NCBI GenBank assembly: GCA_029546925.1 | Contig: JAKPQM010000008.1 | Coordinates: 1 to 64,000, forward strand | DNA length: 64,000 nt | Source: Actinomycetes bacterium | GTDB lineage: Bacteria > Actinomycetota > Coriobacteriia > Coriobacteriales > Atopobiaceae | Reading direction: 5' to 3' | Part shown: positions 1 through 64,000 of the stretch, piece after piece | How the letters are laid out: each line of letters starts with the position of its first letter | Position numbering within the stretch: position 1 is the first letter of the stretch | Program-made: the position numbers and the translations under genes | Notes under the pieces: generated by a model | Told to the model about the DNA's origin: nothing | The model's database searches: none | What the model saw: only the letters and a program-made list of their open reading frames with translations

Positions 1-1
1 C

Positions 2-157
2 TTCACGCTCTGCTCCACCGACCCGGCGGCGCACCTCGCGAACATGCAGCGTCTCGTGGCGGTGCTCATGAACGATGAGGTCGTGGAACGGCTGAAGGCC
101 ATCGAATCTCCCGAGGAGCTTCTCGAGATCGACCAGCTCGCTGGTGACAACGCCTAG
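2..157 (+). CDS. PTS sugar transporter EIIA, C-terminal end (partial)
   Basis: Only the last 51 residues are in the window; the gene begins upstream. The readable end (…STDPAAHLANMQRLVAVL…) matches the closing helices of fructose/mannitol-type EIIA domains (PTS_EIIA_2), the type paired with ascorbate-family permeases. EIIA takes phosphate from HPr on a histidine (outside the window) and passes it to EIIB in the cytoplasm. It lies 56 nt before an ascorbate-type EIIC and is read in the same direction, so it is probably the first PTS subunit of that operon. Assignment rests on the short C-terminus plus context. Confidence 0.6.
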   Translation, partial: FTLCSTDPAAHLANMQRLVAVLMNDEVVERLKAIESPEELLEIDQLAGDNA

Positions 158-213
158 GGCGATACACGCCCGCACGCACCGTCCATGATTCGCCATCATC
201 GGAAAGGGATCAC

Positions 214-1722
214 ATGGAAATCCTTTACACCATCTGGCAGTGGTTTGCCAACAACATCCTGACGCAACCCGCTTACTTCATCGGCCTCATCGTCGTCGTC
301 GGCTATATCCTTCTCCAGAAGCCCTGGTACGACGTCCTCGCCGGCTTCGTGAAGGCCGTCATCGGCTATCAGATCCTGCTCGTCGGCTCCAGCGGCCTCG
401 TCACCTCCTTCCGCCCGGTGCTTGTCGGCCTCGAGGAGCGCTTCAACCTCTCCGCCATGGTCATCGACCCCTACTTCGGGCAGAATGCCGTCCAGGCGGG
501 CATGGAGGATGCGGCGGGACCCGCCTTCATCGCGGGCCGCTCCTTCTCGTCCGTCATGTTCCTGCTGCTCTTCGCGTTCATCCTGAACATCGTGCTCGTG
601 GCGCTCAAGAAGTACACCAAGTGCCGCGCCCTGTTCACGACGGGCCATGTCCAAGTGCAGCAGGCCGCAACCGCCTTCTGGCTCATCCTGTTCTGCTTCC
701 CGCAGCTCAACGACATCGCCGTCCTCGCCGTCATGACGGTGCTCCTCGGCCTTTATTGGGCCGTCGGCTCCAACCTCTGCATCGGTCCCACGCAGGACCT
801 CACCGACGGTGCCGGCCTGACCATCGCCCACCAGCAGATGTTCGGCGTCTACACCGCGAGCAAGGCATCCGAGTGGCTTGCCAAGCACTCCAAGAAGGCC
901 TCCAAGCGCATCGATGAGATCGAGCTGCCCGGCTTCCTGAAGATCTTCAACGAGAACCTCGTCGCCACGGCCATCCTCATGACCGCCTTCTTCGGCGTCA
1001 TCCTCGTGATCCTCGGCCAGGACTTCCTCATCGCGAAGGAGTTCATGAAGGAGGGGCAGGACTTCTTCTTCTACATCCTCACCACCTCCTTCCGCTTCGC
1101 CGTGTACCTGTCGATCCTCCAGCTCGGCGTCCGCACCTTCGTCACCGAGCTCACCAACTCCTTCCACGGCATCTCCAGCAAGGTGCTCAAAGGCTCCGTC
1201 CCCGGCGTCGACTGCGCCGTCACCTTCGGCTTCGGCTCCCCCAACGCCGTCACCATCGGCTTCCTCATGGGTGCAGCCGGGCAGTTCCTCGCCATCGCCC
1301 TGCTCCTCTTCCTCAAGAGCCCCGTCGTCGTCATCGCCGGCTTCGTGCCCCTGTTCTTCGACAATGCCACCATCGGCGTCTATGCCGATAACAAGGGCGG
1401 CCTCAGGGCCTGCCTGATCATGCCCTTCATCTCGGGCCTGCTCCAGGTCTTCGGCTCCGCCCTCATCGCCGGCTGGGTCAGCATGGCCGCTTACGGCGGG
1501 TACCTCGGCATGTGGGACTGGGCGGTTGTGTGGCCGATCATGACCGTGGTCATGAAGTACCTCAGCTATGCCGGCCTCGCCATCGTCGTCGTCGCCCTGC
1601 TCGCTATCCCGCAGCTCCAGTACCTCGCCCACAAGGACACCTACTTCCTCGAGGTCGAGGACTACCAGAAGTGCAAGGAGATCCGCCAGCAGGCCGCGCA
1701 GAAGGGCAAGGGGTCCGCATAA
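214..1722 (+). CDS. PTS ascorbate-family permease EIIC (UlaA/SgaT type)
   Basis: Polytopic membrane permease of 502 residues that moves the sugar while EIIB phosphorylates it. It begins MEILYTIWQWFANN like E. coli UlaA, and keeps family blocks such as GYILLQKPWYDVLAGFVKAVIGYQ near the N-terminus, LFTTGH near residue 145, PTQDLTDGAGLTIAHQQMFG near residue 190 and FFDNATIGVYAD near residue 380. An AAAGGG ribosome site precedes the ATG. Flanked by EIIA and EIIB, with a UlaG-type lactonase downstream. The lactonase favours L-ascorbate or a related lactone as substrate, but SgaT-family permeases with other substrates are known, so specificity is inferred. Confidence 0.9.
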   Translation: MEILYTIWQWFANNILTQPAYFIGLIVVVGYILLQKPWYDVLAGFVKAVIGYQILLVGSSGLVTSFRPVLVGLEERFNLSAMVIDPYFGQNAVQAGMEDAAGPAFIAGRSFSSVMFLLLFAFILNIVLVALKKYTKCRALFTTGHVQVQQAATAFWLILFCFPQLNDIAVLAVMTVLLGLYWAVGSNLCIGPTQDLTDGAGLTIAHQQMFGVYTASKASEWLAKHSKKASKRIDEIELPGFLKIFNENLVATAILMTAFFGVILVILGQDFLIAKEFMKEGQDFFFYILTTSFRFAVYLSILQLGVRTFVTELTNSFHGISSKVLKGSVPGVDCAVTFGFGSPNAVTIGFLMGAAGQFLAIALLLFLKSPVVVIAGFVPLFFDNATIGVYADNKGGLRACLIMPFISGLLQVFGSALIAGWVSMAAYGGYLGMWDWAVVWPIMTVVMKYLSYAGLAIVVVALLAIPQLQYLAHKDTYFLEVEDYQKCKEIRQQAAQKGKGSA

Positions 1723-1823
1723 GACCGCTGTGAAAACCCGCAGCGCCGCACAACCATGAATCCGTTCCATCTACCAGCAGAACGTCGCCCATAAGGGGCA
1801 TAGAGAGAAAGAAGGAGACCGCT

Positions 1824-2132
1824 ATGAATGCAAAGATCCTCGTCGCCTGCGCAAACGGTGCCGGCACCTCGCTGATGATGAAGATGACCGCCGAGCGTGT
1901 GACCAAGAAGCTCGGCATGGCCGTGGCCGACATCCACCACTGCGCGATCTCCGAGGCGGTCAGCTCGGCGCGCCAGTACGACATCGTCTTCGCCCCGCTC
2001 AACTTCATCAACATGTACGACTCCGCCAAGGCCGCCGGCGTCAACGTCATCGGCCTGCGCAACGTCCTCTCCGATGCCGAGATGGAGCAGAAGCTCGTCG
2101 AGACCGGCGCTGCGGAGAAGTTCAAGGCCTAG
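1824..2132 (+). CDS. PTS EIIB component (ascorbate/galactitol type)
   Basis: Cytoplasmic phosphocarrier of 102 residues. The phosphocysteine loop is at residues 9-16 (CANGAGTS), with Cys9 the expected phosphorylated residue. It relays phosphate from EIIA to the incoming sugar bound by EIIC. A GAAGGAG site sits 7 nt before the ATG. It follows the EIIC gene by 101 nt. The rest matches the small SgaB/GatB-like fold in length and pattern. A GC-rich hairpin follows directly after the stop and may set the stoichiometry of EIIB against the next genes. Confidence 0.88.
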   Translation: MNAKILVACANGAGTSLMMKMTAERVTKKLGMAVADIHHCAISEAVSSARQYDIVFAPLNFINMYDSAKAAGVNVIGLRNVLSDAEMEQKLVETGAAEKFKA

Positions 2133-2146
2133 CAGACGCGACGATG

Positions 2147-2172
2147 TGCCGCCCCGTTTCGGCGGGGCGGCA
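2147..2172 (+). terminator. Intercistronic GC hairpin after EIIB
   Basis: Perfect 10-bp stem TGCCGCCCCG / CGGGGCGGCA with a 6-nt loop, lying between the EIIB stop and the next start. There is no T-run, so it is more likely an mRNA-stabilising or partial-termination hairpin than a full terminator. Confidence 0.55.
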
Positions 2173-2203
2173 CCGCCTGCGCACATCCATGCATGGGAGG
2201 GTC

Positions 2204-3259
2204 ATGAAATACGAGAAGAAAGTCCTTGCGAACATGCCTAAGTGCTACGCCCTCTGCATGTTCGACGGCGCAGATGCGAAAGGCTTCGTTGCCGGCACCG
2301 AGAAGGAGGGCCCGATCCGCCGCTTCACCCTCGACGGCACGCCCCTGGATACCATCGCGGAGGGGCCGGGCGGCGTCATGACCGTCACGCAGGTCCCCGA
2401 ACGTGGCGACCAGCTGCTTGCCACCTACAAGTTCTTCTCGCCGAATTACGGCGGCGATGACGCGAAGATCGTCTCCTACACCCGTCAGGCAGACGGAACT
2501 TGGCGCGAATCTGTGCTCTGCGACCTGCCCTACGTCCACCGCTTCGGCATCCTCAAAGGTGCCGACGACCAGCTTTGGCTCATCGCCTGCACCATCAAGG
2601 GAGCTTGCCGCAAGGTCAAGGAAGATTGGACCACCCCCGGTGCAGTCTACGTTGCGCGACTCGACGGCGCACTCGAAGAGCACAACGACACACACCAGCT
2701 CGAACTCACCGAACTCGCAGGCTACCAGCTCCAAAACCACGGTTTCTGGATCGCCCCCGACAAGAGCTTCGCCCTCATCTCCACGGCAGCGGGCGTCTTC
2801 CGCTGCACGCCGCCCGCATCCGCCGACGGTACATGGGATATGAGCTGCCTGATCATCCAGCCCACAAGCGATATCGCGATGGTCGACTTCGATGGCGACG
2901 GCTTGGACGAGATCCTCACGTTCTCGGCGTTCCATGGCAACGTCCTCTCCATCTGGCACCGAACCGAGATCGAGGACTGCTATCAGAAGGTATGGACCGA
3001 CGAGATGAGCCGCGAGTTTTTGCATGCCATCTGGAGCGGCACGTTCGCGGGCCAGCAGTGCGCGGTGATCGGCAACCGCAAGGGCGGCCGTGACCTGCTG
3101 CGTATCTGGTTTGCCGACGGCGACTACCAGATCGAGACCATAGATCACGACTTCGGCCCTGCAAACTGCTGCGCGTTCGAAGATGAGGGCACGTTCCGCA
3201 TCGTCGCAGCCAACCGCGAGACCGATCAGCTCGCCCTCTACGAGGTCGTCGAGGTCTAA
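2204..3259 (+). CDS. FG-GAP/VCBS-like beta-propeller protein in PTS operon, function unknown
   Basis: A protein of 351 residues. Start chosen at the ATG preceded by GGGAGG; an in-frame ATG 60 nt upstream lacks such a site and lies inside a hairpin. Near residue 225 is VDFDGDGLDEILTF, the calcium-binding signature of FG-GAP/VCBS repeats, and spaced W/G/D-rich segments suggest a beta-propeller. No signal peptide or membrane segment is visible, so it is probably cytoplasmic. Its place between EIIB and the UlaG-type lactonase suggests a role in handling the imported sugar phosphate, for example as an isomerase or mutarotase-like protein. That role is inference; I recognise no named family. Confidence 0.6.
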   Translation: MKYEKKVLANMPKCYALCMFDGADAKGFVAGTEKEGPIRRFTLDGTPLDTIAEGPGGVMTVTQVPERGDQLLATYKFFSPNYGGDDAKIVSYTRQADGTWRESVLCDLPYVHRFGILKGADDQLWLIACTIKGACRKVKEDWTTPGAVYVARLDGALEEHNDTHQLELTELAGYQLQNHGFWIAPDKSFALISTAAGVFRCTPPASADGTWDMSCLIIQPTSDIAMVDFDGDGLDEILTFSAFHGNVLSIWHRTEIEDCYQKVWTDEMSREFLHAIWSGTFAGQQCAVIGNRKGGRDLLRIWFADGDYQIETIDHDFGPANCCAFEDEGTFRIVAANRETDQLALYEVVEV

Positions 3260-3314
3260 CGCGGGCGACTGCAGCATGACGGGATCGGACACTATAGTTC
3301 AAAGGAGGAGAAAG

Positions 3315-4433
3315 ATGTCTGCAATAGACGAGGTCACCAGGGAGAAGTGGATCATGGCCACCTTCCCCGAGTGGGGCACCTGGCTTAACGAGGATATCGA
3401 GAACTGCGTTGTCCCCGAGGGCAACGTCAAGATGTGGTGGCTCGGCTGCACCGGCATGTGGATCAAGACCCCCGGCGACGCCAACATCACCATCGACCTG
3501 TGGACCGGCAACGGCAAACGCAGCCATGGCAACGGCAAGATGGCGGTCGGGCACCAGATGGCCAACATGGCCGGCTGCCGCGCCATGCAGCCCAACCTGC
3601 GCAACGTCCCCTACGTCTTCGACCCCTTCGGCTTCAAGCATGTCGACGCCGTGCTCGCCACCCACTACCACCAGGACCACATGTCAAAAGAGTGGGCCGC
3701 GCACGTCATCCAATCCGGCATGACCACCATCGACGAGAACGGCAACGAGATCCCGGTTCCCTTCATCGGCCCGGAGAAATCCGCCGACTTCTGGCGCAAG
3801 TGGGGCGTGCCCGAGGACCGCATCAAGGTCGTCAAGCCCGGTGACAAGTTCAAGATCAAGGACATGGAGATCGTCTGCATGGATTCCTTCGATCGCACCT
3901 GCATCACCACGACCGACTCCACCGGCCCCGACCGCGAGGATCTGTGGGGCAAGTGCCCGATGGACATGGACGAGAAGGCCGTCAACTTCCTGCTCGTCAC
4001 CCCGGGCGGCAACATCTACCACAGCGGCGACTCGCACTACTCCATCTACTTCGCCAAGCACGGCAAGGACATCATGAAGGAGTACGGCGGCGTGGACGTG
4101 GCCTTCGGTTCCTACGGCTGCAACCCGCTGGGCATGCAGGACAAGATGGAGGCCTCCGACATCCTGCGCATGGCCGAGGCCCTGCAGGCCAAGGTCGTCA
4201 TCCCCATCCACTGGGATGTCTGGACAAACTTCGCCGCAGACCTGCGCGAGATCGAGGTTCTCTACGAGATGCGCAAGAACCGCCTCGAGTACACCTTCAA
4301 GCCGTACTACTGGAAGGTCGGCGGCGAGTACACCTACCCGCTGGACAAGGACAAGAAGGAGTACATGTACGATCGCGGCTTCCACGACTGCTTCGACTAC
4401 GAGCCCAACGTCCCGTTCCGCTCCGTCTTGTAA
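3315..4433 (+). CDS. ulaG: UlaG-type L-ascorbate-6-phosphate lactonase (metallo-beta-lactamase fold)
   Basis: A protein of 372 residues. UlaG opens the lactone ring of L-ascorbate 6-phosphate to give 3-keto-L-gulonate 6-phosphate in the cytoplasm. Start chosen at the ATG 5 nt after AAAGGAGGAG; longer upstream readings have no ribosome site. The metal-binding motif HYHQDH is at residues 117-122, with further ligands plausible at HSGDSHYS (about 236-243) and PIHWD (about 298-302). Length and the C-terminus NVPFRSVL fit the family (E. coli UlaG 354 aa). It is the last gene of the left PTS operon and is followed by a strong terminator. A degenerate copy of its C-terminus lies at 6631-6741. Confidence 0.9.
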   Translation: MSAIDEVTREKWIMATFPEWGTWLNEDIENCVVPEGNVKMWWLGCTGMWIKTPGDANITIDLWTGNGKRSHGNGKMAVGHQMANMAGCRAMQPNLRNVPYVFDPFGFKHVDAVLATHYHQDHMSKEWAAHVIQSGMTTIDENGNEIPVPFIGPEKSADFWRKWGVPEDRIKVVKPGDKFKIKDMEIVCMDSFDRTCITTTDSTGPDREDLWGKCPMDMDEKAVNFLLVTPGGNIYHSGDSHYSIYFAKHGKDIMKEYGGVDVAFGSYGCNPLGMQDKMEASDILRMAEALQAKVVIPIHWDVWTNFAADLREIEVLYEMRKNRLEYTFKPYYWKVGGEYTYPLDKDKKEYMYDRGFHDCFDYEPNVPFRSVL

Positions 4434-4467
4434 GGATCGATTCCAGCTTCTTTGGAAGTGTCGTCGG

Positions 4468-4505
4468 GGCCGACCATGGCATCTGCCATGGCCGGCCCTT
4501 CTTTC
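4468..4505 (+). terminator. Rho-independent terminator after ulaG
   Basis: Near-perfect stem: GGCCG and CCATGGCA on the left, TGCCATGG and CGGCC on the right, closed by TC and followed by CTTTTCTTTCT. It ends the left PTS operon. Confidence 0.8.
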
Positions 4506-4597
4506 TAGGGAAGCGTGACAGAAAGGGCAATCAGAACCGCTCCTCGAGGACAACTCGGCACTCGCGGACAGATCCGTGCGGTTCTCTGTGCTTATGG

Positions 4598-4754
4598 GCA
4601 AGTACCTGCGAGCAATTTGGAGTTGTAGGAAGATTTGGCGAAAAGCTTTGCCCACGCCTTTATACCAACTGGGCTTTTGTTGGCCTGGAAAGCCTCTTGG
4701 GCGATATTCGTTCCTAGATCTTCCTACAACTCCAAATTGCTCGCAGGCACTTGC
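4598..4754. repeat. 37-bp inverted repeat with 83-bp spacer (MITE-like relic)
   Basis: The arms at 4598-4634 and 4718-4754 are reverse complements over 37 bp with one mismatch (GCAAGTACCTGCG against GCAAGTGCCTGCG). The 83-bp spacer shows no coding sequence. The element is about 157 bp and could be a small non-autonomous transposable element or the excision scar of one. I see no clear target-site duplication. It is placed just downstream of the ulaG terminator, at the start of a region of decayed genes. Confidence 0.7.
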
Positions 4755-4842
4755 TCTCAGGCAAATCATGAGCCATCCGCACGCTACTTTCCTTCCTATA
4801 ACAGAATACATCGTATTCGCTAAGGGGGAGGGAGAGCCGACG

Positions 4843-5056
4843 ATGTCCACCATGACAATGCGCGTTGACGATGTAGGCGCCGACATCATACGCAAGTACG
4901 CCGAGTTCGAGGGGAAGACCATATCCGGCTTTATCCGTGATGCCGTCTTCGAGAAGATCGAGGATCAAGAAGACCTGGCGACCCCGCATGCCGCCATCGC
5001 CGAGGGCGATGGCGCGCCACACCCATGAGCAGGCCCTCGCGGAGCTTGGGCTATAG
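4843..5056 (+). pseudogene. RelB-like (DUF6290) antitoxin, frameshifted
   Basis: A GGGGGAGGGAGAG site leads the ATG. The first ~48 residues (MSTMTMRVDDVGADIIRKYA…GKTISGFIRDAVFEKIEDQ) form the ribbon-helix-helix N-terminus of DUF6290/RelB-type antitoxins. The open frame then runs to a stop at 5026-5028, but the expected family tail (THEQALAELGL, then stop at 5054-5056) is in another frame. A frameshift near 5000-5020 therefore broke the gene. Its intact form would bind the neighbouring RelE toxin and repress the operon. The next ATG directly abuts the ancestral stop, as in intact relBE pairs. Confidence 0.75.
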
Positions 5057-5185
5057 ATGGCCTACCGTGTAGAGTACGCGAAAGCCGCGCTCGAGCAATC
5101 GAGGAAAACGGACCGCTTCGACGCCCGGCTCATCGTGTCTTGGATTGGCAAAGATCTGGAGCAGAGCGTCTTCCACGTCCCATAG
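5057..5185 (+). pseudogene. RelE-like toxin, truncated remnant
   Basis: Encodes 42 residues (MAYRVEYAKAALEQ…DRFDARLIVSWIGKDLEQ…) matching the N-terminal half of RelE/YafQ-type mRNA interferases, which are usually about 85-90 aa. The second half, with the catalytic strand region (normally …WRYRVGDYR…), is absent; the frame stops after VFHVP. It starts immediately after the ancestral antitoxin stop. No active toxin is expected. A RelBE-like origin is clear from the pairing. Confidence 0.7.
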
Positions 5186-5229
5186 CTCGTATGTATGAGT
5201 ATGTATGAACTTGAAGTTTCCCGCAGGTG

Positions 5230-6366
5230 TTACCAAGCGATCAAGCTGTTCGGATCGAGCAGAAAGTCGTAAACGCTCATGGTGGTGATACCTGCATGGT
5301 CTTGCGATGGCTTGATCACGTCACGCACGAGCACGATCTTCTTGAAACTATCATCGATTCTTAGAAGAGAGGCCTTTTCCTGCATGTCTTTCTGCATATC
5401 CGGAATCTGGAAAGCAAACTGGATGTAGCAACGCCTGCTTCCCAGATCGGCCACGAAATCGACTTCAAGCTGTGAGCGGGTTTCTACTCCATTCTTCCTC
5501 TCGCGCTTCTCGGCCACGCCTACATCCTGAGCTCGTTGTAGACGACGTTCTCCATGATGTGGTTTTCCTCAACTTGACGGAATCCGATGCGTGCGTTTCT
5601 GAGCCCCACATCTTCGAAGTAGTGCTTCTTGGGGCTTCCGATGTAGCGCCTCCCCTTGATGTCGTAGCGTCTTGCTTCCTGGACGATGAAAGCGTTCTTC
5701 AGGTAGCCGATGTAGCTCTTCAGCGTGTGATCGGTGATGGAGGAGTGCAGCACGCTCTTGAACGTGGCGGCGATCTTCGCAGGGCTGGTAAGGGCTCCCG
5801 TGGATGAGGCGAGCACATCGATGAGGTCCTCGAGCTCCTGGGTTTTCCTGATCTTGTCGTGGGCAACCACATCTTTGATGTAGGCCTCCTCAAAGAGATG
5901 CTCCAGGTAGTTCGACTTCTGCTCATCCGATGTCATGGACAGCGTGAGGGGCATTCCCCCGAATTGGACGTAGTCCGCCCAACCTTGGTACGCGTCCCCT
6001 GGATAGACCTGCATGAACTCCGCGAAGGAGAGGGGCCTTACATGCACCTCGTCACCCCTGCCTCTGAACTCGGTCATCACATCCGAGGAGAGGAGCTTGG
6101 AGTTCGAGCCGGTTACATAAACATCGACATTTCGTTTACGGAGAAGGCTGTTGAGGACACCGTAGAGTCGCTGAGGCTCATCTCCTTTGAACTCATCCTC
6201 GGAAATCGCATATTGCACCTCATCGAGAAGCACAAAGTAAGGAGTTGTCTCATCTTGGATCTTCGATCGGATGTACGCTGAGAGCTCGCCTGGGTCGCGC
6301 AGCTTCGCATGCTCAGTTCTTGCGGATGATAAGATCGTCGAGGTACTTGTCTCGTTTGATTTCCAT
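5230..6366 (-). pseudogene. DUF4143 AAA ATPase, decayed (P-loop deleted, frameshifted)
   Basis: The - strand start is preceded by AGGTGGAGAGGT, and the first codons read MEIKRDKYLDDLIIRKN then stop. Family members continue into the Walker A loop, but here the sequence jumps to KLRDPGEL…YIRSKIQDE and LLDEVQYA (Walker B) in another frame. The nucleotide-binding loop is therefore deleted. A long open piece (5520-6233) holds the sensor and DUF4143 regions. A further frameshift at about 5518 separates the final 95 codons, which carry the LEVDFVAD nuclease-like motif. Intact relatives (one is at 34935-36212) are stand-alone ATPases of unclear, toxin- or defence-like role. This copy cannot hydrolyse ATP. 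Confidence 0.85.
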
Positions 6367-6630
6367 ACCTCTCCACCTCTATTGCGGAATTACGCCACTT
6401 GTGGCAACTGTTCGCGACAGGACGCGCTGTGTAGGATCTAGAGCAGCCCGCCCCTCCCCATGAGCTTGGAGACGGCGTAGCGCTGCCTGCAGATAGGCAC
6501 CTATCTCCTTCTAACAGGGCTGCATGACGGCAGGAGTCTGTAATATCAGATCTCTAGATGAGCATCTCCTCGACAAGGGCGATGATCGCCTTGTCGGTCG
6601 CGCCGACGATGAAGCACTCTTGAAGCATCC
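6367..6630. other. Non-coding junction of decayed fragments
   Basis: No intact gene. Short - strand readings with protein-like composition are visible (about 6553-6627, ending GATDKAIIALVEEMLI; and near 6460-6510, ending RYAVSKLMGRGGLL), each closed by a stop. They look like broken C-termini of genes I cannot name. This fits deletion junctions between the DUF4143 relic and the ulaG relic. Confidence 0.35.
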
Positions 6631-6741
6631 GTCGACGAGTACGCTTATCCGCTGGACAAGGATAGGAAAGAGTACATGCGCGGCCTCAGCTTCCATGACC
6701 GCTTCGACCATGCGCCTAACATCCCGTTCCGCTCAGTCTGA
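6631..6741 (+). pseudogene. ulaG C-terminal remnant
   Basis: The frame reads VDEYAYPLDKDRKEYM then GLSFHDRFDHAPNIPFRSV and stops. It aligns without gaps to the end of the intact UlaG at 3315-4433 (GGEYTYPLDKDKKEYMYDRG…NVPFRSVL). Upstream in this frame a stop appears at 6610, and no other UlaG sequence is present, so only the last 36 codons survive. It shows that a second, diverged ulaG once stood just upstream of the ABC operon. Confidence 0.8.
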
Positions 6742-6882
6742 GGAGTGTCATCGCGGGTGTAAGTACCCGCACTTTTCGAGGATTGCAGAGGTTTGAAATT
6801 ATAGTTCAGGCAGAATGCGCACCAAAACAGCAAAAGCCGGGCTTCGTAGCGAAAAATCCATATCCGTTAGCAGGACGAATAA

Positions 6883-7078
6883 TACCGTTCATCGGCTGTA
6901 ATCCAATATCATACAATAATCCTATGAAAACAAAACTAATATTTCAGTAGTAATCCATCCTATGGAAGCCTGTCCCTTGGAGAGGTCGGCCTGTAGGTGG
7001 ATGGCAAAGTGCAGTCCCGGGAGAGAGGGGGAGTTGAGGGCACGTCATCTCAGCAGTACTCTAAAAGGAAGGGACACT
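6883..7078 (+). promoter_or_regulatory. Conserved 196-nt leader A with ACCGTTCAT site
   Basis: Runs from TACCGTTCATCGGC (6883-6896) to the ATG at 7079. AACTAATATTTCAGTAG lies at 6934-6950 and contains a TAATAT -10-like box. A GGGAGAGAGGGGG block and a CTAAAAGGAAGGGA ribosome site follow. The same landmarks occur with identical spacing before 15638 (leader B). I infer a shared activator or operator site about 50 nt upstream of the putative -10, plus a related untranslated leader. Confidence 0.6.
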
Positions 7079-8152
7079 ATGTTTAACAAGATCGAGCGTA
7101 GCAAGAACGAGCATGGGATTACCAGGCGCGGCGCAATCGCTGCAATCGCCAGCCTTTCCGCTGGTGCACTGCTTGCAGGCTGCTCCTCGGAAAGAACCGA
7201 GCGCACCGACAGCACGGCAAATGCGGGCAGCTCGCCCACATCGACAAGCAACAAGGTTAAGAAGAACCCATACGTCGAAGACATCAAGATCGCCTATGTC
7301 GCTCACGACCTGAGCACTCCCAATAACCAAGCATGGCTTGAGGGTATCGAGCGCGAGTGCGCATCATGGTCCAACATCGCCATCCAATCCTTTAACGGTG
7401 AGAGTTCCGCAGAGACCCAAACCCAGGTCATGGCGGATGTCATCAACCAGAAGTACGACGCCATCCTCCTGCAGTGCTCCGACGGCACGGCCCTCGCTCC
7501 GTCCGTCCAGCAGGCGGAGGAGGCGGGCATCCCCGTCATCACGATCAACCTCGATGCGGCGACCGTCCATAGCGCCCTCGTCATGGCGGTCGATTACGAC
7601 GCAGGCAGAATGGCTGCCGACAAGATCGCCGAACAGATCGGCGAAGCGGGCGAAGTCGCCATCATCCAAGGCGTGCCCGGTCTCACGAGGACCGATAATC
7701 TCGAGCGCGGTTTCCGCGAGACCATCGCCAACTACCCTGGAGTCGAGATCGTCGATGCGCAGTCTGCCGCCTTCGAGAAGGAGCAGGCCATCACGGTCAT
7801 GAACAGCTTCCTGCAGAACTACCCCAATCTCAAGGCTGTCTTCGCCATCAATGACGCCATGGCCGAGGGTGCAGCGCTCGCCGCGCAATCCGCCGATAAG
7901 AAAGGGCAGATTGTCATCTGGGGTGCCGATGGCGAGAAGGACGCTCTCGCGATGATCGAGAGCGGGGATATGGCCGGCACCATCTACACCAACAGCTGGG
8001 ACGAGGGCTCCACAGCTGCGAAGATCGCGCTGCTCATGGTTGGCTCCGAATACAGCTACACCGTTCTCTCCGAAACCCCCCAGGTCATCATGGAGCCGAT
8101 TGTCGTCACTGCGGATAACGTGGGCTCCATCCCCGAGGAAGACCGTTGGTAA
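7079..8152 (+). CDS. Sugar ABC transporter substrate-binding lipoprotein (RbsB-like)
   Basis: A protein of 357 residues. Start chosen at the ATG after AAAGGAAGGG; an in-frame ATG 117 nt upstream would extend the protein into the conserved leader. Residues 15-35 (TRRGAIAAIASLSAGALLAGC) are a lipoprotein signal with lipobox LLAGC (Cys35) and an RR pair that could direct Tat export. Residues about 60-345 form a type I periplasmic-binding fold (KIAYVAHDL, GIPVITINLDAA, AVFAINDAMAEGA, IVIWGADGEKDAL). It captures a small sugar or sugar-like ligand outside the membrane for the permeases at 8232 and 10768. A strong hairpin follows, usual where binding protein exceeds permease. Confidence 0.9.
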   Translation: MFNKIERSKNEHGITRRGAIAAIASLSAGALLAGCSSERTERTDSTANAGSSPTSTSNKVKKNPYVEDIKIAYVAHDLSTPNNQAWLEGIERECASWSNIAIQSFNGESSAETQTQVMADVINQKYDAILLQCSDGTALAPSVQQAEEAGIPVITINLDAATVHSALVMAVDYDAGRMAADKIAEQIGEAGEVAIIQGVPGLTRTDNLERGFRETIANYPGVEIVDAQSAAFEKEQAITVMNSFLQNYPNLKAVFAINDAMAEGAALAAQSADKKGQIVIWGADGEKDALAMIESGDMAGTIYTNSWDEGSTAAKIALLMVGSEYSYTVLSETPQVIMEPIVVTADNVGSIPEEDRW

Positions 8153-8170
8153 CCAGGTAGCGGCTTCTCC

Positions 8171-8206
8171 ATGAGCTGGGCCCATGCTACATGGGGCCCA
8201 GCTCAT
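8171..8206 (+). terminator. Intercistronic hairpin between binding protein and permease
   Basis: Stem ATGAGCTGGGCCCAT / ATGGGGCCCAGCTCAT, 15 paired bases with one bulge and a 5-nt loop, with no T-run. Likely protects the upstream mRNA and reduces read-through into the permease genes. Confidence 0.7.
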
Positions 8207-8231
8207 ATGGGTTCACTGCCACTGAGTAGAT

Positions 8232-9257
8232 GTGGATATCAGCATGAAACGGCATATAAAACAATCGACGATGAGGCGCCTCATCTCGCTGGCGATGTTG
8301 CTGGCCCTCATCGTTCTGTTCGGGGTGCTGGGAGGCATGAGCTTTCTCAGCGCCGACAACTTCTCCGAGATTTTCCGAAATGCCTCTGTAGTTGCCATCG
8401 TCGGCGTTGGCGTAACGTACGTGATCATCACCTCGGGCATCGACCTCTCCACGGGCAGCATGATGGCGCTTGTTGCAATGACCATGGCGAACATCTACGC
8501 CTATACACTGCTGCCGATCTGGTTGATGATCCTCATCGGCATCGCCGTCGGGCTTATTGCGGGCCTCGTGAATGGCATCATCGTCGCGAAACTCAACGTC
8601 CCCGAGTTCATAGGCACGCTTGCAACATTGGGAATCTTCCGGGCCCTCACCTACCTCATAGCTATCACCGATGAGAATGGCGTCATCCAATCGCAGCCTC
8701 TGATCGTACCTGAATACACGGTGCTCGGCGGATCCGTTGGCGCCGTGTTCTACGTAACCATCGCGATGGCCATCTTCGTCATCGCGGGCGAGGTCGTCCT
8801 CAAGTACACCCGCTTCGGCACGAACCTCTATGCAGTCGGCGCCAGCAAGAAGTCGGCAACCCTCTCGGGCATCGACGTGCCGCGCACACGCATGATCGCC
8901 TATGTGATCGTGGGCTTCTGCGTGGCTGTGGGCAGCGTTTTCACCACCGCGCGCCTTCAGAGCACTACGGCACTTCTTGGCTCGGACTTCGAGTTCAACC
9001 CCATCGCGGCAGCCGTTATCGGCGGTGTCTCGCTTGCGGGAGGCTCGGGTGACATCATCGGCACGCTCATCGGCTCCGTCTTCATGGCCACGCTCGAGAA
9101 CGGTTTGCTCAAGCTGCACATGAACACCGCATTCCAATACATCATCAAGGGTATCGTCATCATCGCCGTCGTCGTCTTCGACTCCATGTACCGAAAGCGC
9201 ATGGACAGGATTGCCAAGGAGCGCGGAGCTCAGGCGGAAGAAGGTGTTGGAGCATGA
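8232..9257 (+). CDS. ABC transporter permease (RbsC/BPD_transp_2 family)
   Basis: A protein of 341 residues. The frame opens at GTG 8232; an ATG at 8244 (MKRHIKQSTM…) is an alternative and neither has a strong ribosome site. It has about nine to ten hydrophobic segments and the family blocks SGIDLSTGSMMAL (about residues 68-80), TRFGTNLYAVGASKKSATLSG and VIGGVSLAGGSGDIIGTL. It forms the transmembrane channel with the second permease. It overlaps the next gene by 4 nt (ATGA), so the two are translationally coupled. Confidence 0.88.
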   Translation: MDISMKRHIKQSTMRRLISLAMLLALIVLFGVLGGMSFLSADNFSEIFRNASVVAIVGVGVTYVIITSGIDLSTGSMMALVAMTMANIYAYTLLPIWLMILIGIAVGLIAGLVNGIIVAKLNVPEFIGTLATLGIFRALTYLIAITDENGVIQSQPLIVPEYTVLGGSVGAVFYVTIAMAIFVIAGEVVLKYTRFGTNLYAVGASKKSATLSGIDVPRTRMIAYVIVGFCVAVGSVFTTARLQSTTALLGSDFEFNPIAAAVIGGVSLAGGSGDIIGTLIGSVFMATLENGLLKLHMNTAFQYIIKGIVIIAVVVFDSMYRKRMDRIAKERGAQAEEGVGA

Positions 9258-10768
9258 GCAAAGATCTTCTGCTCGAGGCAAACCATATTTACAAGAGCTT
9301 CAGCGGCATTCCGGTTCTGCAGGACGTTCACTTCGACGTCCGCAAGGGCGAGGTGCATGCCCTCATGGGCGAGAACGGTGCCGGTAAGTCCACGTTGATC
9401 AAGATCATCACGGGCATCTATACCAAGGACGAAGGCCAGATCAGCTGGGAGGGCAAACCAGTAGAGATCAACAGCTACCAAGATTGCCTGAATTTGGGTA
9501 TCTCATGCATCTACCAAGAGCTCTCGGTCATCCCACCGCTCACGGTGGCGCAGAACGTGTTTCTGCGCAAGGAGCCGCTCAGAGCTGGACTCATCGACTA
9601 CGACAAGATGAATAAAATGACCCAGCAGCTCATCGACTCGTACGACTTCCCACTCAAACCCACGACGATCGTGGAGGATTTGGGCATGGGGCAGCGCCAG
9701 CTGGTTGAGATCCTGAAGGGACTGTCCAACGACTCGAAGCTCCTCATCATGGACGAACCCACCTCGTCCCTCTCGGGCAAGGAGGCGGAGAGCCTCTTCG
9801 GCATCATCTGCAAGCTCCGCGATCAGGGCGTATCGATCATCTACATCTCACATCGCCTTGAGGAGGTCTACCGTCTGTCCGACCGCCTCACGATCCTGCG
9901 CGATGGCAAGAACGCCGCCGTCCTCGAGAAGGACGAGATCATCCCCAAGGTGGTCATCGAGACGATGATCGGCAAGGAGATGGAGGAGGTCGACGACTCC
10001 AGCAAGCAGCTTCATTCGGATGATGGCCCCGTCTGCCTCGAGGTGAAGGGGCTCACGGACTCCGCGAACCGTTTCCGCAACATCAGTTTCCAAGTACGGC
10101 ACGGGGAGATCCTCGGCGTAGGCGGCCTCATCGGTGCCGGGCGCACCGAGGTCGTACGTGCGATCTACGGTGTGGATAAGGCCGCAAGCGGAGAGGTGCT
10201 GCTTGACGGCGAGAAGCTTGACCCCAACCCGGCACTGAGCATCCGCAAGGGCATTGGCTTCGTCCCCGAAGATCGCCGCAAGCAGGGCTTCATCCCGCTC
10301 CTCTCCACAGTTAAGAACGTAGCGCTCACCAACTACGACATCATCAAGCGCACCGGTATCGCCATCGACGAGAACGACGAGCTTGAACTGAGCAAGAAGG
10401 CCATCGAAGCCATCGACATCCGGCCTGCTGATCCGCAGAAGGAAGTCGGCACCATGTCTGGTGGCAACCAGCAGAAGGTGGTCCTCGGCAAGTGGCTTGT
10501 GCGCGGTCTCAAGCTGCTGATTGTCGACGAGCCGACGGCAGGCATCGACGTCGGCGCCAAGGCCGAGATCTACGGCATCCTCGACCAACTCGCTTCCGAT
10601 GGCGTCGCGGTCATCGTCGTCTCCTCCGACCTCCAAGAGCTCCTCCGCGTCTCGCACCGCATCATCGTCATGAGAAAAGGCGATATCGTGCGGGAGTTCA
10701 AGGACGAGACGGTCACTCAGGCAAAGATTCTTGCGGCCATGCAGGGCGTTGAGGAGGAAGAGAAATAA
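9254..10768 (+). CDS. Sugar ABC transporter ATP-binding protein (RbsA-like, two domains)
   Basis: A protein of 504 residues with two ABC domains in one chain. The first has Walker A GENGAGKST at residues 39-47, an LGMGQRQLVEILKGLS signature region and LLIMDEPTSSL Walker B. The second has a degenerate P-loop (GGLIGAGRTEV), the SGGNQQKVVLGKWL signature and LLIVDEPTAGID. This asymmetry is normal for carbohydrate importers of the CUT2 class (ribose, xylose, galactose). It overlaps permease genes at both ends (4 nt and 1 nt). It energises import of the ligand bound by the 7079 lipoprotein. Confidence 0.92.
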   Translation: MSKDLLLEANHIYKSFSGIPVLQDVHFDVRKGEVHALMGENGAGKSTLIKIITGIYTKDEGQISWEGKPVEINSYQDCLNLGISCIYQELSVIPPLTVAQNVFLRKEPLRAGLIDYDKMNKMTQQLIDSYDFPLKPTTIVEDLGMGQRQLVEILKGLSNDSKLLIMDEPTSSLSGKEAESLFGIICKLRDQGVSIIYISHRLEEVYRLSDRLTILRDGKNAAVLEKDEIIPKVVIETMIGKEMEEVDDSSKQLHSDDGPVCLEVKGLTDSANRFRNISFQVRHGEILGVGGLIGAGRTEVVRAIYGVDKAASGEVLLDGEKLDPNPALSIRKGIGFVPEDRRKQGFIPLLSTVKNVALTNYDIIKRTGIAIDENDELELSKKAIEAIDIRPADPQKEVGTMSGGNQQKVVLGKWLVRGLKLLIVDEPTAGIDVGAKAEIYGILDQLASDGVAVIVVSSDLQELLRVSHRIIVMRKGDIVREFKDETVTQAKILAAMQGVEEEEK

Positions 10769-11769
10769 TGAAGAAAATTGACTGGGGAAAGATGAGCAAG
10801 CCGATCATTCTGGTTGGCTCCATCGTCATCCTCTCCGTTCTGAGGCCGCAGTCGTTCCTTACGGCCAACAACTTTGCAAACGTGCTCTGGTCCGTCTCCG
10901 TCATAGGCATTATGACCTGCGGCACCGTATTCGTGTTCCTTGCCGGCGGCATCGATCTCTCGATCGGAACGCTCGCGGGGTTGAGCGCCATCACGGTGGT
11001 CGAGATCATCGAAAAGATGGGGGCGACGAATGCGAGCGTGATCATAGGCATCACGGCAGCACTATGCGTGGGAGCGCTCGCGGGCGTGGTTCACGGCCTC
11101 ATCATCACCAAGTTCAACATCCCCGCATTTCTCGTGACCTTTGCTGCCCAGAGCGTCTACCTCGGACTTTCGATGGTCATCACCAACAACCGAATCGTGA
11201 GCGCACGTGAGCCGGCTCTCTTCACCTCCATCGGCTCGATGAAGATCCTAGGCTTTCCGCTTCCCATCTACCTCATGGTCATCATCGCCCTGATCAGCTG
11301 GTTCGCCCTCTCGAGGACCACCTTCGGCCGCGACATCTACGCCGTGGGCGGCAACCCCGAGGCATCCGAGATATCGGGCGTAAACGTGAACAAGGACATC
11401 GTCCTCTGCTACGTCTTCTCAGGTTTGACGGCGGCCATCGGCGGCATCGTGCTCGCCTCCATGACACAGCAGGGTATGGCATCTACGGGCAGCGGATACG
11501 AAACCCAGGTCATCACAGCTGCGGTCATCGGCGGCGTAAGCCTCCTCGGCGGCGTGGGCACCGTTCCCGGTTGCATCTACGGCGTCGTGATCATGGGTCT
11601 CATCAACAACGGCCTCAACCTCATGAGCGTGCCGTCAACGCAAAGCGGCCTCGTCCAAGGCATCGTGATCATCATCGCCGTCGCCTTCGATGCGCTGCAG
11701 CACCAGGATCAGTCGCGCAAAAAGGTTAAGAAGATTTCCGAGCAGATCAAGGGGACGGCTACCAGCTAG
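10768..11769 (+). CDS. ABC transporter permease (RbsC family, second)
   Basis: A protein of 333 residues; its start shares one base with the previous stop (TAATG). It has multiple hydrophobic segments and the same hallmarks as the first permease (AGGIDLSIGTLAGLSA, SRTTFGRDIYAVGGNPEASEISG, VIGGVSLLGGVGTVPG). CUT2 importers with two different permease genes probably form a heterodimer; that pairing is inferred from gene order. A lysine-rich cytoplasmic tail follows the last helix. Confidence 0.88.
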   Translation: MKKIDWGKMSKPIILVGSIVILSVLRPQSFLTANNFANVLWSVSVIGIMTCGTVFVFLAGGIDLSIGTLAGLSAITVVEIIEKMGATNASVIIGITAALCVGALAGVVHGLIITKFNIPAFLVTFAAQSVYLGLSMVITNNRIVSAREPALFTSIGSMKILGFPLPIYLMVIIALISWFALSRTTFGRDIYAVGGNPEASEISGVNVNKDIVLCYVFSGLTAAIGGIVLASMTQQGMASTGSGYETQVITAAVIGGVSLLGGVGTVPGCIYGVVIMGLINNGLNLMSVPSTQSGLVQGIVIIIAVAFDALQHQDQSRKKVKKISEQIKGTATS

Positions 11770-11795
11770 CCATGAACCGACAGGGAGTGATTGTT

Positions 11796-12698
11796 ATGAG
11801 GAAGATCGATGCGCACCTGCATCTCGCGAAGATCATTGCGGGCTACTGTGCGCGCGGAGAGAGCCGTGCGGCGGGCAACGGCATGGTGATCTGGGCAAAC
11901 GGAGACAGCTACCAGCTGATTCCGGAGGGCTTGGGAAACGAGTCCTTCCTTGCCGAGGCCGCGCTCAAGCTTATGGACGAAAACGAGGTCGAGAAGGCCG
12001 TCCTCATGCAGGGCTCGCTTTACGGCTTCCAGAACGAGTACTACCGCGAGATCCTGAAAACGTATCCCGGCCGCTTCTGTCCGACCGTCTCGGTTGATCC
12101 GTCCATGGCAAACCATATGGAGATTCTCGAGCGCTTCTTCCGCGACGAGGGTTTTCGTGCCGCCAAGTTCGAAGTGAGCTCGGGCGGCGGCCTCATGGGC
12201 GCGAACCCATCCTTCGTGCTCAGCGACCATATGATGGAAATCTTCCAGTTTGTCGAGGATTACAAGGGCACGGTCGCACTGGATATAGGCGACCTCATGA
12301 TGGACAGCCACCAGCCCGCCTCTATCGTGCGCATCGCCAAGCGCTGCCCCAATCTCAAGATCGTGGTCTGCCACCTGTGCGCCCCCCATCGGGATCTCCA
12401 CGATGAATGGGTGGCCGAGCTCCGCATGATGAAGCAGGACAACGTCTGGTTCGACATCTCCTCCATCCCCAAGATCCTGACGCCCGATGTCTACCCCTAT
12501 CCGGATGCCGCCGAGTTCCTCAAGGAAGCAAAGGGCATCATCGGTGCCAAGCGCCTGCTCTGGGGCACCGATGCGCCGTACGCCGCCACCCAGGACAGCT
12601 ATGAGCACTTGTCCGACTACCTCATGAAGAACGAGGCTTTCACCGACGACGAGCTCGCCGACGTCTACTACAACAACGCGAACGAGGTCTACTTCTAG
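11796..12698 (+). CDS. Amidohydrolase-family TIM-barrel hydrolase
   Basis: A protein of 300 residues. Start chosen at the ATG 9 nt after ACAGGGAGTG; an ATG 24 nt earlier overlaps that site. MRKIDAHLHL gives the HxH metal pair (His7, His9). A histidine after the barrel strand KIVVCHLCAPH (about residue 190) and Asp in LLWGTDAPY (about residue 251) complete the Amidohydro_2 metal site. Such enzymes hydrolyse lactones or decarboxylate, e.g. 4-sulfomuconolactone or 2-pyrone-4,6-dicarboxylate lactonases. It follows the ABC operon by 26 nt and probably processes the imported compound. Substrate unknown. Confidence 0.8.
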   Translation: MRKIDAHLHLAKIIAGYCARGESRAAGNGMVIWANGDSYQLIPEGLGNESFLAEAALKLMDENEVEKAVLMQGSLYGFQNEYYREILKTYPGRFCPTVSVDPSMANHMEILERFFRDEGFRAAKFEVSSGGGLMGANPSFVLSDHMMEIFQFVEDYKGTVALDIGDLMMDSHQPASIVRIAKRCPNLKIVVCHLCAPHRDLHDEWVAELRMMKQDNVWFDISSIPKILTPDVYPYPDAAEFLKEAKGIIGAKRLLWGTDAPYAATQDSYEHLSDYLMKNEAFTDDELADVYYNNANEVYF

Positions 12699-12712
12699 GA
12701 AGGAGCAGGGAC

Positions 12713-13711
12713 ATGACCAAGGTTGTTTCCCTCTACGCCTCTCGCTCGCCGATGTATGAGGATCTCAATCGGAGGGCAAGCGATTATGCCAAGGACTTGG
12801 GGTTCGAATATGTCTGGGCACCTCATGACGACTACAGCGACGAATACGCGATCGAGCAGCTCAAGGATGCCGATGCCGGCATCATCGATGTGGACCCGTT
12901 TGACAAAAAGATCTTCTCGCAGCTGGGCGACAGGTGCCGTCTGCTCGTACGCTATGGCGTAGGGTTCGACGCCGTGAACCTCGCAGACGCTACCGAGGAG
13001 GGCATCGCCATCGCTCGTACCGCAGGCGCGAATGCCGAAAGCGTCGCTGAGATGGCACTCGCGCTCATCATGGCAGCCAAGCGGCAGCTTCTCTTGAACC
13101 AACGCATCGTCGATGCTGGGGCATGGGATCACAACATCGGTGGCGAGCTTTTGGGCAAGAAGGTGGGCATCTTGGGCTTTGGAGCCATCGGGAGGCGCCT
13201 CGCACGTCTGCTGGGCGGCTTCGACGCTGAGATATATGCGTATGATCCCAACCTGAACGAGGATGCCATCGCAGACCTCGGCGCTCGCCGAGCGGATCTC
13301 GAGACCATCTTCAGCGAGTGCGATGCCATCAGCGTGCACGTCCCGTACTTCCCGGCAACGCATCACATGGTCGGTGCGCATCTGCTTTCGCTCATGAAGC
13401 CGGACGCCGTCATCGTATGCACCTCACGTGGCAATGTCGTGGACGAGGACGCTCTTGCAAAGGTGCTCCGCGAGCACAGGATCCTAGGTGCCGGACTCGA
13501 CGTCTTCGCACAGGAACCCCTGCCCATGGACTCGCCGCTGAGGGGACTCGACAATGTCGTGCTAACCCCGCACGTATCGGCGCAGACCACCGACGCGCTC
13601 TGGAACATCTATAGACGCGCCTTGGAGATAACGGCTGACTTCTTCGCTGGTCGCGAACTTGGCAAGGCGGATCTTCTCAACCCCGACTACGTCAAGAAGG
13701 AACGCGTCTAG
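12713..13711 (+). CDS. D-isomer-specific 2-hydroxyacid dehydrogenase
   Basis: A protein of 332 residues with an AGGAAGGAG ribosome site. An N-terminal catalytic half is followed by an NAD(P)-binding Rossmann segment VGILGFGAIGRRLARLLGG (about residues 145-163). Family catalytic residues are seen as Arg in CTSRGNVVDEDAL (about 235), Glu in the FAQEPL segment, and His in VVLTPHVSAQTT (about 285). It interconverts a 2-keto acid and a D-2-hydroxy acid with NAD(P)H. It lies 14 nt after the amidohydrolase, so the two likely act in succession on a sugar-acid-like substrate. Close to phosphoglycerate/hydroxypyruvate-type enzymes; exact substrate open. Confidence 0.85.
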   Translation: MTKVVSLYASRSPMYEDLNRRASDYAKDLGFEYVWAPHDDYSDEYAIEQLKDADAGIIDVDPFDKKIFSQLGDRCRLLVRYGVGFDAVNLADATEEGIAIARTAGANAESVAEMALALIMAAKRQLLLNQRIVDAGAWDHNIGGELLGKKVGILGFGAIGRRLARLLGGFDAEIYAYDPNLNEDAIADLGARRADLETIFSECDAISVHVPYFPATHHMVGAHLLSLMKPDAVIVCTSRGNVVDEDALAKVLREHRILGAGLDVFAQEPLPMDSPLRGLDNVVLTPHVSAQTTDALWNIYRRALEITADFFAGRELGKADLLNPDYVKKERV

Positions 13712-13737
13712 CCCGAAGACGACCCCCCCTTCCCCGT

Positions 13738-13773
13738 GGCGGCCGGCGCTATCCTGCCGGCCGCCATCTCTTC
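13738..13773. terminator. Terminator closing the ABC/dehydrogenase operon
   Basis: Perfect 10-bp stem GGCGGCCGGC / GCCGGCCGCC with an 8-nt loop, then ATCTCTTCG. It lies between convergent genes and could serve both strands, though neither side has a strong T-run. Confidence 0.7.
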
Positions 13774-13817
13774 GCTGGGGGTATTGGACTATGCAGCCAA
13801 GCTGCGGCATACAATCC

Positions 13818-14309
13818 TTATGAGGCGCAGGTATCGAGACGAACCTTGATGACGATCTTCTTGATACGGGCGGGGGCATCCCCCACCTGTATCGCAGGCA
13901 CGTGCATGTCCCACGGGAAGAAGACGGCGTAGCTGCCCGGTCTCATGTTGATGCAACTCTCGCCTGCGTCAGGATTCTCCTTCCAGAGGCAGATGTCGCG
14001 CGGCGTGTCGAGAAGATCCTCGTCAGGCGTGTTATCGCCCATGTCGGGATACCAGCCGATAGCCTCCGGCCCCCCTGCCGCCAAGAACTGCACGTCAATG
14101 TACTTCCGATGGGACTCCGGTTTGATCTCCCGCCTCGGTTTTGTCATCACGTCGAGAACCTGCATGATCATGCGGTCATCATCCAAGGGATACACCCCGG
14201 GCTCGCAGGCCGCCGGTGCTCCCGACGCGAGGATCTTGAGGGCGCGGCGTATAGCTTCTGGGTAGAGATCCCATCGCGCGGGGCTCTCGTTCACATTTCC
14301 GGCAAGCAT
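13818..14309 (-). CDS. YhcH/YjgK/YiaL-family protein (DUF386)
   Basis: A protein of 163 residues. Family features are visible: E…KYIDVQFLAAGGPEAIGWYP in the middle, SYAVFFPWDMHVPAIQ near residue 130 with the conserved metal-binding His, and the closing IKKIVIKVRL strand. Members are small cupin-like proteins (EbgC, YhcH) that bind a metal and often act as sugar anomerases or mutarotases in catabolic operons. It runs divergently from the GntR regulator at 14458, sharing a 148-nt intergenic region. A second family member is at 20210-20662. Confidence 0.85.
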   Translation of the reverse strand: MLAGNVNESPARWDLYPEAIRRALKILASGAPAACEPGVYPLDDDRMIMQVLDVMTKPRREIKPESHRKYIDVQFLAAGGPEAIGWYPDMGDNTPDEDLLDTPRDICLWKENPDAGESCINMRPGSYAVFFPWDMHVPAIQVGDAPARIKKIVIKVRLDTCAS

Positions 14310-14457
14310 CGATGGCTCCTTTCAAGACGCGGGATACAACCCGTAAACAGGCTGGCGCCAAATCCCAACCGTATGATGGGGCTTCGGCGTATGTCTGATA
14401 TTCTGTATGAGATGGGGCCTGCAGGGGCTCGGAAATATCCGAACGGTAAGGTGGATC

Positions 14458-15285
14458 ATGGAAATGGGAATGGCACGTGCGGTGAGCGAGGCGGCGCAGA
14501 CCGCGCCGAAGCGCAGGGGCAGCGATGCCTCGGGTGAGATGGTCGTGCTGCCCAAGTCTGATGACGAGACGAATGCCGACTATGCATATCGTACCCTCAG
14601 ATACAACATCCTCATGTTCACCATGCCTCCGGGCTCGCTGCTGCGAGAAGCCTCGGTCGCCCATCGGCTGGGCATATCCAAGACTCCCGTGCACCAAGCC
14701 GTGGGGATGCTTCGGGAGCAGCTGCTCGTCGATGTCGCCCCCCAAAGCGCTACGCATATCTCCCGCATCAACGTAAGCGCCATGCGCCAAGGATCGCTCT
14801 TGCGGACCGATGTCGAGGCAACGACGCTCTTCCGCATGGCCGGCAGGCTTCCGAGCAGCTATATCGTGCGCTTGGGCGAGTGCCTCGCGCAACAGCGCCT
14901 CACGCTCGACACCAGCCCGCTCGACATATTCCGCCTCGCAACCCTCGACGATGAGTTCCATCGCATCGTCTTCGAGGGATCGGGGCTTGAGTTCACGTGG
15001 CGATCGATCAGGACCGCATCAACCCACTACGATCGCGTGCGGTTCATGGGCTTGGTCTACGGTTTCGATGATCCCGCTGCCTTCCATCATGACCACGAGG
15101 ACCTCTACAAGAGGCTCGCGTTCGGCACGCGGCTCACGAAGGACCAGCTCTACACATTTATCTATGGCCATCTGAATCACTATGTGGACTTCTTCGACAA
15201 GATGGTGATGGACCATCCCGACTACTTCGATTTCGGCCCCGTTCCAGGAGATACCGTACAAGACGCGCTCGGCGAGCGCCTATAG
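14458..15285 (+). CDS. GntR-family transcriptional regulator
   Basis: A protein of 275 residues. Start chosen at the ATG 3-4 nt after AAGGTGG; the longer frame (from 14407) has no ribosome site. Residues about 47-115 form the winged helix: LRYNILMFTMPPGSLLREAS, then HRLGISKTPVHQAVGMLREQ, the recognition helix. The C-terminal ~150 residues are helical with D/H residues (DDEFHRIVFEGS, FHHDHEDLYKRLAFG, FIYGHLNHYVD), the pattern of FCD ligand-binding domains that hold a metal and a small acid. It is a good candidate for the protein that reads the ACCGTTCAT sites nearby, but that link is untested. Confidence 0.85.
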   Translation: MEMGMARAVSEAAQTAPKRRGSDASGEMVVLPKSDDETNADYAYRTLRYNILMFTMPPGSLLREASVAHRLGISKTPVHQAVGMLREQLLVDVAPQSATHISRINVSAMRQGSLLRTDVEATTLFRMAGRLPSSYIVRLGECLAQQRLTLDTSPLDIFRLATLDDEFHRIVFEGSGLEFTWRSIRTASTHYDRVRFMGLVYGFDDPAAFHHDHEDLYKRLAFGTRLTKDQLYTFIYGHLNHYVDFFDKMVMDHPDYFDFGPVPGDTVQDALGERL

Positions 15286-15441
15286 AAACGGCTCTCCCCG
15301 GCCACAATGCGGGGCGTACGCCCGTGCTTTCATCGTCCAGAACGATGCAGTTTGAAATTTCAGTTGTGTTGCAAAACGCGTAAAAATGCGACGCGTAGCG
15401 CTTTGAGTAGCATAAATAACCTCCATTAACGGGATATTCGG

Positions 15442-15637
15442 TACCGTTCATCGGCCATTATGTGCTGTCATGCGAAGATTTCGTGAAAGAGAAACTAATA
15501 TTCCAGTAGATAATCCTTCCCATGGGAACGCACCCCTCAGCGAGATGCGCGTCCATAGGCGGGATCAACGTGCGGCCTAGGGAGAGAGGGGGGGGTTGGA
15601 TCGGGTCTTCTCGTCGGTTCTCTGAAAGGAAGGGCAT
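15442..15637 (+). promoter_or_regulatory. Conserved 196-nt leader B with ACCGTTCAT site
   Basis: TACCGTTCATCGGC at 15442-15455, AACTAATATTCCAGTAG at 15493-15509, then a GGGAGAGAGG-type G-run and TCTGAAAGGAAGGG before the ATG at 15638. Offsets to the ATG (196 and 145) equal those of leader A exactly. Sequence between the landmarks is diverged but keeps the same order of blocks. Probably a co-regulated promoter and leader created by duplication. Confidence 0.6.
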
Positions 15638-17026
15638 ATGGAATTTTTTATCGGTATCCTCCTCATCGCGTCATTCTTCGCTTTTGCGTTCTACTGCATC
15701 AAGGGATACAACCTTATGGCTGGCTTCCTTACGATGGCCACGCTTTGGTTGATCCTCTCCCTGCTCGGCACGCTCGGTGCATCCCCCGCCTTCATCGAGG
15801 CCAACCCCGTGCTGCAGTTCGGTGAGGGAACTGACGTCACGCTCGTCAACATCCTGAACACCGTCTACCAGTCCGGTCCCGAGGGCTGGGGAACCATCCT
15901 CATCAACTTCCTCTTCGGCGCTTGGTTCGGTCGCGTCCTCATGGACACGGGCATCGCTTCGACCATCATCCGCAAGACGGTCGAGCTCGGCGGCGATAAG
16001 CCCCTCATCACCATCATCCTGCTCGACATCGTCACCGCGATCATCTTCACCTCGATGACCGGCGCCGGCCCCGTTATGGCCGTGGGCGTCATCGTGCTCC
16101 CGATCCTCATGTCGCTCGGCATCCCCAAGACCATCGCGCTCTTCACCTTCATCTCATCGGTCGGCGCGGGCTGCTATCTCAATCCCGTTTTCTTCGCCCA
16201 GTATCGCGCCTTCGTCATCGACCCCGACCAGCTTCCCGACTTCCTCTTCGGCTGGTACGCCCAGAACTGGGGCTACTACGCCATGGGGATCATGGTCGTC
16301 GTCACGCTCATCATGACGGCGGTCTATCTGCGCACCAATAAGAAGAGCCATGCTTGGGCAGCCCAAGCTGCCCCCCAGGCGCAGAAGGACGCTCCCGGTT
16401 ACACCTTGATCCTCCCGCTTGTTCCCGTCATCCTCAACATCGCATTCAACTTCTCCGTCATCGGCGGCTTCGTCCTCGCGGGCATGCTGGCGCTTTGGCT
16501 ATGCGGGAAGTTCGACAAGGGCTTCCGCGAGAACATCCAGTACATCAGCAAGCTCATGTACGATGGCACCGTTGACACGGCCCCCATGGTCGGCTTCCTG
16601 CTGTGCCTCCCCATGTTCAACACGGTCGCACGCTATGCGTCCCCGTACTTCAGCGCCGTCCTCGGTCCCATCATCCCGCAATCCACGCTGATGATCTGCG
16701 TCCTGTTCACGGTGCTTTTGTTCTTCAGCCTCTTCCGCGGACCGCTGACGCTCGTCGGCTGCGGCGCTGCCACGCTCGGCGTCCTCAAGAACGTTGCGAC
16801 TTTCTCCGTCCCGTTCATGTACTGCGTCTTCGCCATCCCCACCATCACCGGAAACCTCGCTTCCTGCATCACGCAGAGCTGGACTGCATGGGGCCTCTCG
16901 TACACGAAGGTCGAGTCGAAGGACTTCCTGCGCCTCACGGTCCCGACCCTCTACATCGGCGGTGCCCTGCTCTTCATCCTGACCTTCATCACGATGGGAG
17001 CCCTCGGTGCCGAGTGGTTCGTGTAG
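15638..17026 (+). CDS. Ion-transporter-superfamily permease (GntP/CitM-like), organic-anion uptake
   Basis: A protein of 462 residues with an AAAGGAAGGG site. There are about 11-12 hydrophobic segments, with a charged central loop near residue 235 (RTNKKSHAWAAQ). Re-entrant-type GA-rich stretches (TSMTGAGPVMAVGVIVLPIL; FRGPLTLVGCGAATLGVL) resemble the two half-helix loops of the ion-transporter superfamily that carries gluconate, citrate or lactate. I do not see a closer named match. It starts the second transcription unit with the shared leader and precedes a hydantoinase/oxoprolinase-family gene. It probably imports an acid or amide substrate for that enzyme. Confidence 0.7.
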   Translation: MEFFIGILLIASFFAFAFYCIKGYNLMAGFLTMATLWLILSLLGTLGASPAFIEANPVLQFGEGTDVTLVNILNTVYQSGPEGWGTILINFLFGAWFGRVLMDTGIASTIIRKTVELGGDKPLITIILLDIVTAIIFTSMTGAGPVMAVGVIVLPILMSLGIPKTIALFTFISSVGAGCYLNPVFFAQYRAFVIDPDQLPDFLFGWYAQNWGYYAMGIMVVVTLIMTAVYLRTNKKSHAWAAQAAPQAQKDAPGYTLILPLVPVILNIAFNFSVIGGFVLAGMLALWLCGKFDKGFRENIQYISKLMYDGTVDTAPMVGFLLCLPMFNTVARYASPYFSAVLGPIIPQSTLMICVLFTVLLFFSLFRGPLTLVGCGAATLGVLKNVATFSVPFMYCVFAIPTITGNLASCITQSWTAWGLSYTKVESKDFLRLTVPTLYIGGALLFILTFITMGALGAEWFV

Positions 17027-17092
17027 GATCCTGCACGCCGCAGCCCCTGGGTGTACGTGCAGTCGCGTAACTGCTTAAGAGCTCACGGATGT

Positions 17093-17135
17093 GGCGGGCA
17101 TGTCGGAAGGAAGATCGCCTCTTGGCATGCCCGCC
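17093..17135 (+). terminator. Intercistronic hairpin before HyuA-like gene
   Basis: Perfect 10-bp stem GGCGGGCATG / CATGCCCGCC with a 23-nt loop. It lies 18 nt before the start of the next gene, so it may also modulate its translation. No T-run. Confidence 0.5.
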
Positions 17136-17153
17136 TCGTTATTAGGAGGAACT

Positions 17154-19292
17154 ATGGCTGAAGGCCATCGTAGCGTCCGTATGGGCATCGACGTCGGCGG
17201 CACCTATACCAAGTGCGTCGCACTCGATAACCTGACCCATAAGATCATCGGCAAGAACGAAGTGAAGACCACGCATGATGACCCGCGTGGCGTCGCAGCG
17301 GGCGTCGTCGAGTCATTCCGCAACTGCCTCGTGGAGAATAACATCGCTCCCGAGGACGTGGTCTTCGTCGCCCACTCCACCACCCAGGCAACCAACGCCT
17401 TCATCGAAGGTGATGTCGCTTCGGTGGGTATCGTCGGCGTCGCAGGCGGCGGCTTGGAGGGCCTGCTCGCCAAGCGCCAGCTCAATATCGGCGATGTCAT
17501 ACTCGATGCGGAAGTAGGCCGCAAGATCCCCATACATTCGACTTTTATCAAGAAGAAGCAGCTGAGCGACCAGACCATCGAGGCCGCCCTTGACGAGCTC
17601 ATTAATGCGGGTTCGCAGGTCATCGTTGCGTCCATGGCATTCGGCGTCGACAACATGACCGAGGAGCAGAGAATCCAAGACCACGTCCAAGAGCGTGGGC
17701 TCCCCGTGACCATGGCCTCCGATATCACCAAGCTCTACGGCCTCACACGCCGCACGCGCACCGCGGCCATGAACGCCGCGATCCTCCCCAAGATGATGGC
17801 GACTGCGAACGCCACGGAGAGCTCCGTACGCGAGGCAGGCGTGACCGTGCCGCTCATGATCATGCGCGGCGACGGCGGCGTCATGGAGATCAGCGAGATG
17901 CGCAAACGGCCGATCCTCACCGCGCTCTCGGGTCCTGCGGCCTCGGTCATGGGCTCGCTCATGTACCTGAGGGCGTCCAACGCCATCTACTTCGAGGTCG
18001 GCGGGACGACGACCAACATCGGCGTCATCAAGAACAGCCGCCCCGGGGTCGACTACGCGAACATCGGCGGCCACGACACCTATATCAACTCCCTCGATGT
18101 GCGCATCCTCGGTTGCGCAGGCGGTTCCATGGTGCGCATCAGCAACCGCGACGTGGTAGATGTGGGTCCCCGTTCCGCCCATATCGCAGGCTGCGAATAC
18201 GCCTGCTTCACTCCCGAGGAGGAGATCGTCGATCCCGAGATCGTCATGCTCAGCCCCAAGAAGGGCGACCCCAGCGACTATGTTGCCATCCGTTTGCCCA
18301 GCGGTAAGCTGATCTGCTTCACCAACACCGACGCGGCAAACGTCTTGGGCTTGGTCGACGAGCAGTACTTCGCCCACGGAAGCATCGCCTCGGCCCGCAA
18401 GGCCATGCAGCCGGTTGCCGACAAGCTGGGAATCACCATCGAGGAGCTTGCGACCAAGATCCTCGAGAAGGACTACGAGAAGGTCAAGGCCTGCATCGAC
18501 GCCCTCGCGGAGAAGTATCAGCTCGATGCCGAGGCCATGCGCCTCGTGGGATGCGGCGGAGGCGCAGCGGCGCTCGTCCCCTATTGCGCCGAGAAGATGG
18601 GGCTCCAGTATTCGATTCCCGAGAACGCAGAGGTCATCTCCTCCATCGGCGTCGCACTCGCCATGGTCCGCGACGTTGTGGAGCGCGTGATGCCCACCCC
18701 CTCCCAGGATGACATCCGCGGCATCAAGCAGGAGGCCATCGATCAGGCCATCAGCTCCGGTGCCGATCCGGATACCGTCGAGGTGCACATCGATATCGAC
18801 AGCATCACGGGCAAGGTGACGGCCATCGCGACCGGTTCGACCGAGGTCAAGACAACCGACCTTCAGAAGGAGGTCACCGATGCCGAGGCGCTCGAGCTTG
18901 CCACCGAGGACTTCGGCAAGCAGGTCTCCGACATCAAGCTGATCGAGAAGACCGGACACTTCTTCATCTACCAAGGCGCGAAGAAGGACCGTGTGCCGCT
19001 CCGCGTGGTAGACAAGAAGGGCTTCGTACGCGTGCAGATCTCCAACGCCATCGTCTCCAAGGTCAGAGCCGCAGACTACATGGCCGAGGTCGAGCGCCTC
19101 TGGGAGACCGCATCGGTCTTCGCGGCAGACGGCGTGATGAGGCCCGACTACTTCATCTGCATCGGCCCGAGGGTATGCGATTACTCCGCGATCAATCTCG
19201 AGCAGCTCGAGCTCATGATGGGGCTCGATCTCGATGATCGCGAGCCCGACGAGGAAATCGTCATCATCTGCGAGAAGAACGATCTGATGTAG
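17154..19292 (+). CDS. Hydantoinase/oxoprolinase-family protein (HyuA-like), solitary
   Basis: A protein of 712 residues. Start chosen at the ATG after TTAGGAGGAAC; an in-frame ATG 63 nt upstream sits in the hairpin. The N-terminus has the actin-like ATP loop MGIDVGGTYTKCVALD (residues 10-25). VFVAHSTTQATNAFIEGDV and VASMAFGVDN mark Hydant_A_N; GPAASVMGSL then YFEVGGTTTNIGV mark the second ATPase half. Family enzymes use ATP to open cyclic amides or carboxylate ketones, usually as an A+B pair. No HyuB-like gene is adjacent. The last ~170 residues, after RDVVERVMPTP, do not look like a standard HyuA tail and may replace a partner. Substrate unknown. Confidence 0.82.
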   Translation: MAEGHRSVRMGIDVGGTYTKCVALDNLTHKIIGKNEVKTTHDDPRGVAAGVVESFRNCLVENNIAPEDVVFVAHSTTQATNAFIEGDVASVGIVGVAGGGLEGLLAKRQLNIGDVILDAEVGRKIPIHSTFIKKKQLSDQTIEAALDELINAGSQVIVASMAFGVDNMTEEQRIQDHVQERGLPVTMASDITKLYGLTRRTRTAAMNAAILPKMMATANATESSVREAGVTVPLMIMRGDGGVMEISEMRKRPILTALSGPAASVMGSLMYLRASNAIYFEVGGTTTNIGVIKNSRPGVDYANIGGHDTYINSLDVRILGCAGGSMVRISNRDVVDVGPRSAHIAGCEYACFTPEEEIVDPEIVMLSPKKGDPSDYVAIRLPSGKLICFTNTDAANVLGLVDEQYFAHGSIASARKAMQPVADKLGITIEELATKILEKDYEKVKACIDALAEKYQLDAEAMRLVGCGGGAAALVPYCAEKMGLQYSIPENAEVISSIGVALAMVRDVVERVMPTPSQDDIRGIKQEAIDQAISSGADPDTVEVHIDIDSITGKVTAIATGSTEVKTTDLQKEVTDAEALELATEDFGKQVSDIKLIEKTGHFFIYQGAKKDRVPLRVVDKKGFVRVQISNAIVSKVRAADYMAEVERLWETASVFAADGVMRPDYFICIGPRVCDYSAINLEQLELMMGLDLDDREPDEEIVIICEKNDLM

Positions 19293-19300
19293 CGAGCGGC

Positions 19301-19337
19301 GGGAAGGCCTCCCCGACCCCTCTCGGGAGGCCTTCCC
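19301..19337 (+). terminator. Hairpin after HyuA-like gene
   Basis: Perfect 13-bp stem GGGAAGGCCTCCC / GGGAGGCCTTCCC with an 11-nt loop, 9 nt after the stop and 18 nt before the next start. No T-run. It is another of the intercistronic hairpins typical of this locus. Confidence 0.65.
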
Positions 19338-19354
19338 GGATATGGGGAGATTCC

Positions 19355-20182
19355 ATGGGAAGTCCGAATGGACGTTGGACCGACGCCATCATCAGGTCCG
19401 TGAAGGAGACCCTTTTCGGGGATGCCGAGTTCAGCGGATCGGATAAGGGTCCGGCGAATGTCGTTGCATCTCCCATCGAAGAGGTGATGCGCGATATCTG
19501 CGCGCTCGGATGGGATGACTGGCGTGACTATGCGTTCGCCCGCGAGCCGCTCAACGGCCGTCTCGACGATGCGCAGCGCGCAGAGCTCATGGAGCGCGCC
19601 AGAATATGCGGCGAGGACTGGGCGCAGCGCTGCGAGCGCGACTTCCACAGCTCGTCTCCGCTCGAGATAGCCGAGAAGCTAGGGGCGACCGTCACCTTCG
19701 CCGAGAAACCGCATGGGCAGGACCGGGTCACCTTCGCCGAGTTCACGGAACCAGATGAGATCTATGTCTATACGGATGCGCTGGACAAGGCAGAGGCCCT
19801 GCTCGACACCCCCGGCGTGCGCGAGGCAACAGGGCCAAAGATGCGCCCTCAGGAGCTGCTCATCGCCCACGAGGTCTTCCACCTCATCGAGCTTCAGAAT
19901 GCCCGCGAGATATGGACGCAGACCCACCGCATAGATATCAGGTTCGGACCCTTCCGTAATCCCTCGCGCCTGTCGGTGCTCGGAGAACTCGCTGCGATGA
20001 GCTTCGCCCGAACGCTGACGGGTATTGACTACAGCCCATACGTGCTGGACGTGCTTCTCACGTATGCCTACTCGCCCGCCGCAGGCACCACCCTCTATAA
20101 TGAGGTCATGGGCTACCAGCGGCAGGATCGCAACGCCCCACAAGACAAAGGGGATGGGGACATGGCCGCCCCAACGGTCTAG
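19355..20182 (+). CDS. Unknown protein with HExxH zinc-peptidase-like motif
   Basis: A protein of 275 residues that I do not recognise as a named family. Residues 168-180 (LLIAHEVFHLIEL) contain HEVFH (172-176), the gluzincin/IrrE-type zinc motif. A glutamate in LGELAAMSFAR (Glu211), 35 residues on, could be the third ligand. No signal peptide or membrane segment is visible, so it is probably cytoplasmic. The weak start context (GGGGAGATTCC before ATG) is acceptable. It lies between the HyuA-like gene and a YhcH-family gene on the same strand and is probably co-transcribed. Peptidase or amidase activity is inference from the motif. Confidence 0.6.
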   Translation: MGSPNGRWTDAIIRSVKETLFGDAEFSGSDKGPANVVASPIEEVMRDICALGWDDWRDYAFAREPLNGRLDDAQRAELMERARICGEDWAQRCERDFHSSSPLEIAEKLGATVTFAEKPHGQDRVTFAEFTEPDEIYVYTDALDKAEALLDTPGVREATGPKMRPQELLIAHEVFHLIELQNAREIWTQTHRIDIRFGPFRNPSRLSVLGELAAMSFARTLTGIDYSPYVLDVLLTYAYSPAAGTTLYNEVMGYQRQDRNAPQDKGDGDMAAPTV

Positions 20183-20209
20183 GCAACCCACCCCAGAACA
20201 GGAGATCTG

Positions 20210-20662
20210 ATGTTTGCCTGCAACCTAGTTGATGTCGAGAAGAACGACTACCTCTCCGAGCGCTTCCGCAGGGCCTATGCATGGCTGCGCAATACCGACC
20301 TCGATCACATCGCTGCCGGCAGCTATCCGGTCGAAGGCGAGGATGTCATCGCCCTCGTCCAAGAGTACGAGACGGCTCCCGCTGAGAGCCTGAGATTCGA
20401 GACGCACGATCTCTTCTACGATGTGCAGTATGTGATCAGCGGAAACGAGCGCTTCGGCGTGACGATGAGCCGCCCGATCGAGCTCGTGGAATCCTGTCCC
20501 GACGACGATATCGCCTTCTACGCAGATCCTCCGGCGAGCTCGGAGCTGATTCTGGGGCCCGGAGACATGGTGGTCGTACCGCCCGAGCAGGGCCATAAAC
20601 CGCGCTGCGCGGTAGGAGCACCCGAGGCCGTGCGCAAGGTCGTCATCAAGGTGCGCGCATAG
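20210..20662 (+). CDS. YhcH/YjgK/YiaL-family protein (second copy)
   Basis: A protein of 150 residues with AGGAG before the ATG. It shares the family landmarks with the 13818-14309 protein: FETHDLFYDVQYVISGNERFG in the middle, GDMVVVPPEQGHKPRCAVG with the conserved His, and the closing VRKVVIKVRA strand. The two are distant paralogues by eye. A metal-dependent anomerase or mutarotase-type role in the locus is inferred from the family. Last gene of the 15638 unit; a 17-bp perfect hairpin follows. Confidence 0.85.
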   Translation: MFACNLVDVEKNDYLSERFRRAYAWLRNTDLDHIAAGSYPVEGEDVIALVQEYETAPAESLRFETHDLFYDVQYVISGNERFGVTMSRPIELVESCPDDDIAFYADPPASSELILGPGDMVVVPPEQGHKPRCAVGAPEAVRKVVIKVRA

Positions 20663-20728
20663 CACATTTCCGACGTGCGGATAAGGCCATGACAAGGGAA
20701 GGCCTGTGTCCACGTGCATTGAGCCGCA

Positions 20729-20771
20729 GCAAGGCCCCTGTCCACGAAAAACCTGTGGACAGGGGCCTTGC
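20729..20771. terminator. Bidirectional terminator between convergent genes
   Basis: Perfect 17-bp inverted repeat GCAAGGCCCCTGTCCAC / GTGGACAGGGGCCTTGC with a 9-nt A-rich loop. It lies between the + strand YhcH gene and the - strand DUF296 gene. Confidence 0.75.
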
Positions 20772-20873
20772 CATGCCAATATCCCGTGGATGCGGGCCTT
20801 TCCCGTGCTACAGCTGCAGGCTGGCTCCACCGTGACCCGACCTGTCCCCTACCGCGCACGTCTCGGTGACCGC

Positions 20874-21308
20874 TTACTTCGGATCGAGCGCCAAAGGTCC
20901 CCAGTCCGTCGGGTTTCTCGTGAGCCTCATGTTCTTATGCTCGTAGATGACGACCTCGGCAAGGTAGGCCACCGTGCAGCCGGTCTCCAGATGCCCGCCC
21001 GTCGCCTGTCCCTTGTCGGAGACCACGGCATGGATGTGCGGGACGCCGTCGGCAATCACGCCGGTCATCGAGACGAGCTCGAGCGGGTGGTTCTTCCAAT
21101 GGATGAAATCCTCGCGCGCGGGAAACTCATCGTAGGTGTTGATCATATGCAGCGTGCAGTTGTCGAGCGTGCCGTAGCCGGAGATCAAGCAACCGTCCGT
21201 GATACCGTGGTCGGCTATGGCCTGCTCGATGGATTCGCGTAGGAGATCACCGCGGTTCAAGCGAATCACAATGACGCGCCCTCCCGCCTCCGCCTCATAG
21301 CATTTCAT
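20874..21308 (-). CDS. PCC/DUF296-domain protein
   Basis: A protein of 144 residues. Start placed at the ATG 7 nt after GGAGGT; a TTG 15 nt upstream is unlikely. The PPC (plant and prokaryote conserved) fold is recognised by RVIVIRLNRGDLLRESIEQ at the N-terminus, DGCLISGYGTLDNCTLH, and PHIHAVVSDKGQATGGHLETGCTV, with the conserved His and Gly residues that bind metal in bacterial members. Bacterial PCC proteins are small trimers of unproven function, often annotated as DNA-binding. It is 18 nt downstream of the ketopantoate-reductase-like gene and probably in its operon. Confidence 0.8.
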   Translation of the reverse strand: MKCYEAEAGGRVIVIRLNRGDLLRESIEQAIADHGITDGCLISGYGTLDNCTLHMINTYDEFPAREDFIHWKNHPLELVSMTGVIADGVPHIHAVVSDKGQATGGHLETGCTVAYLAEVVIYEHKNMRLTRNPTDWGPLALDPK

Positions 21309-21326
21309 GTCGTGCACCTCCAAAAT

Positions 21327-22271
21327 TCAGGCCTTCGTTGCGGCAGCCTCGCGCTGGACAAGCGCCTTGCCCTCGAGCGCATGGATCGCAGCCACCAAGA
21401 ACTCGTGGTTGGGCGCGGGGATACCGTACTTGTGGGCACAATCGACCACGTAGCCGCTGATGGTGCCCACCTCGGTGCGCCGGCCGGCGGCGATGTCGGC
21501 TTGGATGCTGGTGATGCCCTCGGGGCTGGCCTCGCAGATATGGCGGACCTCCGCGAGCTTCTGCTCGAAATCGAACTCGAAGCCGGCGGCTGCGGCAACG
21601 TCCACGGTCTCGCGCACGAGCTTGGTGCAGAGCGCCCACGCGCTCTCATTGTTGGCGATGAAGCCCAAGGGCATCTGGAAAAGGGCGGTCAGGGCGCTTG
21701 CCGAGACGTTCGTGAAGAGCTTATTCCAGATCAGACGCTGGACATTGCCGTCGACCGCAGCCTCGAGCCCGCAGGATGTGAGCGCCTCGGCGATGGGCGC
21801 GAGCTTCTCGGCAGGCACTCCGCTCGCGCCGATCACGGTCTTGCCGCTGCCGCCGTGACGTACGGAACCGGATCCCAAGCGGGCGGCATTGTGCTGCGTG
21901 GTGCCGATGACCACATGGTCCTTGTCCGCAAACTTACCCAGAACCGTCTCGTGGCCACCACCGTTCTGCAGCGTCATGAGGTAGGTGTCGGGGCCGATGA
22001 TGCGGGCGTTCGAGGACAGCGCGGATTCGGTGAAGAGCGCCTTGACGAAGATGATGACAAGATCCTGGGGCTCCATGCCCTCGCTCGTCAGAGCGGCCCG
22101 GGGATGATAGATGGCCGAGCTGCCATCGGGCTCGACGATCTCGATACCATCCCTGTTGATGGCATCGACGGTATCCTTGGCGACGTCGATGACCGTGACG
22201 TCGTTTTTCTGGCTGAGGTAGGCACCATAGAGCCCTCCCATTGCCCCACAGCCTATGACAGTGATCTTCAT
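21327..22271 (-). CDS. Ketopantoate reductase family dehydrogenase (PanE/ApbA-like)
   Basis: A protein of 314 residues. The N-terminal Rossmann motif is MKITVIGCGAMGGLYGAYLS (GxGxxG at residues 7-12). LVIIFVKALF and the catalytic-lysine helix region LIWNKLFTNVSASALTALF are typical of ApbA. The C-terminal helical domain ends in S…ADIAAGRRTEVGTISGYVV. It reduces a 2-keto acid with NADPH. In this sugar-acid context it need not be the pantothenate enzyme, and no other pantothenate gene is near. The start is preceded by GAAGGGAG. Divergent from the 22540 operon. Confidence 0.85.
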   Translation of the reverse strand: MKITVIGCGAMGGLYGAYLSQKNDVTVIDVAKDTVDAINRDGIEIVEPDGSSAIYHPRAALTSEGMEPQDLVIIFVKALFTESALSSNARIIGPDTYLMTLQNGGGHETVLGKFADKDHVVIGTTQHNAARLGSGSVRHGGSGKTVIGASGVPAEKLAPIAEALTSCGLEAAVDGNVQRLIWNKLFTNVSASALTALFQMPLGFIANNESAWALCTKLVRETVDVAAAAGFEFDFEQKLAEVRHICEASPEGITSIQADIAAGRRTEVGTISGYVVDCAHKYGIPAPNHEFLVAAIHALEGKALVQREAAATKA

Positions 22272-22539
22272 ACCCGACTCCCTTCTCGACGTTATGTGAT
22301 AAACAAAAATTATAGATTGTAAAAATAGTATGTACCAGGTGGGTATAAGGCTGAGTCAAGAATTACTTAAGATGCCGTTTGACCACGATATTCGACCGTT
22401 CATGAGGACGCTATAAAATTGATATTACACTTTTCAAAATAACGAGGAAACTATAGATAGCAAGCAGGATTTCCAAGTCCGGTTTAATCTCAGTGCATGC
22501 ATTCTGGAATGCCAGCGTGATCGAAGGGAGCACGAGACC
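22272..22539 (+). promoter_or_regulatory. Divergent promoter region with third ACCGTTCAT site
   Basis: AT-rich for this genome. ATATTCGACCGTTCAT at 22388-22403 repeats the core site of leaders A and B. GGAAACTATAGATAG at 22446-22460 sits 53 nt after the ACC, close to the place of the TAATAT box in the other leaders, and contains a TATAGAT -10-like box. A GAAGGGAG ribosome site precedes 22540. The rest of the leader is unlike A and B. The site could control the + operon, the - operon, or both. Confidence 0.5.
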
Positions 22540-23463
22540 ATGTCCCAAACTATCCTCACCTCTACGCATCTGCTCGAGATGTTCATGCCCTACATGTACG
22601 ACGAGGCACGGATGCTGGAGGTACTCGGGAAGATCGCAGGGTTCGGCTTCTACAAGAGCGTCGAGCTGCCCGTCTTCTTCGATAGCGAGAACCGCACTGC
22701 CGTGCGCTCGATCATCGAAGGGAACCGCCTGTTCGGCGGAACCTCCGTCACACCATACGTGAAGGCGCAGAAGCTGAGCCTCGCCGATCTTGACGAGGAC
22801 GGCCGCATGCGTGCCGTCGCACTCGTCAAGCAGCTTTCGAACTATGCCGCTGACTGCGGATTCACCAACATCTGCATTCCCAGCGGCGATGATCCCGGTG
22901 CCGACATGCGCGGTCTCGCGAAGGTCGTCCTCGCCGAGTCGATGATCGAGCTTGCAGACCACATGGACACCCTGGGCCTGAAGCTCACCATCGAACCCTT
23001 GGATCGCTATGCCTACAAGAAGCAGCTCATCGGCCCCATGGAGGAGAACGTCGTCTGGTTCAAGCCCATCCACGAGCGTTGCGCCAACGCCTACATCCAC
23101 TGGGACAGCGCTCACGAAGCCTTGGGCGGCATCGACCTCATGCACTCCCTCGAGCTCGCAGCGCCTTATCTAGCCCAGCTCCATCTCTGCGATGCGATCA
23201 CCGACGTCACCCACCCCTGCTTCGGGGACCTGCATATGGACTGCGCTCTGGCACCGGACTGGAAGACCGAGGGCTTCCTCACCCCGGAGGTCGGCGCCCA
23301 GATCCTCTCGAAGGTCGCGTCCTTCGACAAGCCCGCCGGGGTGAGCGACGTGTACGCCTCCGTCGAGATCCACGGCTATCCCGGCACGCATCTCTGGCTC
23401 ATCGAGGAGCACGCCCGCGCGTTCCTCCAGAGGTGCTTCGACCTCGCCGGCTTAGCGTACTAG
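22540..23463 (+). CDS. Sugar-phosphate isomerase/epimerase (AP_endonuc_2 TIM barrel)
   Basis: A protein of 307 residues. TIM-barrel features: the MLEVLGKIAGFGFYKSVELPVF opening, TNICIPSGDD, KLTIEPLDR (Glu metal ligand, about residue 151), AYIHWDSAHEALGG (Asp/His) and YASVEIHGYPGTH near the end. These are the metal ligands of the xylose-isomerase-like/AP endonuclease 2 family, which epimerise or isomerise keto-sugars. It starts the operon leading to the LyxK-like kinase, so it may act on the free sugar before phosphorylation. It is clearly distinct from UlaE (25973). Confidence 0.75.
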   Translation: MSQTILTSTHLLEMFMPYMYDEARMLEVLGKIAGFGFYKSVELPVFFDSENRTAVRSIIEGNRLFGGTSVTPYVKAQKLSLADLDEDGRMRAVALVKQLSNYAADCGFTNICIPSGDDPGADMRGLAKVVLAESMIELADHMDTLGLKLTIEPLDRYAYKKQLIGPMEENVVWFKPIHERCANAYIHWDSAHEALGGIDLMHSLELAAPYLAQLHLCDAITDVTHPCFGDLHMDCALAPDWKTEGFLTPEVGAQILSKVASFDKPAGVSDVYASVEIHGYPGTHLWLIEEHARAFLQRCFDLAGLAY

Positions 23464-23536
23464 GGTGACAAGCGGTCTATCCCCCTTATCACGGCTTGAT
23501 TCCCGCAACATCGGCTATCACGTAAGGAGCAAGCGC

Positions 23537-25066
23537 ATGCACTACTATATCGGCCTTGACAACGGTGGAACGGCAACCAAGGCAGCCCTCTTCGACGCTG
23601 CGGGAACCCAGCTCGCAACGTGCTCCGTCGCCACATCCTCCTTCACACCCAAACCCAACTATGTCGAGCGCGACATGGAGGAGGTCTGGGAAGCCAACTG
23701 CTCCGTCCTGCGCGGTGTGATAGAGAAATCGGGCGTCTCCCCAACAGACATCGCCAGCGTCGGGGTATGCGGCCACGGGAAGGGCCTGTATCTCTGGGGC
23801 AAGGACGGCCGCCCCACCCGCCGCGCCATCTCATCCACCGACAACCGCGCGTTCGACTACGTGGAGCGCTGGAGGGCAGACGGGACCGAGGCCCGCGCTT
23901 TCGAGCTCTCATGCCAACACGTTATGAGCTGCCAGCCCGTAGCACTGCTCGCTTGGCTGCGCGACCACGAGCCCGAGGCGTTCGCGAACATCGGGTATAT
24001 CTTCGAATGCAAGGATTACCTGCGCTTCCGCCTGACGGGCGAGGCGCGGGGAGAGCTCACGGACTATTCCGGCACCAACCTCATGAACCTGCACACTGCC
24101 GCCTATGACGAGAAACTCCTCGAGATCTTCGGTTTAGAGCAGGTCGCGGACGCTTTGCCCCCGCTCTGCAGGTCGGACGAGATCGCAGGGTTCGTGAGCG
24201 AAGAGGCGGCTGCAGCTACGGGATTGGTTGCAGGAACGCCTGTGGTGGGCGGCTTCTTCGATATCGACGCCTGCGCCCTCGCCTCCGGCATCACCACCTC
24301 CGACCTCGTGTGCATGATCGCCGGCACTTGGTCCATAAACGAGTACATCCGCCGCGATCCCGTGCTCGACGGCAGCGTGGCCATGAACTCCCTCTATTGC
24401 CTTCCCGGCTGCTATCTGGTGGAGGAGTCCAGCGCTACCTCCGCTGGCAACAGCGAGTGGTTTATCCGCCAGCTGCTGCCCGAGCTCGCCGACGAGGCGA
24501 AGGCGCGCGGTACGAGCATCTACGAGGTGGTGAACGAGTGGGTCGGATCCATCGAGCCCGACACCCTCGTCCCCGTCTTCCTCCCGTTCCTCATGGGCAG
24601 CAACGCCCACCCCAACGCGAAGGCAGCATTCGTGGGGCTCAACGTGTCCCATACGAGGAAGCACATGGCACGCGCTGTGTACGAGGGCATCGCCTTCTGC
24701 CATCGCGTCCACTACGAGCGCCTCATAGCCTCCCGCACAACCCCGCCCAAAGCCATCAGGCTCTCCGGAGGCGCTGCGCGCTCGGCGGTATGGTCCCAGA
24801 TGTTTGCCGACGTCATGCAGACACCTATCGAGACGATCGTCGCCGACGAGGCCGGTGCTCTGGGCTGCGCCATGGCCGGTGCTGTGGCAACGGGTGCGTA
24901 CGATGATATGGATGATGCCGTCGCCCATATGGTGAAGGTCGGCGCGAGCTATCAGCCCAACACCGCCCTGAAGGATCTCTACGACCGCAAGTACGCCCTG
25001 TACCGCAAGACAGTTGCCTGCCTTGAGGACCTTTGGGACGAGATGGGAGCCTTCGCCCGAGTTTAG
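23537..25066 (+). CDS. FGGY carbohydrate kinase, L-xylulose kinase-like (LyxK)
   Basis: A protein of 509 residues. Start chosen at the ATG after GTAAGGAGC; the longer frame has no site. Actin-like N-terminus YIGLDNGGTATKAALFD. The family phosphate and sugar loops read VGVCGHGKGLYLW, ISSTDNRAFDYVERW, VVGGFFDIDACALASGI, AGTWSINEYI and IRLSGGAARSAVWSQMFADV. By pattern and length it is nearer to E. coli LyxK (L-xylulose / 3-keto-L-gulonate kinase) than to glycerol or xylulose kinase. ATP-dependent phosphorylation would give L-xylulose 5-phosphate or a similar ester for UlaE and UlaF downstream. Exact sugar not proved. Confidence 0.82.
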   Translation: MHYYIGLDNGGTATKAALFDAAGTQLATCSVATSSFTPKPNYVERDMEEVWEANCSVLRGVIEKSGVSPTDIASVGVCGHGKGLYLWGKDGRPTRRAISSTDNRAFDYVERWRADGTEARAFELSCQHVMSCQPVALLAWLRDHEPEAFANIGYIFECKDYLRFRLTGEARGELTDYSGTNLMNLHTAAYDEKLLEIFGLEQVADALPPLCRSDEIAGFVSEEAAAATGLVAGTPVVGGFFDIDACALASGITTSDLVCMIAGTWSINEYIRRDPVLDGSVAMNSLYCLPGCYLVEESSATSAGNSEWFIRQLLPELADEAKARGTSIYEVVNEWVGSIEPDTLVPVFLPFLMGSNAHPNAKAAFVGLNVSHTRKHMARAVYEGIAFCHRVHYERLIASRTTPPKAIRLSGGAARSAVWSQMFADVMQTPIETIVADEAGALGCAMAGAVATGAYDDMDDAVAHMVKVGASYQPNTALKDLYDRKYALYRKTVACLEDLWDEMGAFARV

Positions 25067-25168
25067 GGAGCGGTGACGGGTTTTCACCGCGCACGCGCGA
25101 TATACTATCCGTACACGGTGCTGCAAAAACGTATCTGCACAGGATCCACGGCGAAAGGAGAGCCCTCT

Positions 25169-25882
25169 ATGATGCTTAAGGAACTTCGCGAGAAGGTCTA
25201 TGAGGCGAACATGGACCTTCCCAAACACGGGTTGGTGGTCTTCACCTGGGGCAATGCCTCCGAGGTCGACCGCGACAAGGGCCTTTTCGTCATCAAGCCC
25301 TCGGGTGTCGATTACGACGAGCTCTCGCCCGAGAACATGGTCATCTGCGATCTGGAGGGCACGGTCGTCGAAGGCGATCTCAACCCGTCGTCCGACACGC
25401 CCACGCATGCGTACCTCTACCAGAAATGGGAGAACGTCGGCGGCGTCGTGCACACGCATTCCTCTACCGCCGTCTCGTGGGCGCAGGCCGGACGCTCCAT
25501 CCCGTGCTATGGAACAACGCAGGCCGACTACTTCTATGGCGAGGTGCCCTGCATGAGGGGTCTCACCAAGGAGGAGATCGAGGAGGCCTACGAGCTCGAC
25601 ACCGGCAAGGTCATCGTCGAGGGCTTCGAGGGCAAGGATCCCATGGCGCTTCCCGGCTGCCTCGTGCGCAACCACGGCCCCTTCTCGTGGGGCAAGGATG
25701 CGGCGGCGGCTGTCTACCATGCGGTCGTGATCGAGGAGATCGCGAAGATGGCCCGTGACACCGAGCTGCTCTGCGGCAACGCCGGCAAGGCCATCGCAGA
25801 CGCCTTGGCCCCCCAGTACCTGCTCGACAAGCACTACCTGCGCAAGCACGGCCCCAACGCCTATTACGGGCAGAAGAAATAG
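25169..25882 (+). CDS. ulaF: L-ribulose-5-phosphate 4-epimerase (UlaF/AraD)
   Basis: A protein of 237 residues. Two adjacent ATGs follow GAAAGGAGAG; the first is used. Class II aldolase fold: the LVVFTWGNASEVDRD phosphate loop, VIKPSGVDYDEL, SDTPTHAYLYQ, VVHTHSSTAVSWAQAG (the HxH zinc ligands, about residues 94-96) and GCLVRNHGPFSWG (third His, about 171). It converts L-ribulose 5-phosphate to D-xylulose 5-phosphate. Next to UlaE, which makes its substrate. AraD, UlaF and SgbE cannot be separated by eye; context favours UlaF. Confidence 0.88.
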   Translation: MMLKELREKVYEANMDLPKHGLVVFTWGNASEVDRDKGLFVIKPSGVDYDELSPENMVICDLEGTVVEGDLNPSSDTPTHAYLYQKWENVGGVVHTHSSTAVSWAQAGRSIPCYGTTQADYFYGEVPCMRGLTKEEIEEAYELDTGKVIVEGFEGKDPMALPGCLVRNHGPFSWGKDAAAAVYHAVVIEEIAKMARDTELLCGNAGKAIADALAPQYLLDKHYLRKHGPNAYYGQKK

Positions 25883-25972
25883 CGTCATTTTGCACCCGAT
25901 CTCGTGACCTACCGGAGGGGCCAGCCGTCAGAACGGCGTCGGTGTCCTCCCTGACTTCGGAAAGGAGGGCGC

Positions 25973-26833
25973 ATGCACATGGAATACCAGCTCGGTCTTT
26001 ATGAGAAGGCCACCCCGCAGGACCTCCCCTGGGAGGAGCGCCTCCAGATCGCACGGGAGTGCGGTTTCGACTACATGGAGATCTCGGTGGATGAGTCAGA
26101 CGCGCGCCAAGCACGTCTCGACTGGACGCCTGCAGAGCGGGCCGAGATCGTCCAAGCCATGCGCAACACGGGTGTGCCCTTGGGGTCGATGTGCCTTTCC
26201 GGCCATCGCAAATGGCCCTTGGGCGCCAAGGATCCCGAGAAGCGCGCATACGGACTCACCATGATGGACAAGGCGCTCGATCTGGCCTGCGACTTGGGTC
26301 TGCACATCATCCAGCTCGCCGGCTACGATGCCTACTACGAGGAAGACGCTTGGGACGAGTCGGAGAAGTACTTCTCCGAGAACCTTGCCAAGGCCACCGA
26401 GATGGCCGCCAAGGCCGGCGTCGTCATGGGCTTCGAGACCATGGAGACCCCTTTCATGGACACCGTCGAGAAGGCCATGCACTACGTCAACCAGATCAAC
26501 AGCCCGTTTCTGGGAGTCTATCCCGATGCGGGCAACCTCACCAATGCATCGCTGCTCTACGGCACGTCCGTGGCAGACGACATCGCGACGGGCGCAGGGC
26601 ACATCTTCGCCGCCCACATGAAGGCGACGAAGGCCGGACACTACCGTGACATGCTCTTCGGCGAGGGAACGACCGATTACGACGGTGCGCTCTCCCAGCT
26701 CATCCCGCAGGGCGTGCGCAGGTATGTGTGCGAGATGTGGTATCTGGGCTCGGATTCCTGGAGACAGGATGTCACCCATGCTTCCGCGTTCGTGCGCGAG
26801 AAGATAGATACCGCCCTTGAGAAGTTCGCGTAA
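25973..26833 (+). CDS. ulaE: L-ribulose-5-phosphate 3-epimerase (UlaE/SgaU)
   Basis: A protein of 286 residues, with GGAAAGGAGG 4 nt before the ATG. Alignment by eye with E. coli UlaE is good: LGLYEKATP, GFDYMEISVDESDAR, SMCLSGHRKWPLG, IIQLAGYDAYYEE, YPDAGNLT, FAAHMKATKAGHYRDMLFGEG and YVCEMWYL. It is a TIM-barrel metal enzyme that converts L-xylulose 5-phosphate to L-ribulose 5-phosphate, feeding UlaF. It sits between UlaF and the second Ula-type PTS. Confidence 0.92.
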   Translation: MHMEYQLGLYEKATPQDLPWEERLQIARECGFDYMEISVDESDARQARLDWTPAERAEIVQAMRNTGVPLGSMCLSGHRKWPLGAKDPEKRAYGLTMMDKALDLACDLGLHIIQLAGYDAYYEEDAWDESEKYFSENLAKATEMAAKAGVVMGFETMETPFMDTVEKAMHYVNQINSPFLGVYPDAGNLTNASLLYGTSVADDIATGAGHIFAAHMKATKAGHYRDMLFGEGTTDYDGALSQLIPQGVRRYVCEMWYLGSDSWRQDVTHASAFVREKIDTALEKFA

Positions 26834-26846
26834 GCCATGACCATCC

Positions 26847-26935
26847 CCCGATTCCCAACCCTAACGAAACAAACCGATCCACCGCAAGGCGCAGCACCGG
26901 ATTTGGAAAATGTTTCACCGGGGTTGGGAATCGGG
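26847..26935 (+). repeat. 15-bp perfect inverted repeat upstream of PTS operon
   Basis: CCCGATTCCCAACCC (26847-26861) and GGGTTGGGAATCGGG (26921-26935) pair perfectly across a 59-nt segment. It lies directly after the ulaE stop and about 180 nt before the EIIA start. It could end the upstream unit, or act as a leader structure or operator for the PTS genes. A TGATATATACT sequence at 26987-26997 could be an extended -10. Confidence 0.55.
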
Positions 26936-27117
26936 ACTCGCGTTCCAATCGAAGCATACGAGGCAGCTGTCTTGCAGCGCTATCCCTGATATATACTAGC
27001 TAGAAATCGGCAAGGCGCCTTCTTGCATGCAGCACTACGATTTTGTTGGGCGGGAAGGAGATCTTCCGAGCTCTTCGACCTCCTAGGGAATACGACGCAG
27101 ACGAGGGGAGGTTACCT

Positions 27118-27567
27118 ATGAATGCAATGGCAGACATGCTCGAGCGTAAGAACGTGCAGATCGTTGATTCCTGCAAAGGCTGGGAGGACTCCGTCCACGT
27201 GGCCGTCCAACCGCTGGTCGACCAAGGTTACGTCACGTCCGACTACATCGATGGAATCATCTCCAACGCCAAGGAGTACGGCCCGTACTTCGTCATCGCT
27301 CCAGAGCTCGCTCTCTTGCACGCCCGTCCTGAACAGGGGGTCATCAAGCGCCAGCTCGCCGTCACGGTCGTACGCGAAGGAGTCGTCTTCAAAGAGGGCG
27401 GGCAACCCGTGCACCTCCTCGTGACGCTCGCCGCAACAGATCCTAACGGTCACATCGAAGCCATGAAGACGCTCGCGATGATGTTCGCTGATCCGGAGAA
27501 TATCCAAGCAGTGATCGATGCCGAGGATACTGACAGAATCTACGAGCTCTTCACCAGGGACATCTAG
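27118..27567 (+). CDS. PTS EIIA (ascorbate type, UlaC-like)
   Basis: A protein of 149 residues. Start chosen at the ATG after GGGGAGGTTACC. The phosphorylated histidine is His68 in IAPELALLHARPEQGV, the invariant site of PTS_EIIA_2. It carries phosphate from HPr to EIIB (29220). It lies 81 nt before the EIIC gene. With the UlaE, UlaF and LyxK genes upstream it marks a second Ula-type uptake system, separate from the one at 1-2132. Confidence 0.9.
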   Translation: MNAMADMLERKNVQIVDSCKGWEDSVHVAVQPLVDQGYVTSDYIDGIISNAKEYGPYFVIAPELALLHARPEQGVIKRQLAVTVVREGVVFKEGGQPVHLLVTLAATDPNGHIEAMKTLAMMFADPENIQAVIDAEDTDRIYELFTRDI

Positions 27568-27647
27568 GCGTTGAGGCGGCAGAGCCGAGCAGGCTTCGCT
27601 GCGTGAGCAAAGGTAAGGACACACAAGGTATTCTGAGAGGAGAGGAT

Positions 27648-29111
27648 ATGCCAGTTCTTGATTTTATCGTCAATATCCTGTCGACACCGGCCATCTTGGT
27701 CGGCCTCCTAGCGCTTCTCGGCCTCGTGCTGCAGAAGAAACCCGTCGAGGATGTCGTCAAGGGTACGCTCAAGACCATCGTCGGCTTCTTGGTTCTGACC
27801 GCTGGCTCCAGCTTCTTGCAGTCAGGATCGCTCCTGGCCTTCGGAGAGGTCTTCAACTACGCCTTCAACATGCAGGGTGTCGTTCCCAACAACGAGGCCG
27901 TCGTCGCCGACGCCCTCACCAACTTCGGCACCGACTCGGCCATCATCATGGCAGTCGGAATGGCCATGAACATCATCATGGCGCGTTTCTCGCGCATGCC
28001 GTATATCTTCCTCACCGGTCACCATACCCTGTACATGGCGTGCATGCTCGCTGTCATCTTGGGCGGCGCCGGACACCTTTCCGGGTGGATGCTCTGGATT
28101 GCCGGCGGTTGCCTGCTCGGTTTCGTCATGGCCTTCTCGCCCGCCTACTGCCAGGTTACCTTCAAGAAGGTCACCAAGTCCGAGGGGGTCGCCCTCGGCC
28201 ATTTCGGCGGGCTCGGCTACTGGCTCGCCGGTCGCGTCGGCTCCCTGTTCGCCAATGATAAGAGCCGTAAGAGCACCGAGGATATCGACTTCCCGAAGCG
28301 TCTCGTCTTCCTGCGCGACACCACGGTTTCGATCGGCCTCACGATGGTCGTCTTCTTCTTGATCGTCACCGGTATCGCGGTTGCCCGTGGCCTGCTCACG
28401 GCCGTTCCCGCCGGAACCACCGCCACCCAGCTCGCAGCCGAGTACCCCAACTTCCAGCATCTTGGCGAGTTGCTGAACATCGGTACCGAGACCAAGACCA
28501 ATTGGATTGTCTGGGCTTTGGTTTCCGGCCTCTCCTTCGCCGGCGGCGTCTACATCATCCTCTCCGGCGTCCGTCTGATCATCGGCGAGATCGTCCCCGC
28601 CTTCAAGGGCATCGCCGACAAGCTCGTCCCCGGCGCCAAACCCGCCTTGGACTGCCCCGTCGCCTTCACCTACGCTCCGAATGCCGTCATCATCGGCTTC
28701 CTCGTCTCTTTCGTCGGCGGCATCGTAGGCCTTGCCATCCTAGCTGGCGTCAACGCTGCCATCCCCGTCGCGCTGATCCTGCCGGGTGTCGTACCTCACT
28801 TCTTCTGCGGCGCCACCGCCGGTGTCTTCGGCAATGCCGAGGGCGGCATCAAAGGCTGCGTCGCCGGCTCCTTCGTCCATGGCCTGCTCATCACCTTCCT
28901 GCCCGCCATCTGCATGCCCGTCTTCACGGCTCTCGGCTACACCGGAACCACGTTCTCCGACGCCGATTTCTCTTGGATGGGCATCGTGTTCGGCAACGCC
29001 GTGAGCTTTACCCAAGGCGGAATCCTGCTCGCCATCTGCGTGCTCGTCTTCGCGATTCCGATTATCTACAATCTCGTTGCGCCAAAGAAAGCCGAGACTA
29101 CCACCGAGTAG
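27648..29111 (+). CDS. PTS EIIC (UlaA/SgaT type), second copy
   Basis: A protein of 487 residues. Start at the ATG after GAGAGGAGAGGAT. SgaT-family landmarks: MPVLDFIVNILSTPAILVGL, VKGTLKTIVGFLVLTAGS, IFLTGHHTLY, LDCPVAFTYAPNAVIIGFL (near residue 340) and PHFFCGATAGVFGNAEGG. Polytopic membrane transporter. It is diverged from the first EIIC (214-1722), so the two systems probably differ in substrate preference or regulation. Confidence 0.9.
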   Translation: MPVLDFIVNILSTPAILVGLLALLGLVLQKKPVEDVVKGTLKTIVGFLVLTAGSSFLQSGSLLAFGEVFNYAFNMQGVVPNNEAVVADALTNFGTDSAIIMAVGMAMNIIMARFSRMPYIFLTGHHTLYMACMLAVILGGAGHLSGWMLWIAGGCLLGFVMAFSPAYCQVTFKKVTKSEGVALGHFGGLGYWLAGRVGSLFANDKSRKSTEDIDFPKRLVFLRDTTVSIGLTMVVFFLIVTGIAVARGLLTAVPAGTTATQLAAEYPNFQHLGELLNIGTETKTNWIVWALVSGLSFAGGVYIILSGVRLIIGEIVPAFKGIADKLVPGAKPALDCPVAFTYAPNAVIIGFLVSFVGGIVGLAILAGVNAAIPVALILPGVVPHFFCGATAGVFGNAEGGIKGCVAGSFVHGLLITFLPAICMPVFTALGYTGTTFSDADFSWMGIVFGNAVSFTQGGILLAICVLVFAIPIIYNLVAPKKAETTTE

Positions 29112-29219
29112 CGAAAAGATCCGATGCGACGTAGGCCGTAGCAGCTAGACTCGTTCTAAAGGGACCGGAGGCAACGGTCTTCGATCCCTTTCCAAACATC
29201 ACGTACTAGGGAGAATGAC

Positions 29220-29507
29220 ATGGCGAAGGTAAGCAAGATCATGTGCGCATGCGGTTCTGGTCTCGGCTCCAGCCTCATCGTCCACATGAACACCGAGGAA
29301 GCTCTCAAGGAACTCGGCATCGACGGCGTCGAGGTCGTCCACTCCACGATTTCCGACATCCACCCCGGTGCAGCCGACCTCTTCGTCGTCGGCGGCGACC
29401 TAGGCGACTTCATCGAGGGGGTCGGCGACGACCAGAAGATCGTTCTCAGCAACATCCTTGACAAGGATGAGCTCAAGACCAAGCTCGGAGAGCACTTCGG
29501 CCTCTAG
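29220..29507 (+). CDS. PTS EIIB (UlaB type)
   Basis: A protein of 95 residues. Phosphocysteine loop CGSGLGSS at residues 11-18 (Cys11; a second Cys at 9). Followed by DLFVVGGDLGDFIEG, typical of UlaB. It accepts phosphate from EIIA and passes it to the sugar in EIIC. Stop at 29507, then a 123-nt gap before the transaldolase-like gene. Confidence 0.9.
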   Translation: MAKVSKIMCACGSGLGSSLIVHMNTEEALKELGIDGVEVVHSTISDIHPGAADLFVVGGDLGDFIEGVGDDQKIVLSNILDKDELKTKLGEHFGL

Positions 29508-29630
29508 GCTCCTGTCTAGCGGCAAAACACTATTGCTTGGAAAAAGCCGCAGGTCGTTCTCAATTTGAGCAGCTTGCGGTCATCCATAGGTGAAATCCCC
29601 CTAAAACGGGGAACAGGAAAGGAGCATCAC

Positions 29631-30314
29631 ATGAAGTTCTTCGTCGATACAGCCGACCTGGGCGAGATCCGCGAGGCGGCGAGCTGGGGCGCGCTCTCCG
29701 GCGTCACCACCAACCCCTCCCTCTATGCCAAGACCGGCGGGAAGCTCGCCGACTTCGAGCCCCACATGGTCGAGATCTGCCGGATCTGCGAGGGCCTGCC
29801 CGTCTCCGCGGAGTCCACGGCCGAGACCACGGCCGACATGATCGCCGAGGGCAGGCGCCTGGCCGCGCTGGCCCCCAACATCGTGGTCAAGCTCCCGGTC
29901 TGCACCGAGGCGCTGGCCGCCACGCGCCAGCTCGCCTCCGAGGGCGTCCGCGTCAACATGACGCTCGTGTTCTCCGCCCCGCAGGCCCTTCTCGCCGCCC
30001 GCGCGGGCGCGCGCTACATCTCCCCCTTCGTCGGCCGCTTCGACGACATCGGGGACGACGGCCTCGCGCAGCTCCAGACCATCGTCACGGCCGTGAAGAA
30101 CTACTCCTACGGCTGGTGGGACGAGGAGGACGGCCCCGAGATCATCACCGCCTCCGTGCGCACCCCCAACCACGTCACCCAGGCCGCCCTCATGGGAGCC
30201 GACATCGCCACCGTGCCCTTCGGCGCGCTCGCGAAGTGCGTGCGCCACCCGCTGACCGACCAGGGCCTCGCGAGCTTCGCCGCCGACTGGGCCAAGGTCA
30301 CCGGCCAGGCATAG
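29631..30314 (+). CDS. Transaldolase / fructose-6-phosphate aldolase-like protein
   Basis: A protein of 227 residues, with AGGAAAGGAGC before the ATG. TIM-barrel of the small transaldolase (TalC/Fsa/Mip) type: MKFFVDTADLGEIREA, GVTTNPSLYAKTG, NIVVKLPVCTEAL with the Schiff-base lysine (about residue 86), VNMTLVFSAPQALLAA, ISPFVGRFDDIG and ADIATVPFGAL. It links pentose phosphates to hexose phosphates or splits F6P; the two activities cannot be told apart by eye. It follows the PTS and precedes the split transketolase, so the non-oxidative pentose phosphate steps are encoded together. Confidence 0.88.
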   Translation: MKFFVDTADLGEIREAASWGALSGVTTNPSLYAKTGGKLADFEPHMVEICRICEGLPVSAESTAETTADMIAEGRRLAALAPNIVVKLPVCTEALAATRQLASEGVRVNMTLVFSAPQALLAARAGARYISPFVGRFDDIGDDGLAQLQTIVTAVKNYSYGWWDEEDGPEIITASVRTPNHVTQAALMGADIATVPFGALAKCVRHPLTDQGLASFAADWAKVTGQA

Positions 30315-30378
30315 GACGAGACGGCGCTGTGCGGCGGGCGGATCCGCGCCTGCCGCACATATCAGAGAAAGGGACGCT

Positions 30379-31200
30379 ATGAATGATGACGAGCTCAGAA
30401 GGATTGCCCGCGAGGTCCGCAAGGACATCGTGACGGCCGTCCACGCGGCAAAGTCCGGCCACCCCGGCGGGTCGCTCGGTTCTGCCGATATCGTCACCTA
30501 CCTGTACTTCGAGGAGATGAACGTCGACCCGGCGGATCCCCGCAAGGCCGACCGCGATCTCTTCGTCCTCTCGAAGGGCCACTGCGCACCCGCGCTCTAT
30601 GCGGTCCTCGCCGAGAAGGGCTATTTCCCCAAGGAGGATCTCAAGACCCTCCGCCATATCGGGTCGCATCTGCAGGGGCACCCCAACATGAACGACACCC
30701 CAGGTGTGGACATGTCCACCGGCTCGCTCGGCCAGGGCATCTCCGCCGCCGTGGGGATGGCCCTCTCCTCGAAGACCTTCGGACCCGAGCGGCGCGTCTA
30801 TGCGCTTCTCGGTGACGGCGAGGTCGAGGAGGGACAGGTCTGGGAGGCCTCCATGTTCGCCGGCAACCATGGCTTGGACAACCTCACGGTCATCGTCGAC
30901 CACAACGGCCTGCAGATCGATGGCAGCATCGAAGAGGTCAACTCCGCGATGCCCATCGCCGATAAGTTCCGCGCATTCAAATTCCACGTGGTAGAGGTCG
31001 CCGACGGCAACGACATGGCACAGATCCGCGCCGCCCTCGCAGAGGCCCGTGCGACCAAGGGACAACCCACCTGCATCGTCGCCGAGACCGTCAAGGGCAA
31101 GGGCGTCTCCTTCATGGAGAACCAGGTGGGATGGCATGGCAAGGCGCCGAATGACGAGCAATTCGCCCAGGCGATGGAAGAGCTTGGGAAGGAGGCTTAG
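30379..31200 (+). CDS. Transketolase, N-terminal subunit
   Basis: A protein of 273 residues. It covers the thiamine-diphosphate-binding half: KSGHPGGSLGSADIVTYLYF, SKGHCAPALYAVLAEKG, GSLGQGISAAVGMAL and LLGDGEVEEGQVWEA (the GDG…N-type TPP/Mg motif, about residues 145-180). The C-terminal half is the separate next gene, 3 nt away. Split transketolases are known in actinobacteria and archaea. Together they transfer a ketol group among pentose and hexose phosphates, taking D-xylulose 5-phosphate from UlaF. Confidence 0.92.
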   Translation: MNDDELRRIAREVRKDIVTAVHAAKSGHPGGSLGSADIVTYLYFEEMNVDPADPRKADRDLFVLSKGHCAPALYAVLAEKGYFPKEDLKTLRHIGSHLQGHPNMNDTPGVDMSTGSLGQGISAAVGMALSSKTFGPERRVYALLGDGEVEEGQVWEASMFAGNHGLDNLTVIVDHNGLQIDGSIEEVNSAMPIADKFRAFKFHVVEVADGNDMAQIRAALAEARATKGQPTCIVAETVKGKGVSFMENQVGWHGKAPNDEQFAQAMEELGKEA

Positions 31201-31203
31201 GAC

Positions 31204-32145
31204 ATGGCTGAAGTAAAGAAGATCGCCACCCGCCAAAGCTATGGGGAGGCTCTTGTCGAGCTGGGGAAGGATCACGACGACTTCATCGTCCTCGATGCCG
31301 ATCTCGCCGCCGCAACGCAGACCGGCAAGTTCAAGGCAACATACCCCGACCGCTTCTTCGATGCGGGCATCGCGGAATGCAACCTGATGGGCCTCGCAGC
31401 TGGCGTGGCCGCCACGGGCCATGTGGCCTTCGCGAGCACGTTCGCGATGTTCGCCGCAGGACGCGCCTTCGAGCAGGTGCGCAACTCCATCGGCTATCCG
31501 CACCTCAATGTCAAGATCGGCGCCACGCACGCAGGCATCTCCGTGGGCGAGGACGGTGCCACGCACCAGTGCAACGAGGACATCGCCCTGATGCGGACCA
31601 TCCCCGGCATGACCATCATCTCGCCCGCAGACGACGTCGAGGCCAAGGCTGCCGTGCAGGCTGCCTACGAGCTCGACGGACCCGTCTACCTGCGTTTCGG
31701 TCGTCTCGCCGTCCCCGTGATCAACGATGTGCCCGGCTACAGCTTCGAGGTCGGCAAGGGCATCGTCATGCGTGAGGGCACCGACGTCACCATCGTCGCG
31801 ACCGGCCTCATGGTCGCAGCGGCCCTCGAAGCAGCCGAGAAGCTCGCCGAGAAGGGCATCTCCGCAGAGATCATCAACATCCACACCATCAAACCGCTCG
31901 ACGAGGATCTCATCATCGAGTCTGCGCGGAAGACCGGCCGCGTCGTCACCTGCGAGGAGCACTCCGTGATCGGCGGCCTCGGAAGCGCCGTCTGCGATAC
32001 GCTCTCCGAGCATTGCCCGACGCCTGTGAAGAAGGTCGGCGTGCAGGACGTGTTCGGTGAATCCGGGCCCGCCGTCGACCTCCTCGCCAAGTACGGGCTC
32101 GACGCTGCCGGGATCGAACAGGCCGTATCGGAGTTCCTCGCCTAG
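31204..32145 (+). CDS. Transketolase, C-terminal subunit
   Basis: A protein of 313 residues. It holds the pyrimidine-binding domain (SYGEALVELGKDHDDFIVLDAD, then FFDAGIAECNLMGLAAGVAATG with the catalytic Glu) and the transketolase C-terminal domain (VTIVATGLMVAAALEAAEKL). The start is 3 nt after the N-subunit stop, so the two are produced in equal amounts. A terminator follows. Confidence 0.92.
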   Translation: MAEVKKIATRQSYGEALVELGKDHDDFIVLDADLAAATQTGKFKATYPDRFFDAGIAECNLMGLAAGVAATGHVAFASTFAMFAAGRAFEQVRNSIGYPHLNVKIGATHAGISVGEDGATHQCNEDIALMRTIPGMTIISPADDVEAKAAVQAAYELDGPVYLRFGRLAVPVINDVPGYSFEVGKGIVMREGTDVTIVATGLMVAAALEAAEKLAEKGISAEIINIHTIKPLDEDLIIESARKTGRVVTCEEHSVIGGLGSAVCDTLSEHCPTPVKKVGVQDVFGESGPAVDLLAKYGLDAAGIEQAVSEFLA

Positions 32146-32156
32146 CATCGGCAACC

Positions 32157-32204
32157 AAGCGTGGCAGGGGCTTGAATCCCTTGCCACGCTTCTCATATCT
32201 TTAT
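32157..32204 (+). terminator. Rho-independent terminator after transketolase
   Basis: Stem AAGCGTGGCA / TGCCACGCTT extended by GG/CC pairs around a short loop, followed by CTCATATCTTT. Confidence 0.75.
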
Positions 32205-32226
32205 ATAGGGGAAAGGGAGGTGCAGG

Positions 32227-32664
32227 ATGATTGCCTTAGGATGCGACCATGGCGGGTTCGAGCTCATGCAGGAGGTCAAGAAGCACCTCGAGTCGAGAGG
32301 ACTCGAATATCGGGATTTCGGCTGCTCGGGAACCGATCCTGTGGACTATCCCGATTATGCAGCCGAGGTCGCCCGGGCGATCCAAGATGGTACCTGCGAT
32401 CGCGGTATCCTCATCTGCGGAACGGGCATCGGCATCTCCATCGCAGCCAACAAATTCAAGGGGATACGCGCTGCGCTCTGCTCAGATTGCTTCTCGGCAT
32501 GGGCGACGAGGATGCACAACGACGCCAACATCCTCGCGATGGGAGGGCGCATCCTCGGTCCCGGCTTGGCCCTCATGATCGTCGACACCTTCCTCGATAC
32601 GCCCTTCAGCGGCGATGAGCGCCACGCACGCAGGATCGAGAAGATCTCAGCACTCGAAGCGTGA
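32227..32664 (+). CDS. rpiB: Ribose-5-phosphate isomerase B
   Basis: A protein of 145 residues, with AAAGGGAGG before the ATG. RpiB/LacAB family: MIALGCDHGGFELMQEV, RGILICGTGIGISIAANKFKGIRAALC (Cys in CGTGIG is the proton-transfer residue) and HNDANILAMGGRILG. It interconverts ribulose 5-phosphate and ribose 5-phosphate, or related sugars such as allose 6-phosphate. It follows the transketolase terminator by 22 nt and so may have its own promoter or depend on read-through. Confidence 0.92.
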   Translation: MIALGCDHGGFELMQEVKKHLESRGLEYRDFGCSGTDPVDYPDYAAEVARAIQDGTCDRGILICGTGIGISIAANKFKGIRAALCSDCFSAWATRMHNDANILAMGGRILGPGLALMIVDTFLDTPFSGDERHARRIEKISALEA

Positions 32665-32966
32665 ATCCTCGCCCTGACGGGAAGGCACAGATCATGTACC
32701 GCGCTCATGAGTCGTCATCGATGCTCTCCCGGCATAGCTCCCGCGCTCAGGAAGGTTATGGTAATGGCAGAGCATGAAAAACGTGATCTGCCCAAACCCC
32801 ACAACTGGGACAACACGGCTGAAACCCGTATTTGACCGGAACCGGATTGCCAGAACCCCGCTGACCTCGGGAGGGTCGATAAGGTCATATAGTGCAGGTC
32901 ATATAGGACAGGAGCCTAGGCATTTACAAAGGCTTTTTGCCAGCACATCGCGACACCCTGCGCTGG
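32665..32966. other. Intergenic region with short ORF fragment
   Basis: No full gene. A 23-codon frame (32764-32835, MAEHEKRDLPKPHNWDN…) begins after GGAAGG and looks like a truncated N-terminus, but I cannot name it. A short direct repeat AGGTCATATAG occurs twice near 32881-32910. Confidence 0.3.
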
Positions 32967-33623
32967 TCATACGATGAACAGCAACGCGATGATGGGGAGC
33001 GCGCGGCGATAGTCTTTATTCACGAACAGGTACACCGCGCCAAACAGGAAGCCCGCGAAGGCTGCAAGCAGCCCGGTAGCGATATCCTCTTTCGACAGGA
33101 TATGCGGCAAGCCCCAGACCAAGGCGAGAAGGATGCCGCCATAGGGAATCCCCACAGCACCGAACCATGTCTCGCACGCCTTCTGCCCGTATACGATCAC
33201 GAGCGAGATCAGGAACGCCTCTGCGAGATAGTAGGCGTACTGGAACCAGAAGAGCATCGGCCCCCGCGACTCCCATTCGGCCACTATCTTGAATCCATCC
33301 CAGTCTAGGTATTTCGAGACGATATTCACTGCAAAGCAGATGGCGATCATCGCATATTGCCAAGCGGCTATGTTCGGCTGCCTCTGCCATATATCGAAGT
33401 GCGTGGTCTTCTCTCCGATCCTGATGACGATGAGCCCGACGAGGATCCACACCGCAATCGTGATGCACCAGTGGATGATGCTCTGACTCGCTGTGAACGT
33501 GCTGATATCCCATCCGATCAGCCTCTCCAACTGCACCAGAATCAGCTCGAAAGCGAAGCCTGCCGCTGCATACAGCGCACACCACAGGTAGTCGGATCCG
33601 CTCACGCGTTTCTCCATGGACAT
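32967..33623 (-). CDS. Polytopic membrane protein (possibly CPBP-like)
   Basis: A protein of 218 residues with about six to seven hydrophobic segments. The late segment GGILLALVWGLPHILSKEDIATGLLAAFAGFLFG resembles motif 2 of CPBP/CAAX-protease-like membrane proteins, with one His, but the usual EExxxR motif is not seen (the region reads AEAFLISLVIVYGQ). It may be a degenerate relative without protease activity. GGAGAGAGA precedes the start. It stands alone between rpiB and the transposase relic. Function unknown. Confidence 0.55.
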   Translation of the reverse strand: MSMEKRVSGSDYLWCALYAAAGFAFELILVQLERLIGWDISTFTASQSIIHWCITIAVWILVGLIVIRIGEKTTHFDIWQRQPNIAAWQYAMIAICFAVNIVSKYLDWDGFKIVAEWESRGPMLFWFQYAYYLAEAFLISLVIVYGQKACETWFGAVGIPYGGILLALVWGLPHILSKEDIATGLLAAFAGFLFGAVYLFVNKDYRRALPIIALLFIV

Positions 33624-33815
33624 TCTCTCTCCATCCCTCGTCCCACACGAGCACCAAAGCGGTGTTCGTGTACCGATTACGATGCAAGATCAGAGGGGTG
33701 CTCCCTATCTATACTCCCTATCCATCCGGCCCCTTGTCGCGAGGGTAGTGTCGGAAATGTTGGTGTAACAGCTGCCCCGTAGCGCGTGCCACCGCCCAGA
33801 ATCACTGCCCCTATC

Positions 33816-34503
33816 CTACGCCGCCTCCATCGTGTCCGCAAGCTCGAGACTCGCCTCTATCGCCTTCTTGGCGACGAGGCGCAGCTCCTCCCGACGCCGC
33901 TCGTCGGGCGCCTTCGGGGCCGGCCTTTCCTCGTAGAACTCCGAGATCTTGGCCTCCGAGAAATATCTGCACCCGGACCGGACCTCGTCCTGCTCGCACA
34001 TGACGGCCCCGGCCAGGCGCTCCAGCGATGCCGCCGAGGGGAACACCTGCACCACCTTCGACCTGCGCTTTATCTCCCTGTTGGTGCGCTCCTGCACGTT
34101 GTTGGTGCGCAGGCGCTTCCAGTGCGAGGCCGGGAAGTCGAGGTAGGCCAGGGCGTCGGCCTCGGCCTCCTCCCAGACCTCCGTCGCCTTGGGGCAGCAC
34201 CCCTCCAGCATCTCCGCCGCGAGGTGGTACATTGCCCTGACCTGGTCGGCGTCCTTGGCCCGGAAGACCGGCGCCACGATCCTCGCGACGCGGCGCCCGA
34301 GCCGGCGAGACGAGGCCTCCCTCACGCAGTCGCGCATCAGGTGCACGGCGCAGCGCTGCCAGGCCGCACCCTGGAAGACCTCGGCTATGGCCCTCCTCAG
34401 CCCCTCGTGCGCGTCCGAGGTGACGAGCTCGACGCCGCCGACGCCGCGGGCCCTGACGGTCCTGAGGAACGCCAGCTAGGAGTCGTAGGACTCCGTGTCT
34501 GAT
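33816..34503 (-). pseudogene. IS256-family transposase, truncated with nonsense codon
   Basis: The - strand reads D-T-E-S-Y-D-S, stop (34476-34478), LAFLRTVRARGVGGVELVTSD…, VHLMRDCVREA, RTNNVQERTNREIKRRSKVVQVFPS, the C-terminal half of Mutator/IS256 DDE transposases. The VTSDAHEGL Asp and a later Glu region are present. The first half is missing, and an amber replaces a codon that is normally Trp. A possible terminal repeat lies at about 33747-33774 (GTGTCGGAAATGTTGGTGTAAC). The element is inactive. Confidence 0.85.
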
Positions 34504-34770
34504 ACCGCTACTCTAAAAACCGCCGATTGCACCAACATATCTCGCCAATCGCACCAATACAAAAGCGCCATTCGAACCAACGTTGTTTAGCCGATCGCAT
34601 CAACGTAACTAAGCTTGCTTCCAGCTGGCATCAGTCGGAAGGAGCGCGATTGGAAGCAAGCATATTGCCGGTAGTCCGATTGGCGAAAGAGCGGTGGCGC
34701 CGCTGTCGAAACTGCAGTAGCGCGTTTGACGCGATGCGGTAGCTCAACTGTCGAAATTTACGGTAGCGCT
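34504..34770. repeat. Two 22-bp-period repeat arrays around an inverted repeat (transposon-end relic)
   Basis: Four copies of a GCCGATTGCACCAAC-like 15-mer start at 34522, 34544, 34567 and 34590 (period 22-23). Three copies of a TGTCGAAACTGCGGTAG-like motif end at 34720, 34742 and 34766. Between them is a perfect 11-bp inverted repeat, GCTTGCTTCCA (34613-34623) / TGGAAGCAAGC (34651-34661). Multiple ~20-bp repeats at element ends are typical of IS21-family elements, so these may be the two ends of elements whose bodies were deleted. Confidence 0.5.
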
Positions 34771-34917
34771 ATCACCAGCGGCCAGGACGTGAAGACCGTG
34801 AGCGCCATCCTCGGGCACGCCAACGCCGCCATGACGCTCAACATCTACAGCGACGCCCTCGCGGACTCCAAGCGGACGAGCATGGACATGCTGGACAGCG
34901 TCTTCTCGGCGGTGTGA
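34771..34917 (+). pseudogene. Tyrosine recombinase (integrase) C-terminal remnant
   Basis: Reads SGQDVKTVSAILGHANAAMTLNIYSDALADSKRTSM…, the last ~48 residues of a phage-type integrase. It includes LGHA (catalytic His/Arg box) and IY (the nucleophile Tyr box in relatives is …T…IY.H/D). The rest of the gene is missing; upstream is transposon-end sequence. It suggests that an integrated element once ended or began here. Confidence 0.75.
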
Positions 34918-34934
34918 GGTAGTTGCAGGCCGGG

Positions 34935-36212
34935 CTACCTTCTGCCAAGCAGGAAATCAACGGCACCGACAATCTTTATCCCGTCGATGTTCGTGGGATA
35001 GGAGCCCGACCCAACGACCACTATCTTTGGGAAACCATCTCGTATGGCCGACAGGGGGGCAAGCTCGCGCTCCATCGTCGCTTGGGCCGTCATATCCTCG
35101 GCAACTTGGATATAGATGCGCCCGTCGTCCTTCGAGGCGACGAAATCGACCTCTCCGGTACGTAGATGCCCGACCCACACGTCGTAGCCCTCGTAAACGA
35201 GCTGTTGGTAGACGATGTTCTCGAGCACGCGGCCGGGGTCCGCGTTTCTGTATCCCTGCTCGTAGTTCCTGAGGCCGACGTCGCAGATGTAGAACTTCCC
35301 CCTCGTTTTGAGAAGCTCCTTGCCCTTGATGTCGTATCGGCGGACCGAGTCGAAGAGGTACGCCTCCTCGAGCGCCGCCACATATGCGGCGACGGTGTTG
35401 TTAGCGGCCTCCAGGCTCTCCGAGCGTATGGCTCCGGCGATTCCGTTGACCGAGCACTCGTTGCCGATGTTGTCCGCCAGGAAGGCGTTCACCCTCTCAA
35501 GCAATGCCGCATTGGTTACCTGCCGCCGTCCGCGCCTCCTCTCCCTCTCGAGGATGTCGCGGACGAGCACGGTGTTGTGGAGCGTCTCGCAGTAAGCGCG
35601 ATGGACTTCCCTGCTGGGCTCTGAGAGGGCAAGGTATGGGAGGCCTCCATAGGTGCGGTACTGGGAGAACAGCCCCGCGAGCGTCGCGGGAGAGCCGTCC
35701 GGCATCATCGCGATGTCTGCCCGTGCGGTATCCGGCTCCCCGGGAACCGCACCCTTGAAATCGAGGTATTCGGAGAAGGTCAGGGGCCTGACGCGCGTCT
35801 CAACATACCGACCCGTTAGGAGGGTGGACAGCTCGCTCGACAGGAGGAACGCGTTCGAGCCCGTGATGTAGATGTCGCATCCGAAGTCGACGCGCAGCGA
35901 TTCGATCGCACGCTCCCATCCTGGCGTTTCCTGAATCTCGTCGAAGAAGAGATAGGGCTTCTCGATCCCCAGCATCCTCTCAGCCGCCACGCGGTAGAGC
36001 TCGCGGTAATCCCCCCTTACCGAGTCGAACTCCATCGACTCCACCCTGAAGAAGAGGATCCTCTCCCGGGAGACGCCCTCCTTTGCAAGATGCTCCGCCA
36101 TCATCTCGAGCAGCGTCGACTTGCCGGAGCGTCTCACCCCGGTGACGACCTTGATCATCTCGGTATCTTGGAACCTGATCAGATCCTGGAGGTATTTCTC
36201 TCGCAGTATCAT
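34935..36212 (-). CDS. ATP-binding protein, AAA_14 / DUF4143 family
   Basis: A protein of 425 residues. Start taken at ATG 36212, although a TTG/GTG up to 9 nt earlier is possible. Walker A GVRRSGKST is at residues 25-33 and Walker B YLFFDEIQETPGWE at about 92-105. YITGSNAFLLSSELSTLLTGR is the sensor segment. The DUF4143 C-terminus reads FYICDVGLRNYEQGYR…ENIVYQQLVYEGYDVWVGHLRTGEVDFVAS, with a PD-(D/E)XK-like EVDFV core. Intact relatives are common, often stand-alone, in host-associated bacteria; their role is not established. An inverted repeat covers its promoter. The 5230-6366 pseudogene is a decayed relative. Confidence 0.85.
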   Translation of the reverse strand: MILREKYLQDLIRFQDTEMIKVVTGVRRSGKSTLLEMMAEHLAKEGVSRERILFFRVESMEFDSVRGDYRELYRVAAERMLGIEKPYLFFDEIQETPGWERAIESLRVDFGCDIYITGSNAFLLSSELSTLLTGRYVETRVRPLTFSEYLDFKGAVPGEPDTARADIAMMPDGSPATLAGLFSQYRTYGGLPYLALSEPSREVHRAYCETLHNTVLVRDILERERRRGRRQVTNAALLERVNAFLADNIGNECSVNGIAGAIRSESLEAANNTVAAYVAALEEAYLFDSVRRYDIKGKELLKTRGKFYICDVGLRNYEQGYRNADPGRVLENIVYQQLVYEGYDVWVGHLRTGEVDFVASKDDGRIYIQVAEDMTAQATMERELAPLSAIRDGFPKIVVVGSGSYPTNIDGIKIVGAVDFLLGRR

Positions 36213-36223
36213 CTTCACCAATC

Positions 36224-36262
36224 CATGTTAAAAACTTTCATTTCGTGCAAGTTTTTAACATG
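36224..36262. promoter_or_regulatory. 14-bp perfect palindromic operator before DUF4143 ATPase
   Basis: CATGTTAAAAACTT (36224-36237) and AAGTTTTTAACATG (36249-36262) are perfect inverted arms 11 nt apart. They lie 11 nt upstream of the ATPase start. AT-rich arms of this kind suit a dimeric regulator or a promoter-overlapping operator. Confidence 0.6.
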
Positions 36263-36349
36263 ATACATCATTTTGTGAGCTCGTCTCCCGGAAGATCCCA
36301 GCGCAAATGACAGACCGAACAATAATCCAGACAGAAGAAAACGGCTCTG

Positions 36350-36395
36350 TTCAGGGGGGCATTCATCGCGATTTGCCAATGAATACCCCCCTGAA
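36350..36395. terminator. Strong hairpin in intergenic region
   Basis: Arms TTCAGGGGGGCATTCAT / ATGAATACCCCCCTGAA pair over 17 bp with one mismatch and a 12-nt loop. No T-run. Possible insulator between the divergently placed ATPase and the 36498 gene. Confidence 0.6.
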
Positions 36396-36497
36396 GAAGG
36401 GAACATCACGGCATTACAGCGATAGTCTAGGAAGCTTCGTCAGACAGTTGTTTTCCCAGCTCAGAATGGATGCAGCATCCAATGAGCGGAGGAAAAC

Positions 36498-37208
36498 ATG
36501 CCTGCACCGAGGAAGCGCGGAAACGCGCAGCGCAGAAGCTTCACGACCATCTTCAGCAACGAGCAGCGGTACCTGTCTCTCACCGGCCTGAGCCGCGACA
36601 TCGCGGATGCCGAGCTCGGGACCCAGTCCAACGTGTTCGAGAGATGCGTCACCAGCAGCCTCTTGCCCTCGAGGGCGGCGGAGAGGTACGCGGCGATGCT
36701 CTACGCGCGGGACGAGCCGCTGGGCGTGCTGGAGTGCATCGAGGCGCTCGCACGTGATCTCTCGATTGCGGCCGGCGAGCCCGCATCCGAGGAGGGGCTC
36801 GTCGGATTCGTCCGCTATGCCTACGACTACGCCGCCGAGCACCACGTCGAGATCGGCCCCTGCGCGGCGAGGAAGGCGCTGGCCGCCGATCTGGAGGCCC
36901 TCGTGGACCATTAGCGGGAGGAGAGGGGCGGCCCCGAGGCCGCAGATCAGCTCCTGGCACTGATCTCGGAGCTCTCGGACGGCGGAGAGGTGGCGCTGAG
37001 GGACGTGCCGTATGCAATCCTCTCGATCTGGGGCTCCCTGGGCGACAAGCGCCCCGCGTTCCGTGCGCTCGCGGATGCCGCGCAGGCGGCCCTCGCCGGC
37101 GATGGGATGCACATCGCAGACGACCCGTCCGACAGATGGGGGTTCATCTCCGCGGTCGGGAGGATCGATGCCGACGAAGGCAGGTCGGCACTCTCGCTCG
37201 GAGCATAA
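36498..37208 (+). pseudogene. Unknown protein interrupted by an amber codon
   Basis: GGAGG lies 5 nt before the ATG. The frame gives 138 residues (MPAPRKRGNAQRRSFTTIFS…) to TAG at 36912-36914, then continues open in the same frame to 37208 (…EVALRDVPYAILSIWGSLGDKRPAFRAL…). The joined product would be about 236 residues, acidic and helical. I do not recognise the family. A single nonsense mutation is the simplest explanation; read-through or two short genes are alternatives. Neighbour to the hairpin array and the MobC-like gene, so probably part of a mobile element. Confidence 0.5.
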
Positions 37209-37247
37209 CGGATGCGATTGAGTGGGCGAAGGGCATTAGAATACCCG

Positions 37248-37403
37248 ACTTGCTGCGTTCAGCAAGTCCCGTGGTTCGTGTACACAGTTGTACGGAAACC
37301 CGTACACGAACCACCGCTTGCTGGGTCCAGCAAGTCTCGTGCGAGATGTCCATGGTCGTACGTACACCATGCCGTCGCGCATCACTTGCTGAGTACAGCA
37401 AGT
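37248..37403. repeat. 68-bp-period array of hairpins (three units)
   Basis: Three copies of ACTTGCTG-N4-CAGCAAGT at 37248-37267, 37316-37335 and 37384-37403, exactly 68 bp apart. Loops differ (CGTT, GGTC, AGTA) while stems are kept (the second copy starts G rather than A). Each 48-bp interval is itself an imperfect palindrome, e.g. GTGGTTCGTGTAC / GTACACGAACCAC in the first. A third interval and a broken fourth repeat (ACTTGG, 37455) follow. It lies 180 bp upstream of a MobC-like gene. It could be an origin of transfer, a replication control region or a structured RNA. Confidence 0.75.
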
Positions 37404-37583
37404 GATGCGCGACATGTACATGGTTGTCCGTACGGCCCGCGGCCATGTCGCACCACTTGGCTCGACCCTCCCCACCTTTCCGCGGTGGGGAGGGCTTCGA
37501 TTGGAAGGGCAGAAGGACGTGCGGGGGAGACCCCGCTCCCCTATCTAGGACATCCACGGGCATAGCGCGGACGGGAGATGGCC

Positions 37584-38090
37584 ATGGCATTGGACAGGGA
37601 AACGCGCACCGTGCGCGTCGAGCTCAGGCTCACTCAGGCGGAAAGCAGGCTCCTCGACGAGATGGCGGAGCGGTTCGGGAAGACGAGAAGCGGCTTCCTG
37701 AGGCTCGCCCTTCATGCGATAGCGCTGTACCCGACAGACGAGGCGGCTGGCGAGGATCCCATCCTCTTCCTTGATGCCACGACCTGGCAAGGTATCCTTT
37801 CGGAGCTCCGGCGCAATCGCATCGGCCTCGGCTGGTGCAACCGTCTGTGTGAGGAAATCGAGTGGAATGTCAAGCGCCACACCAAAGACATGCTGCGCGA
37901 CGCCGAGATAGCAGACATGGTTGTGAACCAGATGGAGGATGCAAAGAACGCCATCCGGGAAATGGTTGGGATTATGAACTCGATTGACAAGCGCATCTGC
38001 GAAGCGCTATCACTGCGCCAGCTCATCAGGTCGAAGGTGGATTACGACAGGGGATGGGCGGAGAACAGGCAGAAGGCACGCAGAGCATAA
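37584..38090 (+). CDS. Ribbon-helix-helix protein, MobC-like mobilization accessory
   Basis: A protein of 168 residues. Start chosen at the second ATG, 6 nt after GGGAG. Residues 6-45 (ETRTVRVELRLTQAESRLLDEMAERFGKTRSGFLRLAL) have the beta-strand plus two-helix pattern of RHH DNA-binding proteins. The rest is helical with EMVGIMNSIDKRICEAL. Length and layout fit plasmid/ICE MobC-type relaxosome proteins that bind near oriT. No relaxase gene follows; an MFS gene on the other strand is next. Assignment as MobC is moderate; a general RHH regulator is possible. Confidence 0.55.
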   Translation: MALDRETRTVRVELRLTQAESRLLDEMAERFGKTRSGFLRLALHAIALYPTDEAAGEDPILFLDATTWQGILSELRRNRIGLGWCNRLCEEIEWNVKRHTKDMLRDAEIADMVVNQMEDAKNAIREMVGIMNSIDKRICEALSLRQLIRSKVDYDRGWAENRQKARRA

Positions 38091-38281
38091 AACCGCAGGT
38101 AGATGGCTTATTGTAAGCCGTTCTAAGATCCTATCTTTCTGAAAACGACCTAGATACCGTGGGTAATCTGGTTGCTTTCATAATTCAAGGTTCGCCATCG
38201 GGAAAGACGATTGGGAGATTGCACTCGCGGCTTTCTCCGGGGGCCTCGCCAATCCGTCGCTTGAGCCACCTCGAGACCAGC

Positions 38282-39478
38282 CTACTTCATCTTTATCGTC
38301 GCTGAAGCTACAGCAGCCAAGACCATGCAGGCACCACCCAACAGGTAGATAACCGCAATTTCCCCGTCAGCAATGGGAACGATGGCGTAGCTTGGAATCA
38401 CGACAGCGCCAAGGACCTGCACCATGGTCACGAACCCTCCCGCAGTACCCGCATAGATTGGTCCGATCTCGGGAAGCTGCACGGGCGCGGACATGAGCGT
38501 AGGAACCACGCCCATCATGGACATGCCCGTGATGAAAAACGCAAGAGAAAGCGCCGCCGAGCTGGGAAGCTGCCAAGCGAAGGCAATTCCGATGCCGGTG
38601 AGCAGCGCGAACACGACCACGATAGGCTTCTGCCTTCCGATAAGCGCGATGAGCGCAGGGGCGATGTAGCAGCCCGCAAGGTTGCCGAGCATGAAGAAGC
38701 TGGTGACGATGCCGGCGCTCTCCGCGTCAAAACCCCTCATGCCAAGCACGGTGGGGGTATACGAGCTGATCACCACATTCGCCCCCATGACAAAGGCGAG
38801 CCCGAGTCCCGTCGCCCACACTCCCGGGCTTTTGAGGACGATCCCAAGGCACTCCGAGAGCTTCGGGCTTGACAGGGAACAATTCGTCTCGGCCTGTGGT
38901 TCTCCCCTGAAGGCAATCCACACAACCGTCGGTGCTATCGCCACGATAGCACCGACGGAGAACGCGATGCGGAGGCTGGGAAACATCGCGGTCGTCGCTG
39001 TGGCAAGCATCGTTCCGAGCATCGATGATGACATGAGGACGCCCATCTTTGCGCCAACCCCATCCGGACCGTAGAACCCGGCGAGAATCTTGGATGCGCC
39101 TGCCATCAGAAAGCATGCTGACACGCCCGTAAGCATCATCCCTGCGAATAGCATCGAATATGTGGTTGCTGCAACGCGCACGACGCACCCTGCCGCAGTC
39201 AGCGCGAGCCCGATGGAGACGGTACGCTTCGCACCGATGCGATCAATCAAGACTCCCGCAAACAGCGAGAGGAAGATTGCGGGGATCATCGGGGCGGAGA
39301 AGAGCTGGGCAAGCTGGTCGGTGCTGATGCCGTAGAGCTCTATCACCTGAGGCCCCAGCGGCGAAATCTGGTACTGGACGTAATTGGGAACGAACAGCCC
39401 CATGCATGCGACAGCAAGCGATACGGCCGCGCTTGAATGCGCCTTGGTTTGGGAGATGGAAAGGTCAAGCGATGCCAT
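38282..39478 (-). CDS. MFS transporter
   Basis: A protein of 398 residues. Start chosen at the ATG after AAGGAG; the longer frame has no site. About 12 hydrophobic segments. The MFS loop 2-3 motif is seen as GVLIDRIGAKRTVSIG (about residues 60-75), with the second half opening near ECLGIVLKSPGVWATGLGLAF. It probably imports the substrate of the two demethylase-like genes upstream on the same strand (39591-42420). Substrate not deducible. Confidence 0.85.
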   Translation of the reverse strand: MASLDLSISQTKAHSSAAVSLAVACMGLFVPNYVQYQISPLGPQVIELYGISTDQLAQLFSAPMIPAIFLSLFAGVLIDRIGAKRTVSIGLALTAAGCVVRVAATTYSMLFAGMMLTGVSACFLMAGASKILAGFYGPDGVGAKMGVLMSSSMLGTMLATATTAMFPSLRIAFSVGAIVAIAPTVVWIAFRGEPQAETNCSLSSPKLSECLGIVLKSPGVWATGLGLAFVMGANVVISSYTPTVLGMRGFDAESAGIVTSFFMLGNLAGCYIAPALIALIGRQKPIVVVFALLTGIGIAFAWQLPSSAALSLAFFITGMSMMGVVPTLMSAPVQLPEIGPIYAGTAGGFVTMVQVLGAVVIPSYAIVPIADGEIAVIYLLGGACMVLAAVASATIKMK

Positions 39479-39590
39479 TGATTTCTCCTTAATCCCTTGG
39501 AATAGTTCCGCGCCCCCCACCTTGGCTTGCAGGAAGCCTTGGCGGGAGGCGCAGAGAATCATCTGAGGTAGAAGCTAGAGGCTGCAGCGC

Positions 39591-40960
39591 CTACAGATAC
39601 GGCCTCTCCGGCACCATCTTCATGACGTCGCAGGTCTCGTTGCGCCACTCGTCCTGGTAATACATACCCGTGACCACCTTGGCGCGGATGGGGGTCTGCT
39701 TACCGTCGGCCTTGCCCCACATCACCGTGAGCTCCTTGCCGTCGACCGCGGCGTCGGCGCTGACGTAGCCGATGGAGATGAAGGTGTGGCGGTACCAGTA
39801 CTGTGCGCGTCCGGCCGTGAAGCCCACCACGCGGTCTCCGTCCTTGACGAGGTCCGCATGGCCGCGGTAATACTCGGGGTTGGACGCGTTGTAGGCCATG
39901 ACCTCCTCGTCCTCCTCGACAGTACCCGCGATTTCGGCTGCTATGAGCGCCCCCAGATCATCGAGGTTCCACTCCAGGGTGACGGGCCTGCGGTAATCGC
40001 CGGTCTCCTTCTGGCGCAGCAGCGCCTCCTTGCCGATGAAGTCGTGGTCGAAGTTGACGAGCCAGCCCCAACCGCACTCGAAGGGAGTCGCGAGGTAGTT
40101 TTTGGCGTCGCCCGCAGCGGTTCCCGTCAGCCGCACGGGAACGCCGACGCCGCCGTTGCCGTCGGAAAGCAACCAATGGATGAGGCTGTTGTGGTAGCCT
40201 GCGGGGGTGTGGTTGACGCCGCAGTAGTTCCTGACGCCCTGGCGCTTGGCACCGAACTTCTCGCCCGAGGCGACGATGGCGGAGTAGACCTCCTCGAAGC
40301 AGTCGATGGGGCCGTGCACCTCGTAGGCGAGGTTGCCGCTCATGCCCAAGCGGTGCACGAGCATGTCGCTGCCGGCGCACTTCACGGTCTTGTGCTGGCC
40401 GAACCTGAGGTCGTGCAGGTCGGTCTTGGTCGCGTCCTCGAGGATCTCGAGCGACTTGCGGCCGTCGATCTGGATCCAGTACTCTGCCAGCGGCACGACG
40501 GTGACGTCCATGCCGGACTGTGCTGCGAGCGGTGCGAGGAACAGCGAGCAGCTTGCGCGGTACGTGTCCTCATCCACCTTGCTGAAGAGGCCGAAGCCCC
40601 TGATTCCACCTTGCTGAAGAGGCCGAAGCCCCTGATATAGCCGTCGTCGTCGCACACCATGACGTTGCGCGAGCCGCCGGCCTTGAGCAGGGCGAAGTCG
40701 CGGTTAGCCGTGTACTTGTTCATGAATTTGACCGCATCGGGGCCGGTGAGCAGGAAGTGGCCGCCGATGCCATCGCCGGTCTGCAGGTATGTGCCGATCC
40801 ATGCGGTCTCGTAGGCGGCAAGCACCTCCTCTTTGGGGCTGGTGAACTCGTAGGGCATCCAAAGGTCGTCGGGCTTGGTCACCGACCCGTACAAGGATGA
40901 GAGAACATCCTGGCGGAGCAGATTCGCACCGCGATTGAGAGCACTGTTGATGTTTGCCAT
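39591..40960 (-). pseudogene. GcvT/LigM-type folate-dependent demethylase, frameshifted by 32-bp duplication
   Basis: AAAGGGG precedes the start MANINSALNRGANLL. The protein runs to DDDGYIRGFGLFSKV and is then thrown out of frame by a tandem 32-bp duplication (40573-40636). The downstream frame resumes with FSKVDEDTYRASC… and continues to 39591. Without the extra copy it would be one ~445-residue protein like its neighbour at 41029. Landmarks: LGMSGNLAYEVHGPID, GWGWLVNFDHDFIGKEAL, RRPVTLEWNLDD. These fit the aminomethyltransferase fold of LigM-like O-demethylases and T-protein. Broken as it stands; a clean deletion of one copy would restore it. Confidence 0.8.
40573..40636. repeat. Perfect 32-bp tandem duplication
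   Basis: The sequence from TCCACCTTGCTGAAGAGGCC to CCCTGAT is present twice in direct succession (40573-40604, 40605-40636) without mismatch. 32 is not a multiple of 3, so it shifts the reading frame of the surrounding demethylase-like gene. Perfect identity points to a recent event. Confidence 0.95.
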
Positions 40961-41028
40961 GATTAACCCCTTTCTAAAGGTTCCCGTACTGTATCCAGCG
41001 TCTATTGCAGTTGCCTGCCTTGAATCCC

Positions 41029-42420
41029 CTATCGGCCTATGCCGTCTAAAACCGTCTGGTAGCGATGGGGGATGTCCTCAACATCGCGATCCTCATTGCG
41101 AACCAGGTCTCCGTTGTAGGGGAAGCGGGCGACCTTCACGCGAATGGGCATCTGGCGCGTACCAGGGGTACCCCAGATAAGCTCGAGCTCGGTACCCTCT
41201 TGCGCATATTCGGGGCTGATGAATCCGAGAGAGATCATCGCGTTATAGGCATAGGACTGGATGCGGCCGGTGGAGATGCCGGTCTCTTTGCCCTCTGCGA
41301 GGACCTTGTCCGCACGGTACTCGAAGCCGCCCATGAACATGCTCTCGACAATGCCGAAGTCAGCCAGAGGGGTGATGTCGTCCGCAGGCTCCTCACCGGG
41401 GACGAACCTCGTTGCGAAGACCTTGCCCACGTCCTCTGCGTTCCACTCGAGCGTCACGCACGTGCGGGGCGGGTTCTTGGCGATTTCCTCGAGTGCGGCG
41501 CGTCCCGGGAACTCGTGGTTGAACTTGACGAGGAAGCCCCAGCCTACGTCAAACGGGGTCATGAAGCGCGTCTGTAGGTCGTCGCCCACCGACCCGCCAA
41601 ATCGCATGTTGAGGGAGAAGCTCGCCTCCATCGGATGCTCCCACATCCAAGCGGTCATGCCCTCGCTTGACTCGAAGTACGGGAGCGGGTAGTGCAGACC
41701 GATGTTGGGGAAACCCGCCTCGGTGTGGTTGAAGAGATTGTAGGAGTTGTTGCCCAGCTGACGTGCACCGTAAGCCTTGCCGCACTCCACCACGCGGTTG
41801 TACACGTACTCGTAGTCGGCAATGGGACCATGGATCTCATAGGCGAGGTTGCCGCTCATGCCCAGGCGGATGACCTGAACCTCGTGCCCCTGCATGTCAG
41901 CAAGGCGATGCTTTGCAAACTTGATGTCGTGCAGATCGGCCTCGAAGGCATCCTCGAGTATCTCGAGCGAGCGCTCGCCCTGGACTTGGATGAAGTACTC
42001 CTGCCCGCTGAGGTCCTCGCCATGGATGTCCATATCGCTCGTCTCGACATAGTACTTCAGCACAGGGCTCAGCCAATAGGTGCGGAAGTGGTTCTCGCCG
42101 ATCATGATGACGACGCCGTCGGTGATGATCTGCCCCTTGTCGTTGCAGAGAACGGCATGGCGAATCCCCGTCATCCCGAGCTTCGAGAAGTCGTTGACGC
42201 ACACGGACTGCAGGAAGGCGCGCGCATCGGGGCCATACACGTCGTAGATGGGGCTCATGTTGAGCGTTGTCCCGATCCAAGCGCTCTCGCGATAGCCCAG
42301 GATCTCGTTCTTGACGCTGGTGTACTGCCATGGGAGGAAATAACTAGGTCCCATCTGGATGATCAGGGCAGCATCCTTGAGTGCGGGATTCATGGCGAGC
42401 GGATTGACATTCTGATCCAT
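41029..42420 (-). CDS. GcvT/LigM-type tetrahydrofolate-dependent demethylase
   Basis: A protein of 463 residues. Start chosen at the ATG 8 nt after GGAAGGAG; the longer frame runs into the divergent promoter. GcvT-fold blocks: YRESAWIGTTLNMSPIYDVYGPDA, VIRLGMSGNLAYEIHGPI, FDVGWGFLVKFNHEFPGRAAL and CVTLEWNAEDVGKVF. Length and these blocks suit LigM-like aryl O-demethylases, which transfer a methyl group to THF. Dimethylglycine/sarcosine-type or DmdA-like enzymes are alternatives. It is paralogous to the broken gene at 39591. It lies between an MFS gene and a divergent PucR regulator. The methyl donor is not known. Confidence 0.7.
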   Translation of the reverse strand: MDQNVNPLAMNPALKDAALIIQMGPSYFLPWQYTSVKNEILGYRESAWIGTTLNMSPIYDVYGPDARAFLQSVCVNDFSKLGMTGIRHAVLCNDKGQIITDGVVIMIGENHFRTYWLSPVLKYYVETSDMDIHGEDLSGQEYFIQVQGERSLEILEDAFEADLHDIKFAKHRLADMQGHEVQVIRLGMSGNLAYEIHGPIADYEYVYNRVVECGKAYGARQLGNNSYNLFNHTEAGFPNIGLHYPLPYFESSEGMTAWMWEHPMEASFSLNMRFGGSVGDDLQTRFMTPFDVGWGFLVKFNHEFPGRAALEEIAKNPPRTCVTLEWNAEDVGKVFATRFVPGEEPADDITPLADFGIVESMFMGGFEYRADKVLAEGKETGISTGRIQSYAYNAMISLGFISPEYAQEGTELELIWGTPGTRQMPIRVKVARFPYNGDLVRNEDRDVEDIPHRYQTVLDGIGR

Positions 42421-42563
42421 TACTGCATCTCCTTCCCTTGTGCGATACGTGAGTACCGTCCAGTACGATAAGAAAAGTTTATGAACGTATATCTGCAGGT
42501 GAGATGTAATATTGTTACATTGATGAACATTGGTTTTCGGCGTTTTGCACAAAGGACAACATC
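42421..42563. promoter_or_regulatory. Divergent promoter with palindrome ATGTAA-N5-TTACAT
   Basis: The 143-nt region between the demethylase and pucR-like genes contains ATGTAATATTGTTACAT at 42504-42520, a perfect 6+6 palindrome 43 nt before the regulator start. It is AT-rich against the local background and is the likely operator of the PucR-type protein. Confidence 0.5.
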
Positions 42564-44102
42564 ATGCGACCGACAATCTCCATGCTCGCCGAGCTGCTAC
42601 CCAAAGGCATCGACCGAGCTGTGATCGCACCAGGTTCAAACGGCCTAACTCGTATCGCTGGGCTTGGCGCTCACGACTATCGCGAGGACGTGGCATACGT
42701 TGGCTCGCTCGAGGACGTCCTTGCGCAGAGCGCATCGTCTATCCCAGACAACATCGTTGTGTCGGTTCCCGTTGGAACAAGCTTTCAAGACGCAGCGGAA
42801 TACTTGAGACCTGCATGCTCCGGTCTTCTCGTCGTAGCTCAAAACGAGAGCGATAGACTCATCGAAATCGTTGGGGATGCCCTTGCACGTTATGACGATT
42901 GGGAGCGCCGAATGCTGTTTGCCGTTGCCGAGGGGAGAACGCTGGGCGACGTGCTTGCAATCGGGGCAGAACTGCTGGCAAATCCGGTAGCACTCATTGG
43001 ACCCGACGCCACGCTCATAGCGCGCGCGGGAAATATCACCGTGGACGAATCCGGGCAGATGTGGAAAACCGTACTGGCAAGGGGAATCTCCCCAAATGAG
43101 ATCTATACCGAGTCGGAGAGGAAGGCGTATGTGAAAAGTCTCTCGCAGGGCGAGTCGTATCATCTTGTTCGTCCCGAAAGAGACATCAACCACATGCACC
43201 TCTCGGTTCCCCTGGTAATCGACGGCAGGTCGTTCGGAGCTTTAGGCCAAGTCGATCTGAACGCCTCGTTTACCGCAGACCAAATCGGCCTCGCCTGTGC
43301 GATACGAGACGTGCTTCTGGCTCGGGCAAAAATCGAGCTGGACCGAAATCAGGGAACTGCGCTCGAGCAATGCATGCGTACGGTACTTGAGGGCGTTCCC
43401 ACGGAGTCGAGCGCCGTGAGGTTCCAACTCGGGCGAATCGGCTGGTCTGCAGACGATACCTACCGCATGCTCCTCTGCCCGTTCCCCACCGAGGGCGGCG
43501 AGAACCTCATCGGAGCGCCATACAAGATGATGATGAAGAGAGCGCTCCCAAAATCACTCTGCATGTCATACAGCGGCGATATTATCTGCATCTTCCGTTC
43601 GGCAGACTACGATATCAACGCACGGAGCTTCTGCGACACGGTCACAGCAGAGACCTCGAAATACAATCTAACCTGCGGTTTGAGCGATGAGTTCACGGGT
43701 ATCGGCGAAGCAGGCAGAGCCTGGTCGCAATGCGCTGCGGCAATCGAAGAGGGCATACGGCAAGATAGAAAAGGCATTGTCGTCTATGCCGATATCGCCG
43801 TTGGCCAGACAATACGGCAGATAAGAGAGTCTGGCGCGTCCCGCCTGCTGATGGACCAACACCTAGAGACTCTAATCCGACGCTCGGCAGAACCACGTGA
43901 TGCGGTTCAGACGGTGTTCCAATACCTGTTGTGCGGACAGAATGCTGCGAAGGCTGCGAAGGTGCTGTTTCTGCACCGAAACACACTGGGCTATCGAATC
44001 TCACAGATAGAGAACGTGATGGGCGTTCAATTCGCGGATCTTGACGATAGCGGGATCATAAGGCTCATGATTTCTTGCCTGATATACCTGCTCGAAAAGT
44101 AG
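42564..44102 (+). CDS. PucR-family transcriptional regulator
   Basis: A protein of 512 residues. The C-terminus carries the PucR helix-turn-helix: AAKVLFLHRNTLGYRISQIENVMG (about residues 469-492). A middle region (about 260-400) fits the GGDEF-like CdaR sensor domain (GLSDEFTGIGEAGRAWSQCAAAIEEG). The N-terminal ~230 residues include a GAF-like segment (LLANPVALIGPDATLIARAGN). PucR proteins are usually activators of a divergent or adjacent catabolic operon that sense its substrate. It runs divergently from the demethylase genes and is their likely regulator. Upstream TTTTGCACAAAGGAC is the ribosome site. Confidence 0.85.
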   Translation: MRPTISMLAELLPKGIDRAVIAPGSNGLTRIAGLGAHDYREDVAYVGSLEDVLAQSASSIPDNIVVSVPVGTSFQDAAEYLRPACSGLLVVAQNESDRLIEIVGDALARYDDWERRMLFAVAEGRTLGDVLAIGAELLANPVALIGPDATLIARAGNITVDESGQMWKTVLARGISPNEIYTESERKAYVKSLSQGESYHLVRPERDINHMHLSVPLVIDGRSFGALGQVDLNASFTADQIGLACAIRDVLLARAKIELDRNQGTALEQCMRTVLEGVPTESSAVRFQLGRIGWSADDTYRMLLCPFPTEGGENLIGAPYKMMMKRALPKSLCMSYSGDIICIFRSADYDINARSFCDTVTAETSKYNLTCGLSDEFTGIGEAGRAWSQCAAAIEEGIRQDRKGIVVYADIAVGQTIRQIRESGASRLLMDQHLETLIRRSAEPRDAVQTVFQYLLCGQNAAKAAKVLFLHRNTLGYRISQIENVMGVQFADLDDSGIIRLMISCLIYLLEK

Positions 44103-44138
44103 GCGGCCACTCCAAGCCATCTACTATTCGAGCGGTTG

Positions 44139-44956
44139 CTAGGCCCCAATCAGCCGCGCGATAGAACGTGCTCTTTCAGCCTTCTCGAGATTGTTGGCCT
44201 CAACAGAGGCGAACGGAGAGCGCTGCAGCAAACGGTCGAATACGCCATCAAAGGTGTTGTCGTTCAACCATTTTTCCAGTTCGCGGGATTCAAGTGGCGT
44301 CGTCGCAACCAGCGTCATTCCGGCTCGCCTCGCGCCGGATATCAGTTCGTCGAGGATCCCGAGCGACCATGAGCTGCTCTTGCAGGTTCCAAGGCCGTCG
44401 ATGATGAAAACCCTAGCATTCAGCCTGTCCCTGAGAAGCGAGCTCTCGGACTCTCCCCCGTCAGGATCGTTGTACGTCAGCTTGATCGCCCGAAGGAAAG
44501 CCTGGACGGACACGTAGCTCGCGGCAACCCCAGCCTCGCAGAGAGCATTCGTTACCGCGCAGCTGAAGAGGCACCTCCCTTGGTCTGATCCGTAGGATAG
44601 CGTTATCCCATAACCAGACCGATACTCTTTCAGGACCAGCTCGGCAGCTTTCCGGAGGCCGCCGTCCAAGTCATCAAGCGTGAGCTTCATGAACTCTTCT
44701 GCTACCTCGGAGCCGCGGTACGCCCTCCTCTTGAGCTCTGCGGCCCTGCGCTCCGCTTCCCAGCGCCTGGAAAGCTCCTCGGCCTCGATCTCGCGCCGGC
44801 ACGCATACGAGCATGGGAGGACGACACATCGCCGAGCACAATCCTCCTGTACACCCTCTTGGCATCACCGCAAACAGGGCAGGCATCCGCAACCTCCCCG
44901 TCGTAGTGAACACCGCCGGGGTTCATGATCTCGAGGATGCCCTTTGCGCACTCCAT
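44139..44956 (-). pseudogene. DnaC/IstB-like helicase loader, frameshifted
   Basis: The first frame reads MECAKGILEIMNPGGVHYD…CPVCGDAKRVYRRIVLGD with a CxxC zinc-ribbon half. One base appears to be missing near 44835, and the protein continues in another frame: VVLPCSYACRREIEAEELSRRWEAERR…, then the ATG at 44690 (MKLTLDDLDGGL). The AAA core is also eroded: the P-loop position reads ITLSYGSDQGRCLFSCAV instead of GxxGTGKT, while a Walker-B-like VFIIDGLGT remains. Intact relatives load the replicative helicase on element origins. It follows the replication-initiator-like gene by 35 nt. Confidence 0.75.
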
Positions 44957-44991
44957 GCCCAACGCTTACTCCTCGAAGCCGCTCTCGAACC

Positions 44992-45483
44992 TCAGTAATC
45001 CGCAGCGCTCTCTTTGTGACTTCTTTGAGTAATCTCTTTCTTTGATACATGCAGACAAGTTGTCCGATTGCAAGCCGACAAGTTGTCCGCTTGATGCAGA
45101 CAAATTGTCCGCATCATCCGGACATTCTGTCCATATGAGAGCTTCTCCGCCTCTGCGTAGACGATGGTGTAGCTCTTCCTCCGGTCATGCCCGCCGTGCT
45201 GGCCCGCCAAGACGAGCCCCATCTCGACGAGGTGGTCGAACAGGCGGCTGTTCGTCTTCTCTCCCCCGACCGGCACTTCCTTCGCCCAATCGCTCAGCGA
45301 GTTCCAGGCCCACACGTGCCCATCCCAGATATGGTCGGGATTCTGCTCGTTGGCCTTCAGCCAGTAGTGCAGCTGCTGCAGGAGCAATGCTTCCTTGAGG
45401 CTCAGCCTCTCGCCAACGCACTCGGCGTAGAGGGGAATCACCTTCCCCCGGAAGAAGTCACGGGGCTTCTCATAGTCCGGCAT
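44992..45483 (-). CDS. Replication-initiator-like protein of mobile element
   Basis: A protein of 163 residues. The body DFFRGKVIPLYAECVG…LSLKEALLLQQLHYWL…WNSLSDWAKEVPVGGEKTNSRLFDHLVEMGLVLAGQ has the winged-helix pattern seen in small initiators or DnaD-like proteins placed before dnaC in phages and integrative elements. The last ~45 residues (YGQNVRMMRTICLHQADNLSACNRTTCLH) are encoded by the 22-bp iterons described separately, so this tail is origin DNA as well as protein. Followed by the broken dnaC-like gene. The start (ATG 45481-45483) lacks a strong ribosome site. Confidence 0.65.
   Translation of the reverse strand: MPDYEKPRDFFRGKVIPLYAECVGERLSLKEALLLQQLHYWLKANEQNPDHIWDGHVWAWNSLSDWAKEVPVGGEKTNSRLFDHLVEMGLVLAGQHGGHDRRKSYTIVYAEAEKLSYGQNVRMMRTICLHQADNLSACNRTTCLHVSKKEITQRSHKESAADY
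45051..45138. repeat. Iteron array, four 22-bp units (putative replication origin)
   Basis: Palindromic cores GACAAGTTGTCC at 45054-45065 and 45077-45088, GACAAATTGTCC at 45099-45110, and GACATTCTGTCC at 45121-45132. Starts are 23, 22 and 22 bp apart, about two helical turns. The flanks are also partly repeated (GCA/GCC before, G-ATTG or C-TTGA after). The array lies inside the 3' end of the initiator-like gene, next to a dnaC-like gene, the usual setting of an iteron origin. Confidence 0.75.
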
Positions 45484-45495
45484 GTCGATGACACC

Positions 45496-45693
45496 CTACT
45501 CGTCGACGCCTGCCCAGTCAGCGAGCTTCTTCTTGGAGAAGTACCAGCGCCCGCCGTGCTTGACCGCCGGGATCTGGCCCGTCCGGCAGAACTCGAGCAG
45601 CGTGCACAGGGAGATGCCGAGCCAAGCGGCAGCCTCCTTCGCACCGATCGGACGGTCGTATGTGCGCCTTGTTTCCTCGATGAGCCCTTCCAT
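45496..45693 (-). CDS. Helix-turn-helix (excisionase/MerR-like) DNA-binding protein
   Basis: A protein of 65 residues. YDRPIGAKEAAAWLGISLCTLLEFCRTGQIPAVKHGGRWYFSKKKLADWAG is the HTH_17/excisionase-family domain. Such small proteins act as recombination directionality factors or as regulators of element replication genes. It is 12 nt upstream of the initiator-like gene and is the gene nearest the tRNA-Asp attachment side. GGAGGAAAGC precedes the ATG. Confidence 0.8.
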   Translation of the reverse strand: MEGLIEETRRTYDRPIGAKEAAAWLGISLCTLLEFCRTGQIPAVKHGGRWYFSKKKLADWAGVDE

Positions 45694-45901
45694 GCTTTCC
45701 TCCTCGATTGATGGTGTGGGGCAAGTTCAGGGCCATTGTATTCAGCTTTGATGGCTGGTTGAGAAATTGCAGCACTATGGTCGTAAAGGTGCTTCTATTT
45801 TCATTTACGGTCGACGCATTATCGTTAGAGATGTCTGCCTAGCCGCGATACGCAGCCGTTCGCCGACGACCACCCCAGCAGTTTTGGGCGGACCCGTCAC
45901 A
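45694..45901. other. Intergenic region of the element end
   Basis: No gene is visible between the excisionase-like start and the 11-bp repeats. Lower GC in the first half (TTCTATTTTCATTTACGG) suggests the promoter for the - strand replication genes. No integrase gene is present where one would be expected next to the tRNA. Confidence 0.4.
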
Positions 45902-45942
45902 TGTAGTGCCGAAGTAGTGCCTAAGTAGTGCCTTTTAGTGCC
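45902..45942. repeat. Tandem 11-bp repeats (TAGTGCC), integrase arm-site candidates
   Basis: TAGTGCC occurs at 45904, 45915, 45926 and 45936, spaced 11, 11 and 10 bp; the unit is close to AGTAGTGCCTA. They lie about 50 bp from the tRNA-Asp 3' end. Clustered short direct repeats next to a tRNA attachment core are typical integrase arm-type sites. Confidence 0.65.
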
Positions 45943-45950
45943 ATGAAACG

Positions 45951-45980
45951 AAAAAAGCTCACGGATTTGGCCCGTGAGCT
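45951..45980 (-). terminator. Terminator of the tRNA-Asp transcript
   Basis: Read on the - strand: AGCTCACGG, a short CCAAAT-containing loop, CCGTGAGCT, then TTTTTT. A textbook Rho-independent terminator 11 nt after the tRNA. Confidence 0.85.
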
Positions 45981-45990
45981 GCGGAAATTC

Positions 45991-46067
<77 letters not shown>

Positions 46068-46141
46068 GTAGCAAGTGCATAGGTAACTTTAGCGAAAAAC
46101 TCCCTGCCTGTAAAGAGCAAATCGCAGTCCAACTGCATTTT

Positions 46142-46825
46142 CTACAGCGCGATCCTCGTGCTCGCCCCCGCAGCGTCTACCACGACAAGCTCCGAGCCAT
46201 CCAGATATGCATCGATGATCTCGCCTTCGCCGCGCACGGGCTCGCCGTTCTCCACGATAGGACCGGCCTGCGACTCGCCGCCCACCACGTAGGAGATCAC
46301 GTCCCATCCATCATTCAGGTTCTCGGGGACCAGAATGATGCCGTTATAGAACAGCAGGCTCGTGGGAACCCCCTCGAGCTTGAAAAGCGTGCGCTGGTTG
46401 CCCACCGCGTCGGTGGCGACAACAGCGACCGAACCCTCGATGTTGACCATCGAGAAGGTCTCGTCCATGTAGCTGATGCTGCCGGAATCAACCGTTCCCG
46501 TCTGCATGTCGACACTCACCGTAGCCGTCTGCTGCTGCTCGAGCTGCGTGCCATCCGGCGTATCGCCCGCATCATCAGGAGGCTGCCCGACAAGGGCCCT
46601 GATGAACAGGAACCCGGCAACCATGACCAGCAGCGCGGCAAGCGCCACGCCGATCAGGGCGGCACGCGCGGGCTTCGGGCCGCCGCGTTCTTTCTTCGGC
46701 TGGGAGGCGAACTTGCGCGCCCCCTCGCCCGTATGCAGCTTGGTGATGGAATCGCTCGCCATGGGGCTTGCCTCGGTCTCGTAGGGCGAATCCTCGGTGT
46801 AGGTCTGCTTGAAATGGGATGCCAT
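46142..46825 (-). CDS. Single-pass membrane protein, unknown
   Basis: A protein of 227 residues. A charged cytoplasmic N-terminus (about 55 residues, KKERGGPKPARA) is followed by one transmembrane helix (AALIGVALAALLVMVAGFLFI, about 55-75). A T/Q-rich linker and a beta-rich exported domain follow (TATVSVDMQTGTVDSGSISY, GVPTSLLFYNGIILVPENL). No enzymatic motif seen. 20 nt downstream of recR on the same strand, so possibly co-transcribed. Function unknown. Confidence 0.65.
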   Translation of the reverse strand: MASHFKQTYTEDSPYETEASPMASDSITKLHTGEGARKFASQPKKERGGPKPARAALIGVALAALLVMVAGFLFIRALVGQPPDDAGDTPDGTQLEQQQTATVSVDMQTGTVDSGSISYMDETFSMVNIEGSVAVVATDAVGNQRTLFKLEGVPTSLLFYNGIILVPENLNDGWDVISYVVGGESQAGPIVENGEPVRGEGEIIDAYLDGSELVVVDAAGASTRIAL

Positions 46826-46845
46826 AGCCGTCTCCTTGCCGAGCC

Positions 46846-47454
46846 CTAGAGCTCGCTTCGTCCTTCGATAGCACGCGCGAGCGTGATCTCGTCAGCATAT
46901 TCGACCTCGCTCCCCACCGGAAGCCCGATGGCGAAGCGCGAAACGCGGATTCCCAGCGCGCGGATCGTGCGCGAGAGATACGTTGCCGTAGCTTCACCCT
47001 CAACGTTGGGGTTGGTTGCGATGATGACCTCCTCAACCTCGTCAGCCGCCAGCCGGGAGAGAAGCTCGCGCACATGCAGCTGATCCGGACCGATCTTATC
47101 CATGGGCGAGATAACACCGCCCAGCACGTGGTAGAGCCCGCGATAGACGCCTGCGCGCTCGATGGCCGTCACATCACGCGGTTCGGAAACCACGCAGATG
47201 GCAGAGCGGTCGCGTGTGCTATCCGCACAGATGGAACAGGTGTCGCCCGTGGCGTAGTTGAAGCACACGGGGCAGAAATGCACCTGATCGGTCACATCGA
47301 TGATGGCGTGGGCGAGACGGCGTGCCTCTTCTTTCTCAGTCGAGAGCAGATGGAACGCTATGCGCTGAGCCGTCTTCGGACCGATGCTCGGCAGGCGCCC
47401 CAGCTCGTCGAGCAGGCGCTGCAGAGCGCGGCCGTCGTTCCCGCCCCCGTTCAT
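46846..47454 (-). CDS. recR: Recombination protein RecR
   Basis: A protein of 202 residues. HhH region LLDELGRLPSIGPKTAQRIAFHLL (about 12-35), zinc finger CPVCFNYATGDTCSIC (about 58-73), and Toprim domain with ICVVSEPRDVTAIERAG and YHVLGGVISPMDKIGPDQL. With RecO and RecF it loads RecA at gaps. The stop of ebfC is 1 nt before its ATG; the dnaX-ebfC-recR order is the widely conserved arrangement. Confidence 0.95.
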   Translation of the reverse strand: MNGGGNDGRALQRLLDELGRLPSIGPKTAQRIAFHLLSTEKEEARRLAHAIIDVTDQVHFCPVCFNYATGDTCSICADSTRDRSAICVVSEPRDVTAIERAGVYRGLYHVLGGVISPMDKIGPDQLHVRELLSRLAADEVEEVIIATNPNVEGEATATYLSRTIRALGIRVSRFAIGLPVGSEVEYADEITLARAIEGRSEL

Positions 47455-47455
47455 C

Positions 47456-47794
47456 TTAGAACAGTCCCGGAATGTTCAGGCCACCGGTGAGGGAGCTCAT
47501 CTGCTGGTTTGCACCGGCTTCGGCAGATTCGATGGCATCGTTCACGGCAGCGATGATCATATCCTCGAGCATCTCGATATCCTCGAGATCGACCGCTTCG
47601 GGATCGATCGAGATGCTCTTGACGCGCATATCGCCGGTCACCGAGACTTTGACGGCGCCGCCCCCCGTAGATGCGGAAAACTCCGTCTCACCGAGCTTGG
47701 CCTGCGCTGCGAGCATCTGCTCTTGCAGTTTGCGGGCCTGCTTCATCATCTGCTGCTGGTTCATGCCGCCCATGTTGGGACGTCCGTAGGCCAT
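47456..47794 (-). CDS. ebfC: Nucleoid-associated protein, YbaB/EbfC family
   Basis: A protein of 112 residues. MNQQQMMKQARKLQEQMLAAQAKLGETEFSASTGGGAVKVSVTGDMRVKSISIDPEAVD is the family signature: a coiled N-terminal helix then a beta-sheet. Small dimeric DNA-binding protein. Between dnaX and recR as in most bacteria. Confidence 0.95.
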   Translation of the reverse strand: MAYGRPNMGGMNQQQMMKQARKLQEQMLAAQAKLGETEFSASTGGGAVKVSVTGDMRVKSISIDPEAVDLEDIEMLEDMIIAAVNDAIESAEAGANQQMSSLTGGLNIPGLF

Positions 47795-47809
47795 AATGCG
47801 TTTCCCCTC

Positions 47810-50014
47810 TCAGTCATCCTCGTCGGAGAAGTCGTCTCCCCCATCGTAATCTTCATATCCGCCGAGGGGGTCGTCGTCGACAGACTCGACAGCATCTTTA
47901 CCAACTCTGCCCGGTTCTTCCACAACGATGCTCACGCCCCGGCCGAAAGCCCCCTCGAGCATTGCGGCGATGCCCGCGAGCTCGTCGGGTGTTGCCACCT
48001 CGAGGCCATCGATGGAAGCGGGTGCCTCCTCGGATTGCAGTTCGGCTTGCGAAGCCTCAACTGCCGTCTCGGATGGAGAGGAGCCTCGCTCAAGCTCATC
48101 CCATGTAGCGGGCGACTCCTCAATCACCGGGACAGACTCGAGAGCAGGCGCGGGGGCAGGGTCTGCTTGGATATCATTCCACGGCATGGGCTCGGGCTCG
48201 GAACTCGCCTCGGTAAAGGCCGCAGCCTCATACGCCGATGTGGGCGTGGGCTCGTAATGGGGTGCCTTGGCAGGCCCTGCTGCGGGTTCTGATATCGGCG
48301 CAGGCGCGGGTGCAGGTTCCGGCACAGCGGGGACGGGCACCACATCGGCAGACTCGTGTCCCTCGAACGAGCGCGGTCCGAACACCTCGGCAATCGCTGT
48401 TTTGAGAAGCGTCCTCACATCGTCGCGCTTGAGCATCTGCAGCGCGAAACGCGATCCTGCGGGAAAAGCGATGGAGAGCGTCGCACCATCATCTGCCTCG
48501 AGAACTGCGTTGGCGAGCAGCGAGCCCTTGGCGGAGCTTGCTGTACGAACCTTCTCGACAACATGCCGCCATTTGCGCTGCAGATCGGAGGGCGTGCTTG
48601 CAGGCGCAGATGGTTCAGATACTGCAGGTTTTGGCGTAGCCGCAGCTGCGGGCTTGGATTCTGATTCGGGCTCGGATCTGGATTCCGGTTGAGATGCGGG
48701 CCGTGGGGCCGGCTGAGATGCGGGCTGCGAAGCAGGCCGAGGCGCGGGCGACGGCGCAGAAGCCGGTACGGGGACCTGCTGGGCTTCCGCACCGGAGGTG
48801 GATGCGGATTCTCCGGTCCCCGCTGCAGCACGACTTGCTACCGCAACGCCTGTGGGCGAGGCGAGGGCGCGGACGCTGCGTTCGAGGCTTCCCACGCGCT
48901 CGGCCACGGCCTCGAGGGTGAGGTCGCTCTTGGGCCGGGAGATGCGGGTGAGCGCCACCTCGAGCACGAGACGCTGGTTGGTGGTGTAGCGCATCTCGCT
49001 CACGGCATCGGCGAGCACCCCGAGTGCTCGTGCCACACGATCGGGATCTGCGAATGCGGCCGCTTCGGAGGAGAGCCCGGCAAGATCATCCGCGCTGGCA
49101 GACAGCATGCTCTTATCGGCGCCGACCACCGACACCACGTAGACGTCGCGCAGGTGGGCGGCAAGGTCGTTAGCGAAGCGCAGCAGGTCGCGTCCTCTCT
49201 CCACAAGGCTCGCCACCTGCGAGAAGAGCGCAGGAACGTTGCGAGCGGCCAGAGCCTGCGCCACCTGCGCGAGCGTACGCGCGTCCGTCTCGCCGAGCAG
49301 GTCGCGTGCAGCGCCGAGCGTCACGTTCTTACTGGTATAGAGGGCAAGCTGCTCGAGGGTCTTGAGCGCATCGCGCATGCCGCCGTGAGCGCTGCGGGCA
49401 ATGAGCTCGAGCGCGGCAGGCTCGTAGACGATCTCCTCCTGTGCGCAGAGCTGCACGAGATGGGCCTGCAGGTCGTTGTCGCTGATGGCGTGGAAGTCGA
49501 AGCGCTGCACGCGCGAGAGCACCGTGCCGAGGATTTTCTGCGGATCGGTGGTGCACATGACGAAGACCACATGCTCGGGAGGTTCTTCGAGGGTCTTGAG
49601 CAGCGCGTTGAACGCCGCCGGGGTGAGCATGTGGACTTCGTCGATGATATAGACCTTGTAGTTGCCGCGCACGGGCGCATAGCTGGCGCGCGAGATGATC
49701 TGGTCGCGCACGTTGTCGACGCCGGTGTTGGAAGCGGCATCGATCTCGAGCACATCGGGATGGTTGCCCGCCGCGATGAGCTGGCAATCCTCGCAGCTTC
49801 CATCGGGTAGGTGCCCCGTTCCCCTCTGGCAGAGCAGCGCCTTCGCAAGCAGGCGTGCCATGGTGGTCTTGCCCGTTCCGCGCGGGCCGCAGAACAGATA
49901 GGCATGGCTCACGCGCCGCTCGCGCACCGCTCGCTCAAGCGTCTCGACCACATGGCGCTGGCCGATGACCTGATCGAAGGTCGTGGGACGGTACTTGTTG
50001 TATAGGGACTCCAT
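47810..50014 (-). CDS. dnaX: DNA polymerase III subunit gamma/tau
   Basis: A protein of 734 residues. Start chosen at MESLYNKYRP, after GGAGGGCGC. AAA+ clamp-loader core: Walker A GPRGTGKTTMAR (residues 43-54), zinc site CQRGTGHLPDGSCEDC, Walker B IIDEVHMLT, SRC-type sensor region TTDPQKILGTVLSRVQRFDFH, and the domain III collar. A long Pro/Ala/Ser/Glu-rich linker (about 410-500 and 600-690) separates a C-terminal tau-like region. No slippery A-run suggesting programmed frameshift was seen. Loads the beta clamp at the replication fork. Confidence 0.95.
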   Translation of the reverse strand: MESLYNKYRPTTFDQVIGQRHVVETLERAVRERRVSHAYLFCGPRGTGKTTMARLLAKALLCQRGTGHLPDGSCEDCQLIAAGNHPDVLEIDAASNTGVDNVRDQIISRASYAPVRGNYKVYIIDEVHMLTPAAFNALLKTLEEPPEHVVFVMCTTDPQKILGTVLSRVQRFDFHAISDNDLQAHLVQLCAQEEIVYEPAALELIARSAHGGMRDALKTLEQLALYTSKNVTLGAARDLLGETDARTLAQVAQALAARNVPALFSQVASLVERGRDLLRFANDLAAHLRDVYVVSVVGADKSMLSASADDLAGLSSEAAAFADPDRVARALGVLADAVSEMRYTTNQRLVLEVALTRISRPKSDLTLEAVAERVGSLERSVRALASPTGVAVASRAAAGTGESASTSGAEAQQVPVPASAPSPAPRPASQPASQPAPRPASQPESRSEPESESKPAAAATPKPAVSEPSAPASTPSDLQRKWRHVVEKVRTASSAKGSLLANAVLEADDGATLSIAFPAGSRFALQMLKRDDVRTLLKTAIAEVFGPRSFEGHESADVVPVPAVPEPAPAPAPISEPAAGPAKAPHYEPTPTSAYEAAAFTEASSEPEPMPWNDIQADPAPAPALESVPVIEESPATWDELERGSSPSETAVEASQAELQSEEAPASIDGLEVATPDELAGIAAMLEGAFGRGVSIVVEEPGRVGKDAVESVDDDPLGGYEDYDGGDDFSDEDD

Positions 50015-50104
50015 GCGCCCTCCGCAACCGCATCGGTATCGTGCCTTATCAGTATACGGCATCGGGGGTTGGCCGCCCGGATGGAACGGGCTCCTTCGTC
50101 TGCC

Positions 50105-52297
50105 TTAACGCAAGCGTCGTGCGATGAGCCAACAGCGGTGGATCCTGGGTGTACGCTCGAAATCGTGGGGGATGGTGCGTGCCGTCACGTCCTCGAACGT
50201 AAAGCCCGCGGCTTCGAGTGCGCGCCCGTCGATCTTGAAGGCACGCGACCTCGCTATGAGGATGAGGGCGCCATCGGGAGCGAGCACGTCGGCGACCCGA
50301 TCGAGGGGCAGATGATCTGAGAGCACAGAGACATCGCAGTACGCAAGATCGAAAGCCCGACCTGATCGTCCTGCGCTGCTAAGCCATGCTGCAAGCTCGG
50401 ACCGCTCGAAGCGATACCGCCTATCCGAGAAGCCATTCTCCCCTAGAGCCCTGTGCGCCCAATCGAGATAGGATTGTGCCGGATCGACCACGGTGACCTC
50501 GGTAGCCCCGCCCGCAGCCGCATACACCGCCGGTGCCCCCGCATAGGAGCCGAGGCTCAAGAAGCGCGCCTTCGACGCCATCGAGCCGATCAGCTCGCGC
50601 ACCGCACGCTGATCGAGCGGCAAACCGTTATCATGGCGCGCGCTCAGGTTGACCTCGAAAACATGCCCCCGCTCCTCGACGTGGATGACGAGGGGGTCTC
50701 GGGCGGAGCGTTGCTGCTCTCCCCCGTCCCCGCGCGATCTTCCCTGCGCATGCATGTTCTCACGGTCGATATCGAGCACAACCGGGATAAGGGCGCAGGC
50801 ATCGGAAAATCGGATATCGGCACGGTCGGCATCGATGGCGGCCGGAGCGGGATGCTCCTCAACGCGGATAAAGCGCTCCCTGTCTGGGCGGCATGCGGTG
50901 AAGAGGTCGACCGACAACGCGTATTCCGGCCGGTCGGCATCGTAGATGCGATAGCACGTGATGCCCGCTTTGCGCGCCCACTTCGCACGCTCCTTGGCAA
51001 CCTTGCGCAGGCGCGCCGCAAACTGGCCGCTGTTCTCCTCCGCCACAGAGACCGTATGCCGCGCACCCGCGAGCGAGATGACCTCGACCTCGGCGCGTTG
51101 GGAGGGCATCGTATCGTAGAGGCGGACAGCTGCGCGGATGGGACCGTTGAAACAGGGAATCGTTCGGCTTGCCCGTCGGCCGAGGGCGGTATCGATACCA
51201 GCATCCGGCGTGATGACGGCCATGCGCCAAGCTTCCGGCAGAGAAGCGATTCCCTGCGAGAGCGCCGCATACGTTCCGGAGAGCCCGCCGCTTGTTTGGA
51301 GACGGTGGCCATACGGGGGATTGACGGCGATGAGGCCGCGCTCGGGCAGGTAGCCGCATGCCGCCTCGAGACGGGATCCAAGATGCTCGGCGCCAACGAC
51401 AGAGAAGCTGATCATATGCGCGACGCCGGCCCGCTCGGCATTCGCCCGCGCAATCGAGATGGCACGGGCATCGCAATCGCTCGCAACGAGCGGCGCCCCA
51501 TGCTCACGGGCCGAATCCGCGCGTCGCCGTGCCTCGTCTGCGATCTCATCCCAGAGTGCATCATCATGCTGCGCCCAACCCGTAAAACCCCAACGCGCGC
51601 GCAGGATCCCCGGCGCGATATCGGCTCCGATGAGGGCGGCCTCGATGGCGAGCGTGCCCGAGCCGCACATCGGATCGGCAAAGGCCGCACCCTCCCGCGC
51701 GAGCCGATACCAGCCGGCAGCCAGCAGCATGCCCGCTGCCAGCGTCTCTTTGAGCGGAGCCTCCGTCTGGACGGACTGCTCGCGATACCCCCGGCGGTGC
51801 AGCGACGGGCCGGAGAGGTTGAGGTAGATGGTCGCGTGATGCTCGTGGACCGAGACATCGATGGCAAGGTCGGGGTCGTGCGGATCGACGTCCGGACGCT
51901 CGCCGCACACCTTGCGCAGGCGGTCGCATACGGCATCCTTCACCTTGAGCGCTGTGAACTGGGTGTTGCGCAGGAACGAATTCTCGCCATGCGCCTGCAC
52001 CGCGATGGTGGCGCCGGACGCGACGTGGTTCTCCCACGGCATCCTCGTGGCCCCGGTATAGAGGGCGTCGGCATCACGCGCGTCAAGACGGGCGAGCATC
52101 AGCTGCACGCGGGTGGCTATGCGGCTCCAAAGGCAGACGCGATATGCGTCGGCAATCGTGCCGAAGAACGCGGCACCACCCTTGAGCGGGCGGACGCGTC
52201 TCACGGAAAGGCTTTTGAGTTCTCGGGAAAGCGTGCCTTCGAAGCCTGCTGCACAACGTGCGAAGAACTCGAGATCGATGTGGGTATCCTGATGCAT
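50105..52297 (-). CDS. rlmL: Bifunctional 23S rRNA (guanine-N2/N7) methyltransferase RlmKL
   Basis: A protein of 730 residues. Start placed at MHQDTHIDLEFF; the longer frame overlaps the DedA gene. Domains in order: THUMP (about 60-160), an N2-G methylase with GSGTLAIEAALIG and the NPPYGHRL motif (about residues 320-327), and a C-terminal Rossmann methylase with FLSLGSYAGAPAVYAAAGGA and AYCDVSVLSDH. The fused two-methylase layout is that of E. coli RlmKL (702 aa), which modifies G2445 and G2069 of 23S rRNA. Modification of the same positions here is by analogy. Confidence 0.88.
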   Translation of the reverse strand: MHQDTHIDLEFFARCAAGFEGTLSRELKSLSVRRVRPLKGGAAFFGTIADAYRVCLWSRIATRVQLMLARLDARDADALYTGATRMPWENHVASGATIAVQAHGENSFLRNTQFTALKVKDAVCDRLRKVCGERPDVDPHDPDLAIDVSVHEHHATIYLNLSGPSLHRRGYREQSVQTEAPLKETLAAGMLLAAGWYRLAREGAAFADPMCGSGTLAIEAALIGADIAPGILRARWGFTGWAQHDDALWDEIADEARRRADSAREHGAPLVASDCDARAISIARANAERAGVAHMISFSVVGAEHLGSRLEAACGYLPERGLIAVNPPYGHRLQTSGGLSGTYAALSQGIASLPEAWRMAVITPDAGIDTALGRRASRTIPCFNGPIRAAVRLYDTMPSQRAEVEVISLAGARHTVSVAEENSGQFAARLRKVAKERAKWARKAGITCYRIYDADRPEYALSVDLFTACRPDRERFIRVEEHPAPAAIDADRADIRFSDACALIPVVLDIDRENMHAQGRSRGDGGEQQRSARDPLVIHVEERGHVFEVNLSARHDNGLPLDQRAVRELIGSMASKARFLSLGSYAGAPAVYAAAGGATEVTVVDPAQSYLDWAHRALGENGFSDRRYRFERSELAAWLSSAGRSGRAFDLAYCDVSVLSDHLPLDRVADVLAPDGALILIARSRAFKIDGRALEAAGFTFEDVTARTIPHDFERTPRIHRCWLIARRLR

Positions 52298-52310
52298 CGC
52301 TGGTGCGCGC

Positions 52311-52985
52311 TTAAGCGTTGTTCTTCTTCTTGCCCTTGCTGAGGCGGGAGCGGATGAACGTCGCACCCGCTGGGATTGCGGAGATGACGATGATGGAGCC
52401 CACGAGCAGGCCGAAGTGCTCCTGCACGGCGGGGATGCCTCCCACAAGGTAGCCGAGCACCACGAAGGTGGTGGACCAGGTGATGCCGCCCGTCACGTTG
52501 TAGATTACGAAATTGCGCCAGTGCATGCCGCCTACACCCGCAAGGAAGGGTACGAAGGTGCGGATGAAGGGGAAGAAGCGCCCGAGGAAGATGGCGAGAT
52601 ATCCCCACTTCTCGAGGAAGGCCTGGCTCTTCTCGATGCGTTCGGGTGTCATTGCCTTGACCTTACCCGATTCGATGATCTTGCGACCGAAGAAGTGGCC
52701 GATGGCGAAGTTCATCTGATCGCCCAAGATGGCCGCAGCCCACACCAAGCCCAGCAGCAGGGGCAGGGTGAAATGGCCCTGCGGGAGGCTCTCGGGATGG
52801 GAGAAATAACCCGCTGCGAAGAGCAGCGAGTCGCCGGGCAAAAACGGGAAGAACACGACGCCCGTCTCGATGAAGATGATGAGGAAGACAAAACCGTATG
52901 CAGCAACTGGGCCCATGCCGATCCATGTGGCTATGGCGGTACGCGGGTCTTTGATGAGTTCATAGATATACGAGATGAATCCCAT
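52311..52985 (-). CDS. DedA-family membrane protein
   Basis: A protein of 224 residues. GVVFFPFLPGDSLLFAAGYF, GDQMNFAIGHFFGRKIIE, FLEKWGYLAIFLGRFFPFIRTFVPFLAGVGGMHWRNFV and NVTGGITWSTTFVVLGYLVG are the DedA/VTT-domain hallmarks, including the FxGRFxPxxRT motif. Multi-pass membrane protein implicated in lipid-carrier flipping (undecaprenyl phosphate or phospholipid). It ends 14 nt before the rlmL start on the same strand. Confidence 0.92.
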   Translation of the reverse strand: MGFISYIYELIKDPRTAIATWIGMGPVAAYGFVFLIIFIETGVVFFPFLPGDSLLFAAGYFSHPESLPQGHFTLPLLLGLVWAAAILGDQMNFAIGHFFGRKIIESGKVKAMTPERIEKSQAFLEKWGYLAIFLGRFFPFIRTFVPFLAGVGGMHWRNFVIYNVTGGITWSTTFVVLGYLVGGIPAVQEHFGLLVGSIIVISAIPAGATFIRSRLSKGKKKNNA

Positions 52986-53016
52986 GTGGTCCTATCGGTC
53001 GATCGAAAACGACATG

Positions 53017-53128
53017 CCAAGCGTGCTCGATGGGAACGGGCGCCCGCCAGTGACTCCTTATGGCTGCTGCCTCCCGGCCCTGACCAGGTTCGGGGTATGG
53101 CGTCGCCCGCACCCATCCAGCACGCTTG
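53017..53128 (-). ncRNA. ffs: Signal recognition particle RNA (small bacterial 4.5S type)
   Basis: Read on the - strand, the terminal stem CCAAGCGTGCT / AGCACGCTTGG closes a hairpin. The conserved apical domain reads ACCTGGTCAGGGCCGGGAGGCA then GCAGCCA, the Ffh-binding asymmetric loop and tip. Internal GGGTGCGGGCGACGCCA is matched by GTCACTGGCGGGCGCCCG. About 112 nt. The Ffh partner gene is not in the window. Confidence 0.92.
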
Positions 53129-53531
53129 GGACATAACTGTAGCATATGAGTCCCCACCGGGGGGATGCGAGACCGACGTGCAGCCCTTATCGGTGCTGGT
53201 CGCTAGGGTTATCCTGTCTCGATCTGCTCGCTTTGACGTGATATGGACGGAGGCCCCTGACCGACGTCAAAGGCCCCCACTTTGGTGAAACCTCAAGCAC
53301 CTAAGGCTTGTCAGGCAGGCGGTCCCGGCCGAGTCATGTACGATTACCGCCTTCCGTGTCTTTATCATCCCCGTATCTCCTCCGGCCATTCGAAACCGGT
53401 GCGCAGACGGATTGTTTGTATCGGCAAGCGTTTGCGACCGGCACCGTGCACAAAACTCTTACATATCAGCTCCACGCAACCTCCATTCGCGATAGGATAA
53501 ATGGGTGCGGCGTGCGGACGAAGGGGCTCCC
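53129..53531. other. Intergenic region, no gene
   Basis: About 400 nt without a convincing reading frame. The left end should hold the SRP RNA promoter (- strand). A perfect 8-bp inverted repeat TTTGACGT / ACGTCAAA lies at 53232-53271. The ribosome site of the 53532 gene (GAAGGGG) is at the right end. Confidence 0.4.
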
Positions 53532-54101
53532 ATGGCAAAGGCTACGACGAAAAAAACTGCTTCCAATCGGGGGAAAGCCCGGCATGACGATGAGAGATAT
53601 GGCGAGGTCCTCTACTCGTTCTCCTATGAGATGGACGATCTGAACTATTTCAACGCTGCAGGACTTGTCGGGTCGAACAGGATACAGCAGATCGTGGCAG
53701 GTTCCTCGATGGTGCTCCTACTACTCATCATCGGCTCGTTGTACGACCGGGAGCGTCCCCTCTACCCGGTAGCCATCGCCGCGTTCATCCTCTTTATAGT
53801 CCTCAGCATCGTCGGCCAGAACTGGACCAAGATACGCGACCGCTATGTCTCCAAATCGAGCCTCGCCCAGATCGGCAACCCCGACCGCCATGTTATCGTG
53901 ACTGCCGAGGCGATGGTCGTCGAGGGACCAGACGATACGGTCTCCTCATATCCTCTCTCCGAGTTCAAGAAGCTCGCCGAGGACTCCGATGGTGCGCTCG
54001 CCAAGTTCGGAAAGCGCAGATACGTCTACATCCCCCGCAAAGCGCTCTCCGAGACACGCTTCCGCAACCTTGCCAAGATGCTCCAAGGGAAGCGCGATTA
54101 G
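53532..54101 (+). CDS. Small membrane protein with YcxB-like domain
   Basis: A protein of 189 residues. Start at the ATG after GAAGGGGCTCCC. A basic N-terminus (MAKATTKKTASNRGKARHD) and two adjacent transmembrane helices (IVAGSSMVLLLLIIGSLY; YPVAIAAFILFIVLSIVGQ) are followed by a cytoplasmic domain (HVIVTAEAMVVEGPDDTVSSYPLSEF…YVYIPRKALSE) with the PH-like strand pattern of YcxB proteins. Function unknown. It converges on the ATPase at 54167. Confidence 0.65.
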   Translation: MAKATTKKTASNRGKARHDDERYGEVLYSFSYEMDDLNYFNAAGLVGSNRIQQIVAGSSMVLLLLIIGSLYDRERPLYPVAIAAFILFIVLSIVGQNWTKIRDRYVSKSSLAQIGNPDRHVIVTAEAMVVEGPDDTVSSYPLSEFKKLAEDSDGALAKFGKRRYVYIPRKALSETRFRNLAKMLQGKRD

Positions 54102-54166
54102 GTAGGCGGCTTTCTGCGCAGAGATTATCAGGGGGCTATCAGCCCTTCTTCTCCGCTTGGCAGCCA

Positions 54167-55585
54167 CTAGGCCTCAACACCATATTTTTCAGCGGTGAGC
54201 TCGATGTGCGCATCCTGCAAATCCTTTGCTGCTTGAACAAAAGCCTCGTGGAAGTCGGGGCGAGGAGCTGCGCCGTAGATGCCGTGCAAGTAGTTTCTTC
54301 CGAAGTTCTCGTCCCAGCGTGAGGGTATCGAGGTGACCGGATAGAGGGAAGAGCTCCCATCAACGGCCTTCTCGACAAGCCATATCTGGTCTTGGTCCAA
54401 GATGCGGGGATCCGCTCCCGTCCGGGTGATGAGCGAAACATCGTGCGTAGTGAAGATCAGCTGCGACTGATGCGGGTTAGTCCTTGGATCCTTAAAGAGC
54501 GCGACCAGTTCTTGGACATAGTTAGGATGAAGGCTTGAGTCAACCTCGTCGATGAATCCCACCGATCTGCTGCTCAGGAGCCTGAGCGCCAGCGAGAAGA
54601 ACGCGAGGACCGCAAGCGTCCCTCTCGACTCCTCGTCCTCGGTGAACGACTCCTCAAAACCGTCTTTGCCCCTGTGCATGAATGAGAACTCATAGCGCGG
54701 CTCCGATGGTTGCTTGGCAAGGCTCTGCGCGCGTTTCCGCCGTTCCTCGCGCGTTAGCTCCGGCTCGACGAGGGCGAGAACGCCCGATGCGAGATCTTCA
54801 TAGCCTCCCTCGCGGGGATCGCCGGGCTGCTGGCTCGACTCCTGCAGCTCGTCGAGGAGATCCTTCGTCTGGACCACGGAGATGCCGAGATCGGTGTTCG
54901 CCATAAGGGCCGCAAGTGCTTTTGCGGGGGACGTGCCCTTCTTGAGCCCGATTCTTATGTTGGACAATTCGCAGTCGAACAAGTCGGCCCGGTAAAAGCC
55001 GACGCGATTGCGAAAGAACTCGCAGGCCGGCTGGACTATGGCCGCGTTGGCGGCATAGAGGACCGAGATGTACGGGGTCTCTGGGCGGGCCATCTGCTCG
55101 TATGTCTTTTTCGCACCGGAAAAAGTGCGCCCATACTTGTAGCTGTACGAACCGCCGTTGCGCTCCCTCTCGTATATACGATTTGTGCGATTGCCATTGT
55201 ACGCACGTAGAGACTCGTAATCGATCTTGCCGCCCATGATGCTCAGTTCGTATAGGTAGCGAGTATCGTTCGTTCCAAGAAAATCGACGAGGAACTCAGA
55301 CTCCCCGCTCCTTGTCATCTCGTCCAACCTGAACGGCTGGAACAGAGCTCCGATGTCGAAGTTCGGGTTGAAGCCGTTGACAATGTATTTGGCGACGAAC
55401 TGGAATGCATCGAAAAAGGCCGATTTGCCGGAGGCGTTTCCTCCGTAGACGCCGGCAACGGTCGAAATGTCCTTCCGCTTCCAGTCGCCCTCCTCATGCT
55501 TCTGCGCATTTGCCGGACGCTGCATGGAGAACTGCTGTTCGTCTCGGTAGCTCTTAAAATTCGAGAAGCTGAAGTTGATCAGCAT
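54167..55585 (-). CDS. AAA ATPase of COG1106/AAA_15 type (OLD-like), stand-alone
   Basis: A protein of 472 residues. Start at the ATG after GGGAGGTGC. Opens MLINFSFSNFKSYRDEQQFS, with Walker A GGNASGKS at residues 48-55. An ABC-type signature is not obvious; Walker B VGFIDEVDSSLHPN (about 345) and H-loop LIFTTHDVSLI (about 382) are clear. The C-terminal part shows no Toprim nuclease motif. Relatives occur as single genes or with an RloB-like partner in defence islands. No partner is next to it here. Role, possibly anti-phage, is inference from the family. Confidence 0.75.
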   Translation of the reverse strand: MLINFSFSNFKSYRDEQQFSMQRPANAQKHEEGDWKRKDISTVAGVYGGNASGKSAFFDAFQFVAKYIVNGFNPNFDIGALFQPFRLDEMTRSGESEFLVDFLGTNDTRYLYELSIMGGKIDYESLRAYNGNRTNRIYERERNGGSYSYKYGRTFSGAKKTYEQMARPETPYISVLYAANAAIVQPACEFFRNRVGFYRADLFDCELSNIRIGLKKGTSPAKALAALMANTDLGISVVQTKDLLDELQESSQQPGDPREGGYEDLASGVLALVEPELTREERRKRAQSLAKQPSEPRYEFSFMHRGKDGFEESFTEDEESRGTLAVLAFFSLALRLLSSRSVGFIDEVDSSLHPNYVQELVALFKDPRTNPHQSQLIFTTHDVSLITRTGADPRILDQDQIWLVEKAVDGSSSLYPVTSIPSRWDENFGRNYLHGIYGAAPRPDFHEAFVQAAKDLQDAHIELTAEKYGVEA

Positions 55586-56000
55586 TCGGCGCACCTCCCA
55601 ACACAATTTGCGAACGGTAAGCCGATGTAATGGGAATAGTACCCCTCATTGCATTGTTAGTACGATAATAAATGAATTTTAAGCTGATTTCTACATTTTT
55701 TTGCAGATTTTCTCCTTTAATACAATAAATACTGCGGATGACCGCTGTTTCCTAGGCGAACAACGCCCCGCCCCCCGTTCAGCTAGGCGGATGCCCATCT
55801 CGCATGGACGGCGACCCGTCCCGTCTGGATATAGGTTTTCGGACAAAATACCGTCCGATTCTGTCTGGAAACGCATATCCAGATGGAGCGGGTGAGATCG
55901 CGGGGCGTCTGTAGAGGGTGCTTGGCCGCAACGGCGTAGGCATCGTTCCTCGTGGCGTGCCTCGAAAGCACCCTCTGCCCACCGTTCCCTACTCATACGA
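55586..56000. other. Intergenic region with AT-rich stretch and nested palindromes
   Basis: About 410 nt without a supported gene. An AT-rich stretch (55640-55740) probably holds the promoter for the ATPase. Nested inverted repeats follow: TCTGGATAT (55824-55832) / ATATCCAGA (55875-55883), enclosing TCGGAC (55839-55844) / GTCCGA (55853-55858). Confidence 0.45.
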
Positions 56001-56024
56001 GAACCGCCCCTTTCGGGGCGGTTC
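56001..56024. terminator. Terminator hairpin
   Basis: Perfect 10-bp stem GAACCGCCCC / GGGGCGGTTC with TTTC loop, 28 nt after the end of the - strand gene at 56052. No long T-run. Confidence 0.65.
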
Positions 56025-56051
56025 GCTGCTGCATATCGTGCTGTAATTACG

Positions 56052-57026
56052 CTATTGTTCGATTATTTGAGGCAGTTCCTGATTGCCGAGAGGCAACACC
56101 ATCGATTCGAAACCTTGGATATCGTTGAGCGCAAGCTTGGCAGACGCCGGGTTCACTATGATCGACAGAACGAGGCCCACGACAAAGGAAATGATCTGGA
56201 ACCAGTCCTCAGCGAGATACTCCGGAGAGAACGCAGCCTGCACGACAGCTTCGAACTGCGACATCACATAGAAGATGGATGTTTCAAGATATGCTGCAAT
56301 AAAGTGCGAGCACTCGATATAGATGTACCCCGCAAATGCAAGGATGCTGATCACGGCGATCGTGAGGATGCCCTTGAGGCCGTAGGGGCCCTTGAAGAGA
56401 CGGTAGCCCATACCGGCTGCGAAGGGAACCGCAGCAAATAAGATGGCGAACACGGTGTCCGCAAGCATGACGATAAGGAGGGAAACCGCCAGGACAAGGA
56501 CGGCGCCCAGAATCGCACCGAGAATACCGAGAGGGTAGTTTCCCTCCCCTGAGCTTATCCTCGTCCTCGACTGTTCGACGATTTTTGCGTGGCAGGAGGC
56601 ATGAGTCCTCACGAACTCGTTCCTCGAGCTGAGGGAGTCCTCAGAAAAATCATGGAATGCTGCGATGTCGCAGGATCCCATGCCGCAGGCAGGACAGGGC
56701 AGCTGAGAGGAGGCGGGCGCGATGTATGTTTGGATCGCGCCTCGAAGCGCGGAATACTCCTCTACGGCTTTATCAAGCCTGTTCAATACGAATTGGACAA
56801 AGCCCTTGTCAAAAATCGCCTTTCCGATTCCGGATGAGGCGAGGCTTGCGTTGAGCGCATCCTCGACAGCCTCGAACTGCTCTTTCTCCATCGCCGTCTT
56901 GACCGTTACGTTGCGCTTGCCGAAGTTCAGCGACACCGGACATCCCGCGACGAGATCGACAGCCATGGAGCCGTTGCTTCTCAGCCCGAACGCGCCGACG
57001 AAGCTTTCCAACATTGTTTGTGCCAT
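56052..57026 (-). CDS. Membrane protein with zinc-ribbon-like motif, unknown
   Basis: A protein of 324 residues. GGGAGATC precedes the ATG. A soluble N-terminal ~150 residues ends in a zinc-ribbon-like LPCPACGMGSC (about 109-119) with later Cys/His (HASCHAK). Four or five transmembrane segments follow (LGILGAILGAVLVLAVSLLIVML; ILTIAVISILAFAGYIYIE; IISFVVGLVLSIIV). Not recognised. It is downstream of the XRE-type regulator on the same strand and could be under its control. Confidence 0.55.
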   Translation of the reverse strand: MAQTMLESFVGAFGLRSNGSMAVDLVAGCPVSLNFGKRNVTVKTAMEKEQFEAVEDALNASLASSGIGKAIFDKGFVQFVLNRLDKAVEEYSALRGAIQTYIAPASSQLPCPACGMGSCDIAAFHDFSEDSLSSRNEFVRTHASCHAKIVEQSRTRISSGEGNYPLGILGAILGAVLVLAVSLLIVMLADTVFAILFAAVPFAAGMGYRLFKGPYGLKGILTIAVISILAFAGYIYIECSHFIAAYLETSIFYVMSQFEAVVQAAFSPEYLAEDWFQIISFVVGLVLSIIVNPASAKLALNDIQGFESMVLPLGNQELPQIIEQ

Positions 57027-57161
57027 ATATAGATCTCCCTACCGTTAATCGGATCTTGGACGAATTGCAGCCTTAGTAAGATAGGCTCAACTTTTTTCTG
57101 TGTCAAGGGCAGCGTGATTCAACTGCACGTCGATCCAAGCAGGGAACGAGGGGCGGCTAGG

Positions 57162-58886
57162 CTAGCCTTCTGCGGGGGTGGCCATGTCCCGAAGCGCATC
57201 GCACAGCGCAGGATGGCGGATAACGAAATGAACGATCGGCGCGTTGCATTTGGAGACCATCGCAAGGTTGCCGCGCGTGACCGTGATCTGTATGTTCCTG
57301 AACGAGGTCCTCTCGTTCGGAACGGCACGATAGCGGCCAAAAAACCCCCCCCCGGCGCACATCGTCTGCTCGAAATGGCGACAGTAGGTCCCGTAGTCAT
57401 AGGGAATGGAACGATCGTAGAACATACGGGATAGGTCGAGTGCAGGCGGATGCTCGGCGAACTCGTCTGCGGACAGCAGGGGGATCTCATCGGTAAGGCC
57501 GTCCTCGGCGCGACGGCCGAATGCCTCCCGTTGCTTGGACGCGAAGGAGAGGATCCTCTCCCTATCGGCTGAGGGCAGGCGATTCCGCTCTAACAGCCTT
57601 GACAGATCGTCTTCGGGAAGCGTGTAGATCGGAAGCGTGGAGTAGCGATGCAGCACTTCCTTCTCCTGCAGCTCGTTGGCCACCTGCAGGCGGAACGCGT
57701 CCGCCTTATCGGAGCGGTATATCTCCATGAGCGGCTGGGCCTTGCCGAGCAGATCGTCGGCACGCTCGCGATAATAGGCGACCTCGCCGCCATCCGTGCT
57801 GAGATAGTACCTGCCCTTCGCATGGAAGCCCGCAATGGACTCGCCGCTGAGCGCTGCGGTTCCCGATACGTTCAGAGAGTGGCAGAATACGCCGTTGTGC
57901 ACGCCCTTGAGGTAGTACGGGGATATCCGTCCGGTCATATACAGAGGGATCCAATTCTCCAACCCCACCATCATCTCGTTGAGCGGGCGGTTGAGGTTGT
58001 GGATCACGCTGATGCGCATCCCCCTCTTCAGCAGCAGGGCAAGGCCGAGCATATACTTCTTCAAAAAAGCGGCATCGGCCGCCATATCGTCCACACGCAT
58101 GTCGCTGAACATGAAGACCTCTTCGGCGGCATCCGAGAGGAGCGCTCTGTTCAGGAAGTCGAGTTCGCCCTCCTTCATCCCCTCCAACCCGTAATATGAC
58201 GTGCGTGCGGGAAGATCGAGCGGCGGCGGTGCGCCCAGGCCATCGAAACGGTTCTCCCGGATGTAGTCGTTGAGATCGAAGGCATCCAAGGCGATGAGGA
58301 AATCGTCGGCGAGGTTGCCGGCACCGGGAAGCTCCTCCCCATCCGTAAGCCAAGAGAGCAGCCCCCTGTAGATCGACTCAGTGTCGAGACGCCTATCCGC
58401 TGGAAATCCCATGAGGCCGAGGAAGCGATCGCGCTTGTCATCGGTGGTGCACTGCCGCGCGACGAACCGCGCGGCACGCTTGGCGAACTCCTCCTGATCG
58501 GACGGCTTCCGACTTCCGTTGAGGATGCGTGAGACATAGGATGCGTCGAAGCTCAGGCCTTTCGCAAGGCTGACCGTGCTGATCCCGAGCTCGGCCATGA
58601 TGCGGCCCAGCTTCTTCCGGAGGCTGTCGAATGCATAGGTATCCGGCAGGGCATCATGCATCTGCGCGAGGATGGCCTCCTCGCCGAACTCGATCCCCTT
58701 GCGTCGGCCGAGGACCGCAAATCCCCGTGCCAAGGCGGGAAGCGTCGTCGAACCGGGTTCCGGCACACTCCTTCCGCTGCGATAACGGCTGATGGTCGCC
58801 TCGGAGAGGCATGACTCGTACGCGAGCTCCTTCGCCGTCAGGCCGAGCTCCCTCAGATACCCGTTCAGCACGTTTTGGAAGGACAT
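57162..58886 (-). CDS. XRE-type regulator with long C-terminal domain
   Basis: A protein of 574 residues. The N-terminus has two helix-turn-helix-like units: LGLTAKELAYESCLSEATISRYRSGRSVP (about 14-42) and LGISTVSLAKGLSFDASYVSRILNGSRKP (about 99-127). The remaining ~440 residues (LFMFSDMRVDDMAADAAFLKKY-type region, MRISVIHNLNRPLNEM) have no domain I can name; they may sense a ligand or partner. A run of nine C on the + strand (57345-57353) encodes GGG in CAGGGFFG near residue 513. It is divergent from the Fic gene, with a palindrome between. Confidence 0.7.
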   Translation of the reverse strand: MSFQNVLNGYLRELGLTAKELAYESCLSEATISRYRSGRSVPEPGSTTLPALARGFAVLGRRKGIEFGEEAILAQMHDALPDTYAFDSLRKKLGRIMAELGISTVSLAKGLSFDASYVSRILNGSRKPSDQEEFAKRAARFVARQCTTDDKRDRFLGLMGFPADRRLDTESIYRGLLSWLTDGEELPGAGNLADDFLIALDAFDLNDYIRENRFDGLGAPPPLDLPARTSYYGLEGMKEGELDFLNRALLSDAAEEVFMFSDMRVDDMAADAAFLKKYMLGLALLLKRGMRISVIHNLNRPLNEMMVGLENWIPLYMTGRISPYYLKGVHNGVFCHSLNVSGTAALSGESIAGFHAKGRYYLSTDGGEVAYYRERADDLLGKAQPLMEIYRSDKADAFRLQVANELQEKEVLHRYSTLPIYTLPEDDLSRLLERNRLPSADRERILSFASKQREAFGRRAEDGLTDEIPLLSADEFAEHPPALDLSRMFYDRSIPYDYGTYCRHFEQTMCAGGGFFGRYRAVPNERTSFRNIQITVTRGNLAMVSKCNAPIVHFVIRHPALCDALRDMATPAEG

Positions 58887-58932
58887 CTTGGCCGCTCCCC
58901 CCCTCGTCAGAACTACTATGGCAGAACCGAAC

Positions 58933-58969
58933 GGCCGATTTCAGATCAGGCACGGCCAGAATCGGAAAC
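58933..58969. repeat. 37-bp repeat, copy 1 (upstream of fic)
   Basis: CGGCCGATTTCAGATCAGGC… to …CCAGAATCGGAAA. It is nearly the same as 60860-60896, with four mismatches clustered in the centre. Contains inverted CCGATT / AATCGG. Lies between the divergent XRE and Fic genes. Confidence 0.7.
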
Positions 58970-59010
58970 CGGTCGTGGGTAGGAACCTTTCATATGCCAC
59001 CTCCATATTA

Positions 59011-59029
59011 AAGGTTATCTGATAACCTT
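59011..59029. promoter_or_regulatory. Palindromic operator AAGGTTATC-T-GATAACCTT before fic
   Basis: Perfect 9-bp arms around one base, 32 nt before the Fic start. It suits a dimeric DNA-binding protein; candidates are the divergent XRE-type protein or the winged-helix tail of the Fic protein itself. Confidence 0.6.
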
Positions 59030-59061
59030 AATTAAGAACGATAGCTATGAAAGGACGGGCC

Positions 59062-60369
59062 ATGGGCAGCTTCCATACAGCCTACTGGCATTCCACCCCG
59101 GGCGGATTCACCAAGAAGGATCGCGCAGGGGGACGATACCGGTGGTACCTCCCCACTTCCCTCGCAGATGATACGCTGTCCATGTCCTCGGAGGCAGCCA
59201 GCTCCGCCAGCAGGGCCGGGAAGCTCATCGCCTCCCTGTCCAACCTCGGCTCGAGAGCCGCCAGCACCGAGGGCATCGCGCGGCTGCTTCTCCGGGCGGA
59301 AGCCGTCTCGAGCTCACATATCGAGGGCCTGACGATAGGGACAAGACGGATCCTCAGGGCAGAGCTCTACGAGGATGAGCCGCCGAATCTCAGGTTCGAT
59401 AGGAGCGCTGTCGAGGTGATCGGCAACATCCATGCCATGGAGGCTGCCATCGAGGAGGCCGAGCGCGATGAAGCGATGGCCGTCGATACATTCAAACGCA
59501 TCCATCGCGCCCTATGCAAAGGAACGAGGATCGAGCAGGTCGGAGGAACGATACGGACCGAGCAGAACTGGGTCGGGGGATCTGGCTTCAATCCGCTGTC
59601 GGCCGCCTACGTCCCCCCGGCGCCGGAACATGTCGAGGCCCTGCTCGACGACTTGGCCCAGTTCTGCAACAGAGATGACGTCGATCCCGTGGTCAAGGCT
59701 GCGATGGCCCACTATCAGTTCGAGTCGATCCATCCATTCCCCGACGGAAACGGTCGGACCGGGCGTGCCCTCATCCACACGATACTGCGCCGCGATCTCC
59801 CCGAGTGCGATTACGTACCGCCCATATCCTTGGTGCTTGCAACGTATCGGAGCGAATATATCCGCCACCTGACGGCCATGAGGACCGACGATCCATCGTT
59901 GGAGACGGATGCCAGGAATGAATGGATAGCGTTCTTCTCGGGATGCTGCGAGCGCGCGGCAGGCGAGATGACCGAGCTCGCCGCAGAAATGGAGCAGCTG
60001 AGGCAGGGCTGGGCCGAACGGCTTGGGAGTGTCCGCTCGGGTTCCGCGCTTGAGCTCATGCTTTTCGAGGTCCAAGGCTCGCCCGTGTTCTCCATCTCAT
60101 CGATGGCAAGGCTCACGGGACGCTCCTTCCCTGCAGTCAACGGCGCCGTCTCCGCCCTCCTCGATGCGGGGATCGCCAAGGAGACATCGAAGGGGAAGCG
60201 GAATCGCGTCTTCGAGGTCCCTGAGGTCATCGGCTATTTCAATCTGCTGGAAAGGCGCTTGGCAAGCAGGGCGGGCAGCACAAAGGTCTCCAAGCCGGCC
60301 CGACGTGTTCCGTTCCGGGACGAGGCTCGCTACGAATCCCGCCGAAACTCCGATGCGCCGGAGGGTTGA
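59062..60369 (+). CDS. Fic-domain AMP-transferase with N-terminal inhibitory helix
   Basis: A protein of 435 residues. Start chosen at the second ATG, 6 nt after AAAGGA; the ATG at 59047 overlaps that site. The inhibitory motif S-xxx-E-G is SSHIEG (Ser84, Glu88, Gly89), upstream of the Fic core as in class II Fic proteins. Active site HPFPDGNGR at residues 224-232. A winged-helix-like tail (MARLTGRSFPAVNGAVSALLDAGIAKETSKGKRNRVFEV, about 345-385) may bind DNA. Fic enzymes transfer AMP to target proteins; targets unknown. A decayed partial copy follows at 60675. Confidence 0.9.
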   Translation: MGSFHTAYWHSTPGGFTKKDRAGGRYRWYLPTSLADDTLSMSSEAASSASRAGKLIASLSNLGSRAASTEGIARLLLRAEAVSSSHIEGLTIGTRRILRAELYEDEPPNLRFDRSAVEVIGNIHAMEAAIEEAERDEAMAVDTFKRIHRALCKGTRIEQVGGTIRTEQNWVGGSGFNPLSAAYVPPAPEHVEALLDDLAQFCNRDDVDPVVKAAMAHYQFESIHPFPDGNGRTGRALIHTILRRDLPECDYVPPISLVLATYRSEYIRHLTAMRTDDPSLETDARNEWIAFFSGCCERAAGEMTELAAEMEQLRQGWAERLGSVRSGSALELMLFEVQGSPVFSISSMARLTGRSFPAVNGAVSALLDAGIAKETSKGKRNRVFEVPEVIGYFNLLERRLASRAGSTKVSKPARRVPFRDEARYESRRNSDAPEG

Positions 60370-60674
60370 GCCGCTTCAGAGCGCCTCTTCGGCTGAATCC
60401 TGTGAGCCTGGTGATCTCTGCTGCGGTGGAGCACGCCTCCCCTCAGCAAATCGAGGTTCCTCTGCACGTTGTCCGAGGGCGCTATGGAACCGCTTGGAAC
60501 CGCTGCATCGCCAACGCTTGCGGCAGCATCTCCGTTTAACTTGAAATACCGATTACAGCACGGTCAGGTTATTTCAATTTATCAATCAAACTTGAGATAA
60601 AAAATGCCGGATATGGCACATGGCATCCCCTGCTCCCAGATACATCTGCAGTAAGAACGATGAAAGGATGGGCT
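60370..60674. other. Intergenic region repeating the fic promoter layout
   Basis: No gene. TTGAAATA (60541-60548) and TATTTCAA (60571-60578) form an 8-bp inverted repeat at a place comparable to the operator before the intact fic. AAGAACGATGAAAGGATGGGC at its right end matches the segment before the intact fic start. Confidence 0.45.
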
Positions 60675-60833
60675 GTGAGCAGCTTCCTTATAACCTATTG
60701 GCCTTCCTCCTCGGGCAGCCCCACCAGGAAGGGCCGTGCGCGGCGGTACCGGTAGCGCTTCTCCACTCCCTTCGAGGATGATGCGCCGTCCATGCCCTCA
60801 GAAGCAGCCAATTCTGCCATCAGAGCCGGGTAG
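60675..60833 (+). pseudogene. Decayed duplicate of the fic 5' end
   Basis: From GTG 60675, preceded by AAAGGATGGGCT, the frame reads VSSFLITYWPSSSGSPTRKGRARRYR, stop, RFSTPFEDDAPSMPSEAANSAIRAG, stop. This lines up residue for residue with the start of the intact Fic protein (GSFHTAYWHSTPGGFTKKDRAGGRYRWY…SMSSEAASSASRAG). Two stops and loss of all later sequence make it non-functional. It shows tandem duplication of a fic gene followed by decay. Confidence 0.8.
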
Positions 60834-60859
60834 TCCCGTTCCGACGAGGCCCTCGCGTC

Positions 60860-60896
60860 GGCCGATTTCAGGACGGGCACGGCCAGAATCGGAAAT
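60860..60896. repeat. 37-bp repeat, copy 2 (after fic remnant)
   Basis: Near-identical to 58933-58969 (CGGCCGATTTCAGGACGGGC… CCAGAATCGGAAA). Its presence on the far side of the fic remnant suggests repeat-mediated rearrangement of the whole fic unit. Confidence 0.7.
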
Positions 60897-61036
60897 CTGC
60901 CGTGAGACGCGTGCGATTTCCCCATACTTGGAAACCGTAGGAAACCGCCGATGGGTTCGCAGAAAGGATCCCTGAGGTCGAGGTTCTCGCGCCCCCGTAC
61001 TCTGGGGCCGCGGAAAAGAAAAAGAAGGGACAACCT

Positions 61037-64000
61037 ATGAGAGATCGTGCAGGACGCATCCGCGCGCTCGCGCTAACGCTCGTGCTCGCCTTGGGATTGC
61101 TGCCGAGCGCTGTGCTCGCGCAGTCCGCAGTCGACGGCGGGCAGGCTGAGAGCATGGCCGACACACAGGATGCCGTAGTCGAGGCGGTGGCAGACGCCGA
61201 TCAGGCCGACGCCTCCGATGAGGAGGATCTGCCGGACGTCGTCGTTCCGGCGGAGGAAGAGGATATCGTTGCCGACGACGAGATTCCCGCAGAGTCCTCC
61301 TCGGATGTTGAAGCTGCTCCTGAGCCAACCGTGGAGCCCTCTGGGGAGCCGGCGGCCGAGCCCGAGGCCCCCTCGGATGGGGAGCCGATGGCCACGAGAG
61401 GCGGGGAAGACACGACGACCCCCGAATCGCGGGAAGCCGGGCACATGCTCACCGTCAGACTCGGTGAGAACAGTTCGCAGGTTCAAAGCATGAGCATGAG
61501 CTACTACGATTCGAACTACGAGAAGAAAACCGCCATCGGCACGACGGAGATCACGGCTGATGTGCGCAAGGACGGCATCATCTACGTCACCCTCACCATG
61601 CAAGGCAGCACGCAGTATTTCGTGAGGGCTCGAGGCACCGAGGTGGTAAGTAGCCTCTCCAATAATGCTGACGGTGCGATCACGGTGACTATCTACCTCA
61701 ACACGCCCGATGGTCTCGAGTCCGACCCTGCTATCACGCTCGACCTCATCGCTATGCATGAGATCAGAACCGACGATGCCGAGCACATGCAAGAATCGCG
61801 CTACGCCTTTAGATACGGGGTAAGCAGTGGGGGAGGGAATGCCGCACCGGCAGGGGTGGCGGTCGGACCGTACTTCTCACTCGAAGAGGGCTACCGACTC
61901 GCTTCCTACACAGTAACCGACGACGCGACCGGCGAGACAGCCTCTTACGAGGTGGGCCAAACCTTCACAATGCCCGCCTCCGACGTGACCGTGACTCCCA
62001 CCATCGTCGAACTCGGTCCGCAGTATGAGTTGCCGTACACGCTCACGGTCAGGCTCGGCGAGAACAGCTCTCAGGTGGAGAGCTTGAGCATGACCTATCG
62101 CACGCCGGACGGCGAATGGGAGACCGTCGAGGGTACGACGGAGATCACGGTGGAGACCACGCCGGGTGGCGGCGGTCCGGACAGCGCACCAAAATACAGC
62201 GCTGAAGTCACCATCACCATGAAGGACGGCAGGCGCTACTTCGCGAAGGCCGATAGGGACGGTGGAGACGGTGTGACAGGAGTTCGGTGCTACCACGGGT
62301 TCGGTTACGATGACGGCATGCTCAAGATGTGGGTCTCTGATCTAGGGTCCGACGCCACCATCACACTCCACGACTTCGTCGCCGCCTCGTACGGGATCAA
62401 GGTCGGGGAAACCGAGCATGGGTCGATATCTCGCTTGGAGATCACCTATGGAAACACGTCTGCCTCGTTCTCTCCCGAAGAAGACGCGATTCTCGCACCA
62501 GAGGGCGCGCAGATCTCCCTAGTCTCCAACCCCGACGAGGGCTACTACTTCAAGTCCTGCACAGTGACTGACAACGAGACCGGCGAGTCCATCGAGTATC
62601 CCGTCCCCTGGCCCGATGGAAGCGCGATCGCCTTGAGCTTCACGATGCCCGGTTCCAACGTGACCGTAACGCCGATCTTCGCCCCCATCACCGTCATCAA
62701 CACCATCGAGATCAACAATGTTTCTGTGGATATCTCCGCCTCGAACGGGGAGCCGCCCGCCCTAGTGCCCTTTACGGGGACGGTCGATCCCGACGCACCC
62801 TACACCCTAAGGCCCGATGACGGCCGCAACACCTACGAGCGTTGGACGCGGATGAGCGATGGGGAATCGACCTATGGCAGTCCCGATGCGCAGTGGAACC
62901 CCGCGTATCAGGCAAATGCATACGGAGATTTGACGTCCATTGCAGCGGGGGATGAGCTGTCCTATTCCTTTTGTGTGGAGCTCGAACCGGGGTGTAAATT
63001 CGCCGACCAAGTCACGGTGAGGGTGACCACTACCACTGGCGAGACCTATACCCGCATCTATGCTGGGAATAAGATCGGAAGCACGAACCCCGTGATAGGC
63101 AATGCGCCCTATGCGCATGCCCTCGCCTACGATGTCTTCCGGGTGACGGTCGGCGAGGCGAAGCCTCCCGCCATCACCGTCACTATCGCCTTCGACGCCA
63201 ACGGCGGTGACGCGTCGAGCGTGCCCGGCAGCCAAGACAAGGTTGTCGGGGAGGATCTTACCCTTCCCACATCCACACCGGCCCGTCCTGACACCACGGC
63301 ACCCGGCTACACCGTGTCCTACGATGCCAACGGGGGCAGCGGAGCTCCCTCGGCCCAGACGGCAACGGTCACGACAAGCTACAGCTTCACTGGCTGGAAC
63401 ACCTTGCAAGATGGAACCGGCGATCCCTACGAGGCCGGCGGCACCTACTCCGCAGACGCTGACGCAACCCTGTATGCTCAGTGGTCCGCAACGGCAGTCG
63501 CCCAACCGCTCGTCGTAGCGGGAACGCCCGTGCGCGACGGCCATACGTTCAAGGGCTGGAACACGAGCGCCGACGGTTCGGGCACCCCCTATGCGGTCGG
63601 CGATCCCATCGATCCCGCTGAGGATCTCACGCTCTACGCCCAGTGGGAGCAGGACGCCACGGCTCCTACCGAGGATACCTACGCTGTCTCCTCCGGCGAC
63701 AACGGCACATGGACGCAGGGTAGCGGCGAGGATTACGAGCTGACCGTGGACCGGGTCGGCGACAACGACGCCTGCTTCGAGCATTTCAGGGCCGTCGAGC
63801 TCGATGGCAGACTCCTGTCCGAGGATGAGTACGAGGCCAGATCCGGCAGCACGATCATCACGCTCAAGGCCCACGTGCTGCAAGAGCTCAGCCCCGGCAA
63901 GCACACCGTCACCGTGGTCTTCGACGATGACCGGGTGGACATCGACTTCACGGTGAAGGCGGCGTCTTCCGGCGGCAGCTCGGAGCCCGGCGGCACCACG
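61037..64000 (+). CDS. Large secreted surface protein with InlB-type repeats (partial, 3' end outside)
   Basis: 988 codons are open to the window edge without a stop. AGAAGGGA precedes the ATG. A signal peptide RALALTLVLALGLLPSAVLA is probably cut after Ala28. An acidic, Pro/Glu-rich stalk follows (about 35-125). Two related modules start LTVRLGENSSQV near residues 137 and 336, each with TVTD.(A/E)TGE… and FTMP.S.VTVTP segments. InlB/Flg_new repeats follow near residues 715-880 (FDANGG…, YDANGGSG…YSFTGWNT…LYAQW, FKGWNTSADGSG…LYAQW). Likely a wall-anchored adhesin; the anchor would be beyond the window. Confidence 0.85.
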   Translation, partial: MRDRAGRIRALALTLVLALGLLPSAVLAQSAVDGGQAESMADTQDAVVEAVADADQADASDEEDLPDVVVPAEEEDIVADDEIPAESSSDVEAAPEPTVEPSGEPAAEPEAPSDGEPMATRGGEDTTTPESREAGHMLTVRLGENSSQVQSMSMSYYDSNYEKKTAIGTTEITADVRKDGIIYVTLTMQGSTQYFVRARGTEVVSSLSNNADGAITVTIYLNTPDGLESDPAITLDLIAMHEIRTDDAEHMQESRYAFRYGVSSGGGNAAPAGVAVGPYFSLEEGYRLASYTVTDDATGETASYEVGQTFTMPASDVTVTPTIVELGPQYELPYTLTVRLGENSSQVESLSMTYRTPDGEWETVEGTTEITVETTPGGGGPDSAPKYSAEVTITMKDGRRYFAKADRDGGDGVTGVRCYHGFGYDDGMLKMWVSDLGSDATITLHDFVAASYGIKVGETEHGSISRLEITYGNTSASFSPEEDAILAPEGAQISLVSNPDEGYYFKSCTVTDNETGESIEYPVPWPDGSAIALSFTMPGSNVTVTPIFAPITVINTIEINNVSVDISASNGEPPALVPFTGTVDPDAPYTLRPDDGRNTYERWTRMSDGESTYGSPDAQWNPAYQANAYGDLTSIAAGDELSYSFCVELEPGCKFADQVTVRVTTTTGETYTRIYAGNKIGSTNPVIGNAPYAHALAYDVFRVTVGEAKPPAITVTIAFDANGGDASSVPGSQDKVVGEDLTLPTSTPARPDTTAPGYTVSYDANGGSGAPSAQTATVTTSYSFTGWNTLQDGTGDPYEAGGTYSADADATLYAQWSATAVAQPLVVAGTPVRDGHTFKGWNTSADGSGTPYAVGDPIDPAEDLTLYAQWEQDATAPTEDTYAVSSGDNGTWTQGSGEDYELTVDRVGDNDACFEHFRAVELDGRLLSEDEYEARSGSTIITLKAHVLQELSPGKHTVTVVFDDDRVDIDFTVKAASSGGSSEPGGTT

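Follow-up and report, generated by a model that had tools for sequence, protein, structure and literature searches.

A 68-bp tandem array upstream of a mobC-like gene in a Coriobacteriales genome is probably the composite origin of transfer of a relaxase-less element

The stretch of DNA analysed here, which we call the window, is 64,000 nucleotides long and carries on its plus strand a mobC-like gene which is preceded, at a distance of about 180 bp, by an array of three units at exact 68/68-bp spacing. The first-pass annotation called this gene MobC-like; its product is RHH/NikA-like, though this weak likeness stays below Pfam cut-offs. R64 also has a NikA-type RHH protein. The features of the locus are given below; the assignment of units to types A and B is explained later.

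34767-34918, plus strand: integrase remnant, C-terminal end, with 88% DNA identity to the same-genus element G079:C17
36498-37208, plus strand: upstream ORF of the same element family, with an in-frame TAG at 36912-36914
37248-37255, minus strand: inverted extra core ACTTGCTG, ahead of unit 1
37260-37315, plus strand: candidate oriT unit 1, type A; core CAGCAAGT at 37260-37267, hairpin arms 37271-37283 and 37302-37314, fold z -3.9; matches G081:C61 unit 2 (L35b) and L033
37316-37323, minus strand: inverted extra core GCTTGCTG, between units 1 and 2; taken on the minus strand, it stands ahead of the unit 1 hairpin as well (arm match 11/12)
37328-37383, plus strand: candidate oriT unit 2, type B; core CAGCAAGT at 37328-37335, interval 37336-37383, arm pairing 8/12, lone hairpin weak (z -0.3); matches L35a and unit 3
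37374-37413, no strand: 40-bp palindrome bridging units 2 and 3, from the last part of the former into the first part of the latter; 18-bp perfect arms 37374-37391 and 37396-37413, 4-nt loop, z -8.6
37384-37391, minus strand: inverted extra core ACTTGCTG, between units 2 and 3
37396-37454, plus strand: candidate oriT unit 3, type B; core CAGCAAGT at 37396-37403, arm pairing 9/12, z -1.5; related to unit 2, best inverted
37455-37464, minus strand: degenerate core ACTTGGCTCG, earlier described as a broken fourth stem, read from the sequence
37466-37494, plus strand: terminator-like hairpin CCCTCCCCACC/GGTGGGGAGGG, between the array and mobC, likewise read from the sequence
37521-37543, plus strand: GC-rich element GCGGGGGAGACCCCGCTCCCCTA, single copy, conserved 5' of mobC in almost every relative
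37578-38090, plus strand: mobC-like gene, 170 aa, RHH/NikA-like N-terminus
38088-38154, plus strand: conserved right-end sequence of the element family, 3' of the relaxase gene in G079:C17 and directly 3' of mobC in the window

The stems of the three units lie at 37248-37267 (ACTTGCTG-CGTT-CAGCAAGT), 37316-37335 (GCTTGCTG-GGTC-CAGCAAGT) and 37384-37403 (ACTTGCTG-AGTA-CAGCAAGT). The spacing reported in the first-pass annotation was reproduced exactly, but the 8-bp stem that it took to be perfect in all three units has one base changed in unit 2. Allowing up to two mismatches, the stem pattern matched only these three sites in the 2.4-Mb draft genome, across which the reversed pattern, used as a control, gave 0 matches. 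Units scattered through the genome and unconnected to mob genes had been named beforehand as the outcome that would speak against an origin, and we found the unit at this locus alone. REP/BIME repeats, expected in many scattered intergenic copies, were rejected because the array occurs at one locus in this genome. We also concur that this is not a CRISPR array, which needs identical repeats and unrelated spacers, as the intervals here are related to one another and to oriT hairpins.

When folded as DNA, the 221-nt array region was far more stable than its shuffles (z = -11.6). The 48-bp intervals, all three of which had been described as palindromic, behaved differently from one another: interval 1 has perfect 13-bp arms and folds well (z = -3.9), interval 2 by itself is matched by its shuffles (z = -0.3) and interval 3 shows only weak folding (z = -1.5). 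The palindrome with the third stem at its centre is the strongest structure (the surrounding 68 nt give z = -8.6). The likeness of intervals 2 and 3 noted earlier is real, but they align best in inverted (z about 8.0) rather than in direct orientation (5.7), and it is because of this inverted match that the strongest structure is the 40-bp palindrome. Each unit can be read as the core CAGCAAGT (ACTTGCTG on the other strand), a few bases and then a hairpin. Relatives of the locus keep just the CAGCAAGT half of the stem, which makes the 8-bp stem a core motif with an inverted extra copy, and the argument that conserved stems with changing loops betray selection on structure does not hold outside the window.

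PF03432 (MobA/VirD2-type) relaxases are encoded in 139 of 397 Coriobacteriales genomes. Of MobC relatives, which 14 of 140 family genomes contain, several stand directly before a PF03432 relaxase gene, and a single core with a hairpin lies upstream of most close MobC relatives. Among 28 loci with readable upstream DNA, 23 carry a single AGCAAG-N4-hairpin ahead of an RHH mobC and a PF03432 relaxase gene; by our own count of the order-wide loci with upstream sequence, a single core with hairpin precedes mobC in 18/23, none of these 23 relaxase loci has a tandem array, and five same-genus loci add five further single-copy sites. Averaged across 28 sites, among them the array units, arm complementarity has a sharp maximum at offset +10 from AGCAAG, and at least 10 of 12 arm bases are complementary in 19/23 single-copy sites as against 0.6% of random window positions; arms were scored at one fixed offset, since MAFFT misplaced the distal arms of the oriTs. 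These counts are not independent, because the order-wide, same-genus and 28-site sets overlap and the sites are related. The arms differ between groups (GTGG..., GCGCGA..., CTATT...) and still pair, the behaviour expected of a hairpin under selection. The first-pass annotation had raised three possibilities, namely oriT, a replication control site and a structured RNA; comparison supports oriT well, with single-copy sites of this layout standing before MobC-relaxase pairs in many Coriobacteriales. The array shares both hallmarks of this site family, namely a core at a fixed distance from an inverted repeat (strongly in unit 1, weakly in units 2 and 3) and a place beside relaxosome genes that is conserved in relatives, the window array preceding mobC. 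Our literature searches turned up no description of this oriT family.

A REP-like repeat, structured RNA or terminator with no role in transfer is a reading to which we give very little credence, as it is already largely refuted. Its one encouragement comes from G120, of another genus of the family, where a REP-like palindrome with CTTGCTG is dispersed through the genome; against this, the unit is found solely at this locus in its own genome, which lacks the G120-type repeat, its position ahead of mobC is a conserved one, and the array matches no Rfam family, which also goes against the structured-RNA idea raised earlier. In G120 itself the TGCGTACGCA palindrome is followed by CTTGCTG at constant spacing, dispersed in L060 (G120:C3), G120:C1 and C2, with nine exact matches in G120 and none in seven other genomes searched of its genus, and these repeats resemble a REP-like family with an oriT-like layout.

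Known oriTs consist of an inverted repeat just 5' of a short core which is nicked by the relaxase (PMC3772185). In MOBP oriTs such as those of RP4 and H. pylori tfs4 this arrangement likewise lies beside a VirD2-type relaxase gene, but their classical core is (C/T)ATCCTG(C/T) (PMC3772185) whereas here it is CTTGCT(G), and relatives too have CTTGCT in place of ATCCTG. It is unlikely, in our judgement, that the array consists instead of binding sites of the RHH protein MobC (operator or accessory sites), amplified for regulation or binding strength, with the nick site elsewhere, for example in the GC-rich element. RHH accessory proteins do bind dyad-symmetric sites within oriTs (PMC8136818), and the GC-rich element, which lies nearer to mobC and might hold part of oriT, is highly conserved; its conservation extends even to a low-GC relative, and it remains single-copy. 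However, a hairpin with a short invariant core within ~10 nt is the usual form of oriT and nick site (PMC3772185), and the core-hairpin layout is the constant feature across relatives. The GC-rich element (GCGGGGGAG.CCCCGC..CCCCT) was also seen upstream of mobC in L030-L035, L037, L038, L041, L042, L094 and L098.

A DNA search of the genus gave one related locus, G081:C61, in a same-genus MAG, where two copies of CGGGACTTGCTGCAC, 69 bp apart, lie upstream of a mobC-like gene. Two CAGCAAGT cores 48-76 bp apart were matched in 32 of 397 Coriobacteriales genomes, among which the hairpin layout at a MobC locus is confined to the window and G081:C61; judging by the matched sequences, most other matches resemble coding sequence, simple repeats or other repeats. 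A single stem match in G056 is probably due to chance, since it falls inside a reading frame, and two pattern matches in viral contigs are both within coding sequence. Neither the plasmid collection nor the viral contigs contained DNA similar to the array locus or a MobC relative, and the scan of genome contigs returned nothing beyond the G081 locus. Two arrays are therefore known, from one genus and both in decaying loci with in-frame stops, and our literature search, which covered few subscription journals, found no paper on a tandem oriT array. Pairwise interval scores sort the units into type A (window unit 1, G081:C61 unit 2 (L35b) and G079:C17 (L033)) and type B (window units 2 and 3 and G081:C61 unit 1 (L35a)), in the order A-B-B in the window and B-A in G081:C61. 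Type A is thereby present in G079:C17, a complete same-genus element with its own relaxase, while type B has only weak matches to relaxase-linked sites (L030, L034).

G079:C17 contains, in order, an integrase, a toxin-antitoxin-like pair, the upstream ORF, oriT, mobC, the relaxase gene and the conserved end sequence. Window DNA is 88% identical to it at the integrase end, 77% in the upstream ORF and 84% in the end sequence; this synteny marks the window element as what is left of an integrative mobilizable element. It departs from a canonical element of this kind in having no relaxase gene of its own, the end sequence lying directly 3' of mobC, and no intact integrase, of which the C-terminal end alone is left (34767-34918). 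With respect to integration, then, this copy is probably a remnant in decay. A Mutator-family transposase, represented by its C-terminal part at 33816-34346, adjoins the integrase remnant and may be what cut the element. The right-end sequence of ~67 bp (GGTAGAYGGCTTRTTGTAAGCCGTTYTAAG...CGACCTAGA) occurs at window 38088-38154, in G079:C17, C3 and C39 and in G081:C61, and may be an attachment site. In L032 (G079:C39, 11750 bp) either end of the contig carries a piece of a relaxase, and the two pieces cover overlapping parts of the query, which suggests a mobilizable circle of 11.7 kb or else an artefact of assembly.

The relaxase gene is missing at both array loci. The mobC-AAAACCGCAGGTAGA junction that results is common to the window and G081:C61 and absent from other copies of the end sequence, suggesting a common relaxase-less ancestor despite MobC-like proteins that are only 37-39% identical; differences between the two array-bearing mobC genes at the three codon positions are close together (0.42/0.38/0.49). 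The truncated integrase, the broken upstream ORF and an internal stop in mobC of G081, the other array locus, are what one would expect if the array were a functionless decay product, with oriT pieces duplicated by slippage or recombination in a dying element. We hold this to be rather improbable, as two loci with MobC only 39% identical both have 68/69-bp arrays, both unit types and the relaxase-less junction, which indicates an older working arrangement.

Taken together, these comparisons, namely a layout common with single-copy sites, two unit types, a missing relaxase gene and synteny with a complete element, make it likely that the array is the composite oriT of a relaxase-less integrative mobilizable element which has kept mobC and depends on relaxases acting in trans; a core that is not the classical MOBP nick sequence ATCCTG, and hairpins in units 2 and 3 that are weak alone, weigh against it. 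What we infer is nicking and its position, transfer in trans and a wider helper range. The bottom strand reads hairpin, four bases and CTTGCT(G), in the order of parts seen in known oriTs, and the relaxase would accordingly bind the hairpin and nick this strand at or just after the core, in which case mobC would enter the recipient last. This exact position is tentative, given that the conserved core differs from ATCCTG, the classical MOBP hexamer. The ribbon-helix-helix protein MobC would aid binding to the site. Since the element has no relaxase, both relaxase and secretion channel would have to be supplied by another element, and with units of both kinds, A and B, it would be open to helper relaxases of more than one type. 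The genome encodes a T4SS coupling protein and holds one relaxase locus, of a different oriT type; no relaxase matching type A or type B was found in this draft genome.

The closest precedent is provided by staphylococcal plasmids with two to three oriT variants. In the pWBG749 family, oriT mimics with SmpO are mobilised by a relaxase in trans, several plasmids carry 2-3 oriT variants of different hairpin (IR2) types, the RHH protein sets specificity and one class of oriT is followed immediately by a truncated smpO (PMC4652767, PMC8136818). Those are Firmicutes plasmids with another oriT sequence, whereas here we see a strict 68-bp fused array with a different core on an integrated element of Coriobacteriales, for which mobilisation by a helper is presumed. 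Relaxase-less MGIs (MGIVflInd1, MGIVchHai6, MGIVmi1) are similarly integrated and carry an oriT or a relaxosome accessory gene with no relaxase, as does the present locus, in which unit 1 resembles the oriT of L033; they are known from Gammaproteobacteria and Firmicutes and, in the accessible part of the source, are described with an oriT and not with tandem arrays (PMC5704250). According to one survey, most plasmids with an oriT are predicted to have more than one (PMC7755788).

The element may have hitch-hiked on several different helper elements. More tentatively, and with a good deal of doubt, one may picture a Coriobacteriales lineage of relaxase-less elements that keeps modular tandem oriT units differing in specificity, so that a single element could be taken up by several unrelated helper relaxases, possibly from either strand, since the hairpins have cores to either side. 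Actinobacterial mobilizable elements have received little study (PMC5704250), and the oriT family described here is tied to relaxases present in roughly one in three of the Coriobacteriales genomes searched. The array offers a compact natural case in which to ask whether hitch-hiking elements widen their range of helpers by stacking oriTs.
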